Shown here in pieces: positions 1-64,000 of a stretch of 64,000 bases of DNA. The DNA is from Chromobacterium haemolyticum DSM 19808 (GTDB taxonomy: Bacteria; Pseudomonadota; Gammaproteobacteria; Burkholderiales; Chromobacteriaceae). The stretch spans positions 1-64,000 of the forward strand of contig NZ_JONK01000018.1 in the NCBI RefSeq assembly GCF_000711885.1, read 5' to 3'. Each line of letters begins with the position of its first letter. Within the stretch, counting starts at the first letter, position 1. The position numbers were made by a program, and so were the translations under genes. The notes below the pieces were generated by a model. The model saw only the letters and a program-made list of their open reading frames with translations. It was not told the DNA's origin and did no database searches.

Positions 1-125
1 ATCCTATCATTTGAGTGGCTTGGGAGACTGAGCGACGAAGTGTGGATGTGCGACACAATTGAATACCGAATATATGTGGGCTGATCAAAGATCAGCCCAG
101 GCTTCTTCTAGTTTGTACCAGTTTA
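1..125 (+). other. 23S-5S internal transcribed spacer (partial)
   Basis: No open reading frame of note. The stretch leads directly into 5S rRNA, so it should be the spacer after a 23S gene lying outside the window. A short inverted repeat (GGGCTGATC/GATCAGCCC) sits at about 82-103 and may be a processing hairpin. No tRNA is visible in this part of the spacer. Confidence 0.6.
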
Positions 126-244
126 TGTCTGGTGGCCATAGCGAGGTGGTCCCACGCCTTCCCATCCCGAACAGGACCGTGAAACGCCTTAGCGCCGATG
201 ATAGTGTGGCATTCGCCATGTGAAAGTAGGACACCGCCAGACGC
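126..244 (+). rRNA. rrf: 5S ribosomal RNA
   Basis: This is the 5S rRNA of the large ribosomal subunit. The 5' strand TGTCTGGTGGCCATAGCG pairs with the 3' strand around CACCGCCAGACGCC to form helix I, and the conserved core CCCATCCCGAACAGG lies near 164-177. Length is about 119 nt, normal for the family. A terminator follows 11 bases downstream, which marks the end of an rRNA operon running in from the left. Exact ends are uncertain by a few bases. Confidence 0.95.
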
Positions 245-254
245 CCGATTGCGA

Positions 255-281
255 AGCCCAGCTCAGACGAGCTGGGCTTTT
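255..281 (+). terminator. rho-independent terminator of rRNA operon
   Basis: A perfect 10-bp stem, AGCCCAGCTC with GAGCTGGGCT, closes a 4-base AGAC loop and is followed by a T run. It directly follows 5S rRNA. Confidence 0.9.
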
Positions 282-354
282 GCATTGGTGTTCAGATCTT
301 GCCAAGCCTCCCCATGGGAGGCTTTCGCGCGTCTGGGACGGTCCGCCTTGCGGT

Positions 355-2154
355 TCAGTGTTGGTTGGGAGGGAAGCGGATGGTGAAGCTGGCGCCTTGT
401 CCCGGTGCGCTGTCTAGCCGAATCTCGCCTTTCAGTATGGTGTGCACGATGTTGTGCACCATGGCGAGTCCCAGCCCCACGCCGCTCTGTCCCATTTGCG
501 TGGTGAAGAAGGGGTCGAAAACCTTGTGTTGCAGCTCTGGCGCAATACCCTTGCCGTCGTCTGAATAGCGCAGCAGCAGCGTTTCTTGCTGCGCTTGCAA
601 CTGGATGTCTATGCGGCCGTGGTCGTGCTCGTTGAAGCCGTGGGCAAGACTGTTGGCGATGAGATGGGACAGCAGCTGTTCCAAAGCGCCCGGATAATTC
701 TCGATCTGTAGATCATGAGGCGCGTCCAGTGTTAGCTGGATATCGGGATAGTGCTCCGGCGGAAGCAGGGCGCGGGTCAATTGGGCAATGGTTTGAGCGG
801 GCTTGAACGCGCGCTTGGGTTGCTTGAGTTGATCGGAGGCAATCAGCTTGAAGCGGCTGATCAGATCCCCGGCCAGCTCGCTGTTTCTTTGCAACAATTC
901 GCTGGTTTCGACCGCCTTGCGCAGAAAGGCTTGCAGATTGCCGCGCGAGAGTTGCTTGGCTTCGTCTGCGTGGATGATGGACGTGAGGTCCGCGTGCAAT
1001 ACGGAAGCGCTAAGCAGAATATTTCCTATCGGCGTGTTCAATTCATGCGCCATGCCGGCGACCATGCGGGCGAGCGCCGTCTGTTTTTCCGCAATGCTGA
1101 TTTGCTGCATGGCCTGTTTGAGCTCGGCGCTTCGCTTGGCGACGCGGTCTTCCAAGTGGCTATTGAGCTGTTGCAGCTCGGATTCCGCCTGCTTGCGCTG
1201 GCTGATGTCAGAGTAGGTGCCTATCATGCGCGACGGCCGCCCCTGCTCGTCGCGGCTCACCACCATGCCGCGGCTCAACAGCCAGATCCAGCCGTGTTGT
1301 GTGCGGAAACGGTGCTCCGAGGTGAATGAGCCTTCTGCTTGGCGCCGATAGGCTGTGATGTCGGCCTTTACCGTCGGCAGGTCGTCGGGGTGGATGCCGG
1401 TGTGCCAGAGCTTGAACGCGCCGGTGTCTTTATCGTCCAGTCCCAGCAGTTGCCGACAGCGGGGGGAGAGAAAGACGGCGTCGCCGGCGATGTCCCAATC
1501 CCATACGCCGTCGCCGGCGCCTTCCAGTGCGAAGTGCCAGCGTTCCTCGCTTTCGCGCAAAGCCTGTAACGCTTTCCGCTCTCCGGCTCGCAGCGATTCG
1601 AATTCCCGCCTAACGCGTTCGGCCTCGTCCGCGCGCAGAATGGCGTCCTCTTGTTCCCTGGCCATGTCGTGGTAAACCTGATGCAGGTCGCGCTCCACCA
1701 TGGAGCGGAACTGGCTGAGCAATTGCTTGTGGGTTGGGCTGTAGGGATTTTCCACGCGGTCCAGCACGCAAATGGTGCCGAAGATATCCTGATTGGGCCA
1801 GATAAGCGGCATGCCCAGATAAGAGATCATACCCAGCTTGATGTCAGGGTTGTGATCCCAGTCGGGGTCTTTCAAGGCGTTGGGCACCAGCAGTTCCTTG
1901 CGGCTGCTCATCACGGTTTCGCAATACAGGCCGGTGTCGAGGTCGGCCAGTTCGTTTTCTTCGTACGGGTTGCCTTGGCTATGGCTGGAGAGGAAGACTT
2001 TGATGCTAGGCGCCTGCTTCTGCATGATCAGCGCGGCGGGGATGTCTACGATCTTGGCCAGCAGATCCAGCACCTGCTGCCACTTTTCCGACAGCTCGTG
2101 GCTGATGCTCAGGTTTTGGGTGTTGATCTTGATGGCCGACATCTCGGGCTCCAT
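355..2154 (-). CDS. GAF-PAS sensor histidine kinase
   Basis: A 599-residue two-component sensor kinase with no obvious transmembrane segment, so probably cytoplasmic. Domains in order: GAF-like sensor (about 25-155), a short coiled segment, PAS/PAC (about 200-325, ending DISQRKQAE), a coiled coil, a HisKA dimerisation domain with the phospho-acceptor in GMAHELNTP (His370), and a HATPase_c domain with N box NSLAHGF (about 501), G1 box DDGKGIAPE and G2 box GVGLGLAM. It probably autophosphorylates on His370 and passes phosphate to a response regulator not found next to it. A second Met at residue 5 could also be the start. The signal sensed is unknown. Confidence 0.9.
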   Translation of the reverse strand: MEPEMSAIKINTQNLSISHELSEKWQQVLDLLAKIVDIPAALIMQKQAPSIKVFLSSHSQGNPYEENELADLDTGLYCETVMSSRKELLVPNALKDPDWDHNPDIKLGMISYLGMPLIWPNQDIFGTICVLDRVENPYSPTHKQLLSQFRSMVERDLHQVYHDMAREQEDAILRADEAERVRREFESLRAGERKALQALRESEERWHFALEGAGDGVWDWDIAGDAVFLSPRCRQLLGLDDKDTGAFKLWHTGIHPDDLPTVKADITAYRRQAEGSFTSEHRFRTQHGWIWLLSRGMVVSRDEQGRPSRMIGTYSDISQRKQAESELQQLNSHLEDRVAKRSAELKQAMQQISIAEKQTALARMVAGMAHELNTPIGNILLSASVLHADLTSIIHADEAKQLSRGNLQAFLRKAVETSELLQRNSELAGDLISRFKLIASDQLKQPKRAFKPAQTIAQLTRALLPPEHYPDIQLTLDAPHDLQIENYPGALEQLLSHLIANSLAHGFNEHDHGRIDIQLQAQQETLLLRYSDDGKGIAPELQHKVFDPFFTTQMGQSGVGLGLAMVHNIVHTILKGEIRLDSAPGQGASFTIRFPPNQH

Positions 2155-2306
2155 GTTTTGCTAAGCGCTTTCATCTTTTTAGCATATGGGCCGATGCGGG
2201 CGGAAATGGCGGAGACGTTTGGAGCCTATTCGGGACGCGACGGTTTCGAAACGCTGATGCGCTTTTGCGCCTCCTGTTTTCTCCGCCGTCGCGCGGGGGG
2301 CTTCAG

Positions 2307-2444
2307 AACGTGTTTACGATCTAGCGAGCTAAGGTGAAACAAGGCGAAAACAGCTGAGAAAGCGGAGTGTACACACGGTACATGAGCATTTCGAAGCGGT
2401 TTTCAACGCGGTATCGCCGACGCGCAGCAGATCGTAAACAGGTT
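2307..2444. repeat. interspersed 3'-flank repeat, copy A (complete)
   Basis: A 138-bp element with 16-bp terminal inverted repeats: AACGTGTTTACGATCT at 2307-2322 and AGATCGTAAACAGGTT at 2429-2444. The interior includes GGCGAAAACAGCTGAG and GGTATCGCCGACGCGCAGCAG, shared with other copies in the window. It carries no coding potential and ends 8 bases beyond the pssA stop codon (minus strand). It accounts for most of the gap between pssA and the histidine kinase. Confidence 0.85.
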
Positions 2445-2452
2445 AAGAGCGT

Positions 2453-3793
2453 TTACAGCATCAGGTTGAGCATGCGGTCGATGCGCACGCGGCTCAGGCG
2501 GGTCAATAGTTTTTTGATTTGTTCGGGATAGGTTCGAACGTCTTCCAGTTCGCGGTAATGCAGCAACTGCCGGCTGTGACGCAAGATGTTTTCCTGCTCT
2601 TGCTGGTTCTGGTGTTTGAGTTCGGCGTTGGGGTCGCTGATCAGCAACGCATTCTCCATGTCCAGGCGGAAGGCGCGCGGATTGAGATTGTTGCCGGTCA
2701 GCAGCATGTAGCGCTGGTCGCTGAACATGCCTTTGAGGTGATAGGTGTTGTCGCCGTCTTTCCACTGATGCACCCGCAGCTGGCCGATGCCGATGTAGTG
2801 GCGTTGGCGCTTGGCGAAGCGGCGCAAGTTCATTTCGTAGAGATAGGGCAGCGCGCCGATGACGCGGAAGGGCTCGCTGGGCGGAATGTAGAAGTCATTG
2901 GCGGTTTTGTCGCCGACGACGATGTCTATTTGCACGCCGCGGCGCAGCGCCTTGCTGATGGCGAGCACCACCGGCCGCGGAAAATTGAAATAGGGTGTGC
3001 AGATGAACAGCGAACTGCGGGTGTTTGCAACCAGTTCCAGAATCACCCGGTTGAGCATATTCCCTTTGCCGATGCCGACAATCGGGCTGATGGCCAGTCC
3101 GTCTTCCGCGCCTGTCGGGTTTTCAATCCGGTATTGGCTATGGCTGATCTTATCGCGGAAGGCGCGGATTTCCTTGCGTATGCTGCGGGTGGCCGGCGCC
3201 GGTTTGTCCAGCCGGAATACCGCGGGATCGTTGAAGAACTGCTCGTGCATATAGCTGGACATCACATCCGTCAGCGCCTGATTGCGAATCAGGTGGTAGC
3301 GGTCGAAGCGGTACTTATCCAATTTGTGCAAGTAGACATTGTTGATGCTGGCGCCGCTGTACAGCACCTGGTCGTCAATGATCAGCCCTTTAAGATGCAG
3401 CACGCCAAACAGCTCGCGGGTTTGCACCGGGATGCCGTAAATGGGCACGTCAACGTTGTGCCGCAGCGCCTGAGCCCGATACCAGGCGGCGTTGCAGCTG
3501 TCCTGGCTTTCTCCGATGCGCCCGCGCTGGGCGCGGTGCCAGTCCACCATGACGCGGATATCCAGCTGCGGTTGCCGCTGTTTGGCGGCGAACAGCGCGT
3601 CCAGCACTTCCTGGCCGGCTTCGTCATGCTCCAGATAGAGCGCGGCGATATAGATGCGGTGCCGGGCCTGCGCGATCGCTTCCAGCAGGCAAAGGCGGAA
3701 GTCGGCGGTCTGGTGCAGGGTGGTGATGGCGTCGGCTTGCATGCGCAGCTTGGGAAGCTGAGCCAGCAACGATCTTTTTAGCAGAAATGCCAT
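2453..3793 (-). CDS. pssA: CDP-diacylglycerol--serine O-phosphatidyltransferase (phospholipase D family)
   Basis: Makes phosphatidylserine from CDP-diacylglycerol and serine, the precursor of phosphatidylethanolamine. The 446-residue product follows E. coli-type PssA along its length. Two phospholipase-D HKD signatures are present: HLKGLIIDD with SGASINNVYLH in the first half, and HLKGMFSDQ with TGNNLNPRAF in the second. Other family landmarks are VDWHRAQRGRIG and VGDKTANDFYIP. The frame stays open 48 codons upstream, but homology to the family N-terminus (LLAQLPK) favours the Met at 3793; no strong ribosome site supports either choice. Enzymes of this type are peripheral membrane proteins. 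A repeat element lies just past the stop codon. Confidence 0.93.
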   Translation of the reverse strand: MAFLLKRSLLAQLPKLRMQADAITTLHQTADFRLCLLEAIAQARHRIYIAALYLEHDEAGQEVLDALFAAKQRQPQLDIRVMVDWHRAQRGRIGESQDSCNAAWYRAQALRHNVDVPIYGIPVQTRELFGVLHLKGLIIDDQVLYSGASINNVYLHKLDKYRFDRYHLIRNQALTDVMSSYMHEQFFNDPAVFRLDKPAPATRSIRKEIRAFRDKISHSQYRIENPTGAEDGLAISPIVGIGKGNMLNRVILELVANTRSSLFICTPYFNFPRPVVLAISKALRRGVQIDIVVGDKTANDFYIPPSEPFRVIGALPYLYEMNLRRFAKRQRHYIGIGQLRVHQWKDGDNTYHLKGMFSDQRYMLLTGNNLNPRAFRLDMENALLISDPNAELKHQNQQEQENILRHSRQLLHYRELEDVRTYPEQIKKLLTRLSRVRIDRMLNLML

Positions 3794-3991
3794 GTAAGCG
3801 TTGGGTTTGACGTTTAATCGTGGAATCGTAGCATCGTTTTCGCCTCTTGGGGGAGTCCGCGCCTGAGCAATCCTTGCGCCAGCGCAGTTCCGGACGAAGT
3901 CGAACCTTTGCGAGGCTGGCGATAGAGTCCATGGCAAGGCGGGGCGAAATGTGCAAAAATTCGTTCAACTAGATGAATTGCAGGTTTTCCA

Positions 3992-4519
3992 ATGCTGGAC
4001 CGGGACGGATACCGCCCCAATGTCGGAATCATCCTCATCAACGGTAAAAATGAGGTGTTCTGGGGCAAGCGAGTGCGGGAGCATTCCTGGCAGTTTCCGC
4101 AAGGCGGGATCAAGCCAGGCGAGAGTCCGGAAGCCGCGATGTATCGCGAGCTGCTGGAAGAGGTGGGTTTGCTGCCGCAACATGTGAAAATACTGGGACG
4201 CACCCGCGACTGGATGCGTTACGAGGTGCCGACCAACTGGGTGCGCCGGGAGTGGCGCGGCAGTTACAAGGGGCAGAAGCAGATTTGGTTTCTGCTGAAG
4301 CTGGTGGGGCGCGAGTGCGACGTTTGCCTGCGCGCCAGCAGCCACCCCGAGTTTGACGGCTGGCGCTGGAACGAATACTGGGCGCCGGTGGACGCGGTGA
4401 TCGAGTTCAAGCGCGAGGTGTACGAGCGCGCGTTGGCCGAGCTGTCGCGCTTCCTGCGCGGAGTGGAAAGCAGGGAGGCCTATCTGGCTCGCCTTGGCCG
4501 CGCTCAGGAGCCGCATTGA
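3992..4519 (+). CDS. rppH: RNA pyrophosphohydrolase (Nudix)
   Basis: Removes pyrophosphate from 5'-triphosphate mRNA ends, opening them to RNase E decay. The 175-residue protein begins [15 protein letters not shown] like known RppH and carries the complete Nudix box at residues 38-60, from GGIKPGES to RELLEEVGL, with all metal-binding acidic residues. The tail matches the usual RppH length. The gene is divergent from pssA and ends in a terminator before parE. Confidence 0.95.
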
Positions 4520-4546
4520 CGCGGCGCCGTCCGCGCGCCTCGAAGC

Positions 4547-4578
4547 GACACGGCGGGCATGGCCCGCTGTCTTTTTTT
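4547..4578 (+). terminator. rho-independent terminator after rppH
   Basis: The hairpin GACA(CG)GCGGGC-ATG-GCCCGCTGTC, with a 2-base bulge, is followed by seven T residues. Confidence 0.8.
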
Positions 4579-4636
4579 GCGCCGTGGCCGTTGGCCGCGG
4601 CGTTTGGCGTAATTTGCTGAGCAACAAGATTCAAAC

Positions 4637-6601
4637 ATGACGCAACAATACGATGAGTCGTCGGTACGGGTGCTGAAAGGCTTGGAGCCGGTCAAGGAAC
4701 GGCCGGGGATGTACACCCGCACCACCGATCCCACCCATATTTGCCAGGAAGTGATAGACAACGCCGCTGATGAGGCCTTGGGGGGCTTCGCGCGCAAGAT
4801 CGCGGTGACGGTGCATCAGGATGGCTCCTTGTCGGTGGAGGACGATGGCCGCGGCATTCCGGTGGGCCTGCATCCGCAAGAAGGCGTGCCGGTGGTGGAA
4901 CTGGTGTTCACCCGGTTGCACGCAGGCGGCAAGTTCAATAAGAAAGACGGCGGCGCCTACGCTTTTTCCGGGGGCCTGCACGGGGTTGGCGTGTCGGTAA
5001 CCAATGCGCTGTCCACCCGGCTGGAGGTGGAGGTCAAGCGCGAAGGCGGCGTGCACCGTCTGGTGTTTTCCGGCGGCGACGTCATTGAGCCGTTGACTCG
5101 GGTGGGGGATTGCGGACCGCGCACCAGCGGCACTCGGGTCAGGGTCTGGCCCGACGGCAAGTATTTTGAAAGCCCGCGTTACTCCTTGCCGGAGCTGGAG
5201 CGCCTGCTGCGCGCCAAGGCGGTGCTGCTGCCCGGCGTGGCGGTCACCCTGGTAGTGGAGCGTCCCAGCGGCGACGAGGTCAAGGTCTGGCAATATCCGG
5301 AGGGCTTGAAGAGCTATCTGGCCGAGCTGTGCAACGGCGACGAGCCGGTGGCGCCCTTGTTTGCCGGAGAGGCGTATATCGGCGACGATCACGAGCAGTT
5401 CGCCAAGGGCGAGGGCGTACAGTGGGCGATGGCCTGGTTCGAGGATGGCGCCAGCGGCGAGAGCTACGTCAACTTGATTCCGACGCCGGTGGGCGGCACT
5501 CATGAAGCTGGTTTGCGTGCCGGCGTGTTCGACGCGGTAAAGAGTTTCATCGATCACCACAACCTATTGCCGCGCGGCGTCAAGCTGATGGCGGAGGATG
5601 TGTGGAGCCGAGTGCGCTTCGTATTGTCCGCCCGGGTGCTGGACCCGCAGTTTCAGGGGCAGACCAAGGACAAGCTGACCAGCCGCGACGCTCTGAAGCT
5701 GATTTCCGGCCTGGCGCGCGATCCGGTGGAGCTGTGGCTGAACCAGAACGTGGAGTCCGGCAAGAAGATTGCCGAACTGGCCATCCGCCAGGCGCAGTCG
5801 CGTCTGAAGTCGGTGAAGAAGGTTGAAAAGAAAAAAGGCTCCGGCGTGGCGGTGCTGCCCGGCAAACTGACCGATTGCGAGAGCGAGGATATCGATCGCA
5901 ACGAGCTGTTCCTGGTGGAGGGCGATTCCGCCGGCGGTTCCGCCAAGCTGGCGCGAGACAAGGAATACCAGGCCATCTTGCCCCTGCGCGGAAAGGTGCT
6001 CAATAGCTGGGAAACCGATAAGGACCAGCTGTTCTCCAATGCCGAGATTCACGACATTTCGGTGGCCATCGGGGTGGATCCGCACGGGCCCAGCGACCAC
6101 CCGGACTTGTCCGGCCAGCGCTACGGCAAGATCGCCATCCTGTCCGACGCGGACGTGGACGGTTCTCATATCCAGGTGCTCTTGCTGACGTTGTTCTTCC
6201 GCCATTTCCCGCGTTTGATCGAGAACGGCAATATCTATGTGGCTCAGCCGCCGCTGTTCCGCGTGGACGTGCCCGGCCAGGGCAAGCATCGTCCGCCGCG
6301 CAAGCTGTACGCCTTGGACGAAGGAGAGATGACCGCCATCCTTGACCGGCTGCGCAGCGAAGGCGTGCGAGAGAACGCCTGGAGCATTTCCCGCTTCAAG
6401 GGCCTGGGCGAGATGAACCCGGAGCAGTTGAAGGACACCACGATGAATCCAGATACCCGCCGTTTATCCCAAGTGCGGGTGCGCACCGGCGAGCTGGAGC
6501 AGACGTTGTCCACTTTCGTCATGCTGATGGGCAAAGGGGAAGCGTCCAGCCGCCGCAGCTGGATGGAAGCCAATGGCAACGCGGTAGAGGCCGATATCTG
6601 A
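4637..6601 (+). CDS. parE: DNA topoisomerase IV subunit B
   Basis: ATPase subunit of topoisomerase IV, which decatenates daughter chromosomes together with ParC (not in this window). The 654-residue protein has a GHKL ATP site (IDNAADEALGG at about 40-50, EDDGRGIPVG at 68-77, GGLHGVGVSVTNALS), a transducer domain, a TOPRIM domain with LVEGDSAGGSA near residue 425 and metal-binding DADVDGSH near 504, and the C-terminal FKGLGEMNPEQL motif. It is full length for ParE and lacks the extra insert of proteobacterial GyrB. It appears to be transcribed alone, with terminators on both sides. Confidence 0.95.
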   Translation: MTQQYDESSVRVLKGLEPVKERPGMYTRTTDPTHICQEVIDNAADEALGGFARKIAVTVHQDGSLSVEDDGRGIPVGLHPQEGVPVVELVFTRLHAGGKFNKKDGGAYAFSGGLHGVGVSVTNALSTRLEVEVKREGGVHRLVFSGGDVIEPLTRVGDCGPRTSGTRVRVWPDGKYFESPRYSLPELERLLRAKAVLLPGVAVTLVVERPSGDEVKVWQYPEGLKSYLAELCNGDEPVAPLFAGEAYIGDDHEQFAKGEGVQWAMAWFEDGASGESYVNLIPTPVGGTHEAGLRAGVFDAVKSFIDHHNLLPRGVKLMAEDVWSRVRFVLSARVLDPQFQGQTKDKLTSRDALKLISGLARDPVELWLNQNVESGKKIAELAIRQAQSRLKSVKKVEKKKGSGVAVLPGKLTDCESEDIDRNELFLVEGDSAGGSAKLARDKEYQAILPLRGKVLNSWETDKDQLFSNAEIHDISVAIGVDPHGPSDHPDLSGQRYGKIAILSDADVDGSHIQVLLLTLFFRHFPRLIENGNIYVAQPPLFRVDVPGQGKHRPPRKLYALDEGEMTAILDRLRSEGVRENAWSISRFKGLGEMNPEQLKDTTMNPDTRRLSQVRVRTGELEQTLSTFVMLMGKGEASSRRSWMEANGNAVEADI

Positions 6602-6631
6602 GCGACCGCGCCGGTTGTTCTCAAAGGACGG

Positions 6632-6665
6632 AAAGCCCCTGCAAGCCTTGCTTGCGGGGGCTTTT
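6632..6665 (+). terminator. rho-independent terminator after parE
   Basis: AAAGCCCCTGCAAG pairs with CTTGCGGGGGCTTTT across a short loop, and the 3' side ends in T residues. Confidence 0.88.
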
Positions 6666-6718
6666 CCATTGCGGGCTATAGTGAGGCTAGGCGTGATGTC
6701 TCAATCAAGGGGAATGGC

Positions 6719-7435
6719 ATGGCCAAACGATGGCGGGGACTGTTGGCGGGGTGGCTGGCGCTGCCTGCGCTGGCGGCCGGCTACCACTCCTCCAGTCAGG
6801 ATATTGGGCCCTGGGGCGACGGCGCTAGTCAGGACGGCCTGGCGCCTCGTTTCATCCGGTTTGTGGCGAAGCAGGCGGGGCTGGCGCTGACTCAGGATGT
6901 CCGGCCGTTGCCGCGCGCGATAGAGGAGCTGAGAAATGGGCGAAACGCGCTGGCGCTGGTGACCGCTTCGCCGGAGCGAGCACGCTTCGCCGTGGAGCTG
7001 TGCAGGCCGGTGTCGATCCGCATTTCCGTGCTCTACCATCGTCGCGGCCAAGTATCGCCCATAGGTCCGCAGTGGTTCCGCCTGCGCAGCCTGGGCATTC
7101 TGCGCGGCACCCACACCCTGGACGGCTTTGTCGCCGAAAGCGGGGCGACGCCGGTGGAGGTATCGGACATGCCGCAGGGGTTTCGCATGCTGCAAGCCGG
7201 CAGGCTGGACGCAATGATGTGCGTGCGTCCAGGCTGCGGCCACGCGCTGAGGCAGATGGGCGAGAGCCTGCCCAATCTGGCCGAATACGTGCACGGCGAC
7301 GAGCCAATGGCGCTCTACGTATCCAAACGCAGCGAGCTGGCGCGCGACGCCGTCATGCTGGGCAAATTGAAGACGGCTTGTCTGTCCGCCGCGGGCAAGC
7401 GCGAGATGGCCGGCTTGATGACGATTTACGATTGA
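6719..7435 (+). CDS. periplasmic solute-binding protein, SBP_bac_3-like
   Basis: A 238-residue secreted protein. A signal peptide (positive MAKRWRG, hydrophobic core, cleavage after ALA-A near residue 20) precedes a fold resembling family 3 amino-acid-binding proteins: FIRFVAKQAGL, LPRAIEELRNGRNALALVTASPER and the second-lobe FRMLQAGRLDAMMC. No ABC permease or ATPase gene is adjacent, so it may act as a stand-alone sensor or scavenger, or serve a transporter encoded elsewhere. The ligand cannot be told from sequence. AAGGGGAATGGC upstream is a plausible ribosome site. Confidence 0.75.
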   Translation: MAKRWRGLLAGWLALPALAAGYHSSSQDIGPWGDGASQDGLAPRFIRFVAKQAGLALTQDVRPLPRAIEELRNGRNALALVTASPERARFAVELCRPVSIRISVLYHRRGQVSPIGPQWFRLRSLGILRGTHTLDGFVAESGATPVEVSDMPQGFRMLQAGRLDAMMCVRPGCGHALRQMGESLPNLAEYVHGDEPMALYVSKRSELARDAVMLGKLKTACLSAAGKREMAGLMTIYD

Positions 7436-7444
7436 GGCGGGGGC

Positions 7445-8044
7445 TTACCAGACGCGCAGCGTTTGACCGGTCTGCACGCCTTCCACGCTGCGGACATAGG
7501 CTAGGGCCGCGCGTGCCGCTGGCACCGCTTCGAAGCCGGGGAAAAAGTCCCGGTACTGCTCCCAGGATTCCTGCAACACGTTGGGGCTGACCACATTGAT
7601 GCGGCGTCCGCCGTCCAGCTCCGCCGCCGCGCCGCGCACAAAGCCCTCCAATGCGGAGTTCACGGCGCTGGCGTTGCTGCCGAAGCGGATGGGCTGTTCG
7701 CTGACGATGCCGCTGGTCAGGGTGATGGAGCCGCCGGCGTTCAGATAGTGTTGGCCGATCAGCGCCAACTCCACCTGGCCCATCAGCTTGTCGTTGAGGC
7801 CGATGCGAAATTGTTCGGCGTTCATCTCCGCCAAGGGGCCGAAGTGCAGCTTGCCGGCGGCGCTGATGATGGCGTCCACCCCGCCGATGCGTTCGAATAA
7901 CGCGCGGATGCTGTCGCCATTGGTCAGGTCCACCAGCACATCACCGCGGCGGCTGCCCGCTTTGATGACTTGATGGTGGGACAGCGCCTGGCTGACGGCC
8001 TGGCCCAGAGTGCCGTGGGCGCCGACGATGAGAATCTTTTTCAT
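7445..8044 (-). CDS. short-chain dehydrogenase/reductase
   Basis: A 199-residue NAD(P)-dependent SDR. The dinucleotide motif is near the N-terminus (VGAHGTLGQAV, residues about 5-15), DLTNGDSIRAL contacts the adenine side, IISAAG replaces the classic NNAG, and the catalytic Ser lies in LTSGIVSE. The usual YxxxK is not clear here: the region reads FGSNASAVNSALEGF. This places it with the short atypical SDRs, so catalysis is uncertain. The start at 8044 is chosen over an earlier Met because CCGGGAGA lies 7 bases before it. It is divergent from the LysR gene, the classic arrangement of a regulator and its target. Confidence 0.85.
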   Translation of the reverse strand: MKKILIVGAHGTLGQAVSQALSHHQVIKAGSRRGDVLVDLTNGDSIRALFERIGGVDAIISAAGKLHFGPLAEMNAEQFRIGLNDKLMGQVELALIGQHYLNAGGSITLTSGIVSEQPIRFGSNASAVNSALEGFVRGAAAELDGGRRINVVSPNVLQESWEQYRDFFPGFEAVPAARAALAYVRSVEGVQTGQTLRVW

Positions 8045-8142
8045 GGGAAATCTCCCGGACAAGTGTTAAGACCCGCTCATTCTGCTCCCGCGCGGAGCAT
8101 TGATTAATCCGCTAAGATGAACAAGATTGAAAACCATAGGTT

Positions 8143-9030
8143 ATGAATGGCATGGATCGCCTTTTGAGCATGGAGCTGTTCGTGGCGGTGGTGGAGCGAG
8201 GCAGTTTCACCGCGGCGGCCGAGGCGCATGGCTTGTCCCAACCCATGGTGGGCAAGCATATCGCCAGCCTGGAACAGCGGCTGGGCGGCCGCTTGCTGGC
8301 GCGCACCACCCGCCGCCAGCAATTGACCGAGCTGGGCCTGCATTACTTTCAACGCTGCCAGTCCATTCTGGCGGAAATTCGCGCGGCGGAAAGCGGCGCC
8401 GAGTTGATGAGCGGCGCGCCGCGCGGCGTGCTGCGCGTCAATGCCTCTGTGACCTTTGGTTCGCTGCGGCTGGCGGGCTTGTTGGCAGAGTTCATGCAAG
8501 CGTATCCGGATATCACGGTGGACCTGACTTTGTCGGACGAACTGGTCGACTTGGTGGCCGACGGTTACGACGCCGCCTTCCGCATCGGCCGGCTGCCCGA
8601 TTCGGGCTTGGTGGCCCGGCCTCTGCAGCCCTACCGGATGATGGTGGCGGCGGCGCCGGCCTATTTGGCGCGCAAAGGCGTGCCGCGCGCGCCGGAAGAT
8701 CTGGCCGAGCATGATTGCCTGGGTTTTTCCCTGTGGCGCAAGGACGATGGCTGGGAGTTGCTGGGGGCCGGCGAGTGGGGGCGGGCCAGCCGCTTCCAGT
8801 CCAATCATGGTCAGGCCTTGCGCATGGTGGCGCTGGCCGGCGGCGGCGTCGTGCTGCAAGCCGAGGCGCTGTTGGGCGACGATGTGGCTTCCGGCCGGCT
8901 GGTGGAGGTGTTGCCGGGTTGTTTGCCGCCGCCCAAGCCCATGCATTTGATTTATCTGCCGGATCGCCAGCCTTTGCCCAAGCTTCGGGTGTTCATAGAC
9001 TTCATTCTGGAGCGCTTGGGCGCGCTGTGA
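8143..9030 (+). CDS. LysR-family transcriptional regulator
   Basis: A 295-residue regulator with an N-terminal winged helix-turn-helix (MELFVAVVERGSFTAAAEAHGLSQ..., residues about 10-65) and a C-terminal LysR substrate domain of the periplasmic-binding fold (GVLRVNASVTFG, DGYDAAFRIGRL). Sequence style matches the branch that controls divergent oxidoreductase genes. It is 98 bp from the divergent SDR gene, which is the likely target. A Met at residue 4 is an alternative start. Confidence 0.92.
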   Translation: MNGMDRLLSMELFVAVVERGSFTAAAEAHGLSQPMVGKHIASLEQRLGGRLLARTTRRQQLTELGLHYFQRCQSILAEIRAAESGAELMSGAPRGVLRVNASVTFGSLRLAGLLAEFMQAYPDITVDLTLSDELVDLVADGYDAAFRIGRLPDSGLVARPLQPYRMMVAAAPAYLARKGVPRAPEDLAEHDCLGFSLWRKDDGWELLGAGEWGRASRFQSNHGQALRMVALAGGGVVLQAEALLGDDVASGRLVEVLPGCLPPPKPMHLIYLPDRQPLPKLRVFIDFILERLGAL

Positions 9031-9037
9031 GTTTTAT

Positions 9038-9052
9038 TGACAGGGCCTGTCA
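9038..9052. promoter_or_regulatory. palindrome between LysR gene and chromate transporter genes
   Basis: TGACAGGGCCTGTCA is a perfect 7+7 inverted repeat around a central G, 8 bases after the LysR gene stop and 74 bp before the transporter start. It could be an operator, or with the following GCGATTTT a weak terminator. The sequence alone does not decide. Confidence 0.4.
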
Positions 9053-9125
9053 GCGATTTTCGTTTGAGCTGCGGCGCGCATCGGCGTAGCGTGAACGCAT
9101 GGATGATTTGGAGAGAGGAAAGGGC

Positions 9126-9683
9126 ATGGAACCGGATTTGCGGGCGCCCAGCCGGCGCGATTTGTTCGCCGGCTTTTTCTCTATCGGGCTGACCGGTTTC
9201 GGCGGCGTATTGCCGCAGGCGCACCGGATGATGGTGTTGCGCCGCCGCTGGCTGAGCGAGGCCGACTTCGCTGTGGTGCTGGGCCTGGGCCAAGTGTTGC
9301 CGGGGCCCAATATCGTCAATGTCGCGGTGGCGGTGGGCAGCCGCTTCCACGGCGTGAGCGGAGCCTTGGCCTCCATCGCCGGTTTGTTGCTGGCGCCCAT
9401 GGTCATCGTACTGTTGTTGGCGTCCTTCTACGGCCATTACCGGCAGCTGCCGCTGGTGCAGAATGTGTTGCATGGTTTGGCTTCCGCCGCCGCCGGCCTG
9501 ATCGCGGCGATGGGGCTGCGCTTGCTGGCGCGCATTGAGCGCAAGCTGTGGTGCGTGCTGGTGGCGGCGTTGACCTTCTGTGCGCTAGGCGTCCTGCAAT
9601 TGCCCCTGCTGTGGTCGCTGGCGCTGTTGGCCCCCATTGCCATCGGGCTGGCCTGGCGAGACAGGCCGAAGGAGGACTCATGA
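9126..9683 (+). CDS. chromate transporter, N-terminal-type subunit (CHR family)
   Basis: A 185-residue membrane protein of the CHR family. Family signature FSIGLTGFGGVLPQAHRMMV is near the N-terminus, and LGLGQVLPGPNIVNVAVAVG is the conserved PGP segment. Several hydrophobic helices follow. Together with the next gene it forms a short-chain CHR pair, in which two half-size proteins replace one fused ChrA. The start at 9126 is chosen because AGAGAGGAAAGGG precedes it; an upstream Met at 9099 has no ribosome site. The pair overlaps by 4 bases and is surely co-transcribed. Whether it exports chromate or another anion is not known. Confidence 0.85.
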   Translation: MEPDLRAPSRRDLFAGFFSIGLTGFGGVLPQAHRMMVLRRRWLSEADFAVVLGLGQVLPGPNIVNVAVAVGSRFHGVSGALASIAGLLLAPMVIVLLLASFYGHYRQLPLVQNVLHGLASAAAGLIAAMGLRLLARIERKLWCVLVAALTFCALGVLQLPLLWSLALLAPIAIGLAWRDRPKEDS

Positions 9684-10195
9684 TTCTGCTGGTGCTGTTA
9701 TGGCAGTTCTCCCTGCTGTCGCTGGTGGCGGTGGGCGGCGCCAATGTGCTGATTCCCGAGTTGCAGCGGCTGGTCATGGAACAGGGCTGGATGAGCGGGC
9801 GGGAGTTCGCCGCGTTGTTCGCCATCGCGCAGGCCGCGCCCGGCCCCAATGTGCTGGTAGTCTGTCTGATCGGCTGGCAAGTGGCCGGGGTGCCGGGCGC
9901 ACTGGTCAGCATGGTGGGCATCTGCGGCCCGTCGTCGGTACTGAGTTTTTACGTGGCGCGCTGGTGGCAACGCTATCAGCAGGCGCCGTTGACCCGGGCG
10001 ATCCAGCGCGGGCTGGCGCCGCTGACCATAGGCCTGGTGGCCGCCAGCGCCTGTTTGTTAAGTCAGGCGGCCAATGCCAGCGTAGGCGCCTGGTTGTTGT
10101 GCGGCGCGGTGGCGCTAGCGGCGTGGCGCACTACGCTCAACCCCCTGTGGCTATTGTCGGCCGGCGCTTTGCTTGGCGGTTTGGGTCTGCTGTAG
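9680..10195 (+). CDS. chromate transporter, C-terminal-type subunit (CHR family)
   Basis: A 171-residue partner of the preceding gene. It repeats the CHR pattern: VAVGGANVLIPELQR, then FAIAQAAPGPNVLVVCLIGW, then hydrophobic helices. The ATG lies inside the stop of its partner (ATGA overlap) and GAAGGAGG is placed 5-6 bases before it, which fixes the start. The two proteins probably assemble as an antiparallel heterodimer, as inferred for other short-chain CHR pairs. Confidence 0.85.
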   Translation: MILLVLLWQFSLLSLVAVGGANVLIPELQRLVMEQGWMSGREFAALFAIAQAAPGPNVLVVCLIGWQVAGVPGALVSMVGICGPSSVLSFYVARWWQRYQQAPLTRAIQRGLAPLTIGLVAASACLLSQAANASVGAWLLCGAVALAAWRTTLNPLWLLSAGALLGGLGLL

Positions 10196-10203
10196 GATGG
10201 CGC

Positions 10204-10245
10204 TCAAAGTCTCGCTTTAGTTCGCGAGATTGTGAACAGGCTCTA
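10204..10245. repeat. interspersed 3'-flank repeat, copy B (end fragment)
   Basis: About 42 bp matching only one end of the repeat family: AAAGTCTCGC, a spacer, then TTCGCGAGATTGTGAACAGG, with an internal CTCGC/GCGAG inverted repeat. It starts 9 bases after the stop of the second chromate transporter gene. Confidence 0.6.
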
Positions 10246-10287
10246 CGCGGCGGCCATAATGAACAGGGTGTTCTCGGGAGGGCGCGC

Positions 10288-11133
10288 ATGATGCGAATCT
10301 TGATGCTGCTGCTGTGCGTTCTGGCGCTGCCGGCGCTGGGGCAAACTTTGTCGATCCGCTACGCGCTGGTGTCCGGAGAGCAAGACCCGCATCTGCCTTA
10401 TATGCAGGCCTTGCTGCAACTGGCGTGCAGTGAGGTCAAAATCAGTTGCGAACTGAGCAGCGCACTGGACATGAATCAGGGGAGGGCGCTGGAGCAGATG
10501 GCGCACGGCAATGCCAGCGTGGATCTTTTCTGGGGCATGAGCAGCCGCGAGCGCGAACAGAAGGCCCTGCCGGTGCGCATCCCTTTGTACAAGGGCTTGA
10601 TTGGCTGGCGCGTGCCGCTGGTATCGCAAAAGCGCGGCCGGTTGTTTGAGAAGGTCTTCACATTAGCGGATTTGAAGGCGTTGACCGCAGGTCAAGGGCA
10701 GGATTGGCCGGATACGCAGATTCTGCGCGACGCGGGCTTGCCGGTGGTGGCGAGCCCCCTGTATCTGCCGCTGTTCGCCATGTTGCGCCAGGGGCGCTTC
10801 GACTATTTTCCGCGCAGCGTGATCGAGGTGGGGCAGGAGCTGGAGTCAGACGTCGCCAAGGGCCTGACACTGGATCCTTTCATTGTGTTGCACTATCCGG
10901 CGGTCTTTTATTTCTTTGTGTCGCCGCGCCGGCCGGAGCTGGCCCGGGCTCTGACTCAGGGCCTGGAAGCCGCCGTTAAGGATGGTAGCTTCGACAAGTT
11001 GTTCATGCGCTTCAACGGGCCTCGCCTGCGGGCCTTGAACCTGGCGCAGCGGCGCATTATAGAACTGCCCAATCCCTTGTTGCCCAAGGAGACGCCGCTG
11101 AAGCGGAAGGAGCTGTGGTTCTATCCGCGTTGA
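10288..11133 (+). CDS. periplasmic solute-binding protein, SBP_bac_3-like
   Basis: A 281-residue secreted protein. Signal peptide: MMRILMLLLCVLALPALG, cleaved before QTLSIRYAL. The mature part shows YMQALLQLACSEVKISCELS, a polar central region with FTLADLKAL and LRDAGLPVV, then FDYFPRSVIEVGQEL and a C-terminal LARALTQGLEAAVKDGSFDKLF, typical of family 3 binding proteins. Two Cys in the first lobe may form a disulfide. There are no transporter partners nearby. CGGGAGGGCGCGC before the ATG gives a fair ribosome site. The reading frame is open far upstream, but that stretch overlaps the chromate genes and is not translated. Confidence 0.75.
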   Translation: MMRILMLLLCVLALPALGQTLSIRYALVSGEQDPHLPYMQALLQLACSEVKISCELSSALDMNQGRALEQMAHGNASVDLFWGMSSREREQKALPVRIPLYKGLIGWRVPLVSQKRGRLFEKVFTLADLKALTAGQGQDWPDTQILRDAGLPVVASPLYLPLFAMLRQGRFDYFPRSVIEVGQELESDVAKGLTLDPFIVLHYPAVFYFFVSPRRPELARALTQGLEAAVKDGSFDKLFMRFNGPRLRALNLAQRRIIELPNPLLPKETPLKRKELWFYPR

Positions 11134-11801
11134 GTGTCCAGCGGCAGCAGATCGGTAAAGACAAAGCCGTCCCGCTCCACCGTTTCGCCCACTGCATGCG
11201 GCACCGGTCGCAGGAACATCGGGCCGTCCCAGGCGAAGGAGTGGAACTCGCCGTATTCGCCGCAAGGGTCGGCATCCGGCGGCAGCGCGTCCAGCAAAGC
11301 CTGGCCAAACTCGCTGCCGGCCAGGCCGCGCGGCAGCTTGCGCGGGTCCAGGCAGGTCAGCCTGGCTTTGAGCCCGCCGCGCAGCATGGTTTGCGCCAGT
11401 TCCGCGGTGGACAGGCCCCATAACGGGAATAGCGGCGCAATGCCGCTGCCGGCCAGGCTCTGCTCTCGGTAGACGCGCACATCTTCCAGAAATAGATCGC
11501 CAAAGGCCATATGGCTGACGCCGTCGGCGCGGCAGGCGCTGACAAAGTCCGCCATCCGGCTGGCGTAGTCCTCGTTGCTGCAAGGGTAGGGGATGCTTAC
11601 CTGGCGCAGCGGCAAGCCCAGCGCCGCCGCCTGCGCCTGCAGCAGCTCCACCCGCACCGCGTGCATGGCCACGCGCTGGAAAGCCTGGTTGACGGTGGTG
11701 AACAGTCCGACGACTTCAACGTCGGGATCCCGGCGCAGCACATGCAGCGCCCAAGCGCTGTCCTTGCCGCTGCTCCAGGACAAGAGAACGGTTTTCTTCA
11801 T
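11121..11801 (-). CDS. PP-loop ATP-binding protein of the DUF71/diphthine-ammonia-ligase-like family
   Basis: A 226-residue adenine nucleotide alpha-hydrolase. The PP-loop is [12 protein letters not shown] (residues about 8-19), and the family motif GEYGEFHSF lies near the C-terminus, together with [11 protein letters not shown]. In eukaryotes and archaea such proteins amidate diphthine; bacteria lack diphthamide, so the bacterial substrate is unknown. The Met at 11801 is chosen because the family N-terminus ([14 protein letters not shown]) begins there. The gene converges on the solute-binding protein, their 3' ends overlapping by 13 bases, and is divergent from hemE. Confidence 0.85.
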
Positions 11802-11865
11802 GGCGCACAGCTTAGCCGCGCGGAGGCCAGCCGCCAAGCGGGGGGACTGGGCCGGGGGACTCGGG

Positions 11866-11871
11866 TATAAT
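11866..11871 (+). promoter_or_regulatory. -10 element of hemE promoter
   Basis: TATAAT 40 bases before the hemE start codon. I see no convincing -35 hexamer at proper distance. Confidence 0.45.
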
Positions 11872-11910
11872 GACGGTCTATTTTTTTCGCCTCTCAGGAC
11901 TGATTGCCGC

Positions 11911-12978
11911 ATGACCCAGCTCAAGAACGATACCTTCCTGCGCGCGCTGCTTGGCCAGCCCGTCGAATACACCCCGATCTGGATGATGCGCCAGGCCGGC
12001 CGCTATTTGCCGGAGTACCGCGCCACTCGCAGCCGAGCCGGCAGTTTCATGGGGTTATGCACCAGTCCCGACTATGCCACCGAGGTGACGTTGCAGCCGC
12101 TGGAGCGTTTCCCGCTGGACGCCGCCATCCTGTTTTCCGACATCCTGACCGTGCCGGACGCCATGGGCCTGGGCCTGTACTTCGCGGAAGGCGAGGGGCC
12201 TAAGTTCGAGCGTCCGCTGCGCGACGAGGCCGCCATCCGCGCGCTGACGGTGCCGGCGCTGGACAAGCTGGGCTACGTCTTCGACGCGGTGTCCAGCATC
12301 CGCAAGGCGCTGGATGGCCGCGTGCCGCTGATCGGCTTCTCCGGCAGCCCGTTCACCTTGGCCTGCTACATGATAGAGGGCGGAGGCTCCGACGATTTCC
12401 GTCACGTTAAAGCCATGCTTTACAGCCGCCCTGAGTTGCTGCATCACATCCTGGATGTGAACGCCCGCACCGTGATCGATTACCTGAACGCACAGATCGA
12501 CGCCGGCGCGCAGGCGGTGCAGATCTTCGACACCTGGGGCGGCGCGCTGACCCAGGCGGCCTATCGCGAGTTCTCGCTGGCCTATATGCGTCAAATTGTC
12601 GCCGGCCTGAAGCGCGAGGCCGACGGCCGCCGCGTGCCGGTGATCGTGTTCACCAAGGGCGGCGGCCAGTGGCTGGAGGAAATCGCGGCCATCGGCGCCG
12701 ACTGCGTGGGGTTGGACTGGACCACGGACCTGGGCGCCGCGCGCGCGCGGGTGGGCGGCAAGGTGGCCTTGCAGGGCAACTTCGACCCCAACGCCTTGTT
12801 CGCGGAGCCGGCCGCCATTGAGCGCGAAGTGGCCCGCATCCTGGCCAGCTACGGAGCCGGCAGCGGCCATGTATTCAACCTGGGTCACGGCATCTCGCAA
12901 CACGTCAAGCCGGAGCACGCAGGAGCCTTGGTGGAGGCGGTGCATCGTTTGTCCCGTCCCTACCACTCCGCGGGCTGA
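11911..12978 (+). CDS. hemE: uroporphyrinogen decarboxylase
   Basis: Converts uroporphyrinogen III to coproporphyrinogen III in haem synthesis. The 355-residue protein is the standard length. Active-site region [16 protein letters not shown] is at residues 22-37, followed by [14 protein letters not shown] (catalytic Asp), [13 protein letters not shown] and [13 protein letters not shown] near the end. The start at [10 protein letters not shown] fits the family; the frame is open far upstream but overlaps the divergent neighbour. Confidence 0.96.
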
Positions 12979-13207
12979 TCAACCGGTTTTAAGTTCAATG
13001 GCATGTTTCTGTCGGTCCGACGGAATCCCCTTTGACGAATGCACCAAGTTGGCGCTGGCCGGCGGGCATTAAAGCCGGCTTTATCAGTGTCTAAATCCGG
13101 TATCAAGTTGTTGTTAGCGGGGCCTGCGGAAAAGGATTTGTTTTTTCAACAGAAAACTTAACTTTTCCCTTGGGGCCTTTCGCGCGTCGTCAGGGTATCC
13201 TAACTTG

Positions 13208-13245
13208 TCCGGCCAAGGACTCTCCTCTGGCCGGATTGTATTTTT
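13208..13245 (+). terminator. rho-independent terminator-like hairpin
   Basis: An 8-bp perfect stem TCCGGCCA/TGGCCGGA with a 12-base loop is followed by TTGTATTTTT. It lies 230 bases after hemE, so it could be a second hemE terminator or end a short unannotated transcript. Confidence 0.6.
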
Positions 13246-13297
13246 ACACTGAGATGAATAAGGATATTGACAAGGCGAACCATAGTTGTTCTCTGAG

Positions 13298-13495
13298 TTA
13301 TGCACATTTGCTAGTCAGAGTTCGGGCCCTTGTCAAGCCGATTGCTCATGTTTTTTTGATCAATTTAAGTCTTTGAAAATAAAGAGAAAAATAATTGATT
13401 AATTTTTGCGCAATCTAACGGAAACGCTGATCTGAGGCCGTTTCAACCTCGGACCGGCAGCTTGTTCACAAAGTTATCCACAGCATCTGTGCACA
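13298..13495. promoter_or_regulatory. cluster of DnaA-box-like sites with AT-rich segment
   Basis: TTATGCACA (13298-13306), TTGTTCACA (13462-13470), TTATCCACA (13474-13482, the perfect consensus) and CTGTGCACA (13487-13495). An AT-rich run at 13352-13415 lies between the first and the rest. It could serve DnaA-dependent control of priA or a replication-initiation site. Confidence 0.5.
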
Positions 13496-13545
13496 GAGGC
13501 CGCAAAGCCTTGTCACAACAGCATTTGTCTTCGGGGGCGCACCGG

Positions 13546-15720
13546 ATGGGGCAGCAAAGCATCGTACAAGTGGCCGTGGATGTGCCGCTGCCAGGTACGT
13601 TCAGTTACCTGACCCAGTTGTCTGTCATGGCCGGGCAAAGAGTAGCGGTTTCCTTTGGGCCCCGCCGGCTGTGTGGCGTGGTTGTCACGGACATACCTCA
13701 ACAGGGTATCGATCCCGCCAAGCTCAAGCCGGTGGAGTCGGTTCTGTCCGGGCTGCCCCCGCTGCCGGAAGACTTTATGTCCCTGGTGCGCTTCGCCGCG
13801 GATTATTACCATCATCCCTTGGGACAGGCGCTGTTCACCGCTCTGCCCACCGGGCTGCGGGAGCCCCGCGACATCGTTTTGCCGGATGAGCGCCCGTACG
13901 CGCTGACGCCGCAAGGCGAGGCGGAGGCGCCGCCGGCTCGCCAGCGCGCGCGGCTGGCGCTGTGGCAGGCTTTGCAGGACGGGGCATTGACGCTGGCCGC
14001 GGCCAAGGCGGTGACGCCGCAGGCCGGCAAGGTGTTGGCGGATTGGCTGGTGGACAACAAGGTCCGCCGCGTGGAGCCGGAGCCCGTTCCTTTGCGAGTG
14101 GCGGGCAGCCCTGAGCTGAACGAAGAGCAGCAAGCCGCGCTGGACGCTTTGCGCGGCCAAGCCGGATACCAGCCCTGGCTGCTGCACGGCATTACCGGCA
14201 GCGGCAAGACCGAAGTTTATCTGCGGCTGATCGCCGATCATCTGGCCACCGGCCGCCAAGTGTTGGTGCTGGTGCCGGAAATCAACCTGACCCCGCAGTT
14301 GATCACGCGCTTCACCCAACGCTTTCCGGACAGCCGCATCGCGGTGCAGCACAGCCATCTGGCCGACGGCGAGCGCCTGAGGGGCTGGCTGGACGGCTGG
14401 CAGGGGCGAGCCGACGTGATGATAGGCACCCGCTTGTCGGTATTTACCCCGCTGCCGCGCCTGGGGCTGATCGTGGTGGACGAAGAGCACGACGGCTCAT
14501 TCAAGCAACAGGACGGTTTGCGCTACCATGCGCGCGATCTGGCGATCTGGCGCGCGCGCCAGGCTGGCGTGCCCATTCTGCTGGGGTCGGCCACCCCCAG
14601 CCTGGAGACCGTGGCCAATGTCGAGGCTGGCCGCTATCGTCGCCTGTCGCTGAGCCGGCGGGCGCACGGCGCGGCGCGGTTGCCGGATGTGAGACTGGTC
14701 GACGTGAGGCGGCAAAAACTGGCGGAAGGCTTGTCCGAGCCAGTGATTCAGGCGTTACGCCAGCGCCTGGCGCGCGGCGAGATGAGCTTGGTGTTCATCA
14801 ACCGCCGTGGCTTCGCGCCGGTGGTGGCCTGCACCGATTGCGGCTGGACCAGCGGCTGCCCGCGCTGTTCCGCCAAGCTTGTGGTGCACTTGTTGGAGCG
14901 CAAGCTGCGTTGCCACCATTGCGGTTGGGAAGAGGCGGTGCCGCGCGCCTGCCCGGATTGCGGCAATCCCGACATCAAACCGCTGGGGGAGGGCACACAG
15001 CGGCTGGAGTCCGCGCTGACGCGTTTGTTTCCCGAGGCGCGCATCCTGCGCATAGACCGCGACACCACCAGCCGCAAGGAGGCGTGGGACGAGATCTATC
15101 GCAAGGTCCATGCCGGCGAGGTGGACATGCTGGTGGGCACCCAGATGCTGGCCAAGGGCCACGACTTTGGCACTTTGTCGCTGGTGGTGGCGCTGGGCGC
15201 GGACGGCGGCTTGTATTCCGCGGATTTCCGTGCTTCCGAACGGCTGTTCGCGCAACTGATGCAAGTGGCGGGCCGGGCTGGCCGCGCCGAGGCCGCCGGC
15301 GAGGTGCTGATCCAGACCCAGTGGCCGGATCATGAGCTATACCAAGCGCTGACGCGTCACGATTTCGACGGCTATGCCAAGGCCCTGTTGGACGAGCGAC
15401 GCATCGCCGGCTTTCCGCCCTGCGCCTACCAGGCGCTGCTGCGCGCCGACAGCCCCAGCCTGGAATTGGCCACCGCCTTTCTGGCCGAGGTGCGGCGGCT
15501 GGCCGAGCCGCTGGCCGAGCAGGTGTTGATCGCCGGCCCGGCGCCGGCGCTGATGGCGCGATTGGCCAATCGCGAACGCGCACAGCTGGTGCTGGAGTCG
15601 CCGCAACGGCAGGCGCTGCACGGATTTTTGAATCAATTGCTGCCGCAGGTGGAAGCGGCGGCCAAACGCCATGGACGCGGCCTGCGCTGGTCGCTGGACG
15701 TGGATCCACAAGACATGTGA
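13546..15720 (+). CDS. priA: primosomal protein N', replication restart helicase
   Basis: Recognises stalled forks and reloads the replisome. The 724-residue protein shows the 3'-end-binding N-terminal domain (VDVPLPGTFSYL, FAADYYHHPLGQALF), Walker A GITGSGKTEVYL near 215, Walker B VVDEEHDGSFKQQDG near 312, and a zinc-binding region with Cys pairs (CTDCGW, CPRC, CHHCGW, CPDCG, about residues 430-475). The Met at 13546 is used, since the family N-terminus begins right after it; a TTG further upstream lies within the DnaA-box cluster. Confidence 0.95.
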   Translation: MGQQSIVQVAVDVPLPGTFSYLTQLSVMAGQRVAVSFGPRRLCGVVVTDIPQQGIDPAKLKPVESVLSGLPPLPEDFMSLVRFAADYYHHPLGQALFTALPTGLREPRDIVLPDERPYALTPQGEAEAPPARQRARLALWQALQDGALTLAAAKAVTPQAGKVLADWLVDNKVRRVEPEPVPLRVAGSPELNEEQQAALDALRGQAGYQPWLLHGITGSGKTEVYLRLIADHLATGRQVLVLVPEINLTPQLITRFTQRFPDSRIAVQHSHLADGERLRGWLDGWQGRADVMIGTRLSVFTPLPRLGLIVVDEEHDGSFKQQDGLRYHARDLAIWRARQAGVPILLGSATPSLETVANVEAGRYRRLSLSRRAHGAARLPDVRLVDVRRQKLAEGLSEPVIQALRQRLARGEMSLVFINRRGFAPVVACTDCGWTSGCPRCSAKLVVHLLERKLRCHHCGWEEAVPRACPDCGNPDIKPLGEGTQRLESALTRLFPEARILRIDRDTTSRKEAWDEIYRKVHAGEVDMLVGTQMLAKGHDFGTLSLVVALGADGGLYSADFRASERLFAQLMQVAGRAGRAEAAGEVLIQTQWPDHELYQALTRHDFDGYAKALLDERRIAGFPPCAYQALLRADSPSLELATAFLAEVRRLAEPLAEQVLIAGPAPALMARLANRERAQLVLESPQRQALHGFLNQLLPQVEAAAKRHGRGLRWSLDVDPQDM

Positions 15721-15727
15721 TCGCCCA

Positions 15728-17116
15728 ATGAAAGCAATGAAGAAACAAATCCTGATGGCGGCTTGTCTGCTGTTGCCGGCGTTGCCGGCCCGCGCGTTGG
15801 ACCTGCACGGCCTCAAGCCGGAGGAAGTGGCCGTCTGGGCCGCGCCGGTGGAAAGCGGCAAGGAGCTGGCCGGCCATCGCGCGGACAGCGCGGTCAATCC
15901 GGCCTCCACCATGAAGCTGATCACTAGTTGGAGCGCGCTGAACCTGCTCAAGCCCGGCTACCGCTGGCACACCGGGCTGTGGTCCGCCGCGCCGGTGCGC
16001 GACGGCGCGCTGCAAGGCGATCTTTACTGGCTGGGCGCCGGCGATCCGCGTTTCAACAACGATAGCCTGCTTAATCTGCTATACGGTCTGCGGCTGCGTG
16101 GCGTGCAACGGATAGACGGCAAGCTGGTGTTGGACAAGAGCGCGTTCAAGGGCGTGTCCAGCGCTCACGACTTCGACGAAGACGCCGGCCGCGCCTTCAC
16201 CGTGGAGCCGGACAGCCACCTGACCAACCTGAAAGTGGCTTGGCTCAACTTTTACGTCGACGCCGGCGGCGCGCGCGTGGCGCTGGACCCGCCGTTGGCA
16301 GGCGTCAGCGTCAACGCCAAGCTTCAGGCCGGCGGTCAGGGCGGCCCGAATGACTGTTCCGATGTGCGCCGCTACGTCAGCATCGCCAACGACATGCGTT
16401 CCGTCACGGTCAGCGGTACTTTGCCGCCCAGCTGCGACGGCGTCAAAACCTTCGTCAACGTGCTGGACCACGACGCTTTCGCCAGCCAGGACTTCGCTGC
16501 CCTATGGCAGGCGCTGGGCGGAGCCGGACCCAAGGGTGCGGGGTTGGGGCGGGTGCCGGCCGGCGCGCGCGAACTAGCCGGCCACGACTCGCAGCCGCTG
16601 ACCGTGGCGATCAGCGACATCAACAAATACAGCAACAACACCATGGCGCGCACCCTGTTCCTGACCTTGGGCAAGGAGGGCGGCGGTGAGGATACCCGCG
16701 CCAACGCCGAGCACGCAGTGCGGCGCCTACTGGCGGCCAACGGCATTTCCGATGAAACGCTGGTGTTGGAAAACGGTTCCGGCCTGTCGCGCCGCGAGCG
16801 GGTGAGCGCGCGGCTGATGGGGCGGGTGCTGCTCAACGCCGCGCGCGGGCCCTACGCCAGCGAATTCCTGGCCAGCCTGCCCATCGCCGGCGAGGACGGC
16901 ACCTTGCGCAAGCGCTTCGCCGAGCAAGGCCCGCGGCTGCGGATGAAGACCGGCACCTTGAAGGACGTGAAGGCTCTGGCCGGCTACTGGCTGGGCGCGG
17001 ACGGCCGCCGGCTGGCGCTGGTGGTGATCGTCAACAGCCCGCGCGCGCCGGAGATGGGCAAGGCGATGGACCAGATCGTCGCCGATCTGATCGACCGCTT
17101 CGAGGCCTCCAAGTAA
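15728..17116 (+). CDS. dacB: D-alanyl-D-alanine carboxypeptidase/endopeptidase (PBP4 type)
   Basis: A periplasmic low-molecular-weight penicillin-binding protein that trims peptidoglycan peptides. The 462 residues include a signal peptide (MKAMKKQILMAACLLLPALPARA), SxxK motif PASTMK (Ser60, Lys63), SxN motif SNN (302-304) and KTG box MKTGTLKD (near 406). A long insert follows the SxxK box, as in class C enzymes. It starts 7 bases after the priA stop and is probably co-transcribed. A second in-frame Met three residues later is also possible. Confidence 0.93.
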   Translation: MKAMKKQILMAACLLLPALPARALDLHGLKPEEVAVWAAPVESGKELAGHRADSAVNPASTMKLITSWSALNLLKPGYRWHTGLWSAAPVRDGALQGDLYWLGAGDPRFNNDSLLNLLYGLRLRGVQRIDGKLVLDKSAFKGVSSAHDFDEDAGRAFTVEPDSHLTNLKVAWLNFYVDAGGARVALDPPLAGVSVNAKLQAGGQGGPNDCSDVRRYVSIANDMRSVTVSGTLPPSCDGVKTFVNVLDHDAFASQDFAALWQALGGAGPKGAGLGRVPAGARELAGHDSQPLTVAISDINKYSNNTMARTLFLTLGKEGGGEDTRANAEHAVRRLLAANGISDETLVLENGSGLSRRERVSARLMGRVLLNAARGPYASEFLASLPIAGEDGTLRKRFAEQGPRLRMKTGTLKDVKALAGYWLGADGRRLALVVIVNSPRAPEMGKAMDQIVADLIDRFEASK

Positions 17117-17156
17117 GAACATGGCGGATTGACGGTTTCGGCGCGCGCGGCGGCGG

Positions 17157-17162
17157 TATAAT
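17157..17162 (+). promoter_or_regulatory. -10 element upstream of grxC
   Basis: TATAAT 52 bases before the grxC start. A TTGACG lies upstream at 17129-17134, but the 22-base spacing is too long for a standard sigma-70 promoter. Confidence 0.4.
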
Positions 17163-17214
17163 ATCGGGCTTTGCGCGCTCCTTGCCGGAGCGCCCGATTT
17201 CGCGAAAGCCATCG

Positions 17215-17472
17215 ATGAAACCCGTAACCATGTATACCACCGCGGTGTGCCCCTACTGCATCCGCGCCAAGCAAATCCTCGCCGCCAAAGGCGTGGCCGA
17301 CATCAAGGAAATCCGCATTGATCTGGACCCGGTCGAGCGCGACAAGATGATGGATCTGACCGGCCGCCGCACCGTGCCGCAGATCTTCATCGGCGACACC
17401 CATGTCGGCGGCTGCGACGACCTGGTGGCGTTGAACCAGGCCGGCAAGTTGGAGCTGCTGCTGGGCGATTGA
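17215..17472 (+). CDS. grxC: glutaredoxin 3
   Basis: A glutathione-dependent dithiol oxidoreductase of 85 residues. The active site CPYC is at about residues 11-14, the cis-Pro loop is TVPQIFI, and GGCDDLVAL binds glutathione. All are standard for GrxC. It opens a cluster with secB, an SH3 protein and gpsA. Confidence 0.95.
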   Translation: MKPVTMYTTAVCPYCIRAKQILAAKGVADIKEIRIDLDPVERDKMMDLTGRRTVPQIFIGDTHVGGCDDLVALNQAGKLELLLGD

Positions 17473-17604
17473 GCCGTTTTGCCCGCGATCAAAGCCCTCG
17501 TTTGCGGGCGGTTGGCCCTGAACCGCTTTCGTGCGATGATGCAGGCCTGTTTTAACCATTCCCAAACCGGCCGCTTGCGAGCGGCCTCCGTGTGAGACAA
17601 AGAG

Positions 17605-18057
17605 ATGAGCGAACAACAAGAGCTGCAGCCGGCGTTTTCCATCGAGAAAATCTATGTGAAGGACATGTCCCTGGAAGTGCCTAACGCGCCGCAGGTATTC
17701 CTGGAGCAAGAACAGCCGGAAATTGACATGCAGCTGGCCAGCGAAGGCAAGCAGCTGGACGACGGTTTCTACGAAGTGACCCTGACCGTGACCGTAACCG
17801 CCAAGCTGCCGGAAAAAACCATGTTCCTGTGCGAAGTGGGTCAGTCCGGCATCTTCCAGATCCGCAACGTGCCGGCCGAAGACATCGATCCCATCCTGGG
17901 CGTGGCTTGCCCCAACATCCTGTTCCCGTACGCGCGCGAAGCCGTGTCCAGCGTGGTGAACCGCGCGGGCTTCCCGCCGGTGCTGTTGTCCCCGATCAAC
18001 TTCGAAGCCCTGTACATGCAGCAACGCGCGCAACAGGCCGAAGCCGGCAACGCCTGA
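17605..18057 (+). CDS. secB: protein-export chaperone SecB
   Basis: A tetrameric cytoplasmic chaperone that keeps preproteins unfolded and hands them to SecA. The 150-residue protein is standard length, with the typical [19 protein letters not shown] start, the conserved [11 protein letters not shown] segment and [12 protein letters not shown] near the end. The stretch GAGACAAAGAGATG upstream holds a weak ribosome site. Confidence 0.96.
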
Positions 18058-18070
18058 GGCGACGCAATCA

Positions 18071-18514
18071 ATGAAACGCCTCGTATATCCGCTGGCGCTG
18101 AGCCTGGGCCTGTTGGCTCACAGCGCCGCCGCACTTGAGTTTCGCTCAGTGAAGGAAACCGGCGTGGCGCTGTACGAGGCGCCGGCGCTCACCTCGAAGA
18201 AACTGTTCGTGGTGAGCCGCTACTACCCGGTGGAAGTGCTGAGCAGTCAGAAAGAATGGTCGCGCGTGCGCGACGCCACCGGCGGCATCGCCTGGATCCC
18301 GGCCGCCGCGTTGTCCAAACAGCGCTGGCTGTTGATCACCGCCGACAAGGCGGAAGTGCGCGCCGCGCCGGCCAACGATGCCCCGCTGGCCTACACCGTG
18401 CCCAAGGACGGCGTGGTGGAGCTGCAAGAGCCGCCCAAGGGCGGTTGGGTCAAAGTCCGCCACCGCGACGGCAGCATCGGCTATGCTCGTATTACCGACC
18501 TCTGGGGCTTGTAA
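18071..18514 (+). CDS. secreted SH3-domain protein
   Basis: A 147-residue protein with a signal peptide (MKRLVYPLALSLGLLAHSAAA). Two bacterial SH3-like modules follow: about 25-75 (VALYEAP...YYPVEVLS...WSRVRDATGGIAWIPAAAL) and about 80-145 (KAEVRAAP...GVVELQEPPKGGWVKVRHRDGSIGYAR). Such modules often bind peptidoglycan in the periplasm. It lies 13 bases after secB and 9 before gpsA, so it is part of one transcript. The exact role is unknown. Confidence 0.8.
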   Translation: MKRLVYPLALSLGLLAHSAAALEFRSVKETGVALYEAPALTSKKLFVVSRYYPVEVLSSQKEWSRVRDATGGIAWIPAAALSKQRWLLITADKAEVRAAPANDAPLAYTVPKDGVVELQEPPKGGWVKVRHRDGSIGYARITDLWGL

Positions 18515-18523
18515 AGGCTACGC

Positions 18524-19528
18524 ATGAAACTGGCCATCCTGGGCGCTGGCGCGTGGGGCACCGCCCTGGCCATCGCCTTCGCCCGTCACCATCAAGTCAC
18601 GCTCTGGGCGCGCGACGCCAATCAGGTGGCCGAATTGGCCGCCAAGCGCGTTAACCAACGCTATCTTCCCGATTGCCCGTTTCCGGATGCGCTCAAGCTG
18701 TCCGCGGAACTGCCGCGCGCTATCCAGGACGCCGAACTCATTCTCATCGTCACGCCGATGGCCGGTTTGCGGCCCACGCTGCGGGCGTTGACCGCGCTGT
18801 CTTCGCACCTGCCGCCGCTGCTGTGGGCCTGCAAGGGCTTTGAGGCCGGCTCCAGCTTGCTGCCGCACCAAGTGGTGGCGGAAGAACTGCCGGCCAACCA
18901 CCGCTGCGGCGTGTTGTCCGGACCCAGCTTCGCCCGTGAAGTGGCGCAGGGCTTGCCGGCGGCGGCGGCCGTCGCTTCCGATGACGAAGCCTTCGCCCGG
19001 CAAGTGGCGCGAGATCTGCACAGCCCGCTGCTGCGGCTCTACGCCAACGCTGACCTGGTGGGCGTGGAAGTGGGCGGCGCGGTCAAGAACGTGATGGCCA
19101 TTGCCACCGGCGTGGCGGACGGCCTGGAATACGGTATGAACGCCCGCGCCGCGCTGATCACTCGCGGCCTGGCCGAGATCACCCGCCTGGCCACCGCGTT
19201 GGGCGCCAGCCAGCAGACCATGATGGGCCTGGCCGGCATGGGCGATCTGATTCTCACCTGCACCGGAGCGCTGTCCCGCAACCGTCAGGTAGGGCTGAAG
19301 CTGGCCGAGGGCAAGCCTTTGCAGCAAGCGCTGCAAGAGTTGGGCCACGTGGCCGAAGGCGTAGCCACCGCTCGCGAAGTGCTGACCATGGCTGAACGGC
19401 TGGAAGTAGACATGCCGATCACCGCCGCGGTTTGCGGTTTGCTCTACCAGGGGCACGACCCGCAGCGGGTGGTGCAGGAGTTGCTGAGCCGCTCCCCCAA
19501 GTCGGAGGCTGGCGATCTGCTGCATTGA
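18524..19528 (+). CDS. gpsA: glycerol-3-phosphate dehydrogenase [NAD(P)+]
   Basis: Reduces dihydroxyacetone phosphate to sn-glycerol-3-phosphate for phospholipid synthesis. The 334-residue protein has an N-terminal Rossmann motif [10 protein letters not shown] (residues 7-16), the LWACKGFE segment, [15 protein letters not shown], the catalytic Lys in [13 protein letters not shown], and the C-terminal [14 protein letters not shown]. It is full length. Confidence 0.96.
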
Positions 19529-19563
19529 AGCCTCTGCCATCTGCCGGCGTTGCCGGCTGAATG

Positions 19564-19604
19564 AAAAAACGGACCGTTGCTCGGAAAAGAGCGGTCCGTT
19601 TTTT
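19564..19604 (+). terminator. rho-independent terminator after gpsA
   Basis: ACGGACCG pairs with CGGTCCGT, with extra CTC/GAG pairs inside, and is flanked by an A run and a T run, so it could work in both directions. Confidence 0.85.
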
Positions 19605-19626
19605 ATGGCTAGCTGTGACAAGGCTA

Positions 19627-19655
19627 TTGACAGCTAAACCCGGGCCCAATAGAAT
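19627..19655 (+). promoter_or_regulatory. sigma-70 promoter of tRNA-Ser
   Basis: TTGACA (19627-19632), a 17-base spacer and TAGAAT (19650-19655) lie 15 bases before the tRNA 5' end. A GC-rich discriminator follows, as expected for stringently controlled stable RNA. Confidence 0.85.
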
Positions 19656-19670
19656 GCCCCACTCTGAGTC

Positions 19671-19760
<90 letters not shown>

Positions 19761-19773
19761 GAACCAGACATTG

Positions 19774-19799
19774 AAGCCCTGAGCAATCAGGGCTTTTTT
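19774..19799 (+). terminator. rho-independent terminator after tRNA-Ser
   Basis: AAGCCCTGA pairs with TCAGGGCTT around a GCAA loop and is followed by T residues. Confidence 0.9.
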
Positions 19800-19839
19800 G
19801 TTTTGTTCTTCCGCCCCTCCACCTGTTTGCGCTGACCAT

Positions 19840-20250
19840 TGCAGCCTTCTTCTCCCGGCCGCTGGCAAAGCGGTAATGGCTATCGAACGGCCCCTGGCTC
19901 AACAAGATAAAACCGTGATGAAACGATTGGCCTTACTATTTCGCAAGGCGGTGACCCGTGCCGCCAAACGTAGCGAGGCCGCGCGCTCCAACACCCACCG
20001 CAGCACCAAGGCGCCGACTTTTTTACCCTGATGCTCAGGCTGCACATAGAGATGATCTAAACGCATCTCCCCCTCTTGCTCCTGAAAAACGATAAACCCA
20101 GCCGCTGCTCGGTATCGACAATAAAGGAGGGCGGGGTCTGGACCGGCTACCCAGCCATGTGCCACTCTCACAGATCCCTCTCGGCAACCACAAACCAGAC
20201 CCTAATCCAGATCCATCCAAGCCACCAACGGCATCTTGCTTGACCCGCTA
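19840..20250 (-). pseudogene. decayed GNAT-family acetyltransferase
   Basis: The middle reads as a GNAT core: AAGFIVFQEQ, LDHLYVQPEHQGKKVG (acetyl-CoA loop) and LRNSKANRF. At about 19920 the frame breaks: the current frame ends ITVLSC, while the next frame continues HHGFILLSQGPFDSHYRF, the normal GNAT C-terminus. Upstream of about 20171 the expected N-terminal part is split by a stop codon and another frame change (VWFVVAERD in a third frame). At least two frame-disrupting changes make it a pseudogene. The limits given are approximate. Confidence 0.7.
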
Positions 20251-20398
20251 TCCCAATCAGTAACGATCGCCGCGTCTTGCCTCATTCTGCGGCATTTGCG
20301 TGTGGCAGCTATGCGCGATCGGTGCAAGGACCACGGTAGCCGCCGCATGACAAGTCGGCTTTACACGAACAACAGGGCTGAGTCATTTCTCGCCGCCA

Positions 20399-20424
20399 TA
20401 AAAAACGCCGCCCGGAGGGCGGCG
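20399..20424 (-). terminator. rho-independent terminator of the DAACS symporter gene
   Basis: CGCCGCCC pairs with GGGCGGCG around CGGAG-type loop bases. On the minus strand it is followed by a T run (A run at 20400-20405 on the plus strand). Confidence 0.85.
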
Positions 20425-20446
20425 CGTTCAACGGAGCAGGCGGTGC

Positions 20447-21679
20447 TCAATGTTTTTTCAACTCGCCTTCCCACTTGGCCACCACCGCGGTAGCGATGGA
20501 GTTGCCCACCACGTTGGTGGCGGAGCGGCCCATGTCCAGGAAGTGGTCGATGCCCAGCAACAGCAGCAGGCCGGCTTCCGGAATATTGAATTGAGCCAGG
20601 GTGGCGGCGATCACCACCAGCGAGGCGCGCGGCACGCCGGCCATGCCCTTGGAGGTGAGCATCAGAATCAGCAGCATGGAGATTTCCTGCGCCAGCGTCA
20701 GATCGATGCCGTAAGCCTGGGCAATGAAGATGACGGCGAAGGTGCAGTACATCATCGAGCCGTCCAGGTTGAAGGAGTAGCCCATCGGCAGCACGAAGCT
20801 GGCGATCTTGTTGGAGCAGCCGAAGCGCTCCAGCTGTTCCAGGGTCTTGGGGTAGGCGGCTTCGGAACTGGCGGTGGTGAAGGAGAGCAGCAGCGGCTCG
20901 CGCATCATGCCCATCAGCTTTAGCACGCGCGGGCCGATGAACATCGCGCCAGCCAGGATCAGCAGGCCCCACAGGATGCCGATGGACAGGTAGAACTCCG
21001 CCATGAACTTGCCGTAGGTGGCGAGGATGCTCAGGCCTTCCTTGGCCACGGTGGCGGCGATGGCGCCGAACACGGCCAACGGCGCGAACAGCATCACGTA
21101 GCTGGTCACTTTCAGCATCACGTGAGCCACCACGTCAATGGTGTCGATCAGCAGTTTGGCGCGGTCGCCCAAAGCCGCCATCGCGCAGCCGAAGAACACC
21201 GAGAACACCACGATCTGCAGAATTTCGTTGGTGGCCATCGCTTCAAACACGCTCTTGGGGATGGCGTGGGTGACGAAGTCCTTCACCGACAGCGCGCCGG
21301 CCTGGATGCCGCTGGTGGCGTGGGTATCCGGCAGGGGCAGGTTGAGCGCCACGCCCGGCTTGAGCAAGTTGACCATGATCAGGCCCAGGGTCAGGGACAT
21401 CAGCGAAGCGCTGATGAACCAGAGCATGGTCTTGCCGCCGATGCGGCCCACGGTCTTGGCGTCTCCCATTTTGGCGATGCCCACGATCAGGGTGGACACC
21501 ACCAAGGGCGCGATGATCATCTTGATTAGGCGCAGGAAGATGTCGGTCAGGATGGAGATATTGCTTGCGAAGGCTTTGATGTCGGCTTCGCTAGCGGCAT
21601 TCTCGCGATAGAGATAGCCGGTAATGATGCCCAGCACCAGGCCGATCAGGATCAGCCCTGTGAGTTTTTTCGACTGCAT
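20447..21679 (-). CDS. dicarboxylate/amino acid:cation symporter (DAACS family)
   Basis: A 410-residue inner-membrane carrier that couples uptake of an anionic solute to H+ or Na+. It has about eight transmembrane helices with two re-entrant loops. Signatures: MIIAPLVVSTLI, the serine-rich loop SFTTASSEAAYPKTLEQL, the NLDGSMMY motif and GIDHFLDMGRSATNVVGNSIA. The family covers DctA and GltP. The DGS and GRSATNVVGN motifs suggest a C4-dicarboxylate or glutamate substrate but do not decide between them. The start at 21679 is chosen for the TAGGAAC ribosome site upstream. It has its own terminator. Confidence 0.9.
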   Translation of the reverse strand: MQSKKLTGLILIGLVLGIITGYLYRENAASEADIKAFASNISILTDIFLRLIKMIIAPLVVSTLIVGIAKMGDAKTVGRIGGKTMLWFISASLMSLTLGLIMVNLLKPGVALNLPLPDTHATSGIQAGALSVKDFVTHAIPKSVFEAMATNEILQIVVFSVFFGCAMAALGDRAKLLIDTIDVVAHVMLKVTSYVMLFAPLAVFGAIAATVAKEGLSILATYGKFMAEFYLSIGILWGLLILAGAMFIGPRVLKLMGMMREPLLLSFTTASSEAAYPKTLEQLERFGCSNKIASFVLPMGYSFNLDGSMMYCTFAVIFIAQAYGIDLTLAQEISMLLILMLTSKGMAGVPRASLVVIAATLAQFNIPEAGLLLLLGIDHFLDMGRSATNVVGNSIATAVVAKWEGELKKH

Positions 21680-22032
21680 TGAGAAGTTCCTACCTGTATT
21701 TGAGAGCGTTTTGATAACAACACGGCAAGTTCGCAATGAAACAATGCCGGCGCCGGTCCGGTGGAGGGAGCAGCCGCTTCGTGTGTGTCAAGGTTGCCGA
21801 TGTAGTGGCCTGCCTACGTTATTGTTGTTTGATTTTATTGGCATTGCTGCCAGTTGTAGGACAGTTGTTGACCTATTTAGGGGTGGGATTATAGTGAATT
21901 AGCGAACGCTTGTCTTTGTTGTATTTCGAGTCTTGAATTTCGTGGCTGAGTATGTGTTGCGGAAACGAATGATGATGAGCTTGCCATTGGGATGGGGCCG
22001 CCCCCGGCGCCTTGCGGCGGCGGCCTGATGCG
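21680..22032. other. 353-bp gap between symporter gene and barstar gene
   Basis: This holds the upstream region of the symporter gene (minus) and the downstream region of the barstar gene. A plus-strand promoter-like pair, TTGACC (21868-21873) and TATAGT (21890-21895) with 16-base spacing, drives no visible gene. A GC hairpin (GGCCGCC...GGCGGCC, about 21998-22025) may end the barstar transcript. No open reading frame is supported. Confidence 0.5.
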
Positions 22033-22311
22033 TCAGTGGTGGATGTCCAGCGTGACATCGCCGCGCTCTTCGGCCACGGTTTCCAGAATTTCCAGGATGG
22101 TGGTGTAAAGGTCCACGCCCAGCGCCTTGCGCGCTTCCTCCGTTTCGCGCCATACGATCTCGAACGGCCCCGCCACGTCTTTGGCCAGGCTGTCGTAAAG
22201 CGCGTCCAGATTGCGGCCGAAATGCGCCGGCAAAAGCAGTTGCCGGCTTAGTTCGTCAAACAACTGGTCCAGATTTTTGATGTGGTGCAGTTCGCAAACT
22301 TTTACTGGCAT
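22033..22311 (-). CDS. barstar-family ribonuclease inhibitor
   Basis: A 92-residue acidic cytoplasmic protein that should inhibit the barnase-type RNase encoded just upstream. The barstar pattern is clear: LDQLFDELSRQLLLPAHFGRNLDALYDSL (barstar: ALPEYYGENLDALWD), FEIVWRE and the C-terminal GDVTLDI strand. Its start overlaps the RNase gene by 10 bases, so the two are translationally coupled. The order is toxin first, inhibitor second. Confidence 0.9.
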   Translation of the reverse strand: MPVKVCELHHIKNLDQLFDELSRQLLLPAHFGRNLDALYDSLAKDVAGPFEIVWRETEEARKALGVDLYTTILEILETVAEERGDVTLDIHH

Positions 22312-22754
22312 GGTGGCACCTCGATGAAGCGGTTGTAGTGGTCCACGGTGACGAAACGCTGGCTGGAACCGGAGAACACGATGCGGTAAGCACCGCGCTT
22401 GCCCCCTTTATAGTTCAAGTCGGCTTCCTGCCATTGCCCTTTGGGCAGGCGTTTTTCGTAATTGCCGAAGCGGTCGCCTCCTATCGATTTGCCATTGAGG
22501 CCGGGCACGCTCCACAGGCTGCGGCCGGGTTGCCAGCCGGCGTTTTTCGCTTGGCGTTTATTGATGAATTGCGGAGGCAGCTGGCCGTTCTTGCCCAGTT
22601 GACTTAGCACCGCGCTCAGTTCGTTCTGGTTGAGCCGGTTGCCGGTTTGCTGATTGACTTGGGCCGCTACTAGCGAGCATTGGGGCAAGGCCCAGGCAGC
22701 GGGGGCGGCGATCAGACAGGCCAGCGCCAGCAGGCGCGATAGACGTGGAATCAT
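22302..22754 (-). CDS. secreted barnase-type guanyl-specific ribonuclease
   Basis: A 150-residue protein with a signal peptide (MIPRLSRLLALACLIAAPAAWA) and a barnase/RNase Sa-type domain. Landmarks: LPPQFINKRQAKNAGW, GKSIGGDRFGN, and catalytic residues Glu110 (WQEADLNY), Arg124 (YRIVFS) and His139 (VDHYNRF), matching barnase Glu73, Arg83 and His102. Cys26 and Cys149 could close a disulfide in the periplasm or outside. It overlaps murI by 4 bases and the barstar gene by 10, forming a mrp-murI-RNase-inhibitor string. It could be an exported weapon or nutrient-scavenging RNase, with the inhibitor guarding the cytoplasm. Confidence 0.92.
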   Translation of the reverse strand: MIPRLSRLLALACLIAAPAAWALPQCSLVAAQVNQQTGNRLNQNELSAVLSQLGKNGQLPPQFINKRQAKNAGWQPGRSLWSVPGLNGKSIGGDRFGNYEKRLPKGQWQEADLNYKGGKRGAYRIVFSGSSQRFVTVDHYNRFIEVPPCQ

Positions 22755-23533
22755 TGAGCTTGCTCCAGGGGCAGGGATTCAACCGGATAGTCGGCGCCGA
22801 TCAGCAGCGGCAGGATGCGACGCATGCCGGCGTTGTCGGCGTCGGTGGTGATGAAGCGGTAGGCCGGAGCGGCGGCGGGCGCGGTGTCCGGCAGCAGCGA
22901 GGCCACGCGCCGGGCAATGGCTTCGGCCGGATCGTACAAAGCGATGCCGTCGCCGGTGAGTTCGCGGATCAGCGGCTCCAAAAACGGATAATGGGTGCAG
23001 CCCAGCGCGATGTGGTCGATGTTTTCGCCAAGTAGCGGCCGCACTACGTCCGCCACCAGTTCGCGCGTGCGCGGGCTGTCCAGTTCGCCGGCCTCCACCT
23101 GTTCCACCCAGCCCGCGCCCACGCGGCGCAGCACTTCAACGTGGCCTGCGTGGGTGTCCAGCAGTTTGCGCACCCGCTCGCTTTGCAGCGTGGCCTGAGT
23201 GGCCAGCACTGCGATGCGGCCGGTGCGGCTCATGGCCGCCGCCGGCTTGATCGCCGGTTCTATGCCCACCAGCGGGATGGAGAGTTCGCGGCGCATGGCG
23301 GCGATGCCGGCGGTGGTGGCGGTGTTGCAGGCCACCACCAGCAGGGTGGCGCCTTGTTCTTGCAGGTAGCGGCCCATCCTGACACTGCGCTCGGCGATGT
23401 CGCTGTGGCTGCGTTGGCCGTAGGGGCAGTAGGCCTGGTCGGCCAGATAGGTGATGCCCCAGCCGGGCAGCGCGGCGCGCACGGCCTTCCATACCGAAAG
23501 GCCGCCGAGGCCGGAGTCGAACATCGCGATCAT
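22751..23533 (-). CDS. murI: glutamate racemase
   Basis: Supplies D-glutamate for peptidoglycan. The 260-residue protein has FDSGLGGLSVWKA (catalytic-base Asp and substrate loop) at the N-terminus, the first catalytic Cys in VACNTATTAGIAAMR, and the second in LGCTHYPFL. It sits 10 bases after mrp and overlaps the RNase gene by 4. Confidence 0.96.
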   Translation of the reverse strand: MIAMFDSGLGGLSVWKAVRAALPGWGITYLADQAYCPYGQRSHSDIAERSVRMGRYLQEQGATLLVVACNTATTAGIAAMRRELSIPLVGIEPAIKPAAAMSRTGRIAVLATQATLQSERVRKLLDTHAGHVEVLRRVGAGWVEQVEAGELDSPRTRELVADVVRPLLGENIDHIALGCTHYPFLEPLIRELTGDGIALYDPAEAIARRVASLLPDTAPAAAPAYRFITTDADNAGMRRILPLLIGADYPVESLPLEQAQ

Positions 23534-23543
23534 GATGCGTGTG

Positions 23544-24635
23544 TCAGTTGTTCTGGATGACGATCTTGGGGAATTTGCTGGAGAAGTCCTGGGCTTTCTC
23601 GCCCACCTTCACCGCCACTTTGCGGGCGATGGCCTTGTACAGCTCCGCTACTTTGCCGTCCGGATCGGCCGCCACCGTGGGGGTGCCGCCGTCCGCCGCC
23701 AGGCGGATGCCCATGTCCAGCGGCAAGGAGCCCAGCACGTCCACGCCAAAGTCCGCCGCCATCCGCGCCGCGCCGCCTTCGCCGAAGATGTGTTCGGCGT
23801 GACCGCAGTGGGAGCAGACGTGGATGGCCATGTTCTCCACCATGCCCAGGATGGGAATGCCCACTTTCTGGAACATGGTGACGCCCTTGCGCGCGTCCAG
23901 CAGCGCGATGTCTTGCGGGGTGGTGACAATGACGGCGCCGGTGACCGGCACCTTCTGCGACAGCGTCAGCTGGATGTCGCCGGTGCCCGGGGGCATATCG
24001 ATGACCAGATAGTCCAGATTGTCCCAGCGGGTGTCGTTGAGCAACTGTTGCAGCGCCTGGCTGACCATGGGGCCGCGCCACACCATGGCCTGATCCGCGT
24101 CCACCAAGTAGCCGATGGACATGGTTTGCACGCCGTGGCTTTCCAGCGGCTTCAGGCTCTTGCCGTCCGGGGTTTCCGGACGCTGGCCCTGCAAGCCCAT
24201 CATCAGCGGCTGGGACGGGCCGTAGATGTCGGCGTCCAGGATGCCGACGCGCGCGCCTTCCGCGGACAGCGCCAGCGCCAGGTTGGCCGCGGTGGTGGAT
24301 TTGCCCACGCCGCCCTTGCCGGAGGCGACGGCGATCACGTTCTTGACGCCGGTGAGCAGCGGCACGCCGCGCTGGGCGGAGTGGCTGGTGATCTGGCTGC
24401 CCACGCGCACGCTTAGTTTGCGTTGCTCGGCCAGCGGCGCCAGCGCGGCTTCAAAGTGCTGGCGCACGGATTCGTGCTGGCTGTTGGCCGGGTAGGCCAG
24501 CACCACGTCCAGCGACAGCTCGGCGTCGCTGATCTTGATGTTTTTCACCGCCTTGGCGGCGACGAAGGGTTTGCCGGTATTGTCGTCGATCAGGCTGGAC
24601 ACGGCTTCCAGCACTTGAGCATCGCTGAGTGACAT
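23544..24635 (-). CDS. apbC: iron-sulfur cluster carrier ATPase (Mrp/ApbC)
   Basis: A cytoplasmic P-loop protein that assembles and delivers Fe-S clusters. It has an N-terminal MIP18-like domain (about 1-85), a deviant Walker A VASGKGGVGKSTTAANLA, DADIYGPSQP, the CxxC metal-binding pair CSHCGHAEHIFGEGG, and DMPPGTGD. With the start at 24635 the protein has 363 residues; an upstream Met at 24689 would add 18. Neither has a strong ribosome site. It leads the murI-RNase-barstar run. Confidence 0.92.
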   Translation of the reverse strand: MSLSDAQVLEAVSSLIDDNTGKPFVAAKAVKNIKISDAELSLDVVLAYPANSQHESVRQHFEAALAPLAEQRKLSVRVGSQITSHSAQRGVPLLTGVKNVIAVASGKGGVGKSTTAANLALALSAEGARVGILDADIYGPSQPLMMGLQGQRPETPDGKSLKPLESHGVQTMSIGYLVDADQAMVWRGPMVSQALQQLLNDTRWDNLDYLVIDMPPGTGDIQLTLSQKVPVTGAVIVTTPQDIALLDARKGVTMFQKVGIPILGMVENMAIHVCSHCGHAEHIFGEGGAARMAADFGVDVLGSLPLDMGIRLAADGGTPTVAADPDGKVAELYKAIARKVAVKVGEKAQDFSSKFPKIVIQNN

Positions 24636-24732
24636 GCTGTTTTCGGTTCCCGGTGAGGACTGGAAAAGGCGGGTGAGCTTGGAAAGCATGGGGAGGACAT
24701 CCGTTGAATCTGTGGCTGTCCGGCAGTGTACC

Positions 24733-24770
24733 CCAACTTGCCCGCGCTGGCATCGGCGCGGGCAAGTTGG
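24733..24770. repeat. 15-bp perfect inverted repeat (hairpin)
   Basis: CCAACTTGCCCGCGC and GCGCGGGCAAGTTGG enclose an 8-base loop, between the CoA-disulfide-reductase-like gene and apbC. There is no T run on either side, so it is not a classical terminator; it could be an RNA stabiliser at the 3' end of the upstream gene or a protein site. Confidence 0.7.
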
Positions 24771-24788
24771 GCTTGCTGCCAGCCTGGT

Positions 24789-26126
24789 TTATTTGACCAC
24801 GTTGCCGGCGACGTTGAGCACGTCCCAGGTGCGGGCGAACGGCGGCGCGTAGCAGAAGTCCATCATGCCCAGTTCGCGCGCGCTGACGCCTTTGGCGATG
24901 GCCACGGCCAGCGCGTCCAGCCGGTGCACCACATCGCCGTTGCGGCCTATCATCTGCGCGCCCAGCAGCCGCTGGCTGCCGGTTTCATAGCAGAGTTTGA
25001 CGTGGACTTCCGCCTGTCCGGGCACGTAGTTGGTGTGGTTTTTGTCCTTGACCAGCACGCTTTGGCAATCAAAGCCGGCGGCGCGCGCCTGTGTTTCGGA
25101 CAGGCCGGTGCGCGCGGCGTCCAGGGACAGGACGCGCACCGCGGCGGAACCCAGGGTGCCGGGATAGGCTTGGCGGCCGCCGGCCAGGTTCTCGCCCACT
25201 AGTCGGCCCAGCTTGTTGGCCCCGGTGGCCAGCGCCACGTAGACCGGTTGGCCGGTCAACTGATGCGGAGCGGCCGCGCAGTCTCCGGCGGAGTAGATGT
25301 CCGGCAGGCTGGTTTCGCCGTAGGCGTTGACCACGATGGCGCCGTTGCCCAGTCGCGTGAGGCCGGCGTCGGCGGCGAAGGCGGTATTGGGGCGGATGCC
25401 TATGCTCAGCACCACCAGATCGGCCGGGTATTCGCCCCGTTCGGTGACCACGCTTTGCACCGCGCCGTCGCCACGCAGCGCGGTGACGGCCTCGGACAGG
25501 TGCAGCGCCACACCATGTTCGCGCAATTCCTGCTCCATCAGGCTGGTGATTTCGGCGTCGAAGGCGTCCGGCATTACCCGCTCGGCCAGTTGGATCAGCC
25601 GCACTCGCTTGCCCAGGCGAACCATGGCTTCTGCCAGCTCCAGGCCGATGAAGCCGGCGCCGATGATGACAACCTCGCGCACCTCGTCGCGGGCCGCGGC
25701 GGCGCGCAGCGCCAGGCCGTCCTCCATTACCCGCAGCGTGTGTACGCCGTGCAAGTCCAGGCCCGGCAGCGGCGGCCGGATCTCGCTGGCGCCGGTGGCG
25801 ATCATCAGTTTGTCGTAAGCGGCGTCGAACGCTTCGCCGTCCGCCAGCCGGCGCACGCGCACCCGCTTGGAGGCGGGGTCTATGCTCAGCGCCTGGTGGC
25901 CGGTGTGCACGCGGATATTGCGCTTGGCGAAGTCTTCCACGCTGAATTCGGCCATATAGCCGGGCTCGTCGAACTCGCCGCCGACGAAATAGGGGAGGCC
26001 GCAAGCGCCGAAAGAGATGATGTCGGACATCTCGTAGACGTCGATTTCGGCTTGCGGCGCGCTGCGGCGCGCCTTGGCCGCCGCGCTCATGCCGGCGGCT
26101 TCGCCGCCGATGATGACGATTTTCAT
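24789..26126 (-). CDS. FAD-dependent pyridine nucleotide-disulfide oxidoreductase, CoA-disulfide-reductase-like
   Basis: A 445-residue flavoprotein. FAD motif IIGGEAAGMSAAAKARR is at the N-terminus; the single redox Cys lies in FGACGLPYFVGG (near residue 42), as in CoA-disulfide reductase and NADH oxidase; the NAD(P)H motif is IIGAGFIGLELAEA; the second FAD motif is IYSAGDCA; and there is a C-terminal dimerisation domain. The single-Cys active site argues for CoA disulfide, persulfide or polysulfide reduction, or for NADH oxidase activity; the substrate cannot be fixed. The start at 26126 is the family N-terminus (MKIVIIGG). Confidence 0.85.
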   Translation of the reverse strand: MKIVIIGGEAAGMSAAAKARRSAPQAEIDVYEMSDIISFGACGLPYFVGGEFDEPGYMAEFSVEDFAKRNIRVHTGHQALSIDPASKRVRVRRLADGEAFDAAYDKLMIATGASEIRPPLPGLDLHGVHTLRVMEDGLALRAAAARDEVREVVIIGAGFIGLELAEAMVRLGKRVRLIQLAERVMPDAFDAEITSLMEQELREHGVALHLSEAVTALRGDGAVQSVVTERGEYPADLVVLSIGIRPNTAFAADAGLTRLGNGAIVVNAYGETSLPDIYSAGDCAAAPHQLTGQPVYVALATGANKLGRLVGENLAGGRQAYPGTLGSAAVRVLSLDAARTGLSETQARAAGFDCQSVLVKDKNHTNYVPGQAEVHVKLCYETGSQRLLGAQMIGRNGDVVHRLDALAVAIAKGVSARELGMMDFCYAPPFARTWDVLNVAGNVVK

Positions 26127-26285
26127 ATAGTGTTTCCGTACGGGTTTTGCTGCGCCGCACTGCATCGTTTCGCCGTGCGGCGGCCTCTGTCGGCGCTGTC
26201 AGGCGTCCTGCGGGGTTTTCTTGCCCGCTTTAATGGGAAAACCGCCGTGGATGCTTAGTTTACAGGCTGTAAATCGGCATTCCCA

Positions 26286-26322
26286 GGCGGTTTTCAAGGC
26301 TGCTTCGCGCGCAGATCGTTAA
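26286..26322. repeat. interspersed 3'-flank repeat, end fragment (possible)
   Basis: GCGGTTTTCAAGGC, then CGCGCGCAGATCGTTAAG, resembles the right half of the repeat family (GCGGTTTTCAACGC...GCAGATCGTAAACAGG) with internal loss. It ends at the tcyP stop codon, the same placement as other copies. Confidence 0.4.
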
Positions 26323-27713
26323 GCCATCTCTTCGTCCAGATTGATTTCGCGATCGCTATTGAACACCTGCATATCGGTCTGGCCCAGCAAGCGGCTGGTT
26401 ACCGTGCCGGCGGTGATGGAGCCGCTGACGTTGAGCGCGGTGCGGCCCATGTCGATCAACGGCTCGATCGAGATCAGCAGGCCGGCCAGCGCTACCGGGA
26501 AATCCAGCGCGGACAGTACGATCAGGGCGGCGAAGGTGGCGCCGCCGCCAACGCCCGCCACGCCGAAGGAACTGATGGTGATGATGGCGATCAGCGGCAC
26601 GATGAAGTGTAGGTCCATCGGGTTGACGCCCACGGTGGGAGCGATCATCACCGCCAGCATGGCCGGGTAGATGCCGGCGCAGCCGTTCTGGCCGATGGTG
26701 GCACCAAAGGAGGCGGCGAAGTTGGCGATGCCATCCGGAATGCCCAGCAGCTTGTTCTGCGTGGCCACGTTCATTGGAATAGAACCGGCGCTGGTGCGCG
26801 AGGTGAAGGCGAAGGTCAGCACCGGAATCACCTTTTTAGTCCAGCGCAGCGGGTTGACGCCGGCCAGGCCCACCAGCAGCAGGTGCACGGCGAACATCAG
26901 CAGCATCGCGCCGTAAGAGGCCAGCACGAAATTGATCAGGTTGACGATGTCGGTCCAGCTGGAGCCGGACACCACCTTGGTCATCAACGCGAACACGCCA
27001 TAGGGCGTCAAGCGCAGCACCAGGGTCACCATGCGCATCACGATGGCCTGGGCCACGGCGATGAAGTGGCTGAAGCTGGCGAACAGCTCGGGCTTTTTGC
27101 GGGCGATGCCGGTGGCGGACAGGCCGATCAGCACGGAGAAGATCACCACCGCGATGGTGGAGGTCTTGCGCGCGCCGGTCATGTCCAGGAAGGGGTTGGC
27201 CGGGAGGAAGTCCAGCACCAGCTTGCTGAAGGACAGGTCTTCGACCGTACTCAGGTTCTTCACCAGCGATTCGCCGCGCGCCACTTCGGCGGCGCCTGCG
27301 GTCAGGCCTTCGGCGCTGAGGCCGAAGAGATTGGCCATCAGAATGCCGGCGCCGGCGGCGAGCATCGTGGTGAACAAGAGCACGCCCAGGGTGGCGGCGC
27401 TGATCTTGCCCAGAGAAGAGCCGCCTTCCAGCTTGAGCAGCGCGGCGATGATGGACACCATGATCAGCGGGATCACGATCATCTGCAGCAGCTTCACATA
27501 GCCGGAGCCGATGATTTCACATAGTTCCAGGCAGGCGGCCAGCGCCGGCGAGCCGGGTTGGGCGAGCCATTGCAGAGCGGCGCCGAAGGCGACGCCCAAG
27601 GCCAGGCCGGTGAAGACCCGCTTGGTGAAAGAAACGTGGGTGCGTTGCTGCTGCCACAGCAGCGCCAGCAAGGCCAGCGTGACGGCTAGCGTGGCGATGA
27701 CGGTCAAGGTCAT
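26319..27713 (-). CDS. tcyP: L-cystine symporter, TcyP type
   Basis: A 464-residue inner-membrane symporter of the DAACS superfamily, matching E. coli YdjN/TcyP along its length. Landmarks: GYVKLLQMIVIPLIMVSII, KISAATLGVLLFTT, PVLTFAFTSRTSAGSIPMNV, SFGATIGQNGCAGIYPAMLAVM and SIEPLIDMGRTALNVSGSITAGT. It imports cystine for sulfur supply. The gene stands alone, with an unusually AT-rich upstream region. Confidence 0.92.
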   Translation of the reverse strand: MTLTVIATLAVTLALLALLWQQQRTHVSFTKRVFTGLALGVAFGAALQWLAQPGSPALAACLELCEIIGSGYVKLLQMIVIPLIMVSIIAALLKLEGGSSLGKISAATLGVLLFTTMLAAGAGILMANLFGLSAEGLTAGAAEVARGESLVKNLSTVEDLSFSKLVLDFLPANPFLDMTGARKTSTIAVVIFSVLIGLSATGIARKKPELFASFSHFIAVAQAIVMRMVTLVLRLTPYGVFALMTKVVSGSSWTDIVNLINFVLASYGAMLLMFAVHLLLVGLAGVNPLRWTKKVIPVLTFAFTSRTSAGSIPMNVATQNKLLGIPDGIANFAASFGATIGQNGCAGIYPAMLAVMIAPTVGVNPMDLHFIVPLIAIITISSFGVAGVGGGATFAALIVLSALDFPVALAGLLISIEPLIDMGRTALNVSGSITAGTVTSRLLGQTDMQVFNSDREINLDEEMA

Positions 27714-28302
27714 GGGAAACCCCTTAATCTATTGGTTTTGTCGTCAGGTTTCACTGGCCGCCCGGGCCGGCTGGGTGTAGGAGGGTTGGGGTGGGGCGGC
27801 GAGCTGGGCTCAGGGTAGCGACGGCTTTGCGTCGGCATTTTGAGCGAGGTCAGACGAGCGTGGAATCCTGATAAAAAAAGCTTCATCCAGGCGGGGCGAG
27901 GCGCGAGCGAACGCGCGCGGCCATGCCGGGAGATACGGTGATAAAGTCGCGATTTTACCGAGTTTCCATTCGTTTTACTTATATTAATAAGAATAAGCTT
28001 ATTGATTGTTTTTCTATCAGCCGCGAGGGGGCTTGGGCAGGAGCGATTAAAGCGGAGGGCCGCAATGGCGCGGCAAGCGTCGGCGCCAGCCGGGGCGCCC
28101 GGCAGCGCCTCTTGTTGAGGGAAATGGATTTTCTTGGTTGCAAATAGCTGTTTTTATTGTGTTTGTGGCAAAAATTGCTTTGCGCGGAAGGGGTTCTGCA
28201 GGTACAATTGCGCCCTTTTTTCGCTTTATTGGCCCTTGTCCGTCCGGCCGCATGGGCAAGCGCGCCGCCGCTTGCCGGTCTCAGAAAGGCTGCATCTCCG
28301 TA
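27714..28302. other. 589-bp gap between tcyP and mdfA
   Basis: The divergent control region of tcyP (minus) and mdfA (plus). No gene is supported. The middle (27955-28010) is very AT-rich for this genome and holds CTTAT-ATTA-ATAAG (27979-27992) and the palindrome AATAAGCTTATT (27992-28003), candidate regulator sites. The frame of mdfA stays open 55 codons upstream, but that part has poor codon use. Confidence 0.55.
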
Positions 28303-29565
28303 ATGTCCGCTCTACACGCAAAGCTTAGCCGTTCCAATCTATTGTTCCCGCTGGCTCTGGTTCTGTTCGAATTCGCCGTCTACATCTGCAACGACATGGT
28401 GCAGCCGGCGATGTTGGCCGTGACCCGGGAATTCCTGGTCGATGCCTCTTGGGTGCCGGCGTCGATGACTGCCTTTTTGCTGGGCGGCGCGCTGCTGTCC
28501 TGGCTGACCGGCCCCTTGTCCGATCGCATCGGCCGCCGGCCGGTGCTGCTGTTCGGCGTCGCCTACTTCACCGTGACCTGCCTGGCCACCTATCTGGTCA
28601 GCTCCATCGAAGCCTTCATCGCGCTGCGCCTGCTGCAGGGCATCGGCCTGTGCTTCATCAACGCCGTCGGCTACGCCGCGGTGCAGGAAGCCTTTGAAGA
28701 AAAGGCCGCGGTCAAGGTCACCGCGCTGATGGCCAATGTGGCGCTGATCGCTCCCTTGGCCGGCCCGCTGGCCGGCGCCGCCTTGATGGAGCTGGCGCCG
28801 TGGCGCACCAGCTTCCTGCTGATCGCCGCGCTGTCTTTCCTGGCTTTGTTGGGCCTGCTGTGGAAAATGCCGGAAACCACCCAGCCCAGCCATGAAAAGC
28901 TGCCGCTGGCGCAGATGGGGCGGGATTACCTGAAAGTGTTCAGCAACGGCCGTTTCGTATTGTCCGCGCTGTGCATTCCCTTACTGGCGCTGCCGCTGAT
29001 GGGCTGGATTGCCATGTCGCCGGTGCTGTTGATCCATGATCTGCACATGAGCGCGCTGGAATACGGCCTGATGCAGTTGCCGGTGTTCGGCGGCCTGATC
29101 GCCGGCAATCTGGCGCTGGTGGTGGTGGCCGGCCGCTGGCCGCTGGGCCGTTCCGCGTTGATCGGCATGTGGCCCATTGTGATCGGCCTCAGCCTGATGC
29201 TGTCCGGCGTGCTCTGGTCCGCGCACCCGCAGTACTTCATGGTGGCCGGCATGATGTTGATGGCCTTCGGCGAAGGCTTGGCCTTTGGCGTGCTGTATCG
29301 TTTCGCCTTGATGTCCTGCGACGCCGCCGGCAAGGGCACGGTGTCCGCCAGCATGAGCATGTTGTCCATGGCCGGCTACGCGCTGGGCGTGGAGCTATTC
29401 CGCATCGCTTATCAGCAGGCCGGCATGTTGGGTTTCGCCTGCCTGTCGCTGGCCTTCTCGCTGGCCTATGTGCGGGTGGCGCGCCGTACTGTGCGCTGGG
29501 CGATGCTGGAGCGAGCGCAGCAAGCCGAAGCCAAACAGCCGGAACTGGCCAGCCAGGTTTCTTGA
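28303..29565 (+). CDS. mdfA: MFS multidrug efflux transporter, MdfA type
   Basis: A 420-residue major facilitator drug:H+ antiporter with 12 predicted helices, similar throughout to E. coli MdfA/Cmr. Landmarks: LVLFEFAVYICNDMVQPAMLAV (the acidic residue corresponding to MdfA Glu26 sits in this first helix), DASWVPASMTAFLLGGA, motif A GPLSDRIGRRPVLL and motif C GYAAVQEAFEE...ALMANVALIAPLAGPLAGA. It exports cationic and neutral lipophilic drugs. The start at 28303 aligns with the family; a weak AGAAAGG lies upstream. Confidence 0.92.
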   Translation: MSALHAKLSRSNLLFPLALVLFEFAVYICNDMVQPAMLAVTREFLVDASWVPASMTAFLLGGALLSWLTGPLSDRIGRRPVLLFGVAYFTVTCLATYLVSSIEAFIALRLLQGIGLCFINAVGYAAVQEAFEEKAAVKVTALMANVALIAPLAGPLAGAALMELAPWRTSFLLIAALSFLALLGLLWKMPETTQPSHEKLPLAQMGRDYLKVFSNGRFVLSALCIPLLALPLMGWIAMSPVLLIHDLHMSALEYGLMQLPVFGGLIAGNLALVVVAGRWPLGRSALIGMWPIVIGLSLMLSGVLWSAHPQYFMVAGMMLMAFGEGLAFGVLYRFALMSCDAAGKGTVSASMSMLSMAGYALGVELFRIAYQQAGMLGFACLSLAFSLAYVRVARRTVRWAMLERAQQAEAKQPELASQVS

Positions 29566-29588
29566 GCCGGCGTCTGATTCCGCAAACT

Positions 29589-29625
29589 AAAGCCCGGCCC
29601 GCATGCGCGGCCGGGCTTTGTTTTA
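29589..29625 (+). terminator. rho-independent terminator after mdfA
   Basis: AAAGCCCGGCC pairs with GGCCGGGCTTT, followed by GTTTTAT. Confidence 0.88.
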
Positions 29626-29676
29626 TCAGCGGCAGCATCCCGGATATCCATCGTGACCGCCGGGGGCGACTGCCTC

Positions 29677-29682
29677 TATAAT
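29677..29682 (+). promoter_or_regulatory. -10 element of metG promoter
   Basis: TATAAT 36 bases before the metG start. The upstream GTGACC at 29653-29658 is only a weak -35 candidate (18-base spacing). Confidence 0.45.
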
Positions 29683-29717
29683 CGATCGTTTGAGATCGCA
29701 CCTTTGGAACAATCCTA

Positions 29718-31778
29718 ATGACCAAACGCAAGATTCTGGTGACCAGCGCATTGCCTTACGCCAACGCGGGGCTGCATCTGGGTCACATGCTGGAACAGAT
29801 TCAGACCGACATCTGGGTGCGCTTCCAGAAGATGCGCGGCCACGAATGCTATTACGTCTGCGCCGACGATACCCACGGCGCGCCCATCATGCTGGCCGCG
29901 GAAAAGCAGGGCATTACCCCTGAGCAGCTGGTGGACAGCGTGCGCGAACTGCACCTGGCGGATTCCCAGGGCTTCCTGATCGGCCACGACAACTACTACA
30001 GCACCAACAGCCCGGAAAACAAGGCGCTGGCGGAGCAGGTTTATCTGGCTTTGAAGGCCGACGACAAAATTGCCTGCCGCACCATCGAACAACTGTTCGA
30101 TCCGGAAAAGCAAATGTTCCTGCCGGACCGCTTCGTCAAGGGCGAATGCCCTAAGTGCAGCGCCAAGGATCAATACGGCGACAACTGTGAAGTCTGTGGC
30201 GCCACCTACAACCCCACCGAGCTGAAGAACCCGTATTCGGCGGTGTCCGGCGCCAAGCCGGTGCTGAAAACTTCCGAGCACTACTTCTTCCGCCTGGGCG
30301 AATGCGCCGACTTCCTCAAGCAGTGGACCGGCGGCAGCAGCGTGCGCGCAGACGGCGCGACTCAGCCGCACCTGCAGCCGGAGTCGTTGAACAAGATGAA
30401 CGAGTGGATTTCCGGCGGCTTGCAGGACTGGGACATCAGCCGCGACGCGCCGTATTTCGGCTTCGAAATCCCCGGCGCGCCGGGCAAGTACTTCTATGTA
30501 TGGCTGGACGCGCCTATCGGTTACATGGCCAGCTTCAAGAACCTGTGCGATCGCAGCGGCCTGAACTTCGACGAATGGTTCGGCAAGGATAGCCGGACCG
30601 AGATGTACCATTTCATCGGCAAGGACATCCTGTACTTCCACGCCTTGTTCTGGCCGGCGATGCTGAACTACTCCGGCCTGCGCGCGCCCACCGGCGTGTT
30701 CGCCCACGGCTTCCTGACCGTGGACGGGCAGAAGATGTCCAAGTCTCGCGGCACCTTCATCCAGGCCAAGAGCTATCTGGATTGCGGTCTGAACCCGGAG
30801 TGGATGCGCTATTACATCGCCGCCAAGCTCAACGGCCGCATCGAAGACATCGATCTTAACCTGAACGACTTCGTCGCGCGGGTGAATTCCGACCTGGTGG
30901 GCAAGTTCGTCAACATCGCCAGCCGCTCCGCCGGCTTCATCGCCAAACGCTTTGACGGCATGCTGGCCAGCCAGGTTAGCGACGGCGATATCCTCGCCAA
31001 GCTGCAGGCCGCCGCCGACGAACTGGCCGCCGCCTTCGAGGCGCGCGAATACGCCAAGGCGCTGCGCGACGTGATGGCGCTAGCCGACGTGGTCAACGCT
31101 TACGTGGACGCCAACAAACCGTGGGAACTGGCCAAACAGGAAGGTCAGGACGCGCGTTTGCAGGAAGTCTGCACCGTGTTGATCAACGCCTTCCGTCTGC
31201 TCACCATTTACCTGAAGCCGGTGCTGCCCAAGCTGGCCGAAGGCGTGGAAGCCTTCCTCGACGTGGCGCCGCTTGCCTGGAGCGACGCCGCAAACCTGCT
31301 GCTGGGCAAGAAGATCAACGCCTACCAGCACCTGATGCAGCGCATAGACCCTGCACTGATCGACAAACTGATAGAAGCGAACAAACAGAATATGCAAGCC
31401 ACCGCAGGCACCCCGGCCGCCGCTCAATACGAGCCGCTGGCCGAAACCATCAAGATCGACGACTTCGCCAAGCTGGATCTGCGCATCGGCAAGGTGCTGG
31501 AATGCAACTTCGTCGAAGGCTCGGACAAACTGCTGCAGTTCACCGTGGATCTGGGCTTCGAGAAGCGCAATATCTTCTCCGGCATCCGCAAGGCTTACCA
31601 GGAGCCTGAAAAACTGGTGGGCCGCAATGTGGTGGTGGTGGCCAACTTGGCTGAACGCAAGATGCGCTTCGGCGTATCGCAAGGCATGATTGTCTGCGCT
31701 TCCGGCCAGGACGATAGCGAAGGCCTGTTCCTGCTGGACGCCGATCAAGGCGCCAAACCGGGCATGCGCATCGGCTAA
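29718..31778 (+). CDS. metG: methionyl-tRNA synthetase
   Basis: Charges tRNA-Met. The 686-residue class I synthetase has the HIGH-type motif HLGH (20-23), a zinc knuckle with CPKC...CEVCG (about 144-160), KMSKS near 338 ([13 protein letters not shown]), the anticodon-binding helical domain, and a C-terminal EMAP/Trbp-like tRNA-binding domain (about 580-686, [17 protein letters not shown]), so it should be a dimer. Full length. Confidence 0.97.
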
Positions 31779-31824
31779 GCCGGTAGTTCCTAATCCTGAC
31801 TGTTCTTTTTGCTAGTTGGGTCCC

Positions 31825-31860
31825 GCGGCCCCTGCTGTCATATTGGCATGCAGGGGCCGC
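31825..31860 (+). terminator. terminator-like hairpin after metG
   Basis: GCGGCCCCTGC and GCAGGGGCCGC form an 11-bp perfect stem with a 14-base loop. Only a weak T-rich tail (GTCATTT) follows. Confidence 0.6.
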
Positions 31861-32033
31861 GTCATTTCGCGGCCCTGAAATCTTCACTAGGCTGTCATCT
31901 GAGGCTGTTACATTCACTGCAAGCCAAATGCGAAACATTCTCGTCCGGCTGGCGGAACTTTTGAAAATATGGTATGTCTCTAGATGAAATGAATTTTGAA
32001 CAACCCAAAAAAAAGAAAAAGGAATGAACCATC

Positions 32034-32219
32034 ATGAAAATTTCTCAACTGAAACCCGGCTACAAAATCCTTGAGCACAAGGACAGCGGCTCTACCATGC
32101 ATTACGAAGTGGTCAGCATTCGACAGGTTGGCAAGATGTTTGAAGTGACTTTCAAGTCCGCCTTGGGCTTGGCCAGCGCCTTGTATCCCGCAAATGCCTT
32201 CATTCAGGCGGCCGCCTGA
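32034..32219 (+). CDS. small hypothetical protein
   Basis: A 61-residue basic, soluble protein (MKISQLKPGYKILEHKDSG...). AAAAAGGAATGAACC before the ATG gives a ribosome site and a terminator follows directly, so it appears to be a real one-gene unit. The KISQLKPGYKI start and EVVSIRQVGKMFEVTFKS centre suggest a small beta-barrel fold (SH3 or elongation-factor-P-like), but no family is recognised. Confidence 0.7.
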   Translation: MKISQLKPGYKILEHKDSGSTMHYEVVSIRQVGKMFEVTFKSALGLASALYPANAFIQAAA

Positions 32220-32265
32220 TGCCACTCCCCTGCGTTTGTCCATTCCATTGCGCAGATTACAGATG

Positions 32266-32296
32266 AAGCCCCGCGAAACGCGGGGCTTTGTTTTTT
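32266..32296 (+). terminator. rho-independent terminator
   Basis: AAGCCCCGCG pairs with CGCGGGGCTT around AAA, followed by TGTTTTTT. Confidence 0.92.
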
Positions 32297-32393
32297 GGCC
32301 GGTCTGTTTCTTCCCGTGTGAAAAACTCAAGTCAGGCAGTTGACGTTTCGATGCAAATTGTTCATGCTTTTTGCATTTGATGGCGGAGGTTCC

Positions 32394-33020
32394 GTGCCGC
32401 AACGCGCAAAACTGATATTGGAAATCATCGTTAATTTCCTACTGCCCTGGTTGTGTTACCGCTATGGCGAGCCACGCTGGGGCGAGGCCGGCGCGCTGAT
32501 GTTTTCCGCTTTGCCGCCGGTATTGTGGAGCGTGGTCGAACTGCTGCGCTTCCGGCGAGTGGACGCCTTGAGCCTGTTGGTGTTGCTGGGGATCGGTCTG
32601 TCCTTGCTGGCCATGCTGCTGGGCGGCGACGCGCGGCTGCTGTTGCTGCGCGAGTCCTTGATCACCGGCTTGATTGGCTGCGGTTTCTTGCTGTCTTTGG
32701 CGCTGCGTCGGCCGCTGGTGTTTTATCTGGCGCGTGCGACCTTGGCGCGAGAGTCCGAGCAGGGACGGGAGCGATTTGAGCAGCTGTGGCGCTTTGACGG
32801 TTTTAGACGCGCTATTCAGCGGATGACCCTGTGGTGGGGTTTGGGCCTGAGCCTGGAGGCCGGCGGGCGCGCTTATCTGGCCTGGACCTGGCCGGTAGAG
32901 CGTTTTCTGCTGGTTGCGCCGTTCATCAGCTATGGCGTGATGGGCGGGTTGTGTCTGATGACCTTGCTGTATCGTCGGCGGATGCGACGCGAAGCCGCCA
33001 TGGCGATGGCTGCGTCCTGA
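32394..33020 (+). CDS. VC0807-type integral membrane protein
   Basis: A 208-residue membrane protein with about five to six hydrophobic helices (ILEIIVNFLLPWLCY, ALSLLVLLGIGLSLLAMLLG, SLITGLIGCGFLLSLAL, and two near the C-terminus) and conserved DARLLLLRES and RPLVFYLARA, as in the VC0807 family. Function unknown. GTG at 32394 is chosen because GCGGAGG stands 5 bases before it; the frame is open further back from TTG or ATG codons without a ribosome site. Confidence 0.75.
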   Translation: MPQRAKLILEIIVNFLLPWLCYRYGEPRWGEAGALMFSALPPVLWSVVELLRFRRVDALSLLVLLGIGLSLLAMLLGGDARLLLLRESLITGLIGCGFLLSLALRRPLVFYLARATLARESEQGRERFEQLWRFDGFRRAIQRMTLWWGLGLSLEAGGRAYLAWTWPVERFLLVAPFISYGVMGGLCLMTLLYRRRMRREAAMAMAAS

Positions 33021-33038
33021 CGTGTTGGGTAGGGGAAT

Positions 33039-33065
33039 AAAAAAAAGGGCCGCATAAGCGGCCCT
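33039..33065 (-). terminator. orphan rho-independent terminator, minus strand
   Basis: AGGGCCGC pairs with GCGGCCCT around a 4-base loop; on the minus strand it is followed by a T run and ATT. No plus-strand T run exists, so it serves a minus-strand transcript arising somewhere between 33066 and about 33400. Confidence 0.8.
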
Positions 33066-33310
33066 GAAGTTCCGTGATGAACACTTAGGAGGAAAGACAC
33101 GGCTGCTGGTTTGCGGCTTCGCTGGCAGTCGAAACCGCAGCGGCAATGTCTTCCAAAATGCACAAAGATCGCGCCCGCATCGGCAGTGCCTGTTGGCAGA
33201 CAGGCGGCTGACTTCTCGGGCCGCAATCGCTCGGGGAGAACGACTGCGCTGACCTTAAGTTCACTTTAGACGGTCTTTGTTGATCAGGTGTGTGGCAGCA
33301 AAGATCAACT
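33066..33310 (-). ncRNA. candidate small RNA
   Basis: Inferred from the orphan minus-strand terminator. In the predicted minus transcript the 20 bases before the terminator stem are preceded by a C/U-rich segment, CTTTCCTCC (33088-33097), complementary to Shine-Dalgarno sequences, as in Hfq-dependent sRNAs. The 5' end and promoter are not resolved: TTGACA occurs on the minus strand around 33366-33371 but without a good -10. The alternative is a short peptide gene in the same strand. Confidence 0.35.
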
Positions 33311-33375
33311 GTTAACAAGTATGAATCATCTGGGTGCGAACTTTCTGCGCGCCTGTAATCTTTTTGTCAAAAGGC

Positions 33376-33404
33376 TTGACCAAGGAAACGCGGCGGGGTA
33401 TAGT
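33376..33404 (+). promoter_or_regulatory. sigma-70 promoter of initiator tRNA
   Basis: TTGACC (33376-33381), a 17-base spacer and TATAGT (33399-33404) end 36 bases before the tRNA 5' end. Confidence 0.8.
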
Positions 33405-33440
33405 TCACTCCTCTGCACGAAACACAGCAGACAGATCAGA

Positions 33441-33517
<77 letters not shown>

Positions 33518-33521
33518 AGTT

Positions 33522-33555
33522 AAAAAGCCCGAAGCTAAAAAGCTTCGGGCTTTTT
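33522..33555 (+). terminator. rho-independent terminator after tRNA-fMet
   Basis: AAAAAGCCCGAAGCT pairs with AGCTTCGGGCTTTTT around AAAA; bidirectional in appearance. Confidence 0.92.
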
Positions 33556-33665
33556 GCTTTTTCATTCTCGCCCGGGAGGGCCGGAGTTGGCTGCGCGCCA
33601 GGTTTTTAGTTGAGAGAAGAGCTGCTTTATAGTGGTTATATCTATTCGCATTCGGGAGCCGCAGC

Positions 33666-34661
33666 ATGCGCATTGCCGTTTTTGACGCCAAGAATTACGA
33701 CCGCCACGCGCTGGAGGCCGCCAATCAAAATCACCACCATCAACTACATTTTTTCGAGCCGCGCTTGAATCAGGACACCGTGGGGCTGGTTCAGGGGATG
33801 GATGCGGTATGTCCTTTCGTCAACGACAGGCTGGACGCCGCGGTGGTGGCGAAGCTGGCCGCGGCGGGTGTGAAGCTGGTGACTTTGCGCTGCGCCGGCT
33901 ACAACGGCGTGGATCTGGCGGCTTGTCGCCAGCAAGGCATCGCGGTGACCCGGGTGCCGGCCTACTCGCCGCACGCGGTGGCCGAGCACGCCTTTGCTCT
34001 GTTGCTGGCGGTGGTGCGTCGCATTCACAAGTCCTACACCCGGGTGCGGGAGATGGATTTTTCGCTGGATGGGTTGGTGGGTTTCGATCTTCACGGCAAG
34101 ACCATGGGCGTCTTTGGCGCCGGCCGAATCGGTCAGGCCACGATGTCCATCGCCCGCGGCTTTGGCATGCGGGTGCTGGCCTATGATCTGTATCCCAATG
34201 CCGAACTGGCGGCCAGTCTGGGTTGCGAGTTCGTATCTTTGGAGGAAATCTGGCGGCAGGCGGATGTGATCAGCCTGCATTTGCCGTTGACGGCGGAAAG
34301 CCGGCACTTGATCAATCGCGAGACGCTGGGACGGATGAAGCCGGGCGCGGTGTTGATCAATACCAGTCGCGGCGGCCTGGTCGACACCGCCGCCTTGCTG
34401 GAGGCGCTGAAGGCAGGGCGCTTGTCCGGCGTGGGCCTGGATGTGTACGAGATGGAAGAAGGCGTGTTTTTCGAGAACCTGTCGGAAAGCGGGCTGCAGG
34501 ACGATCAACTGGCGCGTTTGCTGACTTTCCCCAATGTGCTGGTAACTTCCCACCAGGGCTTTCTGACGCGGGAGGCGCTGATGAATATCGCCGACACCAC
34601 CTTAGGCAACGCCGGCGCTTTCGAGCGGGGGGAGGCGCTGGTCAACGCCATCTCCGTTTAG
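33666..34661 (+). CDS. ldhA: D-lactate dehydrogenase (2-hydroxyacid dehydrogenase)
   Basis: Reduces pyruvate to D-lactate with NADH in fermentation. The 331-residue protein shows LRCAGYNGVDL (near 75-85), the NAD motif GKTMGVFGAGRIGQA, catalytic Arg in NTSRGGLVDT, Glu in VGLDVYEMEEGVFF, and His in SHQGFLT. VYEMEEGVFFEN is typical of LdhA and distinguishes it from phosphoglycerate dehydrogenases. Convergent with yaaA. Confidence 0.93.
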   Translation: MRIAVFDAKNYDRHALEAANQNHHHQLHFFEPRLNQDTVGLVQGMDAVCPFVNDRLDAAVVAKLAAAGVKLVTLRCAGYNGVDLAACRQQGIAVTRVPAYSPHAVAEHAFALLLAVVRRIHKSYTRVREMDFSLDGLVGFDLHGKTMGVFGAGRIGQATMSIARGFGMRVLAYDLYPNAELAASLGCEFVSLEEIWRQADVISLHLPLTAESRHLINRETLGRMKPGAVLINTSRGGLVDTAALLEALKAGRLSGVGLDVYEMEEGVFFENLSESGLQDDQLARLLTFPNVLVTSHQGFLTREALMNIADTTLGNAGAFERGEALVNAISV

Positions 34662-35435
34662 TCAGGGAAGATCGCGGCGGAATACCCAGGTGAGTTCGCT
34701 GGAGGCTGTCGCATCGTAGGCGTAACCGGCGCTGTCAAAGTGCTTGAGTTGTTCCGGCTGGCTGACCTGATGCAGTGCGGCCCAGCGCACCATCATGCCG
34801 CGCGCGCGCTTGGCGTAGAAGCTGATGATTTTGTACTGGCCGTTCTTGCGGTCCTGGAACACCGGGGTGATCAGGCTGCCGTTGAGCTTGGCGGGTTTCA
34901 CTGCCTTGAAGTATTCCTCCGAGGCCAGATTCACCAATACCGGGTCTTTTCTTTGCTCCAGCACGGCGTTCAAGGCGTGGGTGACGGTGTCGCCCCAGAA
35001 CTCGTACAGGTTTTTGCCGCGCGGGTTGCTCAGGCGGGTGCCCATCTCCAGCCGGTAGGGCTGCATCAGGTCCAGCGGCCGCAGCGCGCCGTAGAGCCCG
35101 GATAGAATGCGCAAATGGTTTTGCAGATAGCTCATCTGACTTGGCTCCAGGTTGGAGGCGTTCAGGCCTTCGTAGACGTCGCCTTTGAACGCCAGCACCG
35201 CCTGTTTGGCGTTGGCCGGGCTGAACGGCGCTTGCCAGTCGTGGTAGCGGCCCACGTTCAATTGCGCCAGCGCATCGCTGATGCTCATCAACTTGCCGAT
35301 TTCCAGCGGGCTCTTGGCGCGCAGCTCCTGGATCAGCTCGGCGCTGTGGTGCAGGAAGTCCGGCTGGGTGTATTGATCGGTGGCGGCGGGGGTGTCGAAG
35401 TCCAGCGTTTTGGCTGGGGAGATGACCATCAGCAT
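34662..35435 (-). CDS. yaaA: peroxide stress protein YaaA (DUF328)
   Basis: A 257-residue cytoplasmic protein that, in E. coli, lowers intracellular free iron under hydrogen peroxide stress. Family start MLMVISPAKTLDF, the LKGDVYEGL-like AFKGDVYEGLNA, ILSGLYGALRPLDLMQPYRLEM and the C-terminal FYAKRARGMMVRW are all present. Its stop lies next to the ldhA stop. Confidence 0.94.
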   Translation of the reverse strand: MLMVISPAKTLDFDTPAATDQYTQPDFLHHSAELIQELRAKSPLEIGKLMSISDALAQLNVGRYHDWQAPFSPANAKQAVLAFKGDVYEGLNASNLEPSQMSYLQNHLRILSGLYGALRPLDLMQPYRLEMGTRLSNPRGKNLYEFWGDTVTHALNAVLEQRKDPVLVNLASEEYFKAVKPAKLNGSLITPVFQDRKNGQYKIISFYAKRARGMMVRWAALHQVSQPEQLKHFDSAGYAYDATASSELTWVFRRDLP

Positions 35436-35570
35436 GAGACGAATCCTTATTGAGCAACCGCCATTGTACTGGACTGCGCCGGGCTTGGCCCGCCGTCGTG
35501 ACCGGCGGCTCGCTTGGCTCTAAAATGCAGGCCAGGATTTGAATCTATGATGGTCAGGCAAGGAGAAGAC

Positions 35571-36023
35571 ATGCGGGTATTGGTGCAGCGGGTGAAGCAG
35601 GCGTCGGTGACGGTGGAGGGGCGCGTGACCGGGGAAATTGGTTCAGGGCTGCTGCTGCTGGTGGGCATAGAAGAAGAGGACGGGGCGGAGGATGTTACCT
35701 GGCTGACGCGCAAGCTCAGCCAACTGCGGATTTTTAACGACGAGGCCGGGGTGATGAATCGTTCGGTGCTGGATTGCGGCGGCGAGGTATTGGCGGTCAG
35801 CCAGTTCACCTTGTTTGCCAGCACCAAGAAGGGGAACCGGCCATCGTATTCGCGCGCGGCGCGGCCGGAGCGGTCTAGGCCCTTGTTTGATCAGTTTGTC
35901 GCCGCGATGGCGGAGACCCTGGGCAAGCCGGTGCCCACCGGCGTATTTGGCGCGGACATGCAGGTGGCGTTGGTCAATGATGGTCCGGTGACGATCTGGC
36001 TGGACAGCAAGACGATGGAGTGA
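35571..36023 (+). CDS. dtd: D-aminoacyl-tRNA deacylase
   Basis: Removes D-amino acids mis-charged to tRNA. The 150-residue protein begins [17 protein letters not shown], and has the SQFTLFAST motif and the Gly-cis-Pro loop variant in [11 protein letters not shown], both characteristic. AAGGAGAAGAC before the ATG fixes the start. Confidence 0.95.
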
Positions 36024-36026
36024 GCG

Positions 36027-37106
36027 ATGGAGGGTAGCCGCTGGCGGTCATGGCGCATTCTGTTGACGCCGTATTATCTGAACCTGTATGCCCGGCAGGC
36101 GCATGTGCTGCGAGTGGCCGCGGCGTTTCTGGTTGGGCTCGGCTTGAACCTGTTGTTCGAGATACCCCACGGCAGCTGGATGCTGGTGACCATCCTGATC
36201 GTGCTGGGCAGCGTGCCGCATTGGGGCGGGGTGAGGCGCAAGGCCTTGCAGCGCATGGGCGGTTCCTTGCTGGGCGCGGCGGCGGGCCTGGTGGCGATGG
36301 CCTTGTACCGCCACTCCCCGCTGTCTTGCTATGCGTGGATGACGGCGCTGGTGATGCTCAGCGCCTGGTTCGCGCTGGGCAAGGGCGAGTATTTGGCGCT
36401 GCTGGTGGGGCTGACCATGGTGATCGTGGCCGGTTTAGGCAACGAGCCGGTTGAGGCCGCGCTGTGGCGCAGCTTCAATGTGCTGGCCGGATCTGTGCTG
36501 GGCTTGGTGGCCGCCGGGCTGTTTCCATTGCGGGCGATAGACAGCTGGCGTTTCTTGCTGGCGGACAATTTGCGCGAAGCGGCCACCCTGTACAGCAAAA
36601 TCGCACGGCGGCGCGAGGTGGACGCCGGGCTGGCGCTGGAGCGTTTTAATAGCCGTTTGATCCGCATGCGCGCGCTGGTCGCGGCGGCGGTGCAGGAATC
36701 CGGCTTGTCCGGGGGCCGTTTTGACGCCATCCAGCGGCGGCAACGCGCCCTGTGCAGCCTGCTGGACCGGATGAGCGAGGTCGCCCAGGACACGCCGGCC
36801 TTGACCGACGGCGCGGAGTCGCGCCGCGCCATTGTTCGCACGCTGATGCGCGCGGCTCACGGGATGCGCTTCAACCAGCCGGGAATGCTGGCGGAGACGC
36901 TGGAGGAGGCCGTGAGCCCGCTGGCGCTGGACAAGCCTTCGTATTGCCACTGGCTGACCGCGGAGTTCAATCTGGTTGCCGAGCATTTGCGCGAAGACTT
37001 GGCGCTGCTGCTGCCCAGCTTGATGCAGGTGCCGCCGCCCAGCCGCGGGGTGCTGCTGATGGTGTGGCGCTGGCTGAGCAGCGCCAGTCAAGGACGCGGC
37101 CGATAG
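36027..37106 (+). CDS. FUSC-family membrane protein (putative aromatic acid exporter)
   Basis: A 359-residue protein with an N-terminal block of about six hydrophobic segments (30-170: AAFLVGLGLNLLFEIPHGSWMLVTILIVLG and following) containing the FUSC-type HGSWMLVTILIVLG...RRKALQRMGGSLLGAAAG pattern, and a C-terminal cytoplasmic helical domain (about 180-350). Half-size members of this family export aromatic carboxylic acids in some species; the substrate here is unknown. It starts 3 bases after dtd and is co-transcribed with it. Confidence 0.78.
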   Translation: MEGSRWRSWRILLTPYYLNLYARQAHVLRVAAAFLVGLGLNLLFEIPHGSWMLVTILIVLGSVPHWGGVRRKALQRMGGSLLGAAAGLVAMALYRHSPLSCYAWMTALVMLSAWFALGKGEYLALLVGLTMVIVAGLGNEPVEAALWRSFNVLAGSVLGLVAAGLFPLRAIDSWRFLLADNLREAATLYSKIARRREVDAGLALERFNSRLIRMRALVAAAVQESGLSGGRFDAIQRRQRALCSLLDRMSEVAQDTPALTDGAESRRAIVRTLMRAAHGMRFNQPGMLAETLEEAVSPLALDKPSYCHWLTAEFNLVAEHLREDLALLLPSLMQVPPPSRGVLLMVWRWLSSASQGRGR

Positions 37107-37117
37107 TGGCGGACATG

Positions 37118-37149
37118 AAAAAAGCCAGGGCTTGCTCTGGCTTTTTTTT
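37118..37149 (+). terminator. rho-independent terminator after FUSC gene
   Basis: AAAAAGCCAG, with inner GC pairs, pairs with CTGGCTTTTTTT. Confidence 0.9.
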
Positions 37150-37168
37150 GGGGGGAGTTAGTACTTAG

Positions 37169-37309
37169 AACCTGTTCAAAGTCTGCTGCGCGTCGGCGAT
37201 ACGGCGTTAAAACAAGCTCAAAATGCTGATGTACCACTCGTAAATTCCGTTTTTCGCTCGTTTTCGCATTGTCTTGTCTCGCTCTTGCTCGCGAGACTTT
37301 GAACAAGCT
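37169..37309. repeat. interspersed 3'-flank repeat, copy C (complete)
   Basis: 141 bp, inverted relative to copy A. Terminal repeats AACCTGTTCAAAGTCT (37169-37184) and AGACTTTGAACAAGCT (37294-37309). The inner CTGCGCGTCGGCGATACGGCG matches copy A on the other strand. It ends 1 base before the mltD stop codon. Confidence 0.85.
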
Positions 37310-37310
37310 C

Positions 37311-39131
37311 TTACAGGCCCTGGATACGCACTTTCTGGCCTGGTTGCAGCCGGGTTAACTGGCGGGAATCGTTCCAGCGCTGGATATCGTTGTGGTTGAC
37401 GCCAAAGCGGCGGGCGATGCTGAACAGGGTGTCGCCGCGTTGCACCACGTATTCGGCCGGCACGCTGCCGGTGGCGCGCTGGTTGATCTGCAGGCTGCTG
37501 ACTTTGAGCAAGGCGTCTTGCTGCGCCTGGCTGGCCCGGTTGTCCGCCAGCAGCGTTACGCTCTTGTCCATGGTCTTGTTGACGTTCAACACCTGGCCCA
37601 CCAGAACGGTGTTGGAGTCCAGCTGGTTGGCCGCTTTCAAATCGTCCAGGCCGAGGTTGAAGCGACGGGCGATGCTGTACAGGGTGTCGCCTGCGGCCAC
37701 GGTGTAATTGCCGTCGGCGTCCGCCAGGGCCGCAGCCGTTGCCGCGGGAGCCGTCGCTACGAGGACGGCTTTGGCCTGCGTCGGCGTCGTTTCCGGCGCG
37801 GCGGCCAGGGCGGGAGCGGGCTGGGCGCTCGCTTGCGGCGCCTGGGCCAGCGCAACCGGTGTGCTTGGCTGGACGGCTTGGGTCGAGGCGACCATCACCG
37901 CCGGCGCCGCGCGCGGCGGCGTTTCCGCCTGCGCCAACAGGGTGGCGCTGTCGCCGCTTTCCGGCAAGGCGGTATCGGTGGCGTCCAGCGGACGGATATC
38001 GCGCTGATCCTTGCTCATCGCCACCAGCACCGGCTGACCGGCCTTGAGCGAAGTGCTGCTCAGATTGTTGGCGCTCATCAGCTGGCCGGCGCTCATGCCG
38101 TGCTCGCTGGCGATCAGGCTGACGTTGGCGTCCGCGGGCGGAGTGTAGACTTCCCAGGTGAGCAGCGGCTTGTCCCACTTGGCCAGGTTGGCCTGGAACT
38201 TGTCGGCCTTGGCAGCCGGGATCAGCATCTGACGGCCGTTTTTGTGCGCGTATACCGGCAGGTTAAAGGCCGGATTCAGTTCTTTGAATTCGCTGATGGA
38301 CATGCCGGCCAGCTTGGCGGCGATGTCGATGTTCATGTGCTTGCCGGTGGAAACCGCAACGAAGTAAGGCTTGTTGGGGAATTTGTCCAGGCGCACGCCG
38401 AACTTGGCCGGATCGTTGAGAATGTTGCGCACCGCCAGCAACTTGGGCGCGTAGTTGCGCGTTTCGTTGGGCATGCGGATATTTTCGTAAGTCACTTCCT
38501 GGCCGCTGGCCTGCAGCCGGGCGATGGCGCGGGAGACGTTGCCCTCGCCCCAGTTGTAGGCGGCCAGCGCGATGTTCCAGTCGCCAAACTGCCCATACAG
38601 GTTTTCCAGATAGTCCAGCGCTGCGCGGGTGGCTTCCATCACGTCGCGGCGGCCGTCGTACCACCAAGTCTGTTCCAGTCCGTAGTGGCGACCGGTGGCC
38701 GGCATGAACTGCCACAGGCCGGAGGCGCCGACATGGGATTTCGCGGTGGGAACGAAGGCGCTTTCCACCAGCGGCAACAGCGCCAGCTCGGTGGGCATGC
38801 CGCGGCGCTCCACTTCGTTCATGATGTGAAACAGATATTTTCTACTGCGGTCCAGCGTGCGGCGGAAGTATTCCGGCTTGCTGGCATAAAAGCGTTCCTG
38901 GCGGCGCACGATCTCCGCGTTCACTTCCGGCAGTTGGAAGCCTTCGCGCGCGCGTTCCCAAACGTTGTCGCCGTTGCGAAGCAGGCTGGAGTTCAGCAGC
39001 ATCATGTCCAGGCCGGCGGCCAGGCCCTCGTCCACGCCGACGGATTGGCGAAACGCCCCGTCCGCGTGCGCGGCGGAGGCAAATAAAAAAACAAATGACA
39101 GCGAAAGTGCCAACGGGGTGAAGCGATTCAT
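37311..39131 (-). CDS. mltD: membrane-bound lytic murein transglycosylase D
   Basis: Cleaves peptidoglycan glycan strands, leaving 1,6-anhydro ends. The 606-residue protein has a signal peptide (MNRFTPLALSLSFVFLFASAAHA) without a lipobox, an SLT family 1D catalytic domain with Glu123 in LLPLVESAF followed by GASGLWQFMPATGRHYGL and ALAAYNWGEGNVSRAI, a linker, and LysM modules: one weak (about 325-380) and two clear near the end (YTVAAGDTLYSIARRFNLG and YVVQRGDTLFSIARRFGV). An Ala/Pro-rich stretch separates catalytic and LysM parts. Without a lipobox, membrane anchoring is less certain than in E. coli MltD. Confidence 0.94.
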   Translation of the reverse strand: MNRFTPLALSLSFVFLFASAAHADGAFRQSVGVDEGLAAGLDMMLLNSSLLRNGDNVWERAREGFQLPEVNAEIVRRQERFYASKPEYFRRTLDRSRKYLFHIMNEVERRGMPTELALLPLVESAFVPTAKSHVGASGLWQFMPATGRHYGLEQTWWYDGRRDVMEATRAALDYLENLYGQFGDWNIALAAYNWGEGNVSRAIARLQASGQEVTYENIRMPNETRNYAPKLLAVRNILNDPAKFGVRLDKFPNKPYFVAVSTGKHMNIDIAAKLAGMSISEFKELNPAFNLPVYAHKNGRQMLIPAAKADKFQANLAKWDKPLLTWEVYTPPADANVSLIASEHGMSAGQLMSANNLSSTSLKAGQPVLVAMSKDQRDIRPLDATDTALPESGDSATLLAQAETPPRAAPAVMVASTQAVQPSTPVALAQAPQASAQPAPALAAAPETTPTQAKAVLVATAPAATAAALADADGNYTVAAGDTLYSIARRFNLGLDDLKAANQLDSNTVLVGQVLNVNKTMDKSVTLLADNRASQAQQDALLKVSSLQINQRATGSVPAEYVVQRGDTLFSIARRFGVNHNDIQRWNDSRQLTRLQPGQKVRIQGL

Positions 39132-39304
39132 TTGGCGGGCCCGGAATTCTGATTTCGGCTGATGCTAAACAGCCAACATAGGGGTGTCAACCAAAAAACC
39201 AAATAACTTCATGTGCTTTGCTGACATATAGGCCATACAGACTGTCCTGTGCCAGTTATTTTTAACAGTGGCGATCAGGATATAGTTTCTTGTCATGGTT
39301 TCAG

Positions 39305-39446
39305 CGTTTGCTCACGGAGCTCAGCGCGCCGGCGATACGGCCTTGAAAACGCCTTTGAAGGGCTGAGGAACGGAGATGGGTCTTCCGTTTTTCCCGTCTT
39401 TTTCGCCTTGTTTCGCTGTAACTTGCGAGCTCATGAACAAATTCCT
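39305..39446. repeat. interspersed 3'-flank repeat, copy D (diverged)
   Basis: About 142 bp in the same orientation as copy C: GCGCGCCGGCGATACGGCCTTGAAAACGCC at the left end by position 39325-39352, TTTTTCGCCTTGTTTCGCTGTAA in the middle, and GAGCTCATGAACAAATTC at the right end. Terminal repeats are degenerate. It reaches the gloB stop codon and fills the gap between mltD and gloB, which otherwise holds only the AT-rich mltD upstream region. Confidence 0.65.
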
Positions 39447-40201
39447 CAGAAGCGATTTTTCCACTCGCGCAACGCGGCAAAGACTTCGACAACCTCATCA
39501 AGAGCTTGGCCGCTCCAGTGCGCGGCGGACTGGCGCACCGCAGGCTCATGCGCGCGCAGGAAAGGGTTGCTGGCGCGCTCCAGACTGATGGTGGAGGGCA
39601 GGGTGGGCAGATTCTGTTCGCGCAGCTTCAGGTCCCGGCTCATGCGGATGGCTAGCACAGGATTGCCAGGCTCCACCGTCAGCGCGAAGCGTAGATTGGC
39701 CAAGGTGTACTCATGAGCCGGGTAGACCTTGGTGGCGTTCGGCAGCGCGGCTAGCTTGGCCAGCGAATCATGCATTTGCCGCGGCGTGCCTTCGAACAGT
39801 CGGCCACAGCCGGCGCCGAACAGTGTATCGCCGCAAAACAGCGCGTCGTCGATCACATAGGCCAGGTGGTTCAGCGTGTGGCCCGGAACTTCCAGCACCA
39901 AGGCCGCGCCGAAGGAGAGCTCGACGCGAGCTCCGTCCATCACCGGGCGAGAGACCAAGGCGATGTCGGCCGGGCCGTAGACGGGGGCGTCCGGCCAGCG
40001 CGCGGACAGCTCGGCCACGCCGCCGATATGGTCGGCGTGGTGGTGGGTGAGCAGAACGGCTTCCAGCTGAAGCCCTTCCCGCTCAAGGAAGGAGAAGACC
40101 GGCGCGGCCTCGCCCGGGTCCACCACGACAGCGCGGCCGCTGTGATGCAAAACCCAGATATAATTATCATTAAATGAATTTATTGCTTTAATTTCAATCA
40201 C
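39446..40201 (-). CDS. gloB: hydroxyacylglutathione hydrolase (glyoxalase II), 5' end supplied by the integrated element
   Basis: Hydrolyses S-lactoylglutathione in methylglyoxal detoxification. The 251-residue metallo-beta-lactamase-fold enzyme has THHHADHIGG (52-61), the GHTLNHLAYV and CGDTLF metal ligands and a C-terminal glutathione-binding domain. The first 11-12 codons (VIEIKAINSFN) are very AT-rich, start at GTG and precede the conserved DNYIW. The original start, MPAKFTVSPVGAFT before DNYI, lies 10.4 kb away at 50583-50639. The element therefore cut gloB and restored the frame with its own sequence. TGGGG 5 bases before the GTG is the only ribosome site seen; an in-frame stop directly precedes the GTG. 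Confidence 0.9.
   Translation of the reverse strand: MIEIKAINSFNDNYIWVLHHSGRAVVVDPGEAAPVFSFLEREGLQLEAVLLTHHHADHIGGVAELSARWPDAPVYGPADIALVSRPVMDGARVELSFGAALVLEVPGHTLNHLAYVIDDALFCGDTLFGAGCGRLFEGTPRQMHDSLAKLAALPNATKVYPAHEYTLANLRFALTVEPGNPVLAIRMSRDLKLREQNLPTLPSTISLERASNPFLRAHEPAVRQSAAHWSGQALDEVVEVFAALREWKNRF
40155..40169. other. attachment site (left), att core in gloB
   Basis: CAGATATAATTATCA. The same core with one change (CAGATATAATTGTCA) lies at 50584-50598. It encodes the DNYI-W part of gloB on the minus strand. It marks the left boundary of the integrated element. Confidence 0.85.
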
Positions 40202-40328
40202 TTAAACCCCAGGCGGATGAGCAATGTACTACGATTGATAATACTATTTTGAACACCGTTTCCGGCAGTAAAGGCAGCTCTTAGACTGTACCAAAACAGA
40301 TACATAGCTGCCTATTTATTAATCAATT

Positions 40329-40901
40329 CTACACTTTCAGATACCGACAAATGGTTGCTTTACTCAGCCCGGTTTCCTCTTCAATCTGCCGCAACGTCTT
40401 GCCATCAGCCTTCAATGCCTTGATCACATCAGGGCTTCCCGCCTTGCCACGTCCCAAACTGGTCTTGCCTCTGTGGGTCTTGCCGGTTACCTCCAGTGCC
40501 TTGCGTGCTGCATCCCTGCCAGCCTCGCAACGGGCGTTAATGCGCTGACGCTCCATGTCAGCCACTTGAGCCAGCACAGTAAGAATCAGGTCGCCTACGC
40601 CTTTGGAGATGATGCCAAGGCCGTGAATATGTACCTCTACGCCTTTGTCTCTCAGGGCTTGAACGGTTAGCTGCACGTCAATCGCATCACGTCCAAGACG
40701 GTCAACAGCGTATACGTGCAGAGAGTCACCTTCCCGTATGAAGTCCAGTAGAGCGCGAAAGCCTTGGCGGTTTTTTGCCACGACTGAACCAGATACACCT
40801 TCATCCATGAATTCCCGTTCGAAGTTGCCTTCAAGAGCGTTGCGCTGGGCCTCGACGGATTGATCAAGGGTAGATACGCGGTAGTAAGCGATACGTGCCA
40901 T
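40329..40901 (-). CDS. serine recombinase (resolvase/invertase family)
   Basis: A 190-residue small serine recombinase. The N-terminal catalytic domain has MARIAYYRVSTLDQS with nucleophile Ser10, DEGVSG, VYAVDRLGRD and LTVLAQVADMERQRI; the C-terminal helix-turn-helix is KTLRQIEEETGLSKATICRYL. Such enzymes resolve cointegrates or invert DNA. The gene's upstream region holds repeated TGTCTCA/TGAGACA motifs consistent with its own res site. The start at 40901 is chosen for AGGGAAAC upstream and the family N-terminus. Confidence 0.93.
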   Translation of the reverse strand: MARIAYYRVSTLDQSVEAQRNALEGNFEREFMDEGVSGSVVAKNRQGFRALLDFIREGDSLHVYAVDRLGRDAIDVQLTVQALRDKGVEVHIHGLGIISKGVGDLILTVLAQVADMERQRINARCEAGRDAARKALEVTGKTHRGKTSLGRGKAGSPDVIKALKADGKTLRQIEEETGLSKATICRYLKV

Positions 40902-40932
40902 GCTGGTGTTTCCCTGCAGTCTCAGTAGATAG

Positions 40933-41033
40933 TGTCTCACAAAATAGCACTCTCACAATAGACATTCAATATCTTTTGAGACAACGAGTGGGGGTATTAT
41001 GGCTAGTCTCATAACCTACAAGTTTTGAGACAG
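40933..41033. promoter_or_regulatory. res-like recombination region
   Basis: Four related half-sites: TGTCTCACAAAA (40933-40944), TTTTGAGACA (40974-40983), TAGTCTCATAAC (41004-41015) and GTTTTGAGACAG (41022-41033). The last two form an inverted pair spanning 30 bp, the size of a resolvase crossover site. It lies immediately upstream of the serine recombinase gene. Confidence 0.6.
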
Positions 41034-41260
41034 GCGTAAAGGCTGAACAACCGGTGCTGGAGTGGGTACAAGACAGGCTTCTGGCGGTGACACTGCACTT
41101 GGCTGCCTTCCAGCCCTATGAGGCCATGCAGCGGCCCTGTATTGCAGGAAAGGCCTGCGACGATCCTTCCAGACGGCCCATGGGGGGGCGCAGGCTTCAA
41201 GATATCTCAGATGCCCATTTAAATTTTTGCCATACTTATAGACTGTTCGCATTATGATAA

Positions 41261-41773
41261 ATGGATAATTTCAGCTTCAAGCTCATGCATCACTGGATGG
41301 CTCTTCAAGGCGATACGCCTGATAACGGCTCTCCTTATCATTTCCTTAATCGCCCTCATACTTACCCCTACAGCCACACTTGCACTTCGGCCTTGGAGTG
41401 TTTTGATATTCCTGCGCACTGCCGCTCTCGCTACTTGGCGGTCGAGCACATCCCAATCTTCTTGCGGGACATGAACTATTATGGGGTGAGCAACCTCGAT
41501 CTTAGACGGCTCAGAAAAGCTGAAAAGCACTGCCGCAAGTCCCATGAGATATCCCCCAGAGCAATTATCCTTCTCCTTCCCGACGAAGACCCTGAAATAG
41601 CCCTCCAAAGCTTCAATGCCCCGATCGACAAAAGGCTAATAGAAGAGCCTGAAGCACCGATACTGGTGTTTGCCGGCTATACAGTCTCCGAAAAGGGCCG
41701 GGATGTCTTAGCACGCCACAGAAGCCGGAAGGTTTTACCTGAAACTATCTCCCACCTTCACGCTAACTCGTGA
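41261..41773 (+). CDS. hypothetical protein
   Basis: A 170-residue soluble protein of no recognised family, rich in His, Arg and Leu (NLDLRRLRKAEKHCRKSHEIS, then ILLLPDEDPEIALQSF and APILVFAGYTVSEKGRDVLARH). No clear ribosome site. The opposite strand (41252-41608) is also open, but starts only at TTG; the plus-strand frame is longer with an ATG start, so I prefer it. It lies between the recombinase and a second small gene of the element. Confidence 0.45.
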   Translation: MDNFSFKLMHHWMALQGDTPDNGSPYHFLNRPHTYPYSHTCTSALECFDIPAHCRSRYLAVEHIPIFLRDMNYYGVSNLDLRRLRKAEKHCRKSHEISPRAIILLLPDEDPEIALQSFNAPIDKRLIEEPEAPILVFAGYTVSEKGRDVLARHRSRKVLPETISHLHANS

Positions 41774-41864
41774 TAATTTATTGAAACAGTAAGAATGGGA
41801 ACTTATCAATAGGTACTCACCCCCACTTCTTAGCGCACCAACTACGGCCCCACGGAGGTCAGTC

Positions 41865-42101
41865 ATGGAAGACCGAAAAACGTATCAAGATGGCATTCGC
41901 TATAGCGTAACCAGGCAGGGCGAGTACATCGGCTACATTCTGGATGGCGTTCATTTATCCTCAGATGGGAAGGCTATCGGAGAGATTCATAATGAATGGT
42001 ACCTAGTAGACGGTAAGCGGGTGGGAGGCATAGTAACAGGAGACACAATCCTTCGAAGGGACGGTGCACACTACAAGGTCGTCAAGCAGGAAATCGCCTA
42101 G
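41865..42101 (+). CDS. small hypothetical protein
   Basis: A 78-residue acidic/basic mixed protein built of short strands (YSVTRQGEYIGYILDGVHLSS, GEIHNEWYLVDGKRVGGIVTGDTIL). A strong GGAGGTC lies 5 bases before the ATG, supporting expression. The family is unknown; the strand pattern suggests a small beta-barrel. Confidence 0.6.
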   Translation: MEDRKTYQDGIRYSVTRQGEYIGYILDGVHLSSDGKAIGEIHNEWYLVDGKRVGGIVTGDTILRRDGAHYKVVKQEIA

Positions 42102-42508
42102 CCTTCACGACTTAGACGTCCTAACCGCCTTGCTCCGCCAAGCTGCCACAACGGCCTGCATGGCATTCACACCCCAGAGACCGTGCCCACACCGCCACAA
42201 AAACCAGAGCAGTCTTGGATTGCTAGGCTCAGCCACTTATCGCTCTTACCGCCATGTCAAGCAGACCTCACGGCTTCAAGCGCTCGTCAGGTATCGCGCT
42301 GGTGCTTGTGGGAAATCTGTAGATTAGACCGCTAGGCCCGTCGTTAAAACGATTAGAGATACCCAGCATTCAATAATTACACAATACTTTTAAAATCTAT
42401 TATAACACCTGACTAAGCGAAACCATCTAAAAAGCTTTGAAGCATATAAATAAAACCGCCCCACCTTAATGGCGATTAAGATAAACTGACCAACCAAGGA
42501 GAAATTTT
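42102..42508. other. 407-bp gap upstream of secreted-protein gene
   Basis: No gene is supported. The right half is AT-rich and has a promoter-like pair, TTACAC (42377-42382) and TATAAC (42401-42406), 18 bases apart, about 100 bases before the secreted-protein gene. Confidence 0.45.
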
Positions 42509-43564
42509 GTGCGAAAAGTATATTTTATCTTCCTGAGTTTCCTTATCCTCATATCGACGACAGCCAGAGGAGAAAATGTCGGCGCAAATGAAAACTTCTC
42601 AATAAATTCGAATCCCTTCAGGGCGACAGCAAAGATTAACGGCTCCACCATCGATTCACTTTCACTCACTCCTGGCCAAGTCGCAGCAATAGGAATAGGA
42701 GCTGGCCAGACGCTTGAGTTGAATTCGGATGTGTCGCCTGTGAGTTGGAATCCGACCTCCACCACCATCTCACCGCTTGTTATTTCAAACACCCCTTCAT
42801 CATGGAAGGCCACCATCCCCTCTTCCGCAGTCGGAAATATTACTTTCCATATTACTTCCACACAGAACGCAACAAAAACTGCAACACTCACCGTTTACAT
42901 AGCTCCGCCCACCAAAGTCTCTGACCACGGGGCCGTTGAATTTATTGGGTTTGATACCTCTGCAACGCAAATAGTATCACTGCAGACAACATTAACAGTC
43001 CCCATCAAACCGCCCGCATCTGGCACACTCTTTCTATGGCCCGGAATTCAACCTTTGGGGGCTAACTATCTACCAATCGACAATGGCGTTTTACAACCAG
43101 TCTTAACCTGGGGGCCATCTTGCGCACCAGGAAAGCAACCACGTACTTATTCAACATGGTGGGTTTCGGCGCAATATGTGAACACAGTTGGAAAGCATCC
43201 AGGGTATACGGACTGCCACGGCGGGCCAATCATGCCTGTTAACGTGGGAGACCAGTTGAAAATGTCGATGATCCTGCGCGGAACAACGTGGCATCAGACA
43301 GTCACAGACATCCAAACAGGCCGCTCCGTAAGCTTTAAAATTGACATGAAAAAGCAGGCTCAAAACCGTGCAATTTTTATAATCGAAGGATGGTCACAGC
43401 AATCAATTGAAGATGTTATATTTACAAACACAACGATCACCTTCACCCCCGCAGCCCCTCTGAGTTGTATTGCAAAAAATCAAGGGAGAAATGTCACAGT
43501 ATCAATCCCACGCATATCTTCTGACGGGACACAATGTTCAATCTCTAAAATCATACTTCGATAA
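42509..43564 (+). CDS. secreted protein of unknown function
   Basis: A 351-residue exported protein. Signal peptide: RKVYFIFLSFLILISTTARG. An N-terminal Ser/Thr-rich beta region (about 25-130, Ig-like in texture) is followed by a domain (about 140-310) with LFLWPGIQPLGANY, GVLQPVLTWGPSCAPGKQ, YSTWWVSAQYVN and GDQLKMSMIL, which recalls secreted fungal and G1-peptidase-like beta-sandwich proteins. Cys residues are paired late in the protein. It starts at GTG with AAGGAG 7 bases upstream. It is AT-rich compared with the host. Catalytic residues cannot be assigned; a lectin or inhibitor role is equally possible. Confidence 0.75.
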   Translation: MRKVYFIFLSFLILISTTARGENVGANENFSINSNPFRATAKINGSTIDSLSLTPGQVAAIGIGAGQTLELNSDVSPVSWNPTSTTISPLVISNTPSSWKATIPSSAVGNITFHITSTQNATKTATLTVYIAPPTKVSDHGAVEFIGFDTSATQIVSLQTTLTVPIKPPASGTLFLWPGIQPLGANYLPIDNGVLQPVLTWGPSCAPGKQPRTYSTWWVSAQYVNTVGKHPGYTDCHGGPIMPVNVGDQLKMSMILRGTTWHQTVTDIQTGRSVSFKIDMKKQAQNRAIFIIEGWSQQSIEDVIFTNTTITFTPAAPLSCIAKNQGRNVTVSIPRISSDGTQCSISKIILR

Positions 43565-44086
43565 GGCTCAATTGCAGCCCCCCCCCCTAAGAGAGTAGCG
43601 GCACAACCAAGCCCATTTCCATTCTAGAAAATTCTAACTAATTTTCATTGACTTGAGCGATATTAATTCAACCAAGAAGTCTCGCCACACTTGAGCAAGA
43701 AGACCAATCAATGCCTTTTAAATCTTGAAATGGAAAATATCCATGTGCAAGCGAAAATATACATGAACAGGAAACAACAATCAGCAACCTGCTTTCCATT
43801 TTCATACGGTACATTTAAGAATATTCCCAAGAGACAAGCTCAGCCCGTTTATGGCCTAATGTTGATGCGGTGATTTCTCCATCTTCGCAGGTCTTCAGCC
43901 TGTCTTAATGACTTAGCGGTCACTGAGACAGGCCTTTTTTTGGCCTTCGAAATACAAGTGTTGATTACCTCAGCCGCATCCAAGGCCAGTCAAGACTCCA
44001 CAGCTTCAAGTAGTTGCTTTCATGAGCCATCAGCCAATGAAACTCTTCAACTTTCATCTGGCAATCTGAACCTTCGGGTTCTTCTA
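43565..44086. other. 522-bp gap
   Basis: AT-rich. It holds a terminator at 43898-43941. A 60-codon frame at 43691-43873 has no ribosome site and is not called. Nothing else is supported. Confidence 0.45.
43898..43941 (+). terminator. rho-independent terminator in the element
   Basis: GCCTGTCT pairs with AGACAGGC around a 20-base loop that can itself fold (TGAC/GTCA), followed by CTTTTTTT. It is 330 bases past the secreted-protein gene, so it may end a longer leader or an unseen small RNA. Confidence 0.7.
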
Positions 44087-44707
44087 TTAGGCCCCATCGG
44101 CAATATCCTTCCACGTCAGATTGGCACGATTCCGCCGCAGCTTTGCATTTAGTTTCTGGCTTGCATTCGGTGCACCGCCTTTCATGCTACTTAGCGCCTC
44201 TGCACGCGCCTCCTGCTCTTCGGCATGGACTTGTCCTCCTGCACGCTCGACAGCTTGTACGGCTGCGATTGTGAGGTCTTCAATATGGACCTCCTTCACC
44301 TTGTCAGATACAGCAATGCCGTAAGTCTGAACTTCATCGAACTTGCGGATTACTTCAAGGTGAAGCTGCGGAGAAATCCACATGGCGTATGCATACACCA
44401 ACTCCTTGGATACGTATGTACCACCGTTGCGGCCTCGAATGGTGCAGACAGCTTTATTACGGGATTTTCCCGTATTTTCCAACTCACGGATCAACGCAGC
44501 CGTTTCAGGCCGGCGCATGTACTCGTTAATCTCCAAGGTGCGGGAAGATCGTGCATCACCAATAGTCGCAGCCTTCTGCAAATCATTCAGACAGTAGCGT
44601 CCTTCCGCATCTTGACGGATATCGAAGCTACCCAAGGACATGGACGGGCTGGAAGCAGTATTCTGGTTGGCGCAGCTAGCGCTGCTGGCGTTCTTGGTAT
44701 TAGTCAT
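44087..44707 (-). CDS. KilA-N domain protein (1)
   Basis: A 206-residue protein with a central KilA-N DNA-binding domain: GRYCLNDLQKAATIG, SRTLEINEYMRRPET, GTYVSKELVYAYAMWISPQLHLEVIRKFDE (about residues 30-130). The C-terminal 70 residues are charged and helical (VERAGGQVHAEEQEARAEALSSMKGG), ending LRRNRANLTWKDI. KilA-N domains are common in phages and their satellites, often in regulators or host-takeover proteins. AAGGAAATAGACCAA precedes the ATG. Role unknown. Confidence 0.85.
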   Translation of the reverse strand: MTNTKNASSASCANQNTASSPSMSLGSFDIRQDAEGRYCLNDLQKAATIGDARSSRTLEINEYMRRPETAALIRELENTGKSRNKAVCTIRGRNGGTYVSKELVYAYAMWISPQLHLEVIRKFDEVQTYGIAVSDKVKEVHIEDLTIAAVQAVERAGGQVHAEEQEARAEALSSMKGGAPNASQKLNAKLRRNRANLTWKDIADGA

Positions 44708-45282
44708 TTGGTCTATTTCCTTTTAAGTTTGTCGCCTCAAGAGTCCCATCGCTTTCATGCCCTCACGTGCCCTAAACCAGTAGGCAGCATGAAGCGCACT
44801 CGAAGCGACAAGCTTGAATGGACGTGAGTTTGTGATGGTGTTTGGCCCTAGGATGGCCTTTAACGCGCTTGGGAGGCGCAGAAGGTGTAAACAGTGGCGT
44901 AAGGTCTAAAAGAGACGCTAGCGGCCTTGCAGGGCGCTTTTGCGGGATACCAGTTGATGCCAGTATCTGTTTGATGATTATTCTTCACCAGCTTCTAAGA
45001 GCTGATAGGCGCATTGGAGCTTGGCAGGGATTGAAGGAGTGATCTTGACACCATCTATCTATCTGCTTTCAGCTCTTAAAGGCTTCTTGAATGAATAGTT
45101 CAAAGTTTGGTCCAAGATGATTCATCAAACCAACTGGCATCCTTATTCAAGCATCTGTCCCAGAGCCTTGAAGTCCCTGTAAGAAATAATCTTGAATCGG
45201 GTATAAATATTTTGCATCAAGCCTTGATTGGCAGTCAAATGTCTGAAGCTCTCTCGAAGACCCTTTATATAGGTGATCGAAA
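44708..45282. other. 575-bp gap
   Basis: Between two minus-strand genes of the element. Open frames on the plus strand (44842-45042, 45107-45391) lack ribosome sites and are not supported. No repeats or terminators stand out. Confidence 0.4.
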
Positions 45283-45627
45283 CTACCCTTCACCGTTCTG
45301 TAGCATCGCATTGCGGATAGCTCTGGAAGCAACTCGCAGAGCCTGTGCCAGTTTTCGGCAATGGCTTTCAGATTGCTCCGCCACTTCTTGAACGGCCTTA
45401 ACGGTGATTTCAGGCAGGGAGGAGAGCAGGTAGTAAATCTTCGATACGCTTAACGCTCTGGTATTGCCGCCAAAGTCCAATCGTGCAACTCCGGTAAGAA
45501 TATCGTCCACGGCGTTTCTCATCGACTGCGGCACGCCTTCATCGTCCATGTAATGTTTGAAGGTCAGGAAGTCGCAGAGATAAAACTGTATGGTCTGGTT
45601 ATCGTGGGTTGTGATCGGTCTTGCCAT
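45283..45627 (-). CDS. hypothetical protein
   Basis: A 114-residue, mostly helical soluble protein (MARPITTHDNQTIQFYLCDF..., then SVSKIYYLLSSLPEITVKAVQEVAEQSESHC). AAGGAG lies 12 bases before the ATG. No family is recognised. Upstream DNA holds GTGTGTG repeats that may be its operator. Confidence 0.55.
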   Translation of the reverse strand: MARPITTHDNQTIQFYLCDFLTFKHYMDDEGVPQSMRNAVDDILTGVARLDFGGNTRALSVSKIYYLLSSLPEITVKAVQEVAEQSESHCRKLAQALRVASRAIRNAMLQNGEG

Positions 45628-46169
45628 TGGTAATGATTTTCTCCTTATAGGTTAATGCGCGTATCGACAACTACGCAGCGGGCCATGGGACGTGTATAAG
45701 AACCTTCGGGCATAGAAAGCCCCCCCACACACAGCCTCCCAGCCGTGGACGATAGGGAGGTATCTAAGCGTCCCTTCTCTAGTGTGTGTAATTAGATTTA
45801 TGGTGTGTGTTATTAAACTCAGGACTCTGATAGCCTTTTCCTATTTTGACGGCAGGCGAACTCCATGAATCAGAAATGGCCGCAATGGATGTGCATTCTT
45901 GAAGGTGCTATGCCGGCTTTTCAGATGCCACAAAGTCGGTCAGATGCGGCCTGAAAGCAGCTCGAAGCAAACGGAAAAATGGGACGGAGGTGACACGCCA
46001 ACGGAAAGGGCTGGAAGTCGCTTCCCCTTCTATTAGTCAGTGTTATTGATGCAGGCCTCTACGAAGTCCGTAGCGAGGCGCTGACACCCCCGAATAGGGT
46101 TGATGCCTTTATCGCCGTAAGCGCGACGGAGAGGGCTGCAAGGGGGAATAGCCGGGAATGATGATTGGA
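45628..46169. other. 542-bp gap with GTGTGTG repeats
   Basis: Direct repeats GTGTGTGTAATTA (45782-45794) and GTGTGTGTTATTA (45803-45815) lie 21 bases apart, and an inverted CACACAC lies near 45727-45733. No gene is supported. The remainder shows no clear structure. Confidence 0.5.
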
Positions 46170-46781
46170 TTAAAGCGGGAGGGTTGATGCCGTACCTGCG
46201 GCTTTCGCGTCCCTGTCCTGCGCAATGTCCTTCCAGCGCTTGACCTCTACACGGGCCTCTTCCAGCTCTTCGCGCAGTGCCATGTTCGCGGCGTAGGTGG
46301 AAGGGTTTCGAATGGCGTTGGAGATCGCTGGCACTTGCAGGACTTCATGCGGGGTGCTGACGTTGATGTTGATGGTTGTAGAGCCTTGGAGCAGGCTGTC
46401 GATAACCGAGTCGCACCAGACGGCAAACTTGACATCCAGCCAGCGGGCGAAGAACACGGCAAGTTTCGGATGCGCCCATGTACCTTGGGCCTTGCCCTTG
46501 CCGACTACTACATCCGTCAGAACTTTTTTAGCTCCCGTGAATTCACGGGGGCTTAAATTCAGCGACTCAGCAAGGGCCATTACATAATCTTGCGTCTGGT
46601 CATACCGCCAGAATTCATCCAAGCGCTTCCCGTAAGCCTTCGCAGCCTTCGTCATGTTGAAGTAACCATCTTTGCGGAACTCGAAGGCCACGCCGTTGAA
46701 GGACTTGGCGAGGACTTGCGGGGCCTGCTGCGCCCCACCTTGAGCGGGGATTTCGAAATACTTGGCGAGCATTTCAGCCAT
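46170..46781 (-). CDS. KilA-N domain protein (2)
   Basis: A 203-residue protein with a KilA-N domain in the first 120 residues: FEFRKDGYFNMTKAAKAYGKRLDEFWR, then GTWAHPKLAVFFARWLDVKFAVWCDSVIDSLL. The C-terminal half has a helical segment (REELEEARVEVKRWKDIAQDRDAK). Its first 50 residues closely match the truncated copy at 48558-48800, also at DNA level, which implies duplication within the element. Confidence 0.85.
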   Translation of the reverse strand: MAEMLAKYFEIPAQGGAQQAPQVLAKSFNGVAFEFRKDGYFNMTKAAKAYGKRLDEFWRYDQTQDYVMALAESLNLSPREFTGAKKVLTDVVVGKGKAQGTWAHPKLAVFFARWLDVKFAVWCDSVIDSLLQGSTTININVSTPHEVLQVPAISNAIRNPSTYAANMALREELEEARVEVKRWKDIAQDRDAKAAGTASTLPL

Positions 46782-47037
46782 GATTTACTTGTTCTTCGGG
46801 TCTTGGAAGGTGTTGGCGAGCATATTTCCAGAAAAAGAATTGGCCATCACGGCCACGCCACTGAGTCACCCGAATAGACACATCTCTCAGCAGAAAGGAG
46901 CTATAAAATCTGACGGGAAATCGGAACCCAATTGAAGGCCGATTCCTGTAGCGACATTCTACGAATGAGAAGAGAACACAAATAGAAGCCCGCCTTCCAT
47001 GCAATCTTGCAATATCACCTAACAAGAATTAATAAGG

Positions 47038-48117
47038 CTAGTACGCCGGCAAATTCCAATTTTGATAAGCCGAGCCATCACATTTTAGCAAACTAACGGA
47101 TTGGCCTACCCGGCTGGCACTCAGACACAGACCACTCTTGATACTCTGTATCACACTACCACTTCGCTTCCACTTGGACACGCCACTACAACTCCCAATG
47201 CCAACGGCACCAAGATGCTCTTCCAAGCAATAATTATCTTGCAGCTGCAATGTACTATCTTTCGCAAATACCCATGCTTGGTTATTACCACTGTGACAAG
47301 CATAGGTAATCACCGAGGCCCCTTCCTCAACTCCCCCGCTAGAGTCTAGACACTTTCCATTAGCCACCACTCCCCCCCTAGTACTATTACCCACGCCGTT
47401 CTCCTGAACGCTACGCTGGCTATAAGTTGTAACCTTGGAAAAGGCAGAGCAGGAGTCGCTAACTGAGGTACCACTTATTCGAGCCATTACTAGCTTTCCA
47501 CCATTAGTACCTGATGGCACTCCGAATGTCACCTTACTATACGGCTGCCCCATACAAGTAGAGCGATCACTGTTCCACTCGAAATATTCTGTCCAATTAA
47601 CCATATTGTGTGGCGCTATCTTGCTAGAAACCGTTTTAATACTTCCCAACTTAAATGACACCCCATTCGTCATATCCGTAACGGTCACACCCAACCAGTT
47701 GCCTGCCTCATAGGCAACATGGAAGCGATAGCTATGCCCCTGAACCCAGTCAACATGAATGCGGCAGCTTCGTCCCGTACCTTCGCCGGAAAAGGTAACG
47801 CACTGGCTACCAGGACTGCCAGCCTTGGCTTCTGTGGTATTCCAAGCAGAAAATAGAAAAGTTCGCTTGCTGCCGCCATTGCTCTGCATGCCTGTATAGG
47901 CACCATCAGGTGACCCAATCAACTCAAACTGGTTTGCCCAATATACATTAGCCGCATAGCCCGGGTCTCGATCCACAGTAATAGTGAAATCGACAGCATC
48001 CATCCCAACCGACACAGCGGCTGGAAACTCATAATTAGTATAGGTGCCTGGTGTTTTCCCAAGTGCACAAGCCAGTGGGGAAATCGCGAGCAGAAGAATC
48101 ATGACTTTGGCATTCAT
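47038..48117 (-). CDS. secreted DUF3472-like/ricin B-type lectin fusion
   Basis: A 359-residue exported protein: signal peptide MNAKVMILLLAISPLACA; a beta-rich domain (about 25-230) with VYWANQFELIGSPDGAYTGMQS and CRIHVDWVQGHSYRFHVAYEAG, resembling DUF3472; and a C-terminal beta-trefoil of ricin B type (about 245-359) with GKCLDSSGG, NNQAWVF and YQNWNLPAY QxW-like repeats. It probably binds sugars outside the cell. TTGAGGTC 8 bases before the ATG at 48117 sets the start over an upstream Met. The IS remnant begins 65 bases upstream. Confidence 0.82.
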   Translation of the reverse strand: MNAKVMILLLAISPLACALGKTPGTYTNYEFPAAVSVGMDAVDFTITVDRDPGYAANVYWANQFELIGSPDGAYTGMQSNGGSKRTFLFSAWNTTEAKAGSPGSQCVTFSGEGTGRSCRIHVDWVQGHSYRFHVAYEAGNWLGVTVTDMTNGVSFKLGSIKTVSSKIAPHNMVNWTEYFEWNSDRSTCMGQPYSKVTFGVPSGTNGGKLVMARISGTSVSDSCSAFSKVTTYSQRSVQENGVGNSTRGGVVANGKCLDSSGGVEEGASVITYACHSGNNQAWVFAKDSTLQLQDNYCLEEHLGAVGIGSCSGVSKWKRSGSVIQSIKSGLCLSASRVGQSVSLLKCDGSAYQNWNLPAY

Positions 48118-48181
48118 AAAAATGACCTCAACCAATATGGCTTATTGATCCAACTTGCAACAAGCTGTTGACTATGTCAAT

Positions 48182-48580
48182 GGCTTTGTTGCATAACCCC
48201 ATCGCTCCCTGCGGTATGCTAAGGCGATGAACACCGCAGCACCCCAGAACAAGAAGCCCAAGCAACGCTACGCAACCACCAACTGGCATGAGTACGATGC
48301 GGCCCTGACCGCACGCGGATCGCTGCTGGTCTGGCTCGATAAAGACATGCAGTGGCTGGCCGAACCTACCGGCAACACCGGCCGACCAGCCAAATATACC
48401 GATGCTGCCATCCAGTTTTGTCTGAGCATTAAATGCCTGTTCAATCTGCCATTGCGACAGAGCCTGGGCATGGTGCAAAGCCTGCTGCAATTGGCAGGGC
48501 TCGACTGGCCGGTGCCGGATCACTCCACCGTATGCCGTCGCTAGCGTACCTTACGGGTCAAGATTGGCTATCGCCGCCCT
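48182..48580 (+). mobile_element. IS5-family insertion sequence remnant (5' part)
   Basis: The left end GGCTTTGTTGCATAACCCC is the typical terminal repeat of IS5-family (IS903-like) elements, followed by the first third of the transposase. The homology stops near 48578, where truncated KilA-N coding sequence begins on the other strand. The right end of the IS is missing, so a deletion joined the two. Confidence 0.8.
48227..48544 (+). pseudogene. truncated IS5-family transposase
   Basis: 105 codons match the N-terminal part of IS5-type transposases (NWHEYDAALTARGSL, GRPAKYTDAAIQFCL, FNLPLRQSLGMVQSLL, WPVPDHSTVCRR). The frame then meets TAG where CAG is expected, continues in frame as RTLRVKIGYRR, and is cut off near 48578. 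No catalytic DDE region remains. Confidence 0.85.
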
Positions 48581-48800
48581 CGCCCATGTGATACCCGTGC
48601 TTGGTTTGGATGGTTGGGAGATGAGGGGAAATCCCCGCATCACTCAGCGCCCACGCGTACTCCGTGGTTGATGCATTCTTCAGGAACTCCCGAACATCCT
48701 TCCCGTAAGCCTTAGCCGCCTTGGTCATGTTGAAGTAACCATCCTCGCGGAACTCGAAGGCCATGCCGTTGAACTCTTTGCCTATTACGTGGGACGTCAA
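48558..48800 (-). pseudogene. KilA-N domain protein (3), truncated
   Basis: 80 codons with GKEFNGMAFEFREDGYFNMTKAAKAYGK, nearly identical to KilA-N protein 2, then a divergent continuation up to GYHMGEGG. The last few codons come from the IS remnant. The start overlaps the integrase stop (ATGA), so it lies in the integrase transcript. It may still make a short peptide, but the family domain is incomplete. Confidence 0.75.
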
Positions 48801-50443
48801 GGCAGCACAGCTATAACAGCATCTGACGCCTCTCTAAGTACCTTGAATGCCGTGTCATAGCCTTGGCCGTACATCATCGCTACCTTGTTGCTCTTGCTGC
48901 TATGGCCTGTCAGGTAGTCGTTTACAGAGTCTTGAATGCCAGCAATACGCGCTTTGAGCTTCCACGTATGGCGAAGACTGTGCATCGTGACGCGGCTATC
49001 AATGCTGGCTTTTCTCTTCGCTTCGCTGAACTCCTTGCGTAGCCATTCGATACGCCTTGCTGGAGTTTGCGTTCTGTCCGCATCTGTCTTGGCGCTCCGA
49101 TGCACTACGCCACGGCCTTTGGTAGGTCTTCCTTTTTCCAAGTCATCAAAGATGAATGGATACCCACGTTCCATCTGCTTCCTGAAAAACTCAGTCAATG
49201 GGCCTCTAGGTACTGGTACGGTTCTTACCGAGGATTGATTCTTGACTGAACGTCCCTCTGTATCTGTGACCCGAACAAATAGCCCATGGTCGCCACTGGT
49301 ATCTCCTAGTACGTCACAGGGTTTTAGCTGTGCGGCTTCCGCTGAGCGCATACCCGTAGCGAGCAGGAACTCGAAGAACTCAGCGTGTGCCTTGATGATT
49401 GGTAACTTTCGCATCTGCTCAATCTCGGCATCTGTAGCGGCTCTGCGTCCTTCCTCTGACCTGTCGTGGAGTGGCAATCCTTGCTGCTTCCTGATTCCTT
49501 TTTCTTCATCAGCCGTTACCGAAATCTTGAAGGGCTTGGCAATGATGGATTCTTCAAAGGCTATACCAATCAGCATATTCATAATGGCTGCATGCTGGCT
49601 GTTCCATGTGCTGATCTTCATTCCTTTGCCCAGCCTGAACGCCTTGTAGCCTGCAAGCGTTTCCTTGTCGAAATCGTCAGGCAGCATCGCTGGCCGCTTC
49701 AGATACCGCTCATAGCCGTCAACAGCAGCCTTGTACACGCCTTGCCTTGTTGGTGTTGGGGTCTTGGCATTGATAAGGGCCGCTAGAAGGCTCTGTAACG
49801 GTCTTTGCTTACTGGTGGGGGTCGGCGCTTCCTTCGCCTCTTCCTGCGCAACAAGAGCCGTTGCGGCGTCCTCACGCGCCATCTGCTGTACTGTCTGTGC
49901 AGCAAGGGCTTTGGCGAGCTTGTACGAATGATCGTCACCAATCCAGATGCCTGTGTCCCGCAGGAAGGAGATGAAGCACTCTTCTTGATGGTCTGTGACG
50001 ACTTCCAGTTGCAAGTCTCTTGCGTCCTCGTACCCAGCATGGTCTCGCGAGCCTTGGACGACTATGCATGTCTCGCCAGCATCTGGAACCATGTCTTCGA
50101 TGTACAGCCGGTACTTACTCGCAAGGGCTTTGGCTTCTAGAAGCGTCAGGCTGTTCAGTAGGGCCATCTGCGCCGGCAGCGTACCCTTTTGCGTCCGGGC
50201 GTCTTGAGCGCCAGTGCTCAAGTCCTTTCTGATGCGCTCAAAAGTAGCCGTGTACTCGCTGAGTAAGGCTCCCGCCTTTGCTGCTGCCTCGGCGCGTGAA
50301 TGTGTTCCAAGACTCTTGCGAATGATGGTGGGCAGGTTGCCGCGTTGCTCAAGAGGAAGGGCTTGCAGGTCTTTGGGCAGTCTAAGCTGGAAGTAATACA
50401 CGCCTTCCGTATTGGTGTAGGTGTAGGCGGGCGCTTGGGCCAT
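48797..50443 (-). CDS. tyrosine site-specific integrase
   Basis: A 548-residue integrase that most likely inserts and excises the element at the gloB att core. The N-terminal part (YTNTEGVYYFQLRLPKDL) is the usual arm-type binding and SAM-like region; the core-binding domain lies near 250-340. The C-terminal catalytic domain carries Arg in LATGMRSAEAAQL, His488 and Arg491 in HSLRHTW, His514 in TGHSS, and Tyr525 in MMYGQGY. It lies 140 bases from the right att core. The start at 50443 follows the family N-terminus. Confidence 0.93.
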   Translation of the reverse strand: MAQAPAYTYTNTEGVYYFQLRLPKDLQALPLEQRGNLPTIIRKSLGTHSRAEAAAKAGALLSEYTATFERIRKDLSTGAQDARTQKGTLPAQMALLNSLTLLEAKALASKYRLYIEDMVPDAGETCIVVQGSRDHAGYEDARDLQLEVVTDHQEECFISFLRDTGIWIGDDHSYKLAKALAAQTVQQMAREDAATALVAQEEAKEAPTPTSKQRPLQSLLAALINAKTPTPTRQGVYKAAVDGYERYLKRPAMLPDDFDKETLAGYKAFRLGKGMKISTWNSQHAAIMNMLIGIAFEESIIAKPFKISVTADEEKGIRKQQGLPLHDRSEEGRRAATDAEIEQMRKLPIIKAHAEFFEFLLATGMRSAEAAQLKPCDVLGDTSGDHGLFVRVTDTEGRSVKNQSSVRTVPVPRGPLTEFFRKQMERGYPFIFDDLEKGRPTKGRGVVHRSAKTDADRTQTPARRIEWLRKEFSEAKRKASIDSRVTMHSLRHTWKLKARIAGIQDSVNDYLTGHSSKSNKVAMMYGQGYDTAFKVLREASDAVIAVLP

Positions 50444-50582
50444 TCGTGGTATCCTGTGCAGCTGCAAAAGCAGCACTGTAACACCAAATGTATCACTATT
50501 TGTACTACGGTCTAAGGCTCTGAAAGCCTTGTTTGGTAAGGATTTCAGTGTTTACAAGGGTTTGGGTGGACTACTGTTTGGT

Positions 50583-50639
50583 TCAGATATAATTGTCAGT
50601 GAAGGCCCCTACCGGGCTGACGGTGAATTTGGCTGGCAT
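50583..50639 (-). pseudogene. gloB: stranded original 5' end of gloB
   Basis: Minus-strand codons read MPAKFTVSPVGAFTDNYI then TGA. This is the normal glyoxalase II N-terminus up to the conserved DNYIW; the stop appears because the TGG of Trp is replaced by element sequence. It is GC-rich like the host, unlike the AT-rich start now used by the intact gene. It lies divergent from the methyltransferase gene, where the ancestral gloB promoter should be. Confidence 0.85.
50584..50598. other. attachment site (right)
   Basis: CAGATATAATTGTCA, matching 40155-40169 with one change. It marks the right boundary of the integrated element. Confidence 0.85.
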
Positions 50640-50652
50640 AAGGCTTCTCTCA

Positions 50653-51378
50653 ATGAAGAATTCGTTTAGCGACTGGCTGAGCTCCAGCGAATTGGGATGT
50701 TATCTGCTGGAGCGGGAGCAGGCTTATTTCGATCGCGCCGTCGCCGACGTGTTCGGCTTCCATGCGGTGCAGTTGGGATTGCCGGAAGTCGACTTCCTGC
50801 GCGCCAACCGCATTCCCTGGCAGTGCCGCGTCGCCGATTCCGGACCGGCTCAGATCCTGTGCGATCCGGAGCAACTGCCGTTCGAGAGCCGCAGCCTGGA
50901 CCTGTTGGTGATGCCGCATGTGCTGGATTTTACCACCGTGCCGCATCAGGTACTGCGGGAAGCCGAGCGCGTGCTGATGCCGGAGGGCAGGCTGATCCTC
51001 ACCGGCTTCAATCCGGTGTCGCTATGGGGCGTGCGCCGGCTGGTCCAGGGGCGCGAAAACGCGCCGTGGAGCGGCAACTTTCTGTCTTTGGTGCGCATCA
51101 AGGACTGGCTGACCCTGCTGGAACTGGAGCCCGCGAGCGGGGGCTTCATGGGCTACGCGCCGCCGTTTTCCCGCTGCGACTGGGTGCAACGCTTCCGCTT
51201 CATGGAGCGGGCCGGGGACCGCTGGTGGCCATTGGCCGCCGGCGTGTACGGCATTGAGGCGATCAAACGTCAGCGCGGCATGCGCTTGATCCTGCCCAAT
51301 TGGAAGCAGGCCAAGGCCAAAACCGGTCTGGCGGTGGCCGCCGGCAACGAGCGTCATCACAGTCACAGGGAACCATGA
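50653..51378 (+). CDS. SAM-dependent methyltransferase
   Basis: A 241-residue class I methyltransferase-like protein (Methyltransf_11 type). The central region CDPEQLPFESRSLDLLVMPHVLDF and the EAERVLMPEGRLILTGFNP strand match the family, but the glycine-rich motif I is weak. A position before rnhA and divergent from gloB is common in this bacterial group. Substrate unknown. The start at 50653 matches the conserved MKNSFSDWL beginning. Confidence 0.8.
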   Translation: MKNSFSDWLSSSELGCYLLEREQAYFDRAVADVFGFHAVQLGLPEVDFLRANRIPWQCRVADSGPAQILCDPEQLPFESRSLDLLVMPHVLDFTTVPHQVLREAERVLMPEGRLILTGFNPVSLWGVRRLVQGRENAPWSGNFLSLVRIKDWLTLLELEPASGGFMGYAPPFSRCDWVQRFRFMERAGDRWWPLAAGVYGIEAIKRQRGMRLILPNWKQAKAKTGLAVAAGNERHHSHREP

Positions 51379-51424
51379 GACAACACAGCAAGCGGGACGC
51401 AAGCCCCGGCAATGACGAGACAGC

Positions 51425-51868
51425 ATGACGACTGAAGACAAGGTAGAGATGTATACCGACGGCGCCTGCAAGGGCAATCCGGGGCCGGGCGGATGGGGCG
51501 CTTTGTTGCGCTTCAAAGGCAAGGAAAAGGAATTGTGCGGCGGCGAGTCCAACACCACCAACAACCGCATGGAGTTGCTGGCCGTGATCAAGGGCCTGGC
51601 CACGTTGAACCGGCCCTGCCGGGTGGTGGTGTACACCGACTCCCAATATGTGCAAAAAGGCATTTCCGAGTGGATTCACGGCTGGAAGGCGCGGGGCTGG
51701 AAGACCGCGGCCAAGGAGCCGGTGAAGAATGCCGATCTGTGGCAGCAATTGGACGCCGAGCGCAACCGCCACCTGCACGTGGAGTGGCGCTGGGTCAAAG
51801 GCCACGCCGGCCATGAGTTCAACGAACGGGCCGATCAGTTGGCCAACCGAGGCGTGGAGCTGGCCTGA
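51425..51868 (+). CDS. rnhA: ribonuclease HI
   Basis: Degrades RNA in RNA-DNA hybrids. The 147-residue protein has the complete active site: Asp in [16 protein letters not shown], Glu in NRMELLAVI, Asp in [11 protein letters not shown], the His loop GHAGHEFNE and the last Asp in RADQLAN. Full length. Confidence 0.96.
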
Positions 51869-51938
51869 TCCGGCCGCGCCTGCCTTTCTTCAGAGTTCAG
51901 AGCGGCGCCGCCGGCTGCGGCCGCCGCCAGGATAGCGC

Positions 51939-52658
51939 ATGAGACAAATCATTCTCGATACCGAAACCACCGGTCTCGAACACGCCCAAGGCCATCGCAT
52001 CATCGAGTTCGCCGGCCTGGAAATGATCAACCGCAAGCTCACCGGCAAGCATCTGCATCTTTACATCCATCCGGAGCGCGATATCGATCCGGATGCCCAG
52101 CGCGTGCACGGCATCTCGCTGGAATTTCTGGAAGGCAAACCCAAGTTCCGCGAGGTGGCCGAGGAAGTGGCCGACTTCCTGCGCGACGCGGAGCTGATCA
52201 TCCACAATGCGCCGTTTGACGTCGGCTTCCTCAACGCCGAATTCGAAAGAGTGGGCCTGCCGTCCATCAAGAACCTGTGCGCCAACGTGGTGGATACGCT
52301 GCGCGAAGCGCGCGATCTGTTCCCCGGCAAGCGCAACAGCCTGGACGCCTTGTGCGACCGCTTCGAGATCGACCGCTCCAACCGCACCTTGCACGGCGCG
52401 CTGGTGGACTGCGAATTGTTGTCCGAAGTCTATCTATGGATGACCCGCGGCCAGGAAAGCCTGGTGATGGACATCGACGTCGACTTGCCCAATGGCCAGC
52501 ACGGCGCGATGGATTTCGAGCGCAAGCCGTTGATCGTCAAGCGCGCCAATGAGCAGGAGCTGGCCGATCATCAAGCTTATCTGAACGATCTGGACAAATC
52601 GGTGAAGGGCACCTGCCTGTGGCGCAGCCTGGAGACGCCGGCCGGAGAGGGCGCGTGA
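51939..52658 (+). CDS. dnaQ: DNA polymerase III epsilon subunit
   Basis: Proofreading 3'-5' exonuclease of the replicase. The 239-residue protein has ExoI ILDTETTGLE (residues 4-13), ExoII HNAPFDVGFLNAEF, and ExoIII with HGALVDCELLSEVY, of the DEDDh class. The C-terminal tail should bind the alpha subunit. Its stop overlaps ispD by 4 bases. Confidence 0.95.
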   Translation: MRQIILDTETTGLEHAQGHRIIEFAGLEMINRKLTGKHLHLYIHPERDIDPDAQRVHGISLEFLEGKPKFREVAEEVADFLRDAELIIHNAPFDVGFLNAEFERVGLPSIKNLCANVVDTLREARDLFPGKRNSLDALCDRFEIDRSNRTLHGALVDCELLSEVYLWMTRGQESLVMDIDVDLPNGQHGAMDFERKPLIVKRANEQELADHQAYLNDLDKSVKGTCLWRSLETPAGEGA

Positions 52659-53338
52659 GCCGCTACCTGGCGCTGGTGCCGGCCGCTGGCCATGGCAGCC
52701 GCTTCGGCGCGCCCAGTCCCAAGCAATACCTGCAACTGAACGGCAAGCCGCTGATGTGGCATACCCTGCAGGCGTTGGCCTCTGTGACCGCCGTTGAGGC
52801 GGTGGCGGTGGTGATTTCTCCCTGCGACGAGTGGTTTGACGATTTCGACTGGGACATTCCCAAGCTGCAAGTGTTGCGCGTGGGCGGCGTCAGCCGCGCC
52901 GAGAGCGTGCGCAATGGTCTGGCGGCGCTGGACTGCGGTGCCGACGACTGGATATTGGTGCACGACGCCGCGCGTTGCTGTCTGACCGCGGACGCGGTGG
53001 AGCGGCTGCTGGCGGAAGTCGGGGACGACCCGGTGGGCGGCCTGCTGGCCTTGCCGGTGCCTGACACCGTGAAGCGCGCGGACGCGGAGCAGCGCGTGGC
53101 GGTCACTGTTTCGCGCGCCGGCCTGTGGCTGGCGCAAACCCCGCAGATGTTCCGCCACGGCAAATTGCGAGAGGCCCTGCAAGGCGGCGATCTGGCTGAC
53201 GTGACCGATGAAGCCTCCGCGATAGAGCGCTGCGGCGGCAAGCCGCGCCTGGTGGAAGGCGATGCTCAGAATTTCAAAGTGACTTATCCGCGCGATCTGG
53301 CCTTGGCGCGCGCGGTGCTGGCGGCAAGAAAGGATTGA
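52655..53338 (+). CDS. ispD: 2-C-methyl-D-erythritol 4-phosphate cytidylyltransferase
   Basis: Third step of the MEP isoprenoid pathway. The 227-residue protein has [20 protein letters not shown] at the N-terminus, the [10 protein letters not shown] motif, VHDAARCCL and a C-terminal TDEASAIE. It starts at GTG within the dnaQ stop (GTGA overlap) with GGAGAGG just before. It is directly coupled to ispF. Confidence 0.95.
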
Positions 53339-53339
53339 T

Positions 53340-53816
53340 ATGTTTCGAGTGGGACAGGGCTACGATGTGCACCAACTGGTGGCCGGCCGGCCGTTGATCC
53401 TGGGCGGCGTGAACATTCCGCACGAGAAGGGGCTGTTGGGCCACTCCGACGCCGACGCCTTGTTGCACGCGATTACCGACGCGCTGCTGGGCGCGGCGGC
53501 GTTGGGCGATATCGGCCGTCACTTTCCGGACACCGATCCCGAATTCAAGGGCGCGGACAGCCGCGCGCTGCTGCGTGAAGCGGTCAAGCGCGTGCGCGCC
53601 GCCGGCTGGAAACCGGTGAATGTGGACAGCACGCTGATTGCGCAGCAGCCCAAGCTGGCGCCGCACATCGACGCGATGCGCGCCGCCATCGCCGAAGATC
53701 TCGGCCTGGACCTCGACGCGGTCAACGTCAAGGGTAAAACCAACGAGAAGCTGGGCTATCTGGGGCGTTGCGAGGCGATAGAGGCGCAAGCCGTCTGCCT
53801 GCTGACGTCCGTGTAA
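53340..53816 (+). CDS. ispF: 2-C-methyl-D-erythritol 2,4-cyclodiphosphate synthase
   Basis: Fifth step of the MEP pathway. The 158-residue protein has the metal-binding YDVHQLV, the [26 protein letters not shown] signature and the C-terminal [15 protein letters not shown]. It begins 1 base after the ispD stop. Confidence 0.96.
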
Positions 53817-53929
53817 CACCGCGCCGCGATTCGCGGTTTGCGGCTCGCAATTGATGACAGGTGTCTGGCGGATCGCCCCGTGCCATAATCCGCCCGGCGC
53901 AACACCATCCAAACACAGGAGGCATTACC

Positions 53930-54589
53930 ATGTTGACTCAGGACCAACTGAAGCTTGCCGTGGCCAAGAAGGCCATTGAATTCGTGCCGGACGACAGCAT
54001 CGTCGGCGTGGGTACCGGCAGCACCGTCAATCTGTTCATCGAAGAGCTGGCCGCGATCAAGGGCCGCATCCGCGGCGCGGTGTCCAGCTCCGACGCCTCC
54101 ACCGCCCGCCTCAAAGCTCACCACATCCCGGTGTTCGACCTGAACGAAGTGGATGCGTTGCCGGTGTATATCGACGGCGCGGACGAAATCAACCACCATC
54201 TGCACATGATCAAAGGCGGCGGCGCCGCGCTGACCCGCGAGAAGATCGTCGCCAGCGTGGCCGAGCAGTTCATCTGCATTGCCGACGAAACCAAATACGT
54301 CACCATGTTGGGCGGTTTCCCGCTGCCCATCGAAGTGATCCCGATGGCGCGCAGCTATGTGGCGCGCGAGTTGGTCAAGCTGGGCGGCCACCCGGAGCTG
54401 CGTCAGGGCGTGACCACCGACAACGGCAATGTGATCCTGGACGTGCACGGCTTGAAGATTCAGAAGCCGGTGGAACTGGAAGAAATCATCAACCACCTGG
54501 CCGGCGTGGTTACCTGCGGCCTGTTCGCCCGCCGCCGCGCCGATGTGCTGGTGTTGGGAAAACAAAGCGGCGTGGAAGAAATCCGTTAA
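53930..54589 (+). CDS. rpiA: ribose-5-phosphate isomerase A
   Basis: Interconverts ribose-5-phosphate and ribulose-5-phosphate. The 219-residue protein has [15 protein letters not shown] (residues about 28-42), [25 protein letters not shown] and the VDTNGN-type [19 protein letters not shown] 7 bases before the ATG fixes the start. Confidence 0.96.
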
Positions 54590-54590
54590 G

Positions 54591-54733
54591 AACCCGTTTA
54601 CGATTAGCTGCGCGTTGGCGGGATGGATAGAAAGGGGTGTGAAACCGTCGTCGGAATGCCCGTGCACCGTATGTGCATTCCGTTTCTTCGGTCGCTTCCG
54701 CTCCTGTCTCGCTCACGGGATCGTAAACACGTT
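54591..54733. repeat. interspersed 3'-flank repeat, copy E (complete)
   Basis: 143 bp. Terminal repeats AACCCGTTTACGAT (54591-54604) and ATCGTAAACACGTT (54720-54733). It begins 2 bases after the rpiA stop codon. The interior is more diverged than copies A and H. Confidence 0.75.
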
Positions 54734-54871
54734 CTGAGCAAGTTTCGCCGGAGCGCGCTAGCCTTCTAGCGGGCTTGCCGCCGCCCGCAAGCGGGCAGAT
54801 GAATTGTCACATCGTCGTCATCTGTCCGCATTAACATAGCGTTTTTTGACAGGTTTTGGTTTGGGGCAGAC

Positions 54872-55573
54872 ATGGCAGAGCATATTTCCAAACAGTTCGA
54901 TATGGAGCTGGAAACCATCCGCACCCGCGTCCTGCAGATGGGCGGACTGGTGGAGCAGCAGATTTTGTCCGCGGTGGAAGCCCTGCTGGCAGGCGACATT
55001 GACAAGCTGGACAAGGTGATTGCCGAAGACGCGCTGGTCAACGCGATGGAAGTCACCATCGACGACGACTGCCTGCACATCATCGCCCGCCGTCAGCCGG
55101 CCGCCAGCGATCTTCGCATCGTGTTCACCGTGATCAAGGTAATCACGGATCTGGAGCGCATCGGCGACGAAGCCAAGAAGATCGCGCGCATGGGCAAGAC
55201 CATTTATCAATCGGAGCGCTACCAGATGCCGCGCTTCCGCGAAATCGAGAAAATGGCGGATTCGGCGCTGGGCATGTTGCGCCGCGCGCTGGATGCCTTC
55301 GCCCGCCTGGACACCAGCGCCGCCTTGGAATTGGCCGAGGCCGACCAGGAACTGGACGAGGATTTCGCCTCCGAACTGCGTCAGCTGATCACCTTCATGA
55401 TGGAAGACCCGCGCACCATCAGCATGTCCATCGACACCTTGTTCATCTCCAAGGCGATAGAGCGCATTGGCGATCACGCCACCAATATTTCCGAATACGT
55501 GGTGTACTTGGTCAAAGGCAAGGACATTCGTCACACCACGCTGGAAACCAAGAAGCGAGAAACCCTGGGCTGA
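54872..55573 (+). CDS. phoU: phosphate-specific transport system accessory protein PhoU
   Basis: A 233-residue all-helical regulator that links the Pst phosphate transporter to PhoR. Two PhoU repeats are visible (LQMGGLVEQQILSAVEALLAGD and MLRRALDAFARLDTSAALELAEAD) with conserved IARRQPAASDLRIVFTVIKVITDLERIGDEA and KAIERIGDHATNISEYVVYLVKG. The pst genes are not adjacent; instead ppx follows, a phosphate-linked pairing. Confidence 0.95.
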   Translation: MAEHISKQFDMELETIRTRVLQMGGLVEQQILSAVEALLAGDIDKLDKVIAEDALVNAMEVTIDDDCLHIIARRQPAASDLRIVFTVIKVITDLERIGDEAKKIARMGKTIYQSERYQMPRFREIEKMADSALGMLRRALDAFARLDTSAALELAEADQELDEDFASELRQLITFMMEDPRTISMSIDTLFISKAIERIGDHATNISEYVVYLVKGKDIRHTTLETKKRETLG

Positions 55574-55759
55574 GCCTGGCCGCGCCTGTCACGGCGACTT
55601 GACATGACGGTTTGCCTAAAATGGCGGTAACATTCGGTGTTGCCGCCATTGTTGCGTCCGGCGTCCGTGCCAGTCCCCCGGCGTTCCAACCTGATGATGA
55701 ATCCCCCCGTTTCCGCTGGCGCAGCCGCGCGGGCGCGGGCCTTGATAAAGAGAGAAGGG

Positions 55760-57259
55760 GTGTCTTTGACACTGACCACGCCCCCAAACAACGTGCTCGC
55801 CACCATCGATATGGGCTCCAACAGCTTCCGCCTGCAAGTGTCGCGGGTGGTGGACGACCAGCTGTACGCGCTGGACGTGATGAAGGAGACCGTGCGCCTG
55901 GGCGCGGGCCTGACCGCCGACAAACAGTTGGACCAGGAAACCCAGGACAAGGCGCTGGCCTGTCTCGCCCGCTTTGGCGAGCGTCTGCGCGGCTTCACCC
56001 CGGCCCAAGTGCGCGCGGTGGGCACCAACACCCTGCGCGTGGCCAAGAACGCGGCGGATTTCATCGCCAAGGCCGAGCCGCTGCTGGGTTTTCCCATTGA
56101 GGTGATCGCTGGCCGAGAAGAAGCGCGGCTGATCTATCTGGGCGCCGCCCACTCGTTGCCGGACACCAAGGAGCGGCGCATGGTGGTGGACATCGGCGGC
56201 GGATCCACCGAGTTCATCATCGGCAGCCATTACAAGGCTTTGGTCACGGAAAGCCTGCCGCTGGGCTGCGTCAGCTTCACGCTGCGTTATTTTCGTGATG
56301 GCAAATTGAGCCAAGCCAATTTCCAAGACGCTATCCTGGCCGCGCGCAATGAAATCCAGCGCATTGCCCATCAATACCAGCGCGAAGAATGGCAGCTGGC
56401 GGTGGGCACTTCCGGCACCGCGCGCTCGCTGCGCGACGTGCTCGAAATCAACGACTGGAGCAGCGCCGACATCACCTTGGCCGGCATGGAAAAGCTCAAG
56501 GCGCTGTTGATCCGCCAGGGCAGCATCGATGCCATCGACGTCAACGGCCTCAAGGCCGACCGCGCGCCGGTGCTGGCCGGCGGCCTCGCCATCATGATCG
56601 CGGTGTTTCAGGAACTGGCCATCGACAAAATGACGGTGGCCGAAGGCGCTTTGCGCGACGGCGTGCTATACGACCTGCTGGGCCGCCAACGCGAGAAGGA
56701 CATGCGCGATACCACGGTCGCCCAGTTCAAGCGCCGTTACCATGTGGACACCGCCCAGTCCGAGCGCGTCACCGCGTTGGCCGAACGCCTGTACCGCATG
56801 GTGGCCGGGGAAGACGTCGACCAATCCATGCTCAAACGCCTGCTATGGGCGGCCAAGCTGCATGAGATCGGCCTCACCATCTCCCACACCGCCTATCACA
56901 AACACTCTTCCTACATCCTGCAACACGCCGACATGCCGGGCTTCTCCAAGCGCGAACAAGCCACGCTGGCCGCCATCGTGCTGGGGCATCGCGGCGACAT
57001 GGGCAAGATGCGTCAATACATGGAAGACGCCAGCCTGTGGCAGGCGGTGGTGGCGCTGCGCCTGGCGGTGCTGTTCCATCGCAGCCGCAACAGCATCGTG
57101 CTGCCGGACCGGCTGGACCTGCGCCAGCACGCCACCGGCTTCGCGCTGACGCTGAACAAAGCCTGGTTGAAGGGCAGTCCGCTGACCGCCAGCGGCTTCA
57201 AACAGGAAGTCGGCCAATGGAAAAACGTCGGCTTCGTGCTCGACATTGAGCAAGTGTGA
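55760..57259 (+). CDS. ppx: exopolyphosphatase
   Basis: Releases phosphate from polyphosphate and may act on pppGpp. The 499-residue protein has the ASKHA phosphate-1 motif ATIDMGSNSFRLQVSRV near the N-terminus, TNTLRVAKNA, the AGREEARLIYLG segment, phosphate-2 VVDIGGGSTEF and a C-terminal HD-like domain (WAAKLHEIGLTISH). GTG at 55760 is chosen because the distance to the first motif matches family members and GAGAG lies just upstream; ATG codons at 55694/55697 would add about 22 residues. Confidence 0.9.
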   Translation: MSLTLTTPPNNVLATIDMGSNSFRLQVSRVVDDQLYALDVMKETVRLGAGLTADKQLDQETQDKALACLARFGERLRGFTPAQVRAVGTNTLRVAKNAADFIAKAEPLLGFPIEVIAGREEARLIYLGAAHSLPDTKERRMVVDIGGGSTEFIIGSHYKALVTESLPLGCVSFTLRYFRDGKLSQANFQDAILAARNEIQRIAHQYQREEWQLAVGTSGTARSLRDVLEINDWSSADITLAGMEKLKALLIRQGSIDAIDVNGLKADRAPVLAGGLAIMIAVFQELAIDKMTVAEGALRDGVLYDLLGRQREKDMRDTTVAQFKRRYHVDTAQSERVTALAERLYRMVAGEDVDQSMLKRLLWAAKLHEIGLTISHTAYHKHSSYILQHADMPGFSKREQATLAAIVLGHRGDMGKMRQYMEDASLWQAVVALRLAVLFHRSRNSIVLPDRLDLRQHATGFALTLNKAWLKGSPLTASGFKQEVGQWKNVGFVLDIEQV

Positions 57260-57266
57260 GCCGCCC

Positions 57267-58346
57267 ATGCGTCACACCACGCTGAAAAAACGCATACCCA
57301 CGTTGGGTGAAGCGCCTGGCACCCTGCTGTCGGTGGGGGAGGCCAAGCTGCCGGAAGCCTCGATCTCGCTGTTTGAATACGGGCCGGAGCAACTGCAGGA
57401 AACCTCGTTCCAAACCGTGGCCGAAGGCATGGCCCACCAGTCCGGCGACGGCGTGCTCTGGCTCAACGTCTATGGTCTGCACCAGCCCGAGGTGATGCGT
57501 GCCATCGGCCAGCGCTTTGGCCTGCACGCGCTGGTGCTGGAAGACATCATGAATGCGCGGCAGCGGCCCAAAGTGGAAGACTACGGCGACTACCTGTTTA
57601 TCGCCGGCCGGGTGTTCGACTACCACCAACACAGCGAGAACGGCACTGGGAGGCTGTTGTCCGATCAGATATACCTGGTCATCGGCCGTCGCTTCGTGCT
57701 CACCTTCCAGGAGCGCCCCACCGGCGTGTTCGAGGAAGTTCGGGAGCGGCTGCGCCGCGGACGCGGCCTGCTGCGTCACAAGGAGGCGGACTATCTGGGC
57801 TATTCCTTGCTGGATGCGATGATAGACGACTACTTCGGCGTGCTCACCGAGTTCAACGAAAGGGTGGAGCGCATGGATAGCACCCTGCTGCGAGGCCGCG
57901 ACCAGGGCGTGTTGATGCAGATTCAGCGTCTGAAGCGCGATTGCCTGAAACTGCGCCGCGCGCTGATGCCGATGCGGGAAATGTTGATTTCGCTGAATCG
58001 CGGCGAGCACGGCTTCTTCAAGCCGGAAACGCTGGTCTATCTGCGAGACGCCTATGATCACACCATGCATGTGATCGAGTCCCTGGAAATGTCGCGTGAG
58101 ATGGTGGGCGATATGTTGGACCTTTACCTCTCCACCCAATCTCACCGCCTCAACCTGCAAATGCGGGTGCTCACCGTATTGACTATGATCTTCATGCCGC
58201 TGACGCTGATCGCCGGCATCTACGGCATGAATTTCGAATACATGCCGGAGCTGAAATGGCATTATGGCTACCATCTGGTGTTGGTGGCGATGCTGGGCAT
58301 TGCCGGCGGATTGAGCTGGTTGTTCTGGAAAAGGCGCTGGCTCTAG
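57267..58346 (+). CDS. corA: magnesium/cobalt transporter CorA
   Basis: A 359-residue Mg2+ channel of the inner membrane: a long N-terminal cytoplasmic domain and two C-terminal helices with the GMN signature (IYGMNFEYMPEL, near residue 320). WLNVYGLHQPEVM and LEDIMNARQRPKVEDYGDYLF are typical. It starts 7 bases after ppx, so is likely co-transcribed. Confidence 0.95.
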   Translation: MRHTTLKKRIPTLGEAPGTLLSVGEAKLPEASISLFEYGPEQLQETSFQTVAEGMAHQSGDGVLWLNVYGLHQPEVMRAIGQRFGLHALVLEDIMNARQRPKVEDYGDYLFIAGRVFDYHQHSENGTGRLLSDQIYLVIGRRFVLTFQERPTGVFEEVRERLRRGRGLLRHKEADYLGYSLLDAMIDDYFGVLTEFNERVERMDSTLLRGRDQGVLMQIQRLKRDCLKLRRALMPMREMLISLNRGEHGFFKPETLVYLRDAYDHTMHVIESLEMSREMVGDMLDLYLSTQSHRLNLQMRVLTVLTMIFMPLTLIAGIYGMNFEYMPELKWHYGYHLVLVAMLGIAGGLSWLFWKRRWL

Positions 58347-58377
58347 GGCCTTGCTTGCGTTTCCCTGCGCCTTGCAC

Positions 58378-58502
58378 ACCCGTGTTTACGATCTCGCGAG
58401 CCAGGGCGGGACAAGGCGAAAACGGCTGAGAGAACGGGCACAAGAGCACTTCAGAGCCGTGCTCACCGTGGGGCGTCTCACGACACGCAGCAGCAAGATT
58501 CC
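58378..58502. repeat. interspersed 3'-flank repeat, copy F (right end decayed)
   Basis: The left end ACCCGTGTTTACGATCT (58378-58394) and interior (CGCGAGCCAGGGCGGGACAAGGCGAAAACGG by position 58395-58425, CTCACCGTGGGGCGTCTCACGACACGCAGCAG by position 58461-58492) match copies A and H. The right inverted repeat is degenerate. It lies 31 bases after corA. Confidence 0.75.
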
Positions 58503-58626
58503 CATGCCAACACGTTTCATGGCGATTGATGCGCGAGTGATCCCCGGCGCGGTTCGCGCCGGGGCGTGCTTTACCCTGTTCTATCAATGAGCCGGAGCTG
58601 AGCGGGCGATGGAAGCCCGCACGGGT

Positions 58627-59532
58627 TTACGGCCGGCTCAGTTCCACTGACCACTCCGGACCGGAGCCGATGCCGCGCTTGGCGGCGTAGTTGTCCATGT
58701 TCAGCGCTAGCGACACGTCCAGCAGGCTGTTCAGATAGACCAGCGGCTGGCCGTTGGCCACCTCGCCGAAGGTGCGGCGGTAGGGCGCCACCACTTCGTC
58801 CACCGGCTTGCCCTGTTTGAAAATGCGCACTTTTACCGTGTCGCCGGGGCGGAAGCCTTGGGCTTCGAACAGCGCTTTGGGGATATTGGTCCACACATTA
58901 CCGTATTGCGGGTCCAATACCGGGATCATGCCCTTGATCCGTTCGCCGGCGGCTTCAGCGTGTTGATACGGTAGTTTGACCACGGCGGAGGCCGGCAGCG
59001 GCGGGCCCACTTCCTCAAAGCGGATTTTGCCGGCGGCCAGCCGCGCGCCGGTGTAGGCGTAAACGTCGCGGCCGTGGAAGGTGTAGGAGTCCGACGAGCC
59101 TTTCAGGCGGTTGGTCTTCTCGTCGATGCGGCGCAGTTCGGCCACGCCGTCGCGTTCGGCGATCAAGGTCAGCAGGCCGTTGTTGGGATTGACGAAATAG
59201 CGACCGTCCCTGGTTTTCAGTACTACCGACTGGCGTTCGGTGCCGACGCCCGGATCCACCACCGATACGAACACTGTGCCCTTCGGCCAGTAGTTGGCGG
59301 TCTGGTACAGCCGGTAGGCGCCGCTCCAAATATCGTAATCCGGAATTTCATGGGTGAGGTCGGACAGCGTCAGCTTGGGGTCCACCGAATAGGCGACGCC
59401 GCGCATCGCCGACACTGCGCCGTCCTTGAGGCCAAAGTCCGTCATTAGCACCAGAGGCGCGTCCGCGCGCGCCAAGCCGGCTAACAGCAAGCCGGCGGCC
59501 AGCCAGAGGCGGGCGTGTTGGAATAGCTTCAT
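58627..59532 (-). CDS. exported SAM hydroxide adenosyltransferase-like protein (DUF62)
   Basis: A 301-residue protein of the SAM hydrolase/halogenase fold. The family pattern is intact: LMTDFGLKDGAVSAMRGVAYSV (SAM-binding Asp), LTHEIPDYDIWSGAYRLYQTA, VSVVDPGVGT, and GRDVYAYTGARLAAG. Unusually for the family it has a clear signal peptide (MKLFQHARLWLAAGLLLAGLARA), so it should act in the periplasm or outside. Known relatives split S-adenosylmethionine to adenosine and methionine. It may scavenge or destroy extracellular SAM. Confidence 0.85.
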   Translation of the reverse strand: MKLFQHARLWLAAGLLLAGLARADAPLVLMTDFGLKDGAVSAMRGVAYSVDPKLTLSDLTHEIPDYDIWSGAYRLYQTANYWPKGTVFVSVVDPGVGTERQSVVLKTRDGRYFVNPNNGLLTLIAERDGVAELRRIDEKTNRLKGSSDSYTFHGRDVYAYTGARLAAGKIRFEEVGPPLPASAVVKLPYQHAEAAGERIKGMIPVLDPQYGNVWTNIPKALFEAQGFRPGDTVKVRIFKQGKPVDEVVAPYRRTFGEVANGQPLVYLNSLLDVSLALNMDNYAAKRGIGSGPEWSVELSRP

Positions 59533-59571
59533 TCTTCTTCTCCTAAGTGTTTTCTTGTGTCCAAGGATGGG

Positions 59572-59619
59572 CTTTCAACGCCGTATCGCCGAAGCGCAGC
59601 AGGCATTGAACAGGTTTTT
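59572..59619. repeat. interspersed 3'-flank repeat, copy G (right-half fragment)
   Basis: CTTTCAACGCCGTATCGCCG, then AAGCGCAGCAGGCATTGAACAGG, matches the right half of copy A. It ends inside the pncA stop codon region. Confidence 0.65.
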
Positions 59620-60250
59620 ACACCTCGTCCGAGCGCAGCCTCCGCACGCCGGCGGCCAGCATGTGCGCCCAGGCGCTGCTGAGCGACCCGTTCAGATTGA
59701 TGCCGCGGCAGGCATCGTCCACCACCGTGGTTTCCAAGCCGGCGGCGCGCGCGTCCAGCGCGCTCCAGGCTACGCAGTAGTCCGTGGCGAGCCCGGCCAG
59801 CCACACGCGCTTGACGCCGCGTTCGGCCAGATAGCCGGCCAGGCCGGTGGGGGTTTGGCGGTCCGCTTCCACGAAGGCGGAATAACTGTCCAGCGCCGGA
59901 TTGCAACCCTTGCGAATGATCAACTGCGCGAGATGGGTGTCCAGCTCCGGGTGGAATTCGGCGCCGCGGCTGCCGGCCACGCAATGGTCCGGCCACAGCG
60001 TCTGCTCGCCATAAGGCAGCTGGATGCTGTCGAAAGGCTGTTTGCCGGCGTGTTGGCTGGCGAAGGAAACATGTTTGGCCGGGTGCCAATCCTGGGTCAG
60101 GATCACCCGGTTGAAGAACTGCATCATGTGGTTGATCAGCGGCACGATCTGATCGCCGTCGGCCACGGCCAGCTCGCCGCCGGGACAAAAACTGTTTTGC
60201 ACGTCCACCACGATCAAGGCGCAATCGTCGCCGTAGCGTTTCAGGGGCAT
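59618..60250 (-). CDS. pncA: nicotinamidase
   Basis: Hydrolyses nicotinamide to nicotinate in NAD salvage. The 210-residue isochorismatase-fold protein has catalytic Asp in IVVDVQNSFCPGG, metal ligands in TQDWHPAKHVSFAS, Lys/Thr region and the nucleophile Cys in GLATDYCVAWSALDA. The ATG at 60250 has GCAGGAAA 6 bases upstream; an earlier TTG is not used. Confidence 0.93.
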   Translation of the reverse strand: MPLKRYGDDCALIVVDVQNSFCPGGELAVADGDQIVPLINHMMQFFNRVILTQDWHPAKHVSFASQHAGKQPFDSIQLPYGEQTLWPDHCVAGSRGAEFHPELDTHLAQLIIRKGCNPALDSYSAFVEADRQTPTGLAGYLAERGVKRVWLAGLATDYCVAWSALDARAAGLETTVVDDACRGINLNGSLSSAWAHMLAAGVRRLRSDEV

Positions 60251-60352
60251 AGCGTTTTCCTGCAAGGGTTCTCAGCCTTTCTTGTTACCACGCGGCCGCC
60301 GGCGCGGTAAAGCCCGACGCTGTGATAATCGCGAAAAAACGGTTTGCCATTA

Positions 60353-60369
60353 ATACCCTGTGGGGGTAT
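60353..60369. promoter_or_regulatory. CsoR-like copper operator at copA promoter
   Basis: ATACCC-N5-GGGTAT is a GC-cored palindrome of the type bound by CsoR-family copper-sensing repressors. It abuts and partly overlaps the -10 TATAAT (60369-60374) of the copA promoter, a placement that suits repression. The regulator gene is not in the window. Confidence 0.6.
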
Positions 60370-60392
60370 ATAATTCAGCCCAGGAGGTCATC

Positions 60393-62750
60393 ATGACAGC
60401 AAGCACCGTGGATTTGCCGATTGAGGGCATGAGTTGCGCGGCCTGCGCCGCCAGGATTGAAAAACAGTTGAATCGGCTGGACGGGGTGGAAGCGGCGGTG
60501 AATTTCGCCAGCGAGTCCGCCAAGGTTTCGTTCGACCCGGTCAAAACCCCGCCGCAGACACTGGTGGACACCATCGCCAAGACTGGTTTCGCCGTGCCGC
60601 GCCGGCAGGCGGAGCTGGACATCCAGGGCATGACTTGCGCCGCCTGCGCCGGCCGTATCGAGAAGGTGCTGAACCGCTTGCCAGGCGTGTCCGCCCAGGT
60701 CAACTTCGCCAGCGAGAGCGCCCGTGTCGATTACGTGGCCGGTCTGGCCGACGAGGCGGCGTTGATCGCCGCGGTGAGCCGCGCTGGTTATCAGGCCGCG
60801 GCCAAGGCCGGGCCGGGCGACGACACGCTGGCCGCCGAGCATGCGCGCCGCTACCGGCGCGAGCGGTTGTGGTTCGCGTTCTCCGCCTTGCTGACCTTGC
60901 CCTTCCTTATTGAAATGGCGGCGATGTTCAGCGGCGGCCACCATGGCTGGCTGCCGCGTTACTGGCAGTTGGCCTTGGCCACGCCGGTGCAATTTATCGT
61001 CGGCTGGCGTTTCTACAAGGGCGCCTGGGCGGCGCTGCGCGGCGGCGGCGCCAATATGGACGTGCTGGTGGCCCTGGGCACCAGCATGGCCTGGCTGTTG
61101 TCGGCGGCGGTGACGCTGCTGGGGCGGGAAGACCAGCATGTCTATTTTGAAGCCAGCGCCTCGGTAATTACGCTGGTGCTGCTGGGCAAGCTGCTGGAAG
61201 CCCGCGCCAAGGGGAAAACTTCGGCCGCGATTGAGGAGCTGATCCGGCTGGCGCCCAAGACCGCCCGCGTGGAGCGCGAGGACGGCCGGGTGGAGGAGGT
61301 GGCGGTCACCGCGCTGCGCCAGGGCGATCTGATTGTGGTGCGCCACGGCGAAACCTTGCCGGTGGACGGCGAGGTGGTGGACGGCGCGGCGGCGCTGGAT
61401 GAAAGCATGTTGACCGGCGAAAGCCTGCCGGTGGCCAAGCGCGTCGGCGACAGCGTCTACGCCGCCACCCGCAACCAGGACGGCATGCTGAAGATCCGCG
61501 CCACCGGCGTGGGCGGGGACACCCAGTTGGCCGAGATTGTGCGCCTGGTGAGCGCGGCCCAGGGCTCCAAGGCGCCGATTCAGCAATTGGCGGACGTGAT
61601 TTCCGGCGTGTTTGTGCCGGTCGTGGTGGGCATCAGCCTGTTGACCTTCATCATTACCGGCCTGTGGCTGCAGGATTGGCCGGCGGCGCTGATCCACGCG
61701 GTGGCGGTGCTGGTGATTGCCTGCCCTTGCGCTTTGGGCCTGGCCACGCCGACAGCGGTGATGGTGGGCGTGGGCAACGGCGCGCGGCGCGGCATCCTGT
61801 TCCGCAACGCCACCGCGCTGGAACTGGCAAGCCAGGTGGGGGTGCTGTTGGTGGACAAGACCGGCACGCTGACCGAAGGCAAGCCGCAAGTCAAACAAGT
61901 GCTGCCGCTGGCGGCGGACACGGATTTGGTGCTGCAACTGGCCGCCAGCGTGGAGGCTGGATCGGAACACCCGTTGGCGCGCGCCATCCTGCAACAGGCG
62001 CAAGAACAGGGCCTGGGCTTGCTGCCGGTCAGCGGCTTCGCCGCCCAGGTGGGGCAGGGGGTGCAGGCGGAAGTGGCCGGTCACGGCCTGGTGCGCGCCG
62101 GCGTGCCCGGCTGGTTGGGCGAGCAGGCCTTGAACGCCGCCTTGCCCTTGCAACAGGCGGGAAACACCGTGGTGGCGGTGGCGCGCGGCGAGGAGCTGTT
62201 GGGCCTGCTGGCCATCGCCGATCGCATCCGTCCCAGCTCGGCCCAGGCGGTGGCGCAGTTGCAGCGGATGGGCATACGGGTGGCGATGCTGACCGGCGAC
62301 AACCCGGCCACCGCCGCCGGCATCGCCGCGGAGGCGGGCATCCGCGACTACCGCGCCGAGGTGAAGCCGCAGGACAAGGCGGCGGAAGTGCGGCGTTGGC
62401 AGGCGCAGGGCTTCAAGGTGGCGATGATGGGCGACGGCGTCAACGATGCGCCGGCGTTGGCCGCCGCCGACGTCAGCCTGGCGATGGGCGCCGGCTCGGA
62501 TGTGGCGATAGAAGCCGCCGACATTACCCTGATGCACGGCGACTTGATGCACGCGGTGGATGCGATTCGGTTGTCGCGCGCCAGCCTGCGCAAAATCCGG
62601 CAGAATCTGCTGTTCGCCTTTATCTACAACGTGATGGGGATTCCGCTGGCGGCGCTGGGCATGTTGAACCCGGTGATCGCCGGCGCGGCGATGGCGATGA
62701 GTTCGGTATCGGTGGTGAGTAACTCGCTGCTGCTGCGGCGCTGGAAATAA
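60393..62750 (+). CDS. copA: copper-exporting P1B-type ATPase
   Basis: A 785-residue copper pump. Two N-terminal heavy-metal domains carry [13 protein letters not shown] (Cys15, Cys18) and [13 protein letters not shown] (about 81 and 84); eight helices follow with CPC motif [14 protein letters not shown] near 444, actuator TGES (LTGESLPV), phosphorylation DKTGT near 488, ATP-binding HP (GSEHPLARA), and [20 protein letters not shown] is 5 bases before the ATG. The CsoR-like palindrome upstream suggests induction by copper. copZ follows after a repeat element. Confidence 0.95.
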
Positions 62751-62767
62751 GGCGGCATCGGTGTGAG

Positions 62768-62890
62768 AACGTGTTTACGATCTCGCGAGCTAAGAGCTGA
62801 GAAGGCGCAGTGTACAGACGGTACATGAGTATTTCGAAGCTGTACTCACCGTGTGACGTCTCACGACGCGCAGCAGATCGTGAACAGGTT
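62768..62890. repeat. interspersed 3'-flank repeat, copy H (complete, shortened)
   Basis: 123 bp with terminal repeats AACGTGTTTACGATCT (62768-62783, identical to copy A) and AGATCGTGAACAGGTT (62875-62890). The interior has GAAGGCGCAGTGTACAGACGG and GGTACATGAG as in copy A. It starts 17 bases after copA and separates copA from copZ. Confidence 0.85.
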
Positions 62891-62925
62891 CTGAGGGACG
62901 GTTTGAATTTTTTCAGGAGAAAGCA

Positions 62926-63135
62926 ATGTCCGAATTGATCATGAAAGTGGATGGCATGACCTGCCAGGGGTGCGTGAAAAGCGTCAGCGGCGTGCTCAGC
63001 GGCATGGCCGGCGTCAGCGAGGCCGAAGTCAGCCTGGAGGCTAAGCAGGCCAAGGTGGTGTACGACGCGGAGATCGTGTCGCCGGAGGAACTGGCGGCTG
63101 CGGTGGAGGACGCGGGCTTCGACGTGACGCGCTGA
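62926..63135 (+). CDS. copZ: copper chaperone, heavy-metal-associated domain
   Basis: A 69-residue ferredoxin-fold metallochaperone with Cu(I) site GMTCQGCVKSV (Cys13 and Cys16 by count). It should hand Cu(I) to CopA. TTCAGGAGAAAGCA is a strong ribosome site. It is probably in the copA transcript, unless the intervening repeat ends transcription. Confidence 0.93.
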   Translation: MSELIMKVDGMTCQGCVKSVSGVLSGMAGVSEAEVSLEAKQAKVVYDAEIVSPEELAAAVEDAGFDVTR

Positions 63136-63157
63136 GTGTTAAACGATGGCGAGGCGG

Positions 63158-63190
63158 AACAGGGCATGGCTTGCGGGCCATGCCCTGTTT
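63158..63190 (+). terminator. rho-independent terminator after copZ
   Basis: AACAGGGCATGGC pairs with GCCATGCCCTGTT, followed by TCATT; a long stem with a short T tail. Confidence 0.75.
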
Positions 63191-63349
63191 CATTGTTCGT
63201 CGCCTTTGGGCGTTAACTGAGTTCCGTCGTTTTCAGAGGAGAGGGCGTCGGGGAATCGCCGGCAATGTATTGTTTTTCAATGATCTTGCCGGCTTGACGA
63301 TTCGGGGAACGGGTGCCGGCATCAAGCTATGCCTGGCTGGCAAAGGTCA

Positions 63350-63502
63350 ATGATGAGCGACGAGAAAACCATAGAGAAGATGAGACAGCGGGCGGGCGGC
63401 CTCAGCTTAGATGAACTCGTGGCCGTGCGCGACGCCAGCTGAATCAAGGGCAGCCACCAGCTCTACAAGATCCCCGGAGTTCCAAGTGGCGTGAATATGT
63501 GA
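63350..63502 (+). pseudogene. HicA-like toxin remnant
   Basis: One frame reads MMSDEKTIEKMRQRAGGLSL, then DELVAVRDAS, a TGA at 63440-63442, and in the same frame IKGSHQLYKIPGVPSGVNM and another stop. The pieces match the start and the GSH(H/Q)-x-Y/F-x-x-PGVP core of HicA-type toxins, with an internal deletion and the C-terminal third missing. No HicB antitoxin gene is visible. Not functional. Confidence 0.55.
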
Positions 63503-63541
63503 AGTTCAGACCTTATCCGCCGGTCCTTGCCGACCGGGTTG

Positions 63542-63865
63542 TCACGATTCCTCCTCCCCCAACACGCCGAACTCCACCGGCGTCTTCACGTAAAACACCT
63601 TGACCCCGGCGGCGGCGAGCGCGGCCAGCAGCCGCTCGGCCTCGTCGGCGCTGATCACCAGCGTGACTTCCTCGGGCTGGTCCGCCAGATCGAAGAAATG
63701 GACGGAGTGCAGCCGGCGGTGGCGGCCGTAGCCTTCACTGGCGGTGAACAGCGTGGCGCCGCGGATGTCCATCCGCCGCGCCTGTTGCACGATCCATTCC
63801 GCCAGCGGCAGGCCGTCGTGGCAGTGGTCTTGCTGGGTGAAGAAGGAGAGTTGATAGCCTTGCAT
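63542..63865 (-). CDS. DUF190 (PII-like) family protein
   Basis: A 107-residue protein with the DUF190 pattern: LPLAEWIVQQARRMDIRGATLFTASEGYG (family: LYEAIVxxARxxGLAGATVxRGxEGFG), HSVHFFDLADQPEEVTLVI and a C-terminal DEAERLLAALAAAG. The fold is trimeric PII-like. Such proteins often accompany fluoride or ion channels; no such partner is seen here. Function unknown. Confidence 0.8.
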   Translation of the reverse strand: MQGYQLSFFTQQDHCHDGLPLAEWIVQQARRMDIRGATLFTASEGYGRHRRLHSVHFFDLADQPEEVTLVISADEAERLLAALAAAGVKVFYVKTPVEFGVLGEEES

Positions 63866-63883
63866 GGTCTTGGTCTCCGGCGG

Positions 63884-64000
63884 CTACAGTTCGATCAGCA
63901 TGCCTTCGCGCAGCGGGCAGACGCGCAGGCCGTTGGCGTATTCGGAGCGCAGCTGTTCCAGCAGGTGTTCGCGGCAGCCGGGGTCGATGTGGCTGATCCA
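63884..64000 (-). CDS. partial gene, C-terminal 38 codons
   Basis: Runs in from beyond the window and ends WISHIDPGCREHLLEQLRSEY then ANGLRVCPLREGMLIEL and TAG. It precedes the DUF190 gene by 18 bases in the same direction, so the two are likely co-transcribed. The pattern resembles the end of metallo-beta-lactamase-fold proteins, but the fragment is too short to name. Confidence 0.6.
   Translation of the reverse strand, partial: WISHIDPGCREHLLEQLRSEYANGLRVCPLREGMLIEL

What the first reader, a model, noticed from the sequence alone, without database searches (positions are those of the whole stretch)
40155..50639. A 10.4-kb element has integrated inside the gloB coding sequence and replaces its 5' end in frame
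At the left end, intact gloB starts at GTG with AT-rich codons VIEIKAINSFN before DNYIW. At the right end the minus strand reads MPAKFTVSPVGAFTDNYI then TGA: the normal GC-rich glyoxalase II start, cut at exactly the same conserved point. The 15-bp core CAGATATAATTRTCA (40155-40169, 50584-50598) is shared, and a tyrosine integrase lies next to the right core. The first 12 codons of the current gene are roughly 20% G+C against about 60% for the stranded piece. Integrases that target a protein gene and carry a replacement end are known, but the 5' end of gloB as a target is, to my knowledge, not a standard site. After integration gloB must use the element's promoter and translation start, so the element may set the host's methylglyoxal tolerance.
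Basis: partly seen in the sequence, partly recalled or inferred. Interest (0 to 1): 0.88.

Follow-up and report, generated by a model that had tools for sequence, protein, structure and literature searches.

The report
Mobile element replaces gloB gene start
A 10.4-kb mobile element sits inside a housekeeping detoxification gene, has cut off that gene's own beginning and carries a substitute for it, and its two nearest relatives found sit at the beginnings of other housekeeping genes in the same way.

Summary
A 10.4-kb element (cores 40155-40169, 50584-50598) lies in gloB; the native start is stranded at 50583-50639, and 11 AT-rich element-borne codons replace it in frame. Joining the flanks gives a site matching an uninterrupted relative at 170 of 172 bases. 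All 59 of 60 family relatives with a readable gloB start are uninterrupted there. No second gloB was found. The supplied start resembles GloB starts (P=0.00035 against shuffles; 6 of 11 residues as in PA1813).

[quoted passage not shown] New are the target and a small integrase clade (99/100): its three members found sit at starts of three genes, gloB, ftsK and a thioesterase, whereas 15 of 29 more distant integrase loci contain a tRNA or tmRNA gene. Three further same-genus genomes have unrelated DNA up to the ftsK ATG and lack the native leader motif; one is a clear relic of such an element. Promoter use, excision and any effect on methylglyoxal tolerance are untested.

The parts
39446..40201 (-). 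gloB (glyoxalase II), intact chimeric gene; native from codon 12 on
   Evidence: TIGR03413 322.4 bits; dN/dS against four relatives 0.10-0.16
40169..40201 (-). element-supplied start: GTG plus 10 codons (MIEIKAINSFN), 18% G+C
   Evidence: similarity test; predicted strand at residues 3-8; aligned from residue 1 to PA1813
40155..40169 (.). left attachment core, joined to the working gloB body
   Evidence: empty-site reconstruction
40329..40940 (-). serine resolvase/invertase at the end opposite the integrase, 127 bases upstream of gloB and on its strand
   Evidence: PF00239 2.3e-27; related resolvases in the other two elements (42% and 35% identity)
42509..43564 (+). cargo of unknown role, weak CBM_56 match
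   Evidence: E=0.0043, below the Pfam cut-off
44087..44707 (-). KilA-N domain protein (phage antirepressor-like)
   Evidence: PF04383 1.8e-15
45283..45627 (-). 114-aa protein shared with the ftsK element of G022 (68% identity over 112 aa)
46170..46781 (-). second KilA-N domain protein
   Evidence: PF04383 3.3e-20
47038..48135 (-). DUF3472 + ricin-type beta-trefoil lectin domain protein (cargo)
48227..48544 (+). transposase N-terminal fragment
   Evidence: phrog_2262 3.5e-35; DDE_Tnp_1_5 1e-30
48797..50443 (-). tyrosine integrase, 548 aa from ATG (a GTG 33 bases upstream is possible); catalytic signature assigned from recall: R366, H488/R491, H514, Y525
50478..50496 (-). pair of GTGATAC-like repeats 12 bases apart, candidate integrase arm sites
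50584..50598 (.). right attachment core, joined to the stranded native 5' end
50583..50639 (-). stranded native gloB start, 18 codons then TGA
   Evidence: same start contiguous in relatives
50653..51378 (+). divergent methyltransferase gene (native right flank)
   Evidence: PF08241 1.4e-9

Best explanation
An integrative element recombined its attP with an 11-15 bp site at codons DNYIW of gloB by its own tyrosine integrase. Shown by sequence: the native first 18 codons are stranded at the far end and run into a stop; the element carries an in-frame, GloB-like 5' end with a GTG start and a plausible ribosome-binding site; gloB is therefore kept whole by substitution. Inferred: the integrase did it; transcription of the chimeric gloB starts in, or reads through from, the element (possibly from the resolvase gene 127 bases upstream); excision would restore the native gene. 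The integrase belongs to a small clade whose three members found sit at gene starts.
For: Unique core pair. Joined flanks = empty site, 170 of 172 to G015. 59 of 59 readable relatives uninterrupted. No second gloB. The supplied 11 residues score 14.0 against native starts, shuffle mean -8.4, P=0.00035; 0 of 4728 stop-free random sequences of the same bases score as well. Predicted strand at residues 3-8, mean pLDDT 89.4. Alignment to PA1813 from residue 1, 6 of 11 supplied residues identical. Ribosome-site energy -5.4 kcal/mol against -2.9 for the native start. dN/dS 0.10-0.16. Same anatomy in two relatives: G022, integrase 43-47% identical, 12.3 kb at the ftsK start with 20-bp cores, one mismatch; G683, 6.5 kb at a thioesterase start with an exact 20-bp core, G556 of the same genus showing the empty site. 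Clade support 99/100.
Against: The supplied start scores below every one of the 29 native starts (lowest native 18.6, natives scored against a set that includes themselves). No consensus promoter upstream of the new start, with 0.5 expected by chance in this scan. No reads, RNA or excision data. The window genome is a 63-contig draft. The candidate arm repeat is imperfect in the window (GTGATAC/GTGTTAC) and absent from its resolvase side, and the loose pattern is hardly enriched genome-wide (23 places against 16 for the reversed control in 61 genomes). The element is inverted relative to its target compared with G022 and G683: there the integrase end abuts the working gene, here the stranded piece.
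Confidence: 0.93

Rival explanations
1. The AT-rich start is not attP cargo: a rearrangement broke gloB, and a frame that happens to be open now serves as a start.
For: Only 11 codons are supplied, part of the similarity is the invariant F at codon 10, and the score is below that of every native start.
Against: 0 of 4728 random stop-free sequences of the same composition score as well; precise cores at both ends; empty site restored at 170 of 172; supplied residues align to PA1813; two relatives with the same anatomy.
Confidence: 0.03
2. The chimeric gloB is silent or useless: the element disrupted gloB functionally and the cell tolerates it.
For: No promoter consensus was found; expression cannot be tested here.
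Against: Full-length frame, whole family profile matched, dN/dS 0.10-0.16, like uninterrupted relatives (0.07-0.20), and a favourable ribosome site. A recent insertion would give the same dN/dS, so that is weak evidence.
Confidence: 0.12
3. It is an ordinary element of the dusA or SXT sort at a new address, with no clade-specific habit; ftsK and the thioesterase are coincidences.
For: Three elements are few; the mechanism equals published cases (PMC8409611, PMC4482086); 14 of 29 distant integrase loci show no RNA gene in the stretch held, and their sites were not worked out.
Against: 3 of 3 members of the supported clade sit at gene starts, whereas 15 of 29 more distant loci contain a tRNA or tmRNA gene. 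dusA-associated integrases are reported as closest to Rci (PMC4482086 section 12).
Confidence: 0.3

Closest known systems
dusA-associated genomic islands and IMEVchUSA3 (PMC4482086; PMC8409611)
   Same: Tyrosine-integrase element in the 5' end of a protein gene; replaces the 5' end with its own; a replacement first beta strand is described; IMEVchUSA3 was shown by lacZ fusion to give dusA a promoter and N-terminus.
   Different: Target is gloB, not dusA; integrase with a DUF6538 domain; 10.4 kb with a resolvase and no recognised transfer genes among the ORFs scanned; close relatives hit other genes.
SXT/R391 ICEs in prfC (PMC3715440, PMC4489591 and PMC8409611, passages)
   Different: Different gene; SXT is about 100 kb (abstract of PMC2654960 as shown in the listing); no conjugation gene among the 10 proteins scanned.
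DUF6538-type integrases beside tRNA/tmRNA genes in related genomes
   Same: Tyrosine integrases found by the same searches; 8 of 10 scanned carry a DUF6538 match, 7 above the cut-off.
   Different: About 28-41% identity over partial alignments; 9 of the 13 inspected first lie beside tRNA-Leu, -Arg, -Asp, -Ser, -Gly or tmRNA genes.

Membership tests
5'-end-replacing integrative elements (functional kind: SXT, dusA islands) | Element lies inside the 5' end of a host protein gene between direct-repeat cores | tested here: met
5'-end-replacing integrative elements (functional kind: SXT, dusA islands) | Element supplies an in-frame homologous 5' coding end | tested here: met
5'-end-replacing integrative elements (functional kind: SXT, dusA islands) | Element supplies a promoter | tested here: inconclusive
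   0 consensus sites, 0.5 expected in shuffles
5'-end-replacing integrative elements (functional kind: SXT, dusA islands) | Excises as a circle and restores the gene | not testable with these tools
   needs PCR or reads; the empty site is seen only in relatives
dusA-associated islands | Integration in dusA | tested here: not met
   Target is gloB; PMC4482086 abstract allows rare dusB, dusC and non-dus sites
dusA-associated islands | Integrase closest to the Rci recombinases | not tested
   no dusA-associated integrase was fetched for comparison
SXT/R391 ICE | prfC target and conjugation genes | tested here: not met
   Target gloB; no conjugation gene among the 10 proteins
Complete temperate prophage | Capsid, portal, terminase or tail genes | tested here: not met
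   None among the 10 ORFs scanned with PHROGs; small or unscanned ORFs remain

The most novel reading that the evidence does not exclude
A lineage of integrases has moved from tRNA genes to the translation starts of housekeeping genes. It changes target gene repeatedly by capturing a new gene's 5' end in its attP, and it can leave permanent promoter replacements behind, even at the division gene ftsK, after the rest of the element has decayed. Stranding the native promoter would make crude deletion of the element costly, which protects it.
Probability: 0.35. Interest if true: 0.72.

Novelty: new variant of a known kind. Interest (0 to 1): 0.52.

Why it matters
It adds gloB, ftsK and a thioesterase gene to the start sites at which integrative elements are found, and shows related integrases at three unlike sequences. 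The ftsK cases suggest that mobile elements can permanently rewire the leader of a core gene, which can be tested by comparing expression in strains with native and swapped leaders.

Tried and rejected
Scans of genome contigs and viral contigs with the window integrase, the two-row alignment and (viral only) the G022 integrase found no relative. Plasmid and phage collections gave no match to the window integrase; the G022 integrase gave none in phages and two weak plasmid hits at 27-28% identity, not followed. A degenerate pattern for the supplied gloB start found nothing in viral contigs. The triple GTGATAC pattern hit 17 viral contigs; no ORF of 60 aa or more there matched the integrase profile at E<=10, and several of the repeats lie inside repetitive ORFs by eye, so it was dropped as a probe. 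PADLOC gave only weak matches. Promoter and terminator scans at both ends were empty. Considered and set aside: a second gloB, decay of gloB and a chance open frame.
Full report
Observation. The two cores are the only matches in the genome at up to one mismatch. On the gloB strand the left junction reads element-supplied GTG ATT GAA ATT AAA GCA ATA AAT TCA TTT AAT, then GAT AAT TAT ATC TGG and the gene body. The right junction reads the native ATG CCA GCC ... TTC ACT, then GAC AAT TAT ATC TGA. The mismatch inside the core (T on the element-supplied side, C on the native side) suggests a crossover in AATTATATCTG. Joining the flanks gives a site that matches four uninterrupted relatives at 170, 160, 160 and 159 of 172 bases.

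Relatives without the element. All 61 family genomes (own included) had some match to GloB. I examined the gloB start in 59 of the 60 relatives: 29 from the loci and 30 fetched. The dropped one, G009, is 61% complete and gave only weak hits. All 59 are contiguous at the site; the 33 bases before DNY have at least 42% G+C, mean 55%, against 18% in the window. The 11-mer AATTATATCTG is identical in 55 of 59. No second gloB was found in the genome.

Is the substitute a real GloB start? The supplied 11 residues, aligned by position to the 29 native starts, score 14.0 (mean BLOSUM62 sum) against a shuffle mean of -8.4 (P=0.00035, 20,000 shuffles). Of 20,000 random sequences with the same bases, 4728 were stop-free and none scored as well. 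Native starts average 37 and the lowest is 18.6, so the substitute is less like them than any native start. The best-matching solved relative, PA1813, aligns from residue 1 (MIQIDALPAFNDNYIW against MIEIKAINSFNDNYIW; 6 of the 11 supplied residues identical), which hints that the attP carries a gloB start from another proteobacterial host (inference). AlphaFold2 with 10 aligned sequences places residues 3-8 in a strand, mean pLDDT 89.4. The body shows dN/dS of 0.10-0.16 against four relatives, while pairs of those relatives show 0.07-0.20; a recent insertion would look the same, so this excludes only old decay. The 20 bases before GTG pair with the anti-Shine-Dalgarno at -5.4 kcal/mol, against -2.9 for the native start. 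No consensus promoter was found, so transcription is inferred. The resolvase gene ends 127 bases upstream on the same strand and could be read through into gloB.

The element. It is 50.2% G+C in 61-63% flanks. From the integrase end: a tyrosine integrase with a DUF6538 domain; a KilA-N-like fragment and a transposase fragment; a lectin/DUF3472 protein; KilA-N proteins; a small conserved protein; unidentified ORFs; and a serine resolvase next to the working gloB. No structural phage or conjugation gene was recognised among the ORFs scanned, so how it moves between cells is unknown.

Relatives of the integrase. In 61 family genomes 8 had a match at E<=0.001, own included, and one besides the own hit was strong: G022, 47% identity (46% and 43.5%). 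Its element, 12.3 kb between cores, starts at the ATG of ftsK (four FtsK domains). ATGCGAYTTTTCAAGCGCAA occurs at both ends, and the native ftsK leader is stranded at the far end. The working copy reads TTT where the stranded copy and four close relatives have CTT, so residue 3 of FtsK changed from Leu to Phe. In 399 genomes of the order 10 had a match, own included, one of them a new strong hit, G683. Its 6.5-kb element lies between two exact 20-bp cores (L091:6699 and 13217) covering the ribosome site and start codon of a 4HBT thioesterase gene; G556 of the same genus shows the site uninterrupted. Its integrase is broken into two open pieces. In 369 genomes of the class the best match besides the own ones was partial, E=1.5e-13. 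All three elements have a serine resolvase near the end opposite the integrase; in G022 one further ORF lies between it and the core, and the G683 copy lacks its first third. The integrase-side flanks carry GTGATAC-like repeats 12 bases apart in all three and in the G012 relic. Such a pair occurs in 5-19 of 20,000 block shuffles of each flank, but the motif was chosen after seeing it, and genome-wide the loose pattern is only 23 against 16 reversed-control places. The three exact pairs of that scan lie in the G022 element, at both of its ends.

Clade and target habit. In a 15-row tree the three start-site integrases form one group with 99/100 support (the G683 row is its N-terminal piece). Of the 13 distant integrase loci examined first, 9 have a tRNA or tmRNA gene close to the integrase (tRNA-Leu three times, -Arg, -Asp, -Ser, -Gly, tmRNA twice) and 4 have none. 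Of the 16 others fetched, mostly 3-kb stretches around weaker partial matches, 6 contain a tRNA gene, not always next to the match, and 10 none. So 15 of 29 in all; two further G427 places had no locus. The two start-site loci tested, G022 (L048) and G683 (L091), contain none. Eight of 10 distant integrases scanned have a DUF6538 match, 7 above the cut-off. Most deep branches of the tree are weak, so a switch from tRNA genes to gene starts is inferred.

Lasting leader swaps at ftsK. A motif of the native ftsK leader was sought in 19 genomes of the genus: 15 have it once each, in G022 at the stranded place; G012, G016, G026 and G023 lack it. In G012, G016 and G026 the 45 bases before the ATG have 23-31% mean ungapped identity to 13 native leaders, which share 86% among themselves. 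G023, the least similar full-length ftsK (83%), also scores only 36% ungapped, but keeps a recognisable ACTATAATC, so I read it as diverged rather than swapped; this is a judgement. G012 keeps a clear relic: 225 aligned bases at 76% to the G022 element end, about 23 of them ftsK itself, reaching the first codons of the integrase ORF, but no integrase match at a meaningful E-value. For G016 and G026 the origin from this family is only suggested by a few bases near the ATG. No second core lies within the 20 kb read upstream in any of the three.

Comparison with the literature. [quoted passage not shown] PMC8409611 (passages seen) shows by lacZ fusion that IMEVchUSA3 supplies a promoter and N-terminus to dusA, and states the same of SXT and prfC. 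PMC3715440 and PMC4489591 (passages) name the 5' end of prfC as the SXT/R391 site. So the working principle is known. Searches for gloB with integrase, integration site and genomic island (the first term also matches 'global', so it is not specific and only 15 of 323 papers were listed), hydroxyacylglutathione hydrolase with integrase and attB (0 papers), ftsK with integrase, genomic island and Chromobacterium (0 papers), DUF6538 (0 papers) and glyoxalase II with prophage terms (none of the 6 of 110 listed held 'glyoxalase II') showed me no earlier report, within that open-access library only. The genus name used is my recollection from the gene content; no tool named the genome.

Verdict. The finding is real and correctly read. 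As a mechanism it is a member of a known functional kind; as a lineage, with its new targets, start-site clustering and at least one lasting ftsK leader swap, it is a new variant.

Noticed in passing
L077 (G012), L078 (G016), L079 (G026), next to the ftsK ATG: ftsK leaders of three same-genus genomes are unlike native ones up to the start codon, and the native leader motif was not found in these genomes; G012 keeps a relic of a G022-like element.
   Followed up: partly
L048/L075 (G022), about 2393822-2406116 of contig C1: A 12.3-kb element at the ftsK start with 20-bp cores; FtsK residue 3 is Phe in the working copy and Leu in the stranded copy.
   Followed up: yes
L091:6699-13236 (G683): A 6.5-kb element at the ribosome site and start codon of a thioesterase gene, with a broken integrase; G556 has the empty site.
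   Followed up: yes
G000:C4:119407-120135 (L094): A second, distant DUF6538 integrase of the same genome lies beside a tRNA-Leu gene.
   Followed up: partly
window 40155-40165 and 59 relatives: AATTATATCTG in gloB is identical in 55 of 59 relatives, using AAT and TAT codons; the rest of gloB in 29 of them uses AAC (84 of 148) and TAC (80 of 128) more often.
   Followed up: partly
window 50583-50639: The stranded native gloB start reads towards the integrase gene, so the old gloB promoter may now drive the integrase.
   Followed up: no
window 47038-48135: Cargo protein with DUF3472 and a ricin-type lectin domain.
   Followed up: no
G044:C3:2229957-2230699: gloB of this relative has an in-frame TAG and gives two separate matches.
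   Followed up: no
L078 (G016): A RecF/RecN/SMC-like gene lies upstream of ftsK in place of anmK, suggesting a rearrangement at the same spot.
   Followed up: no
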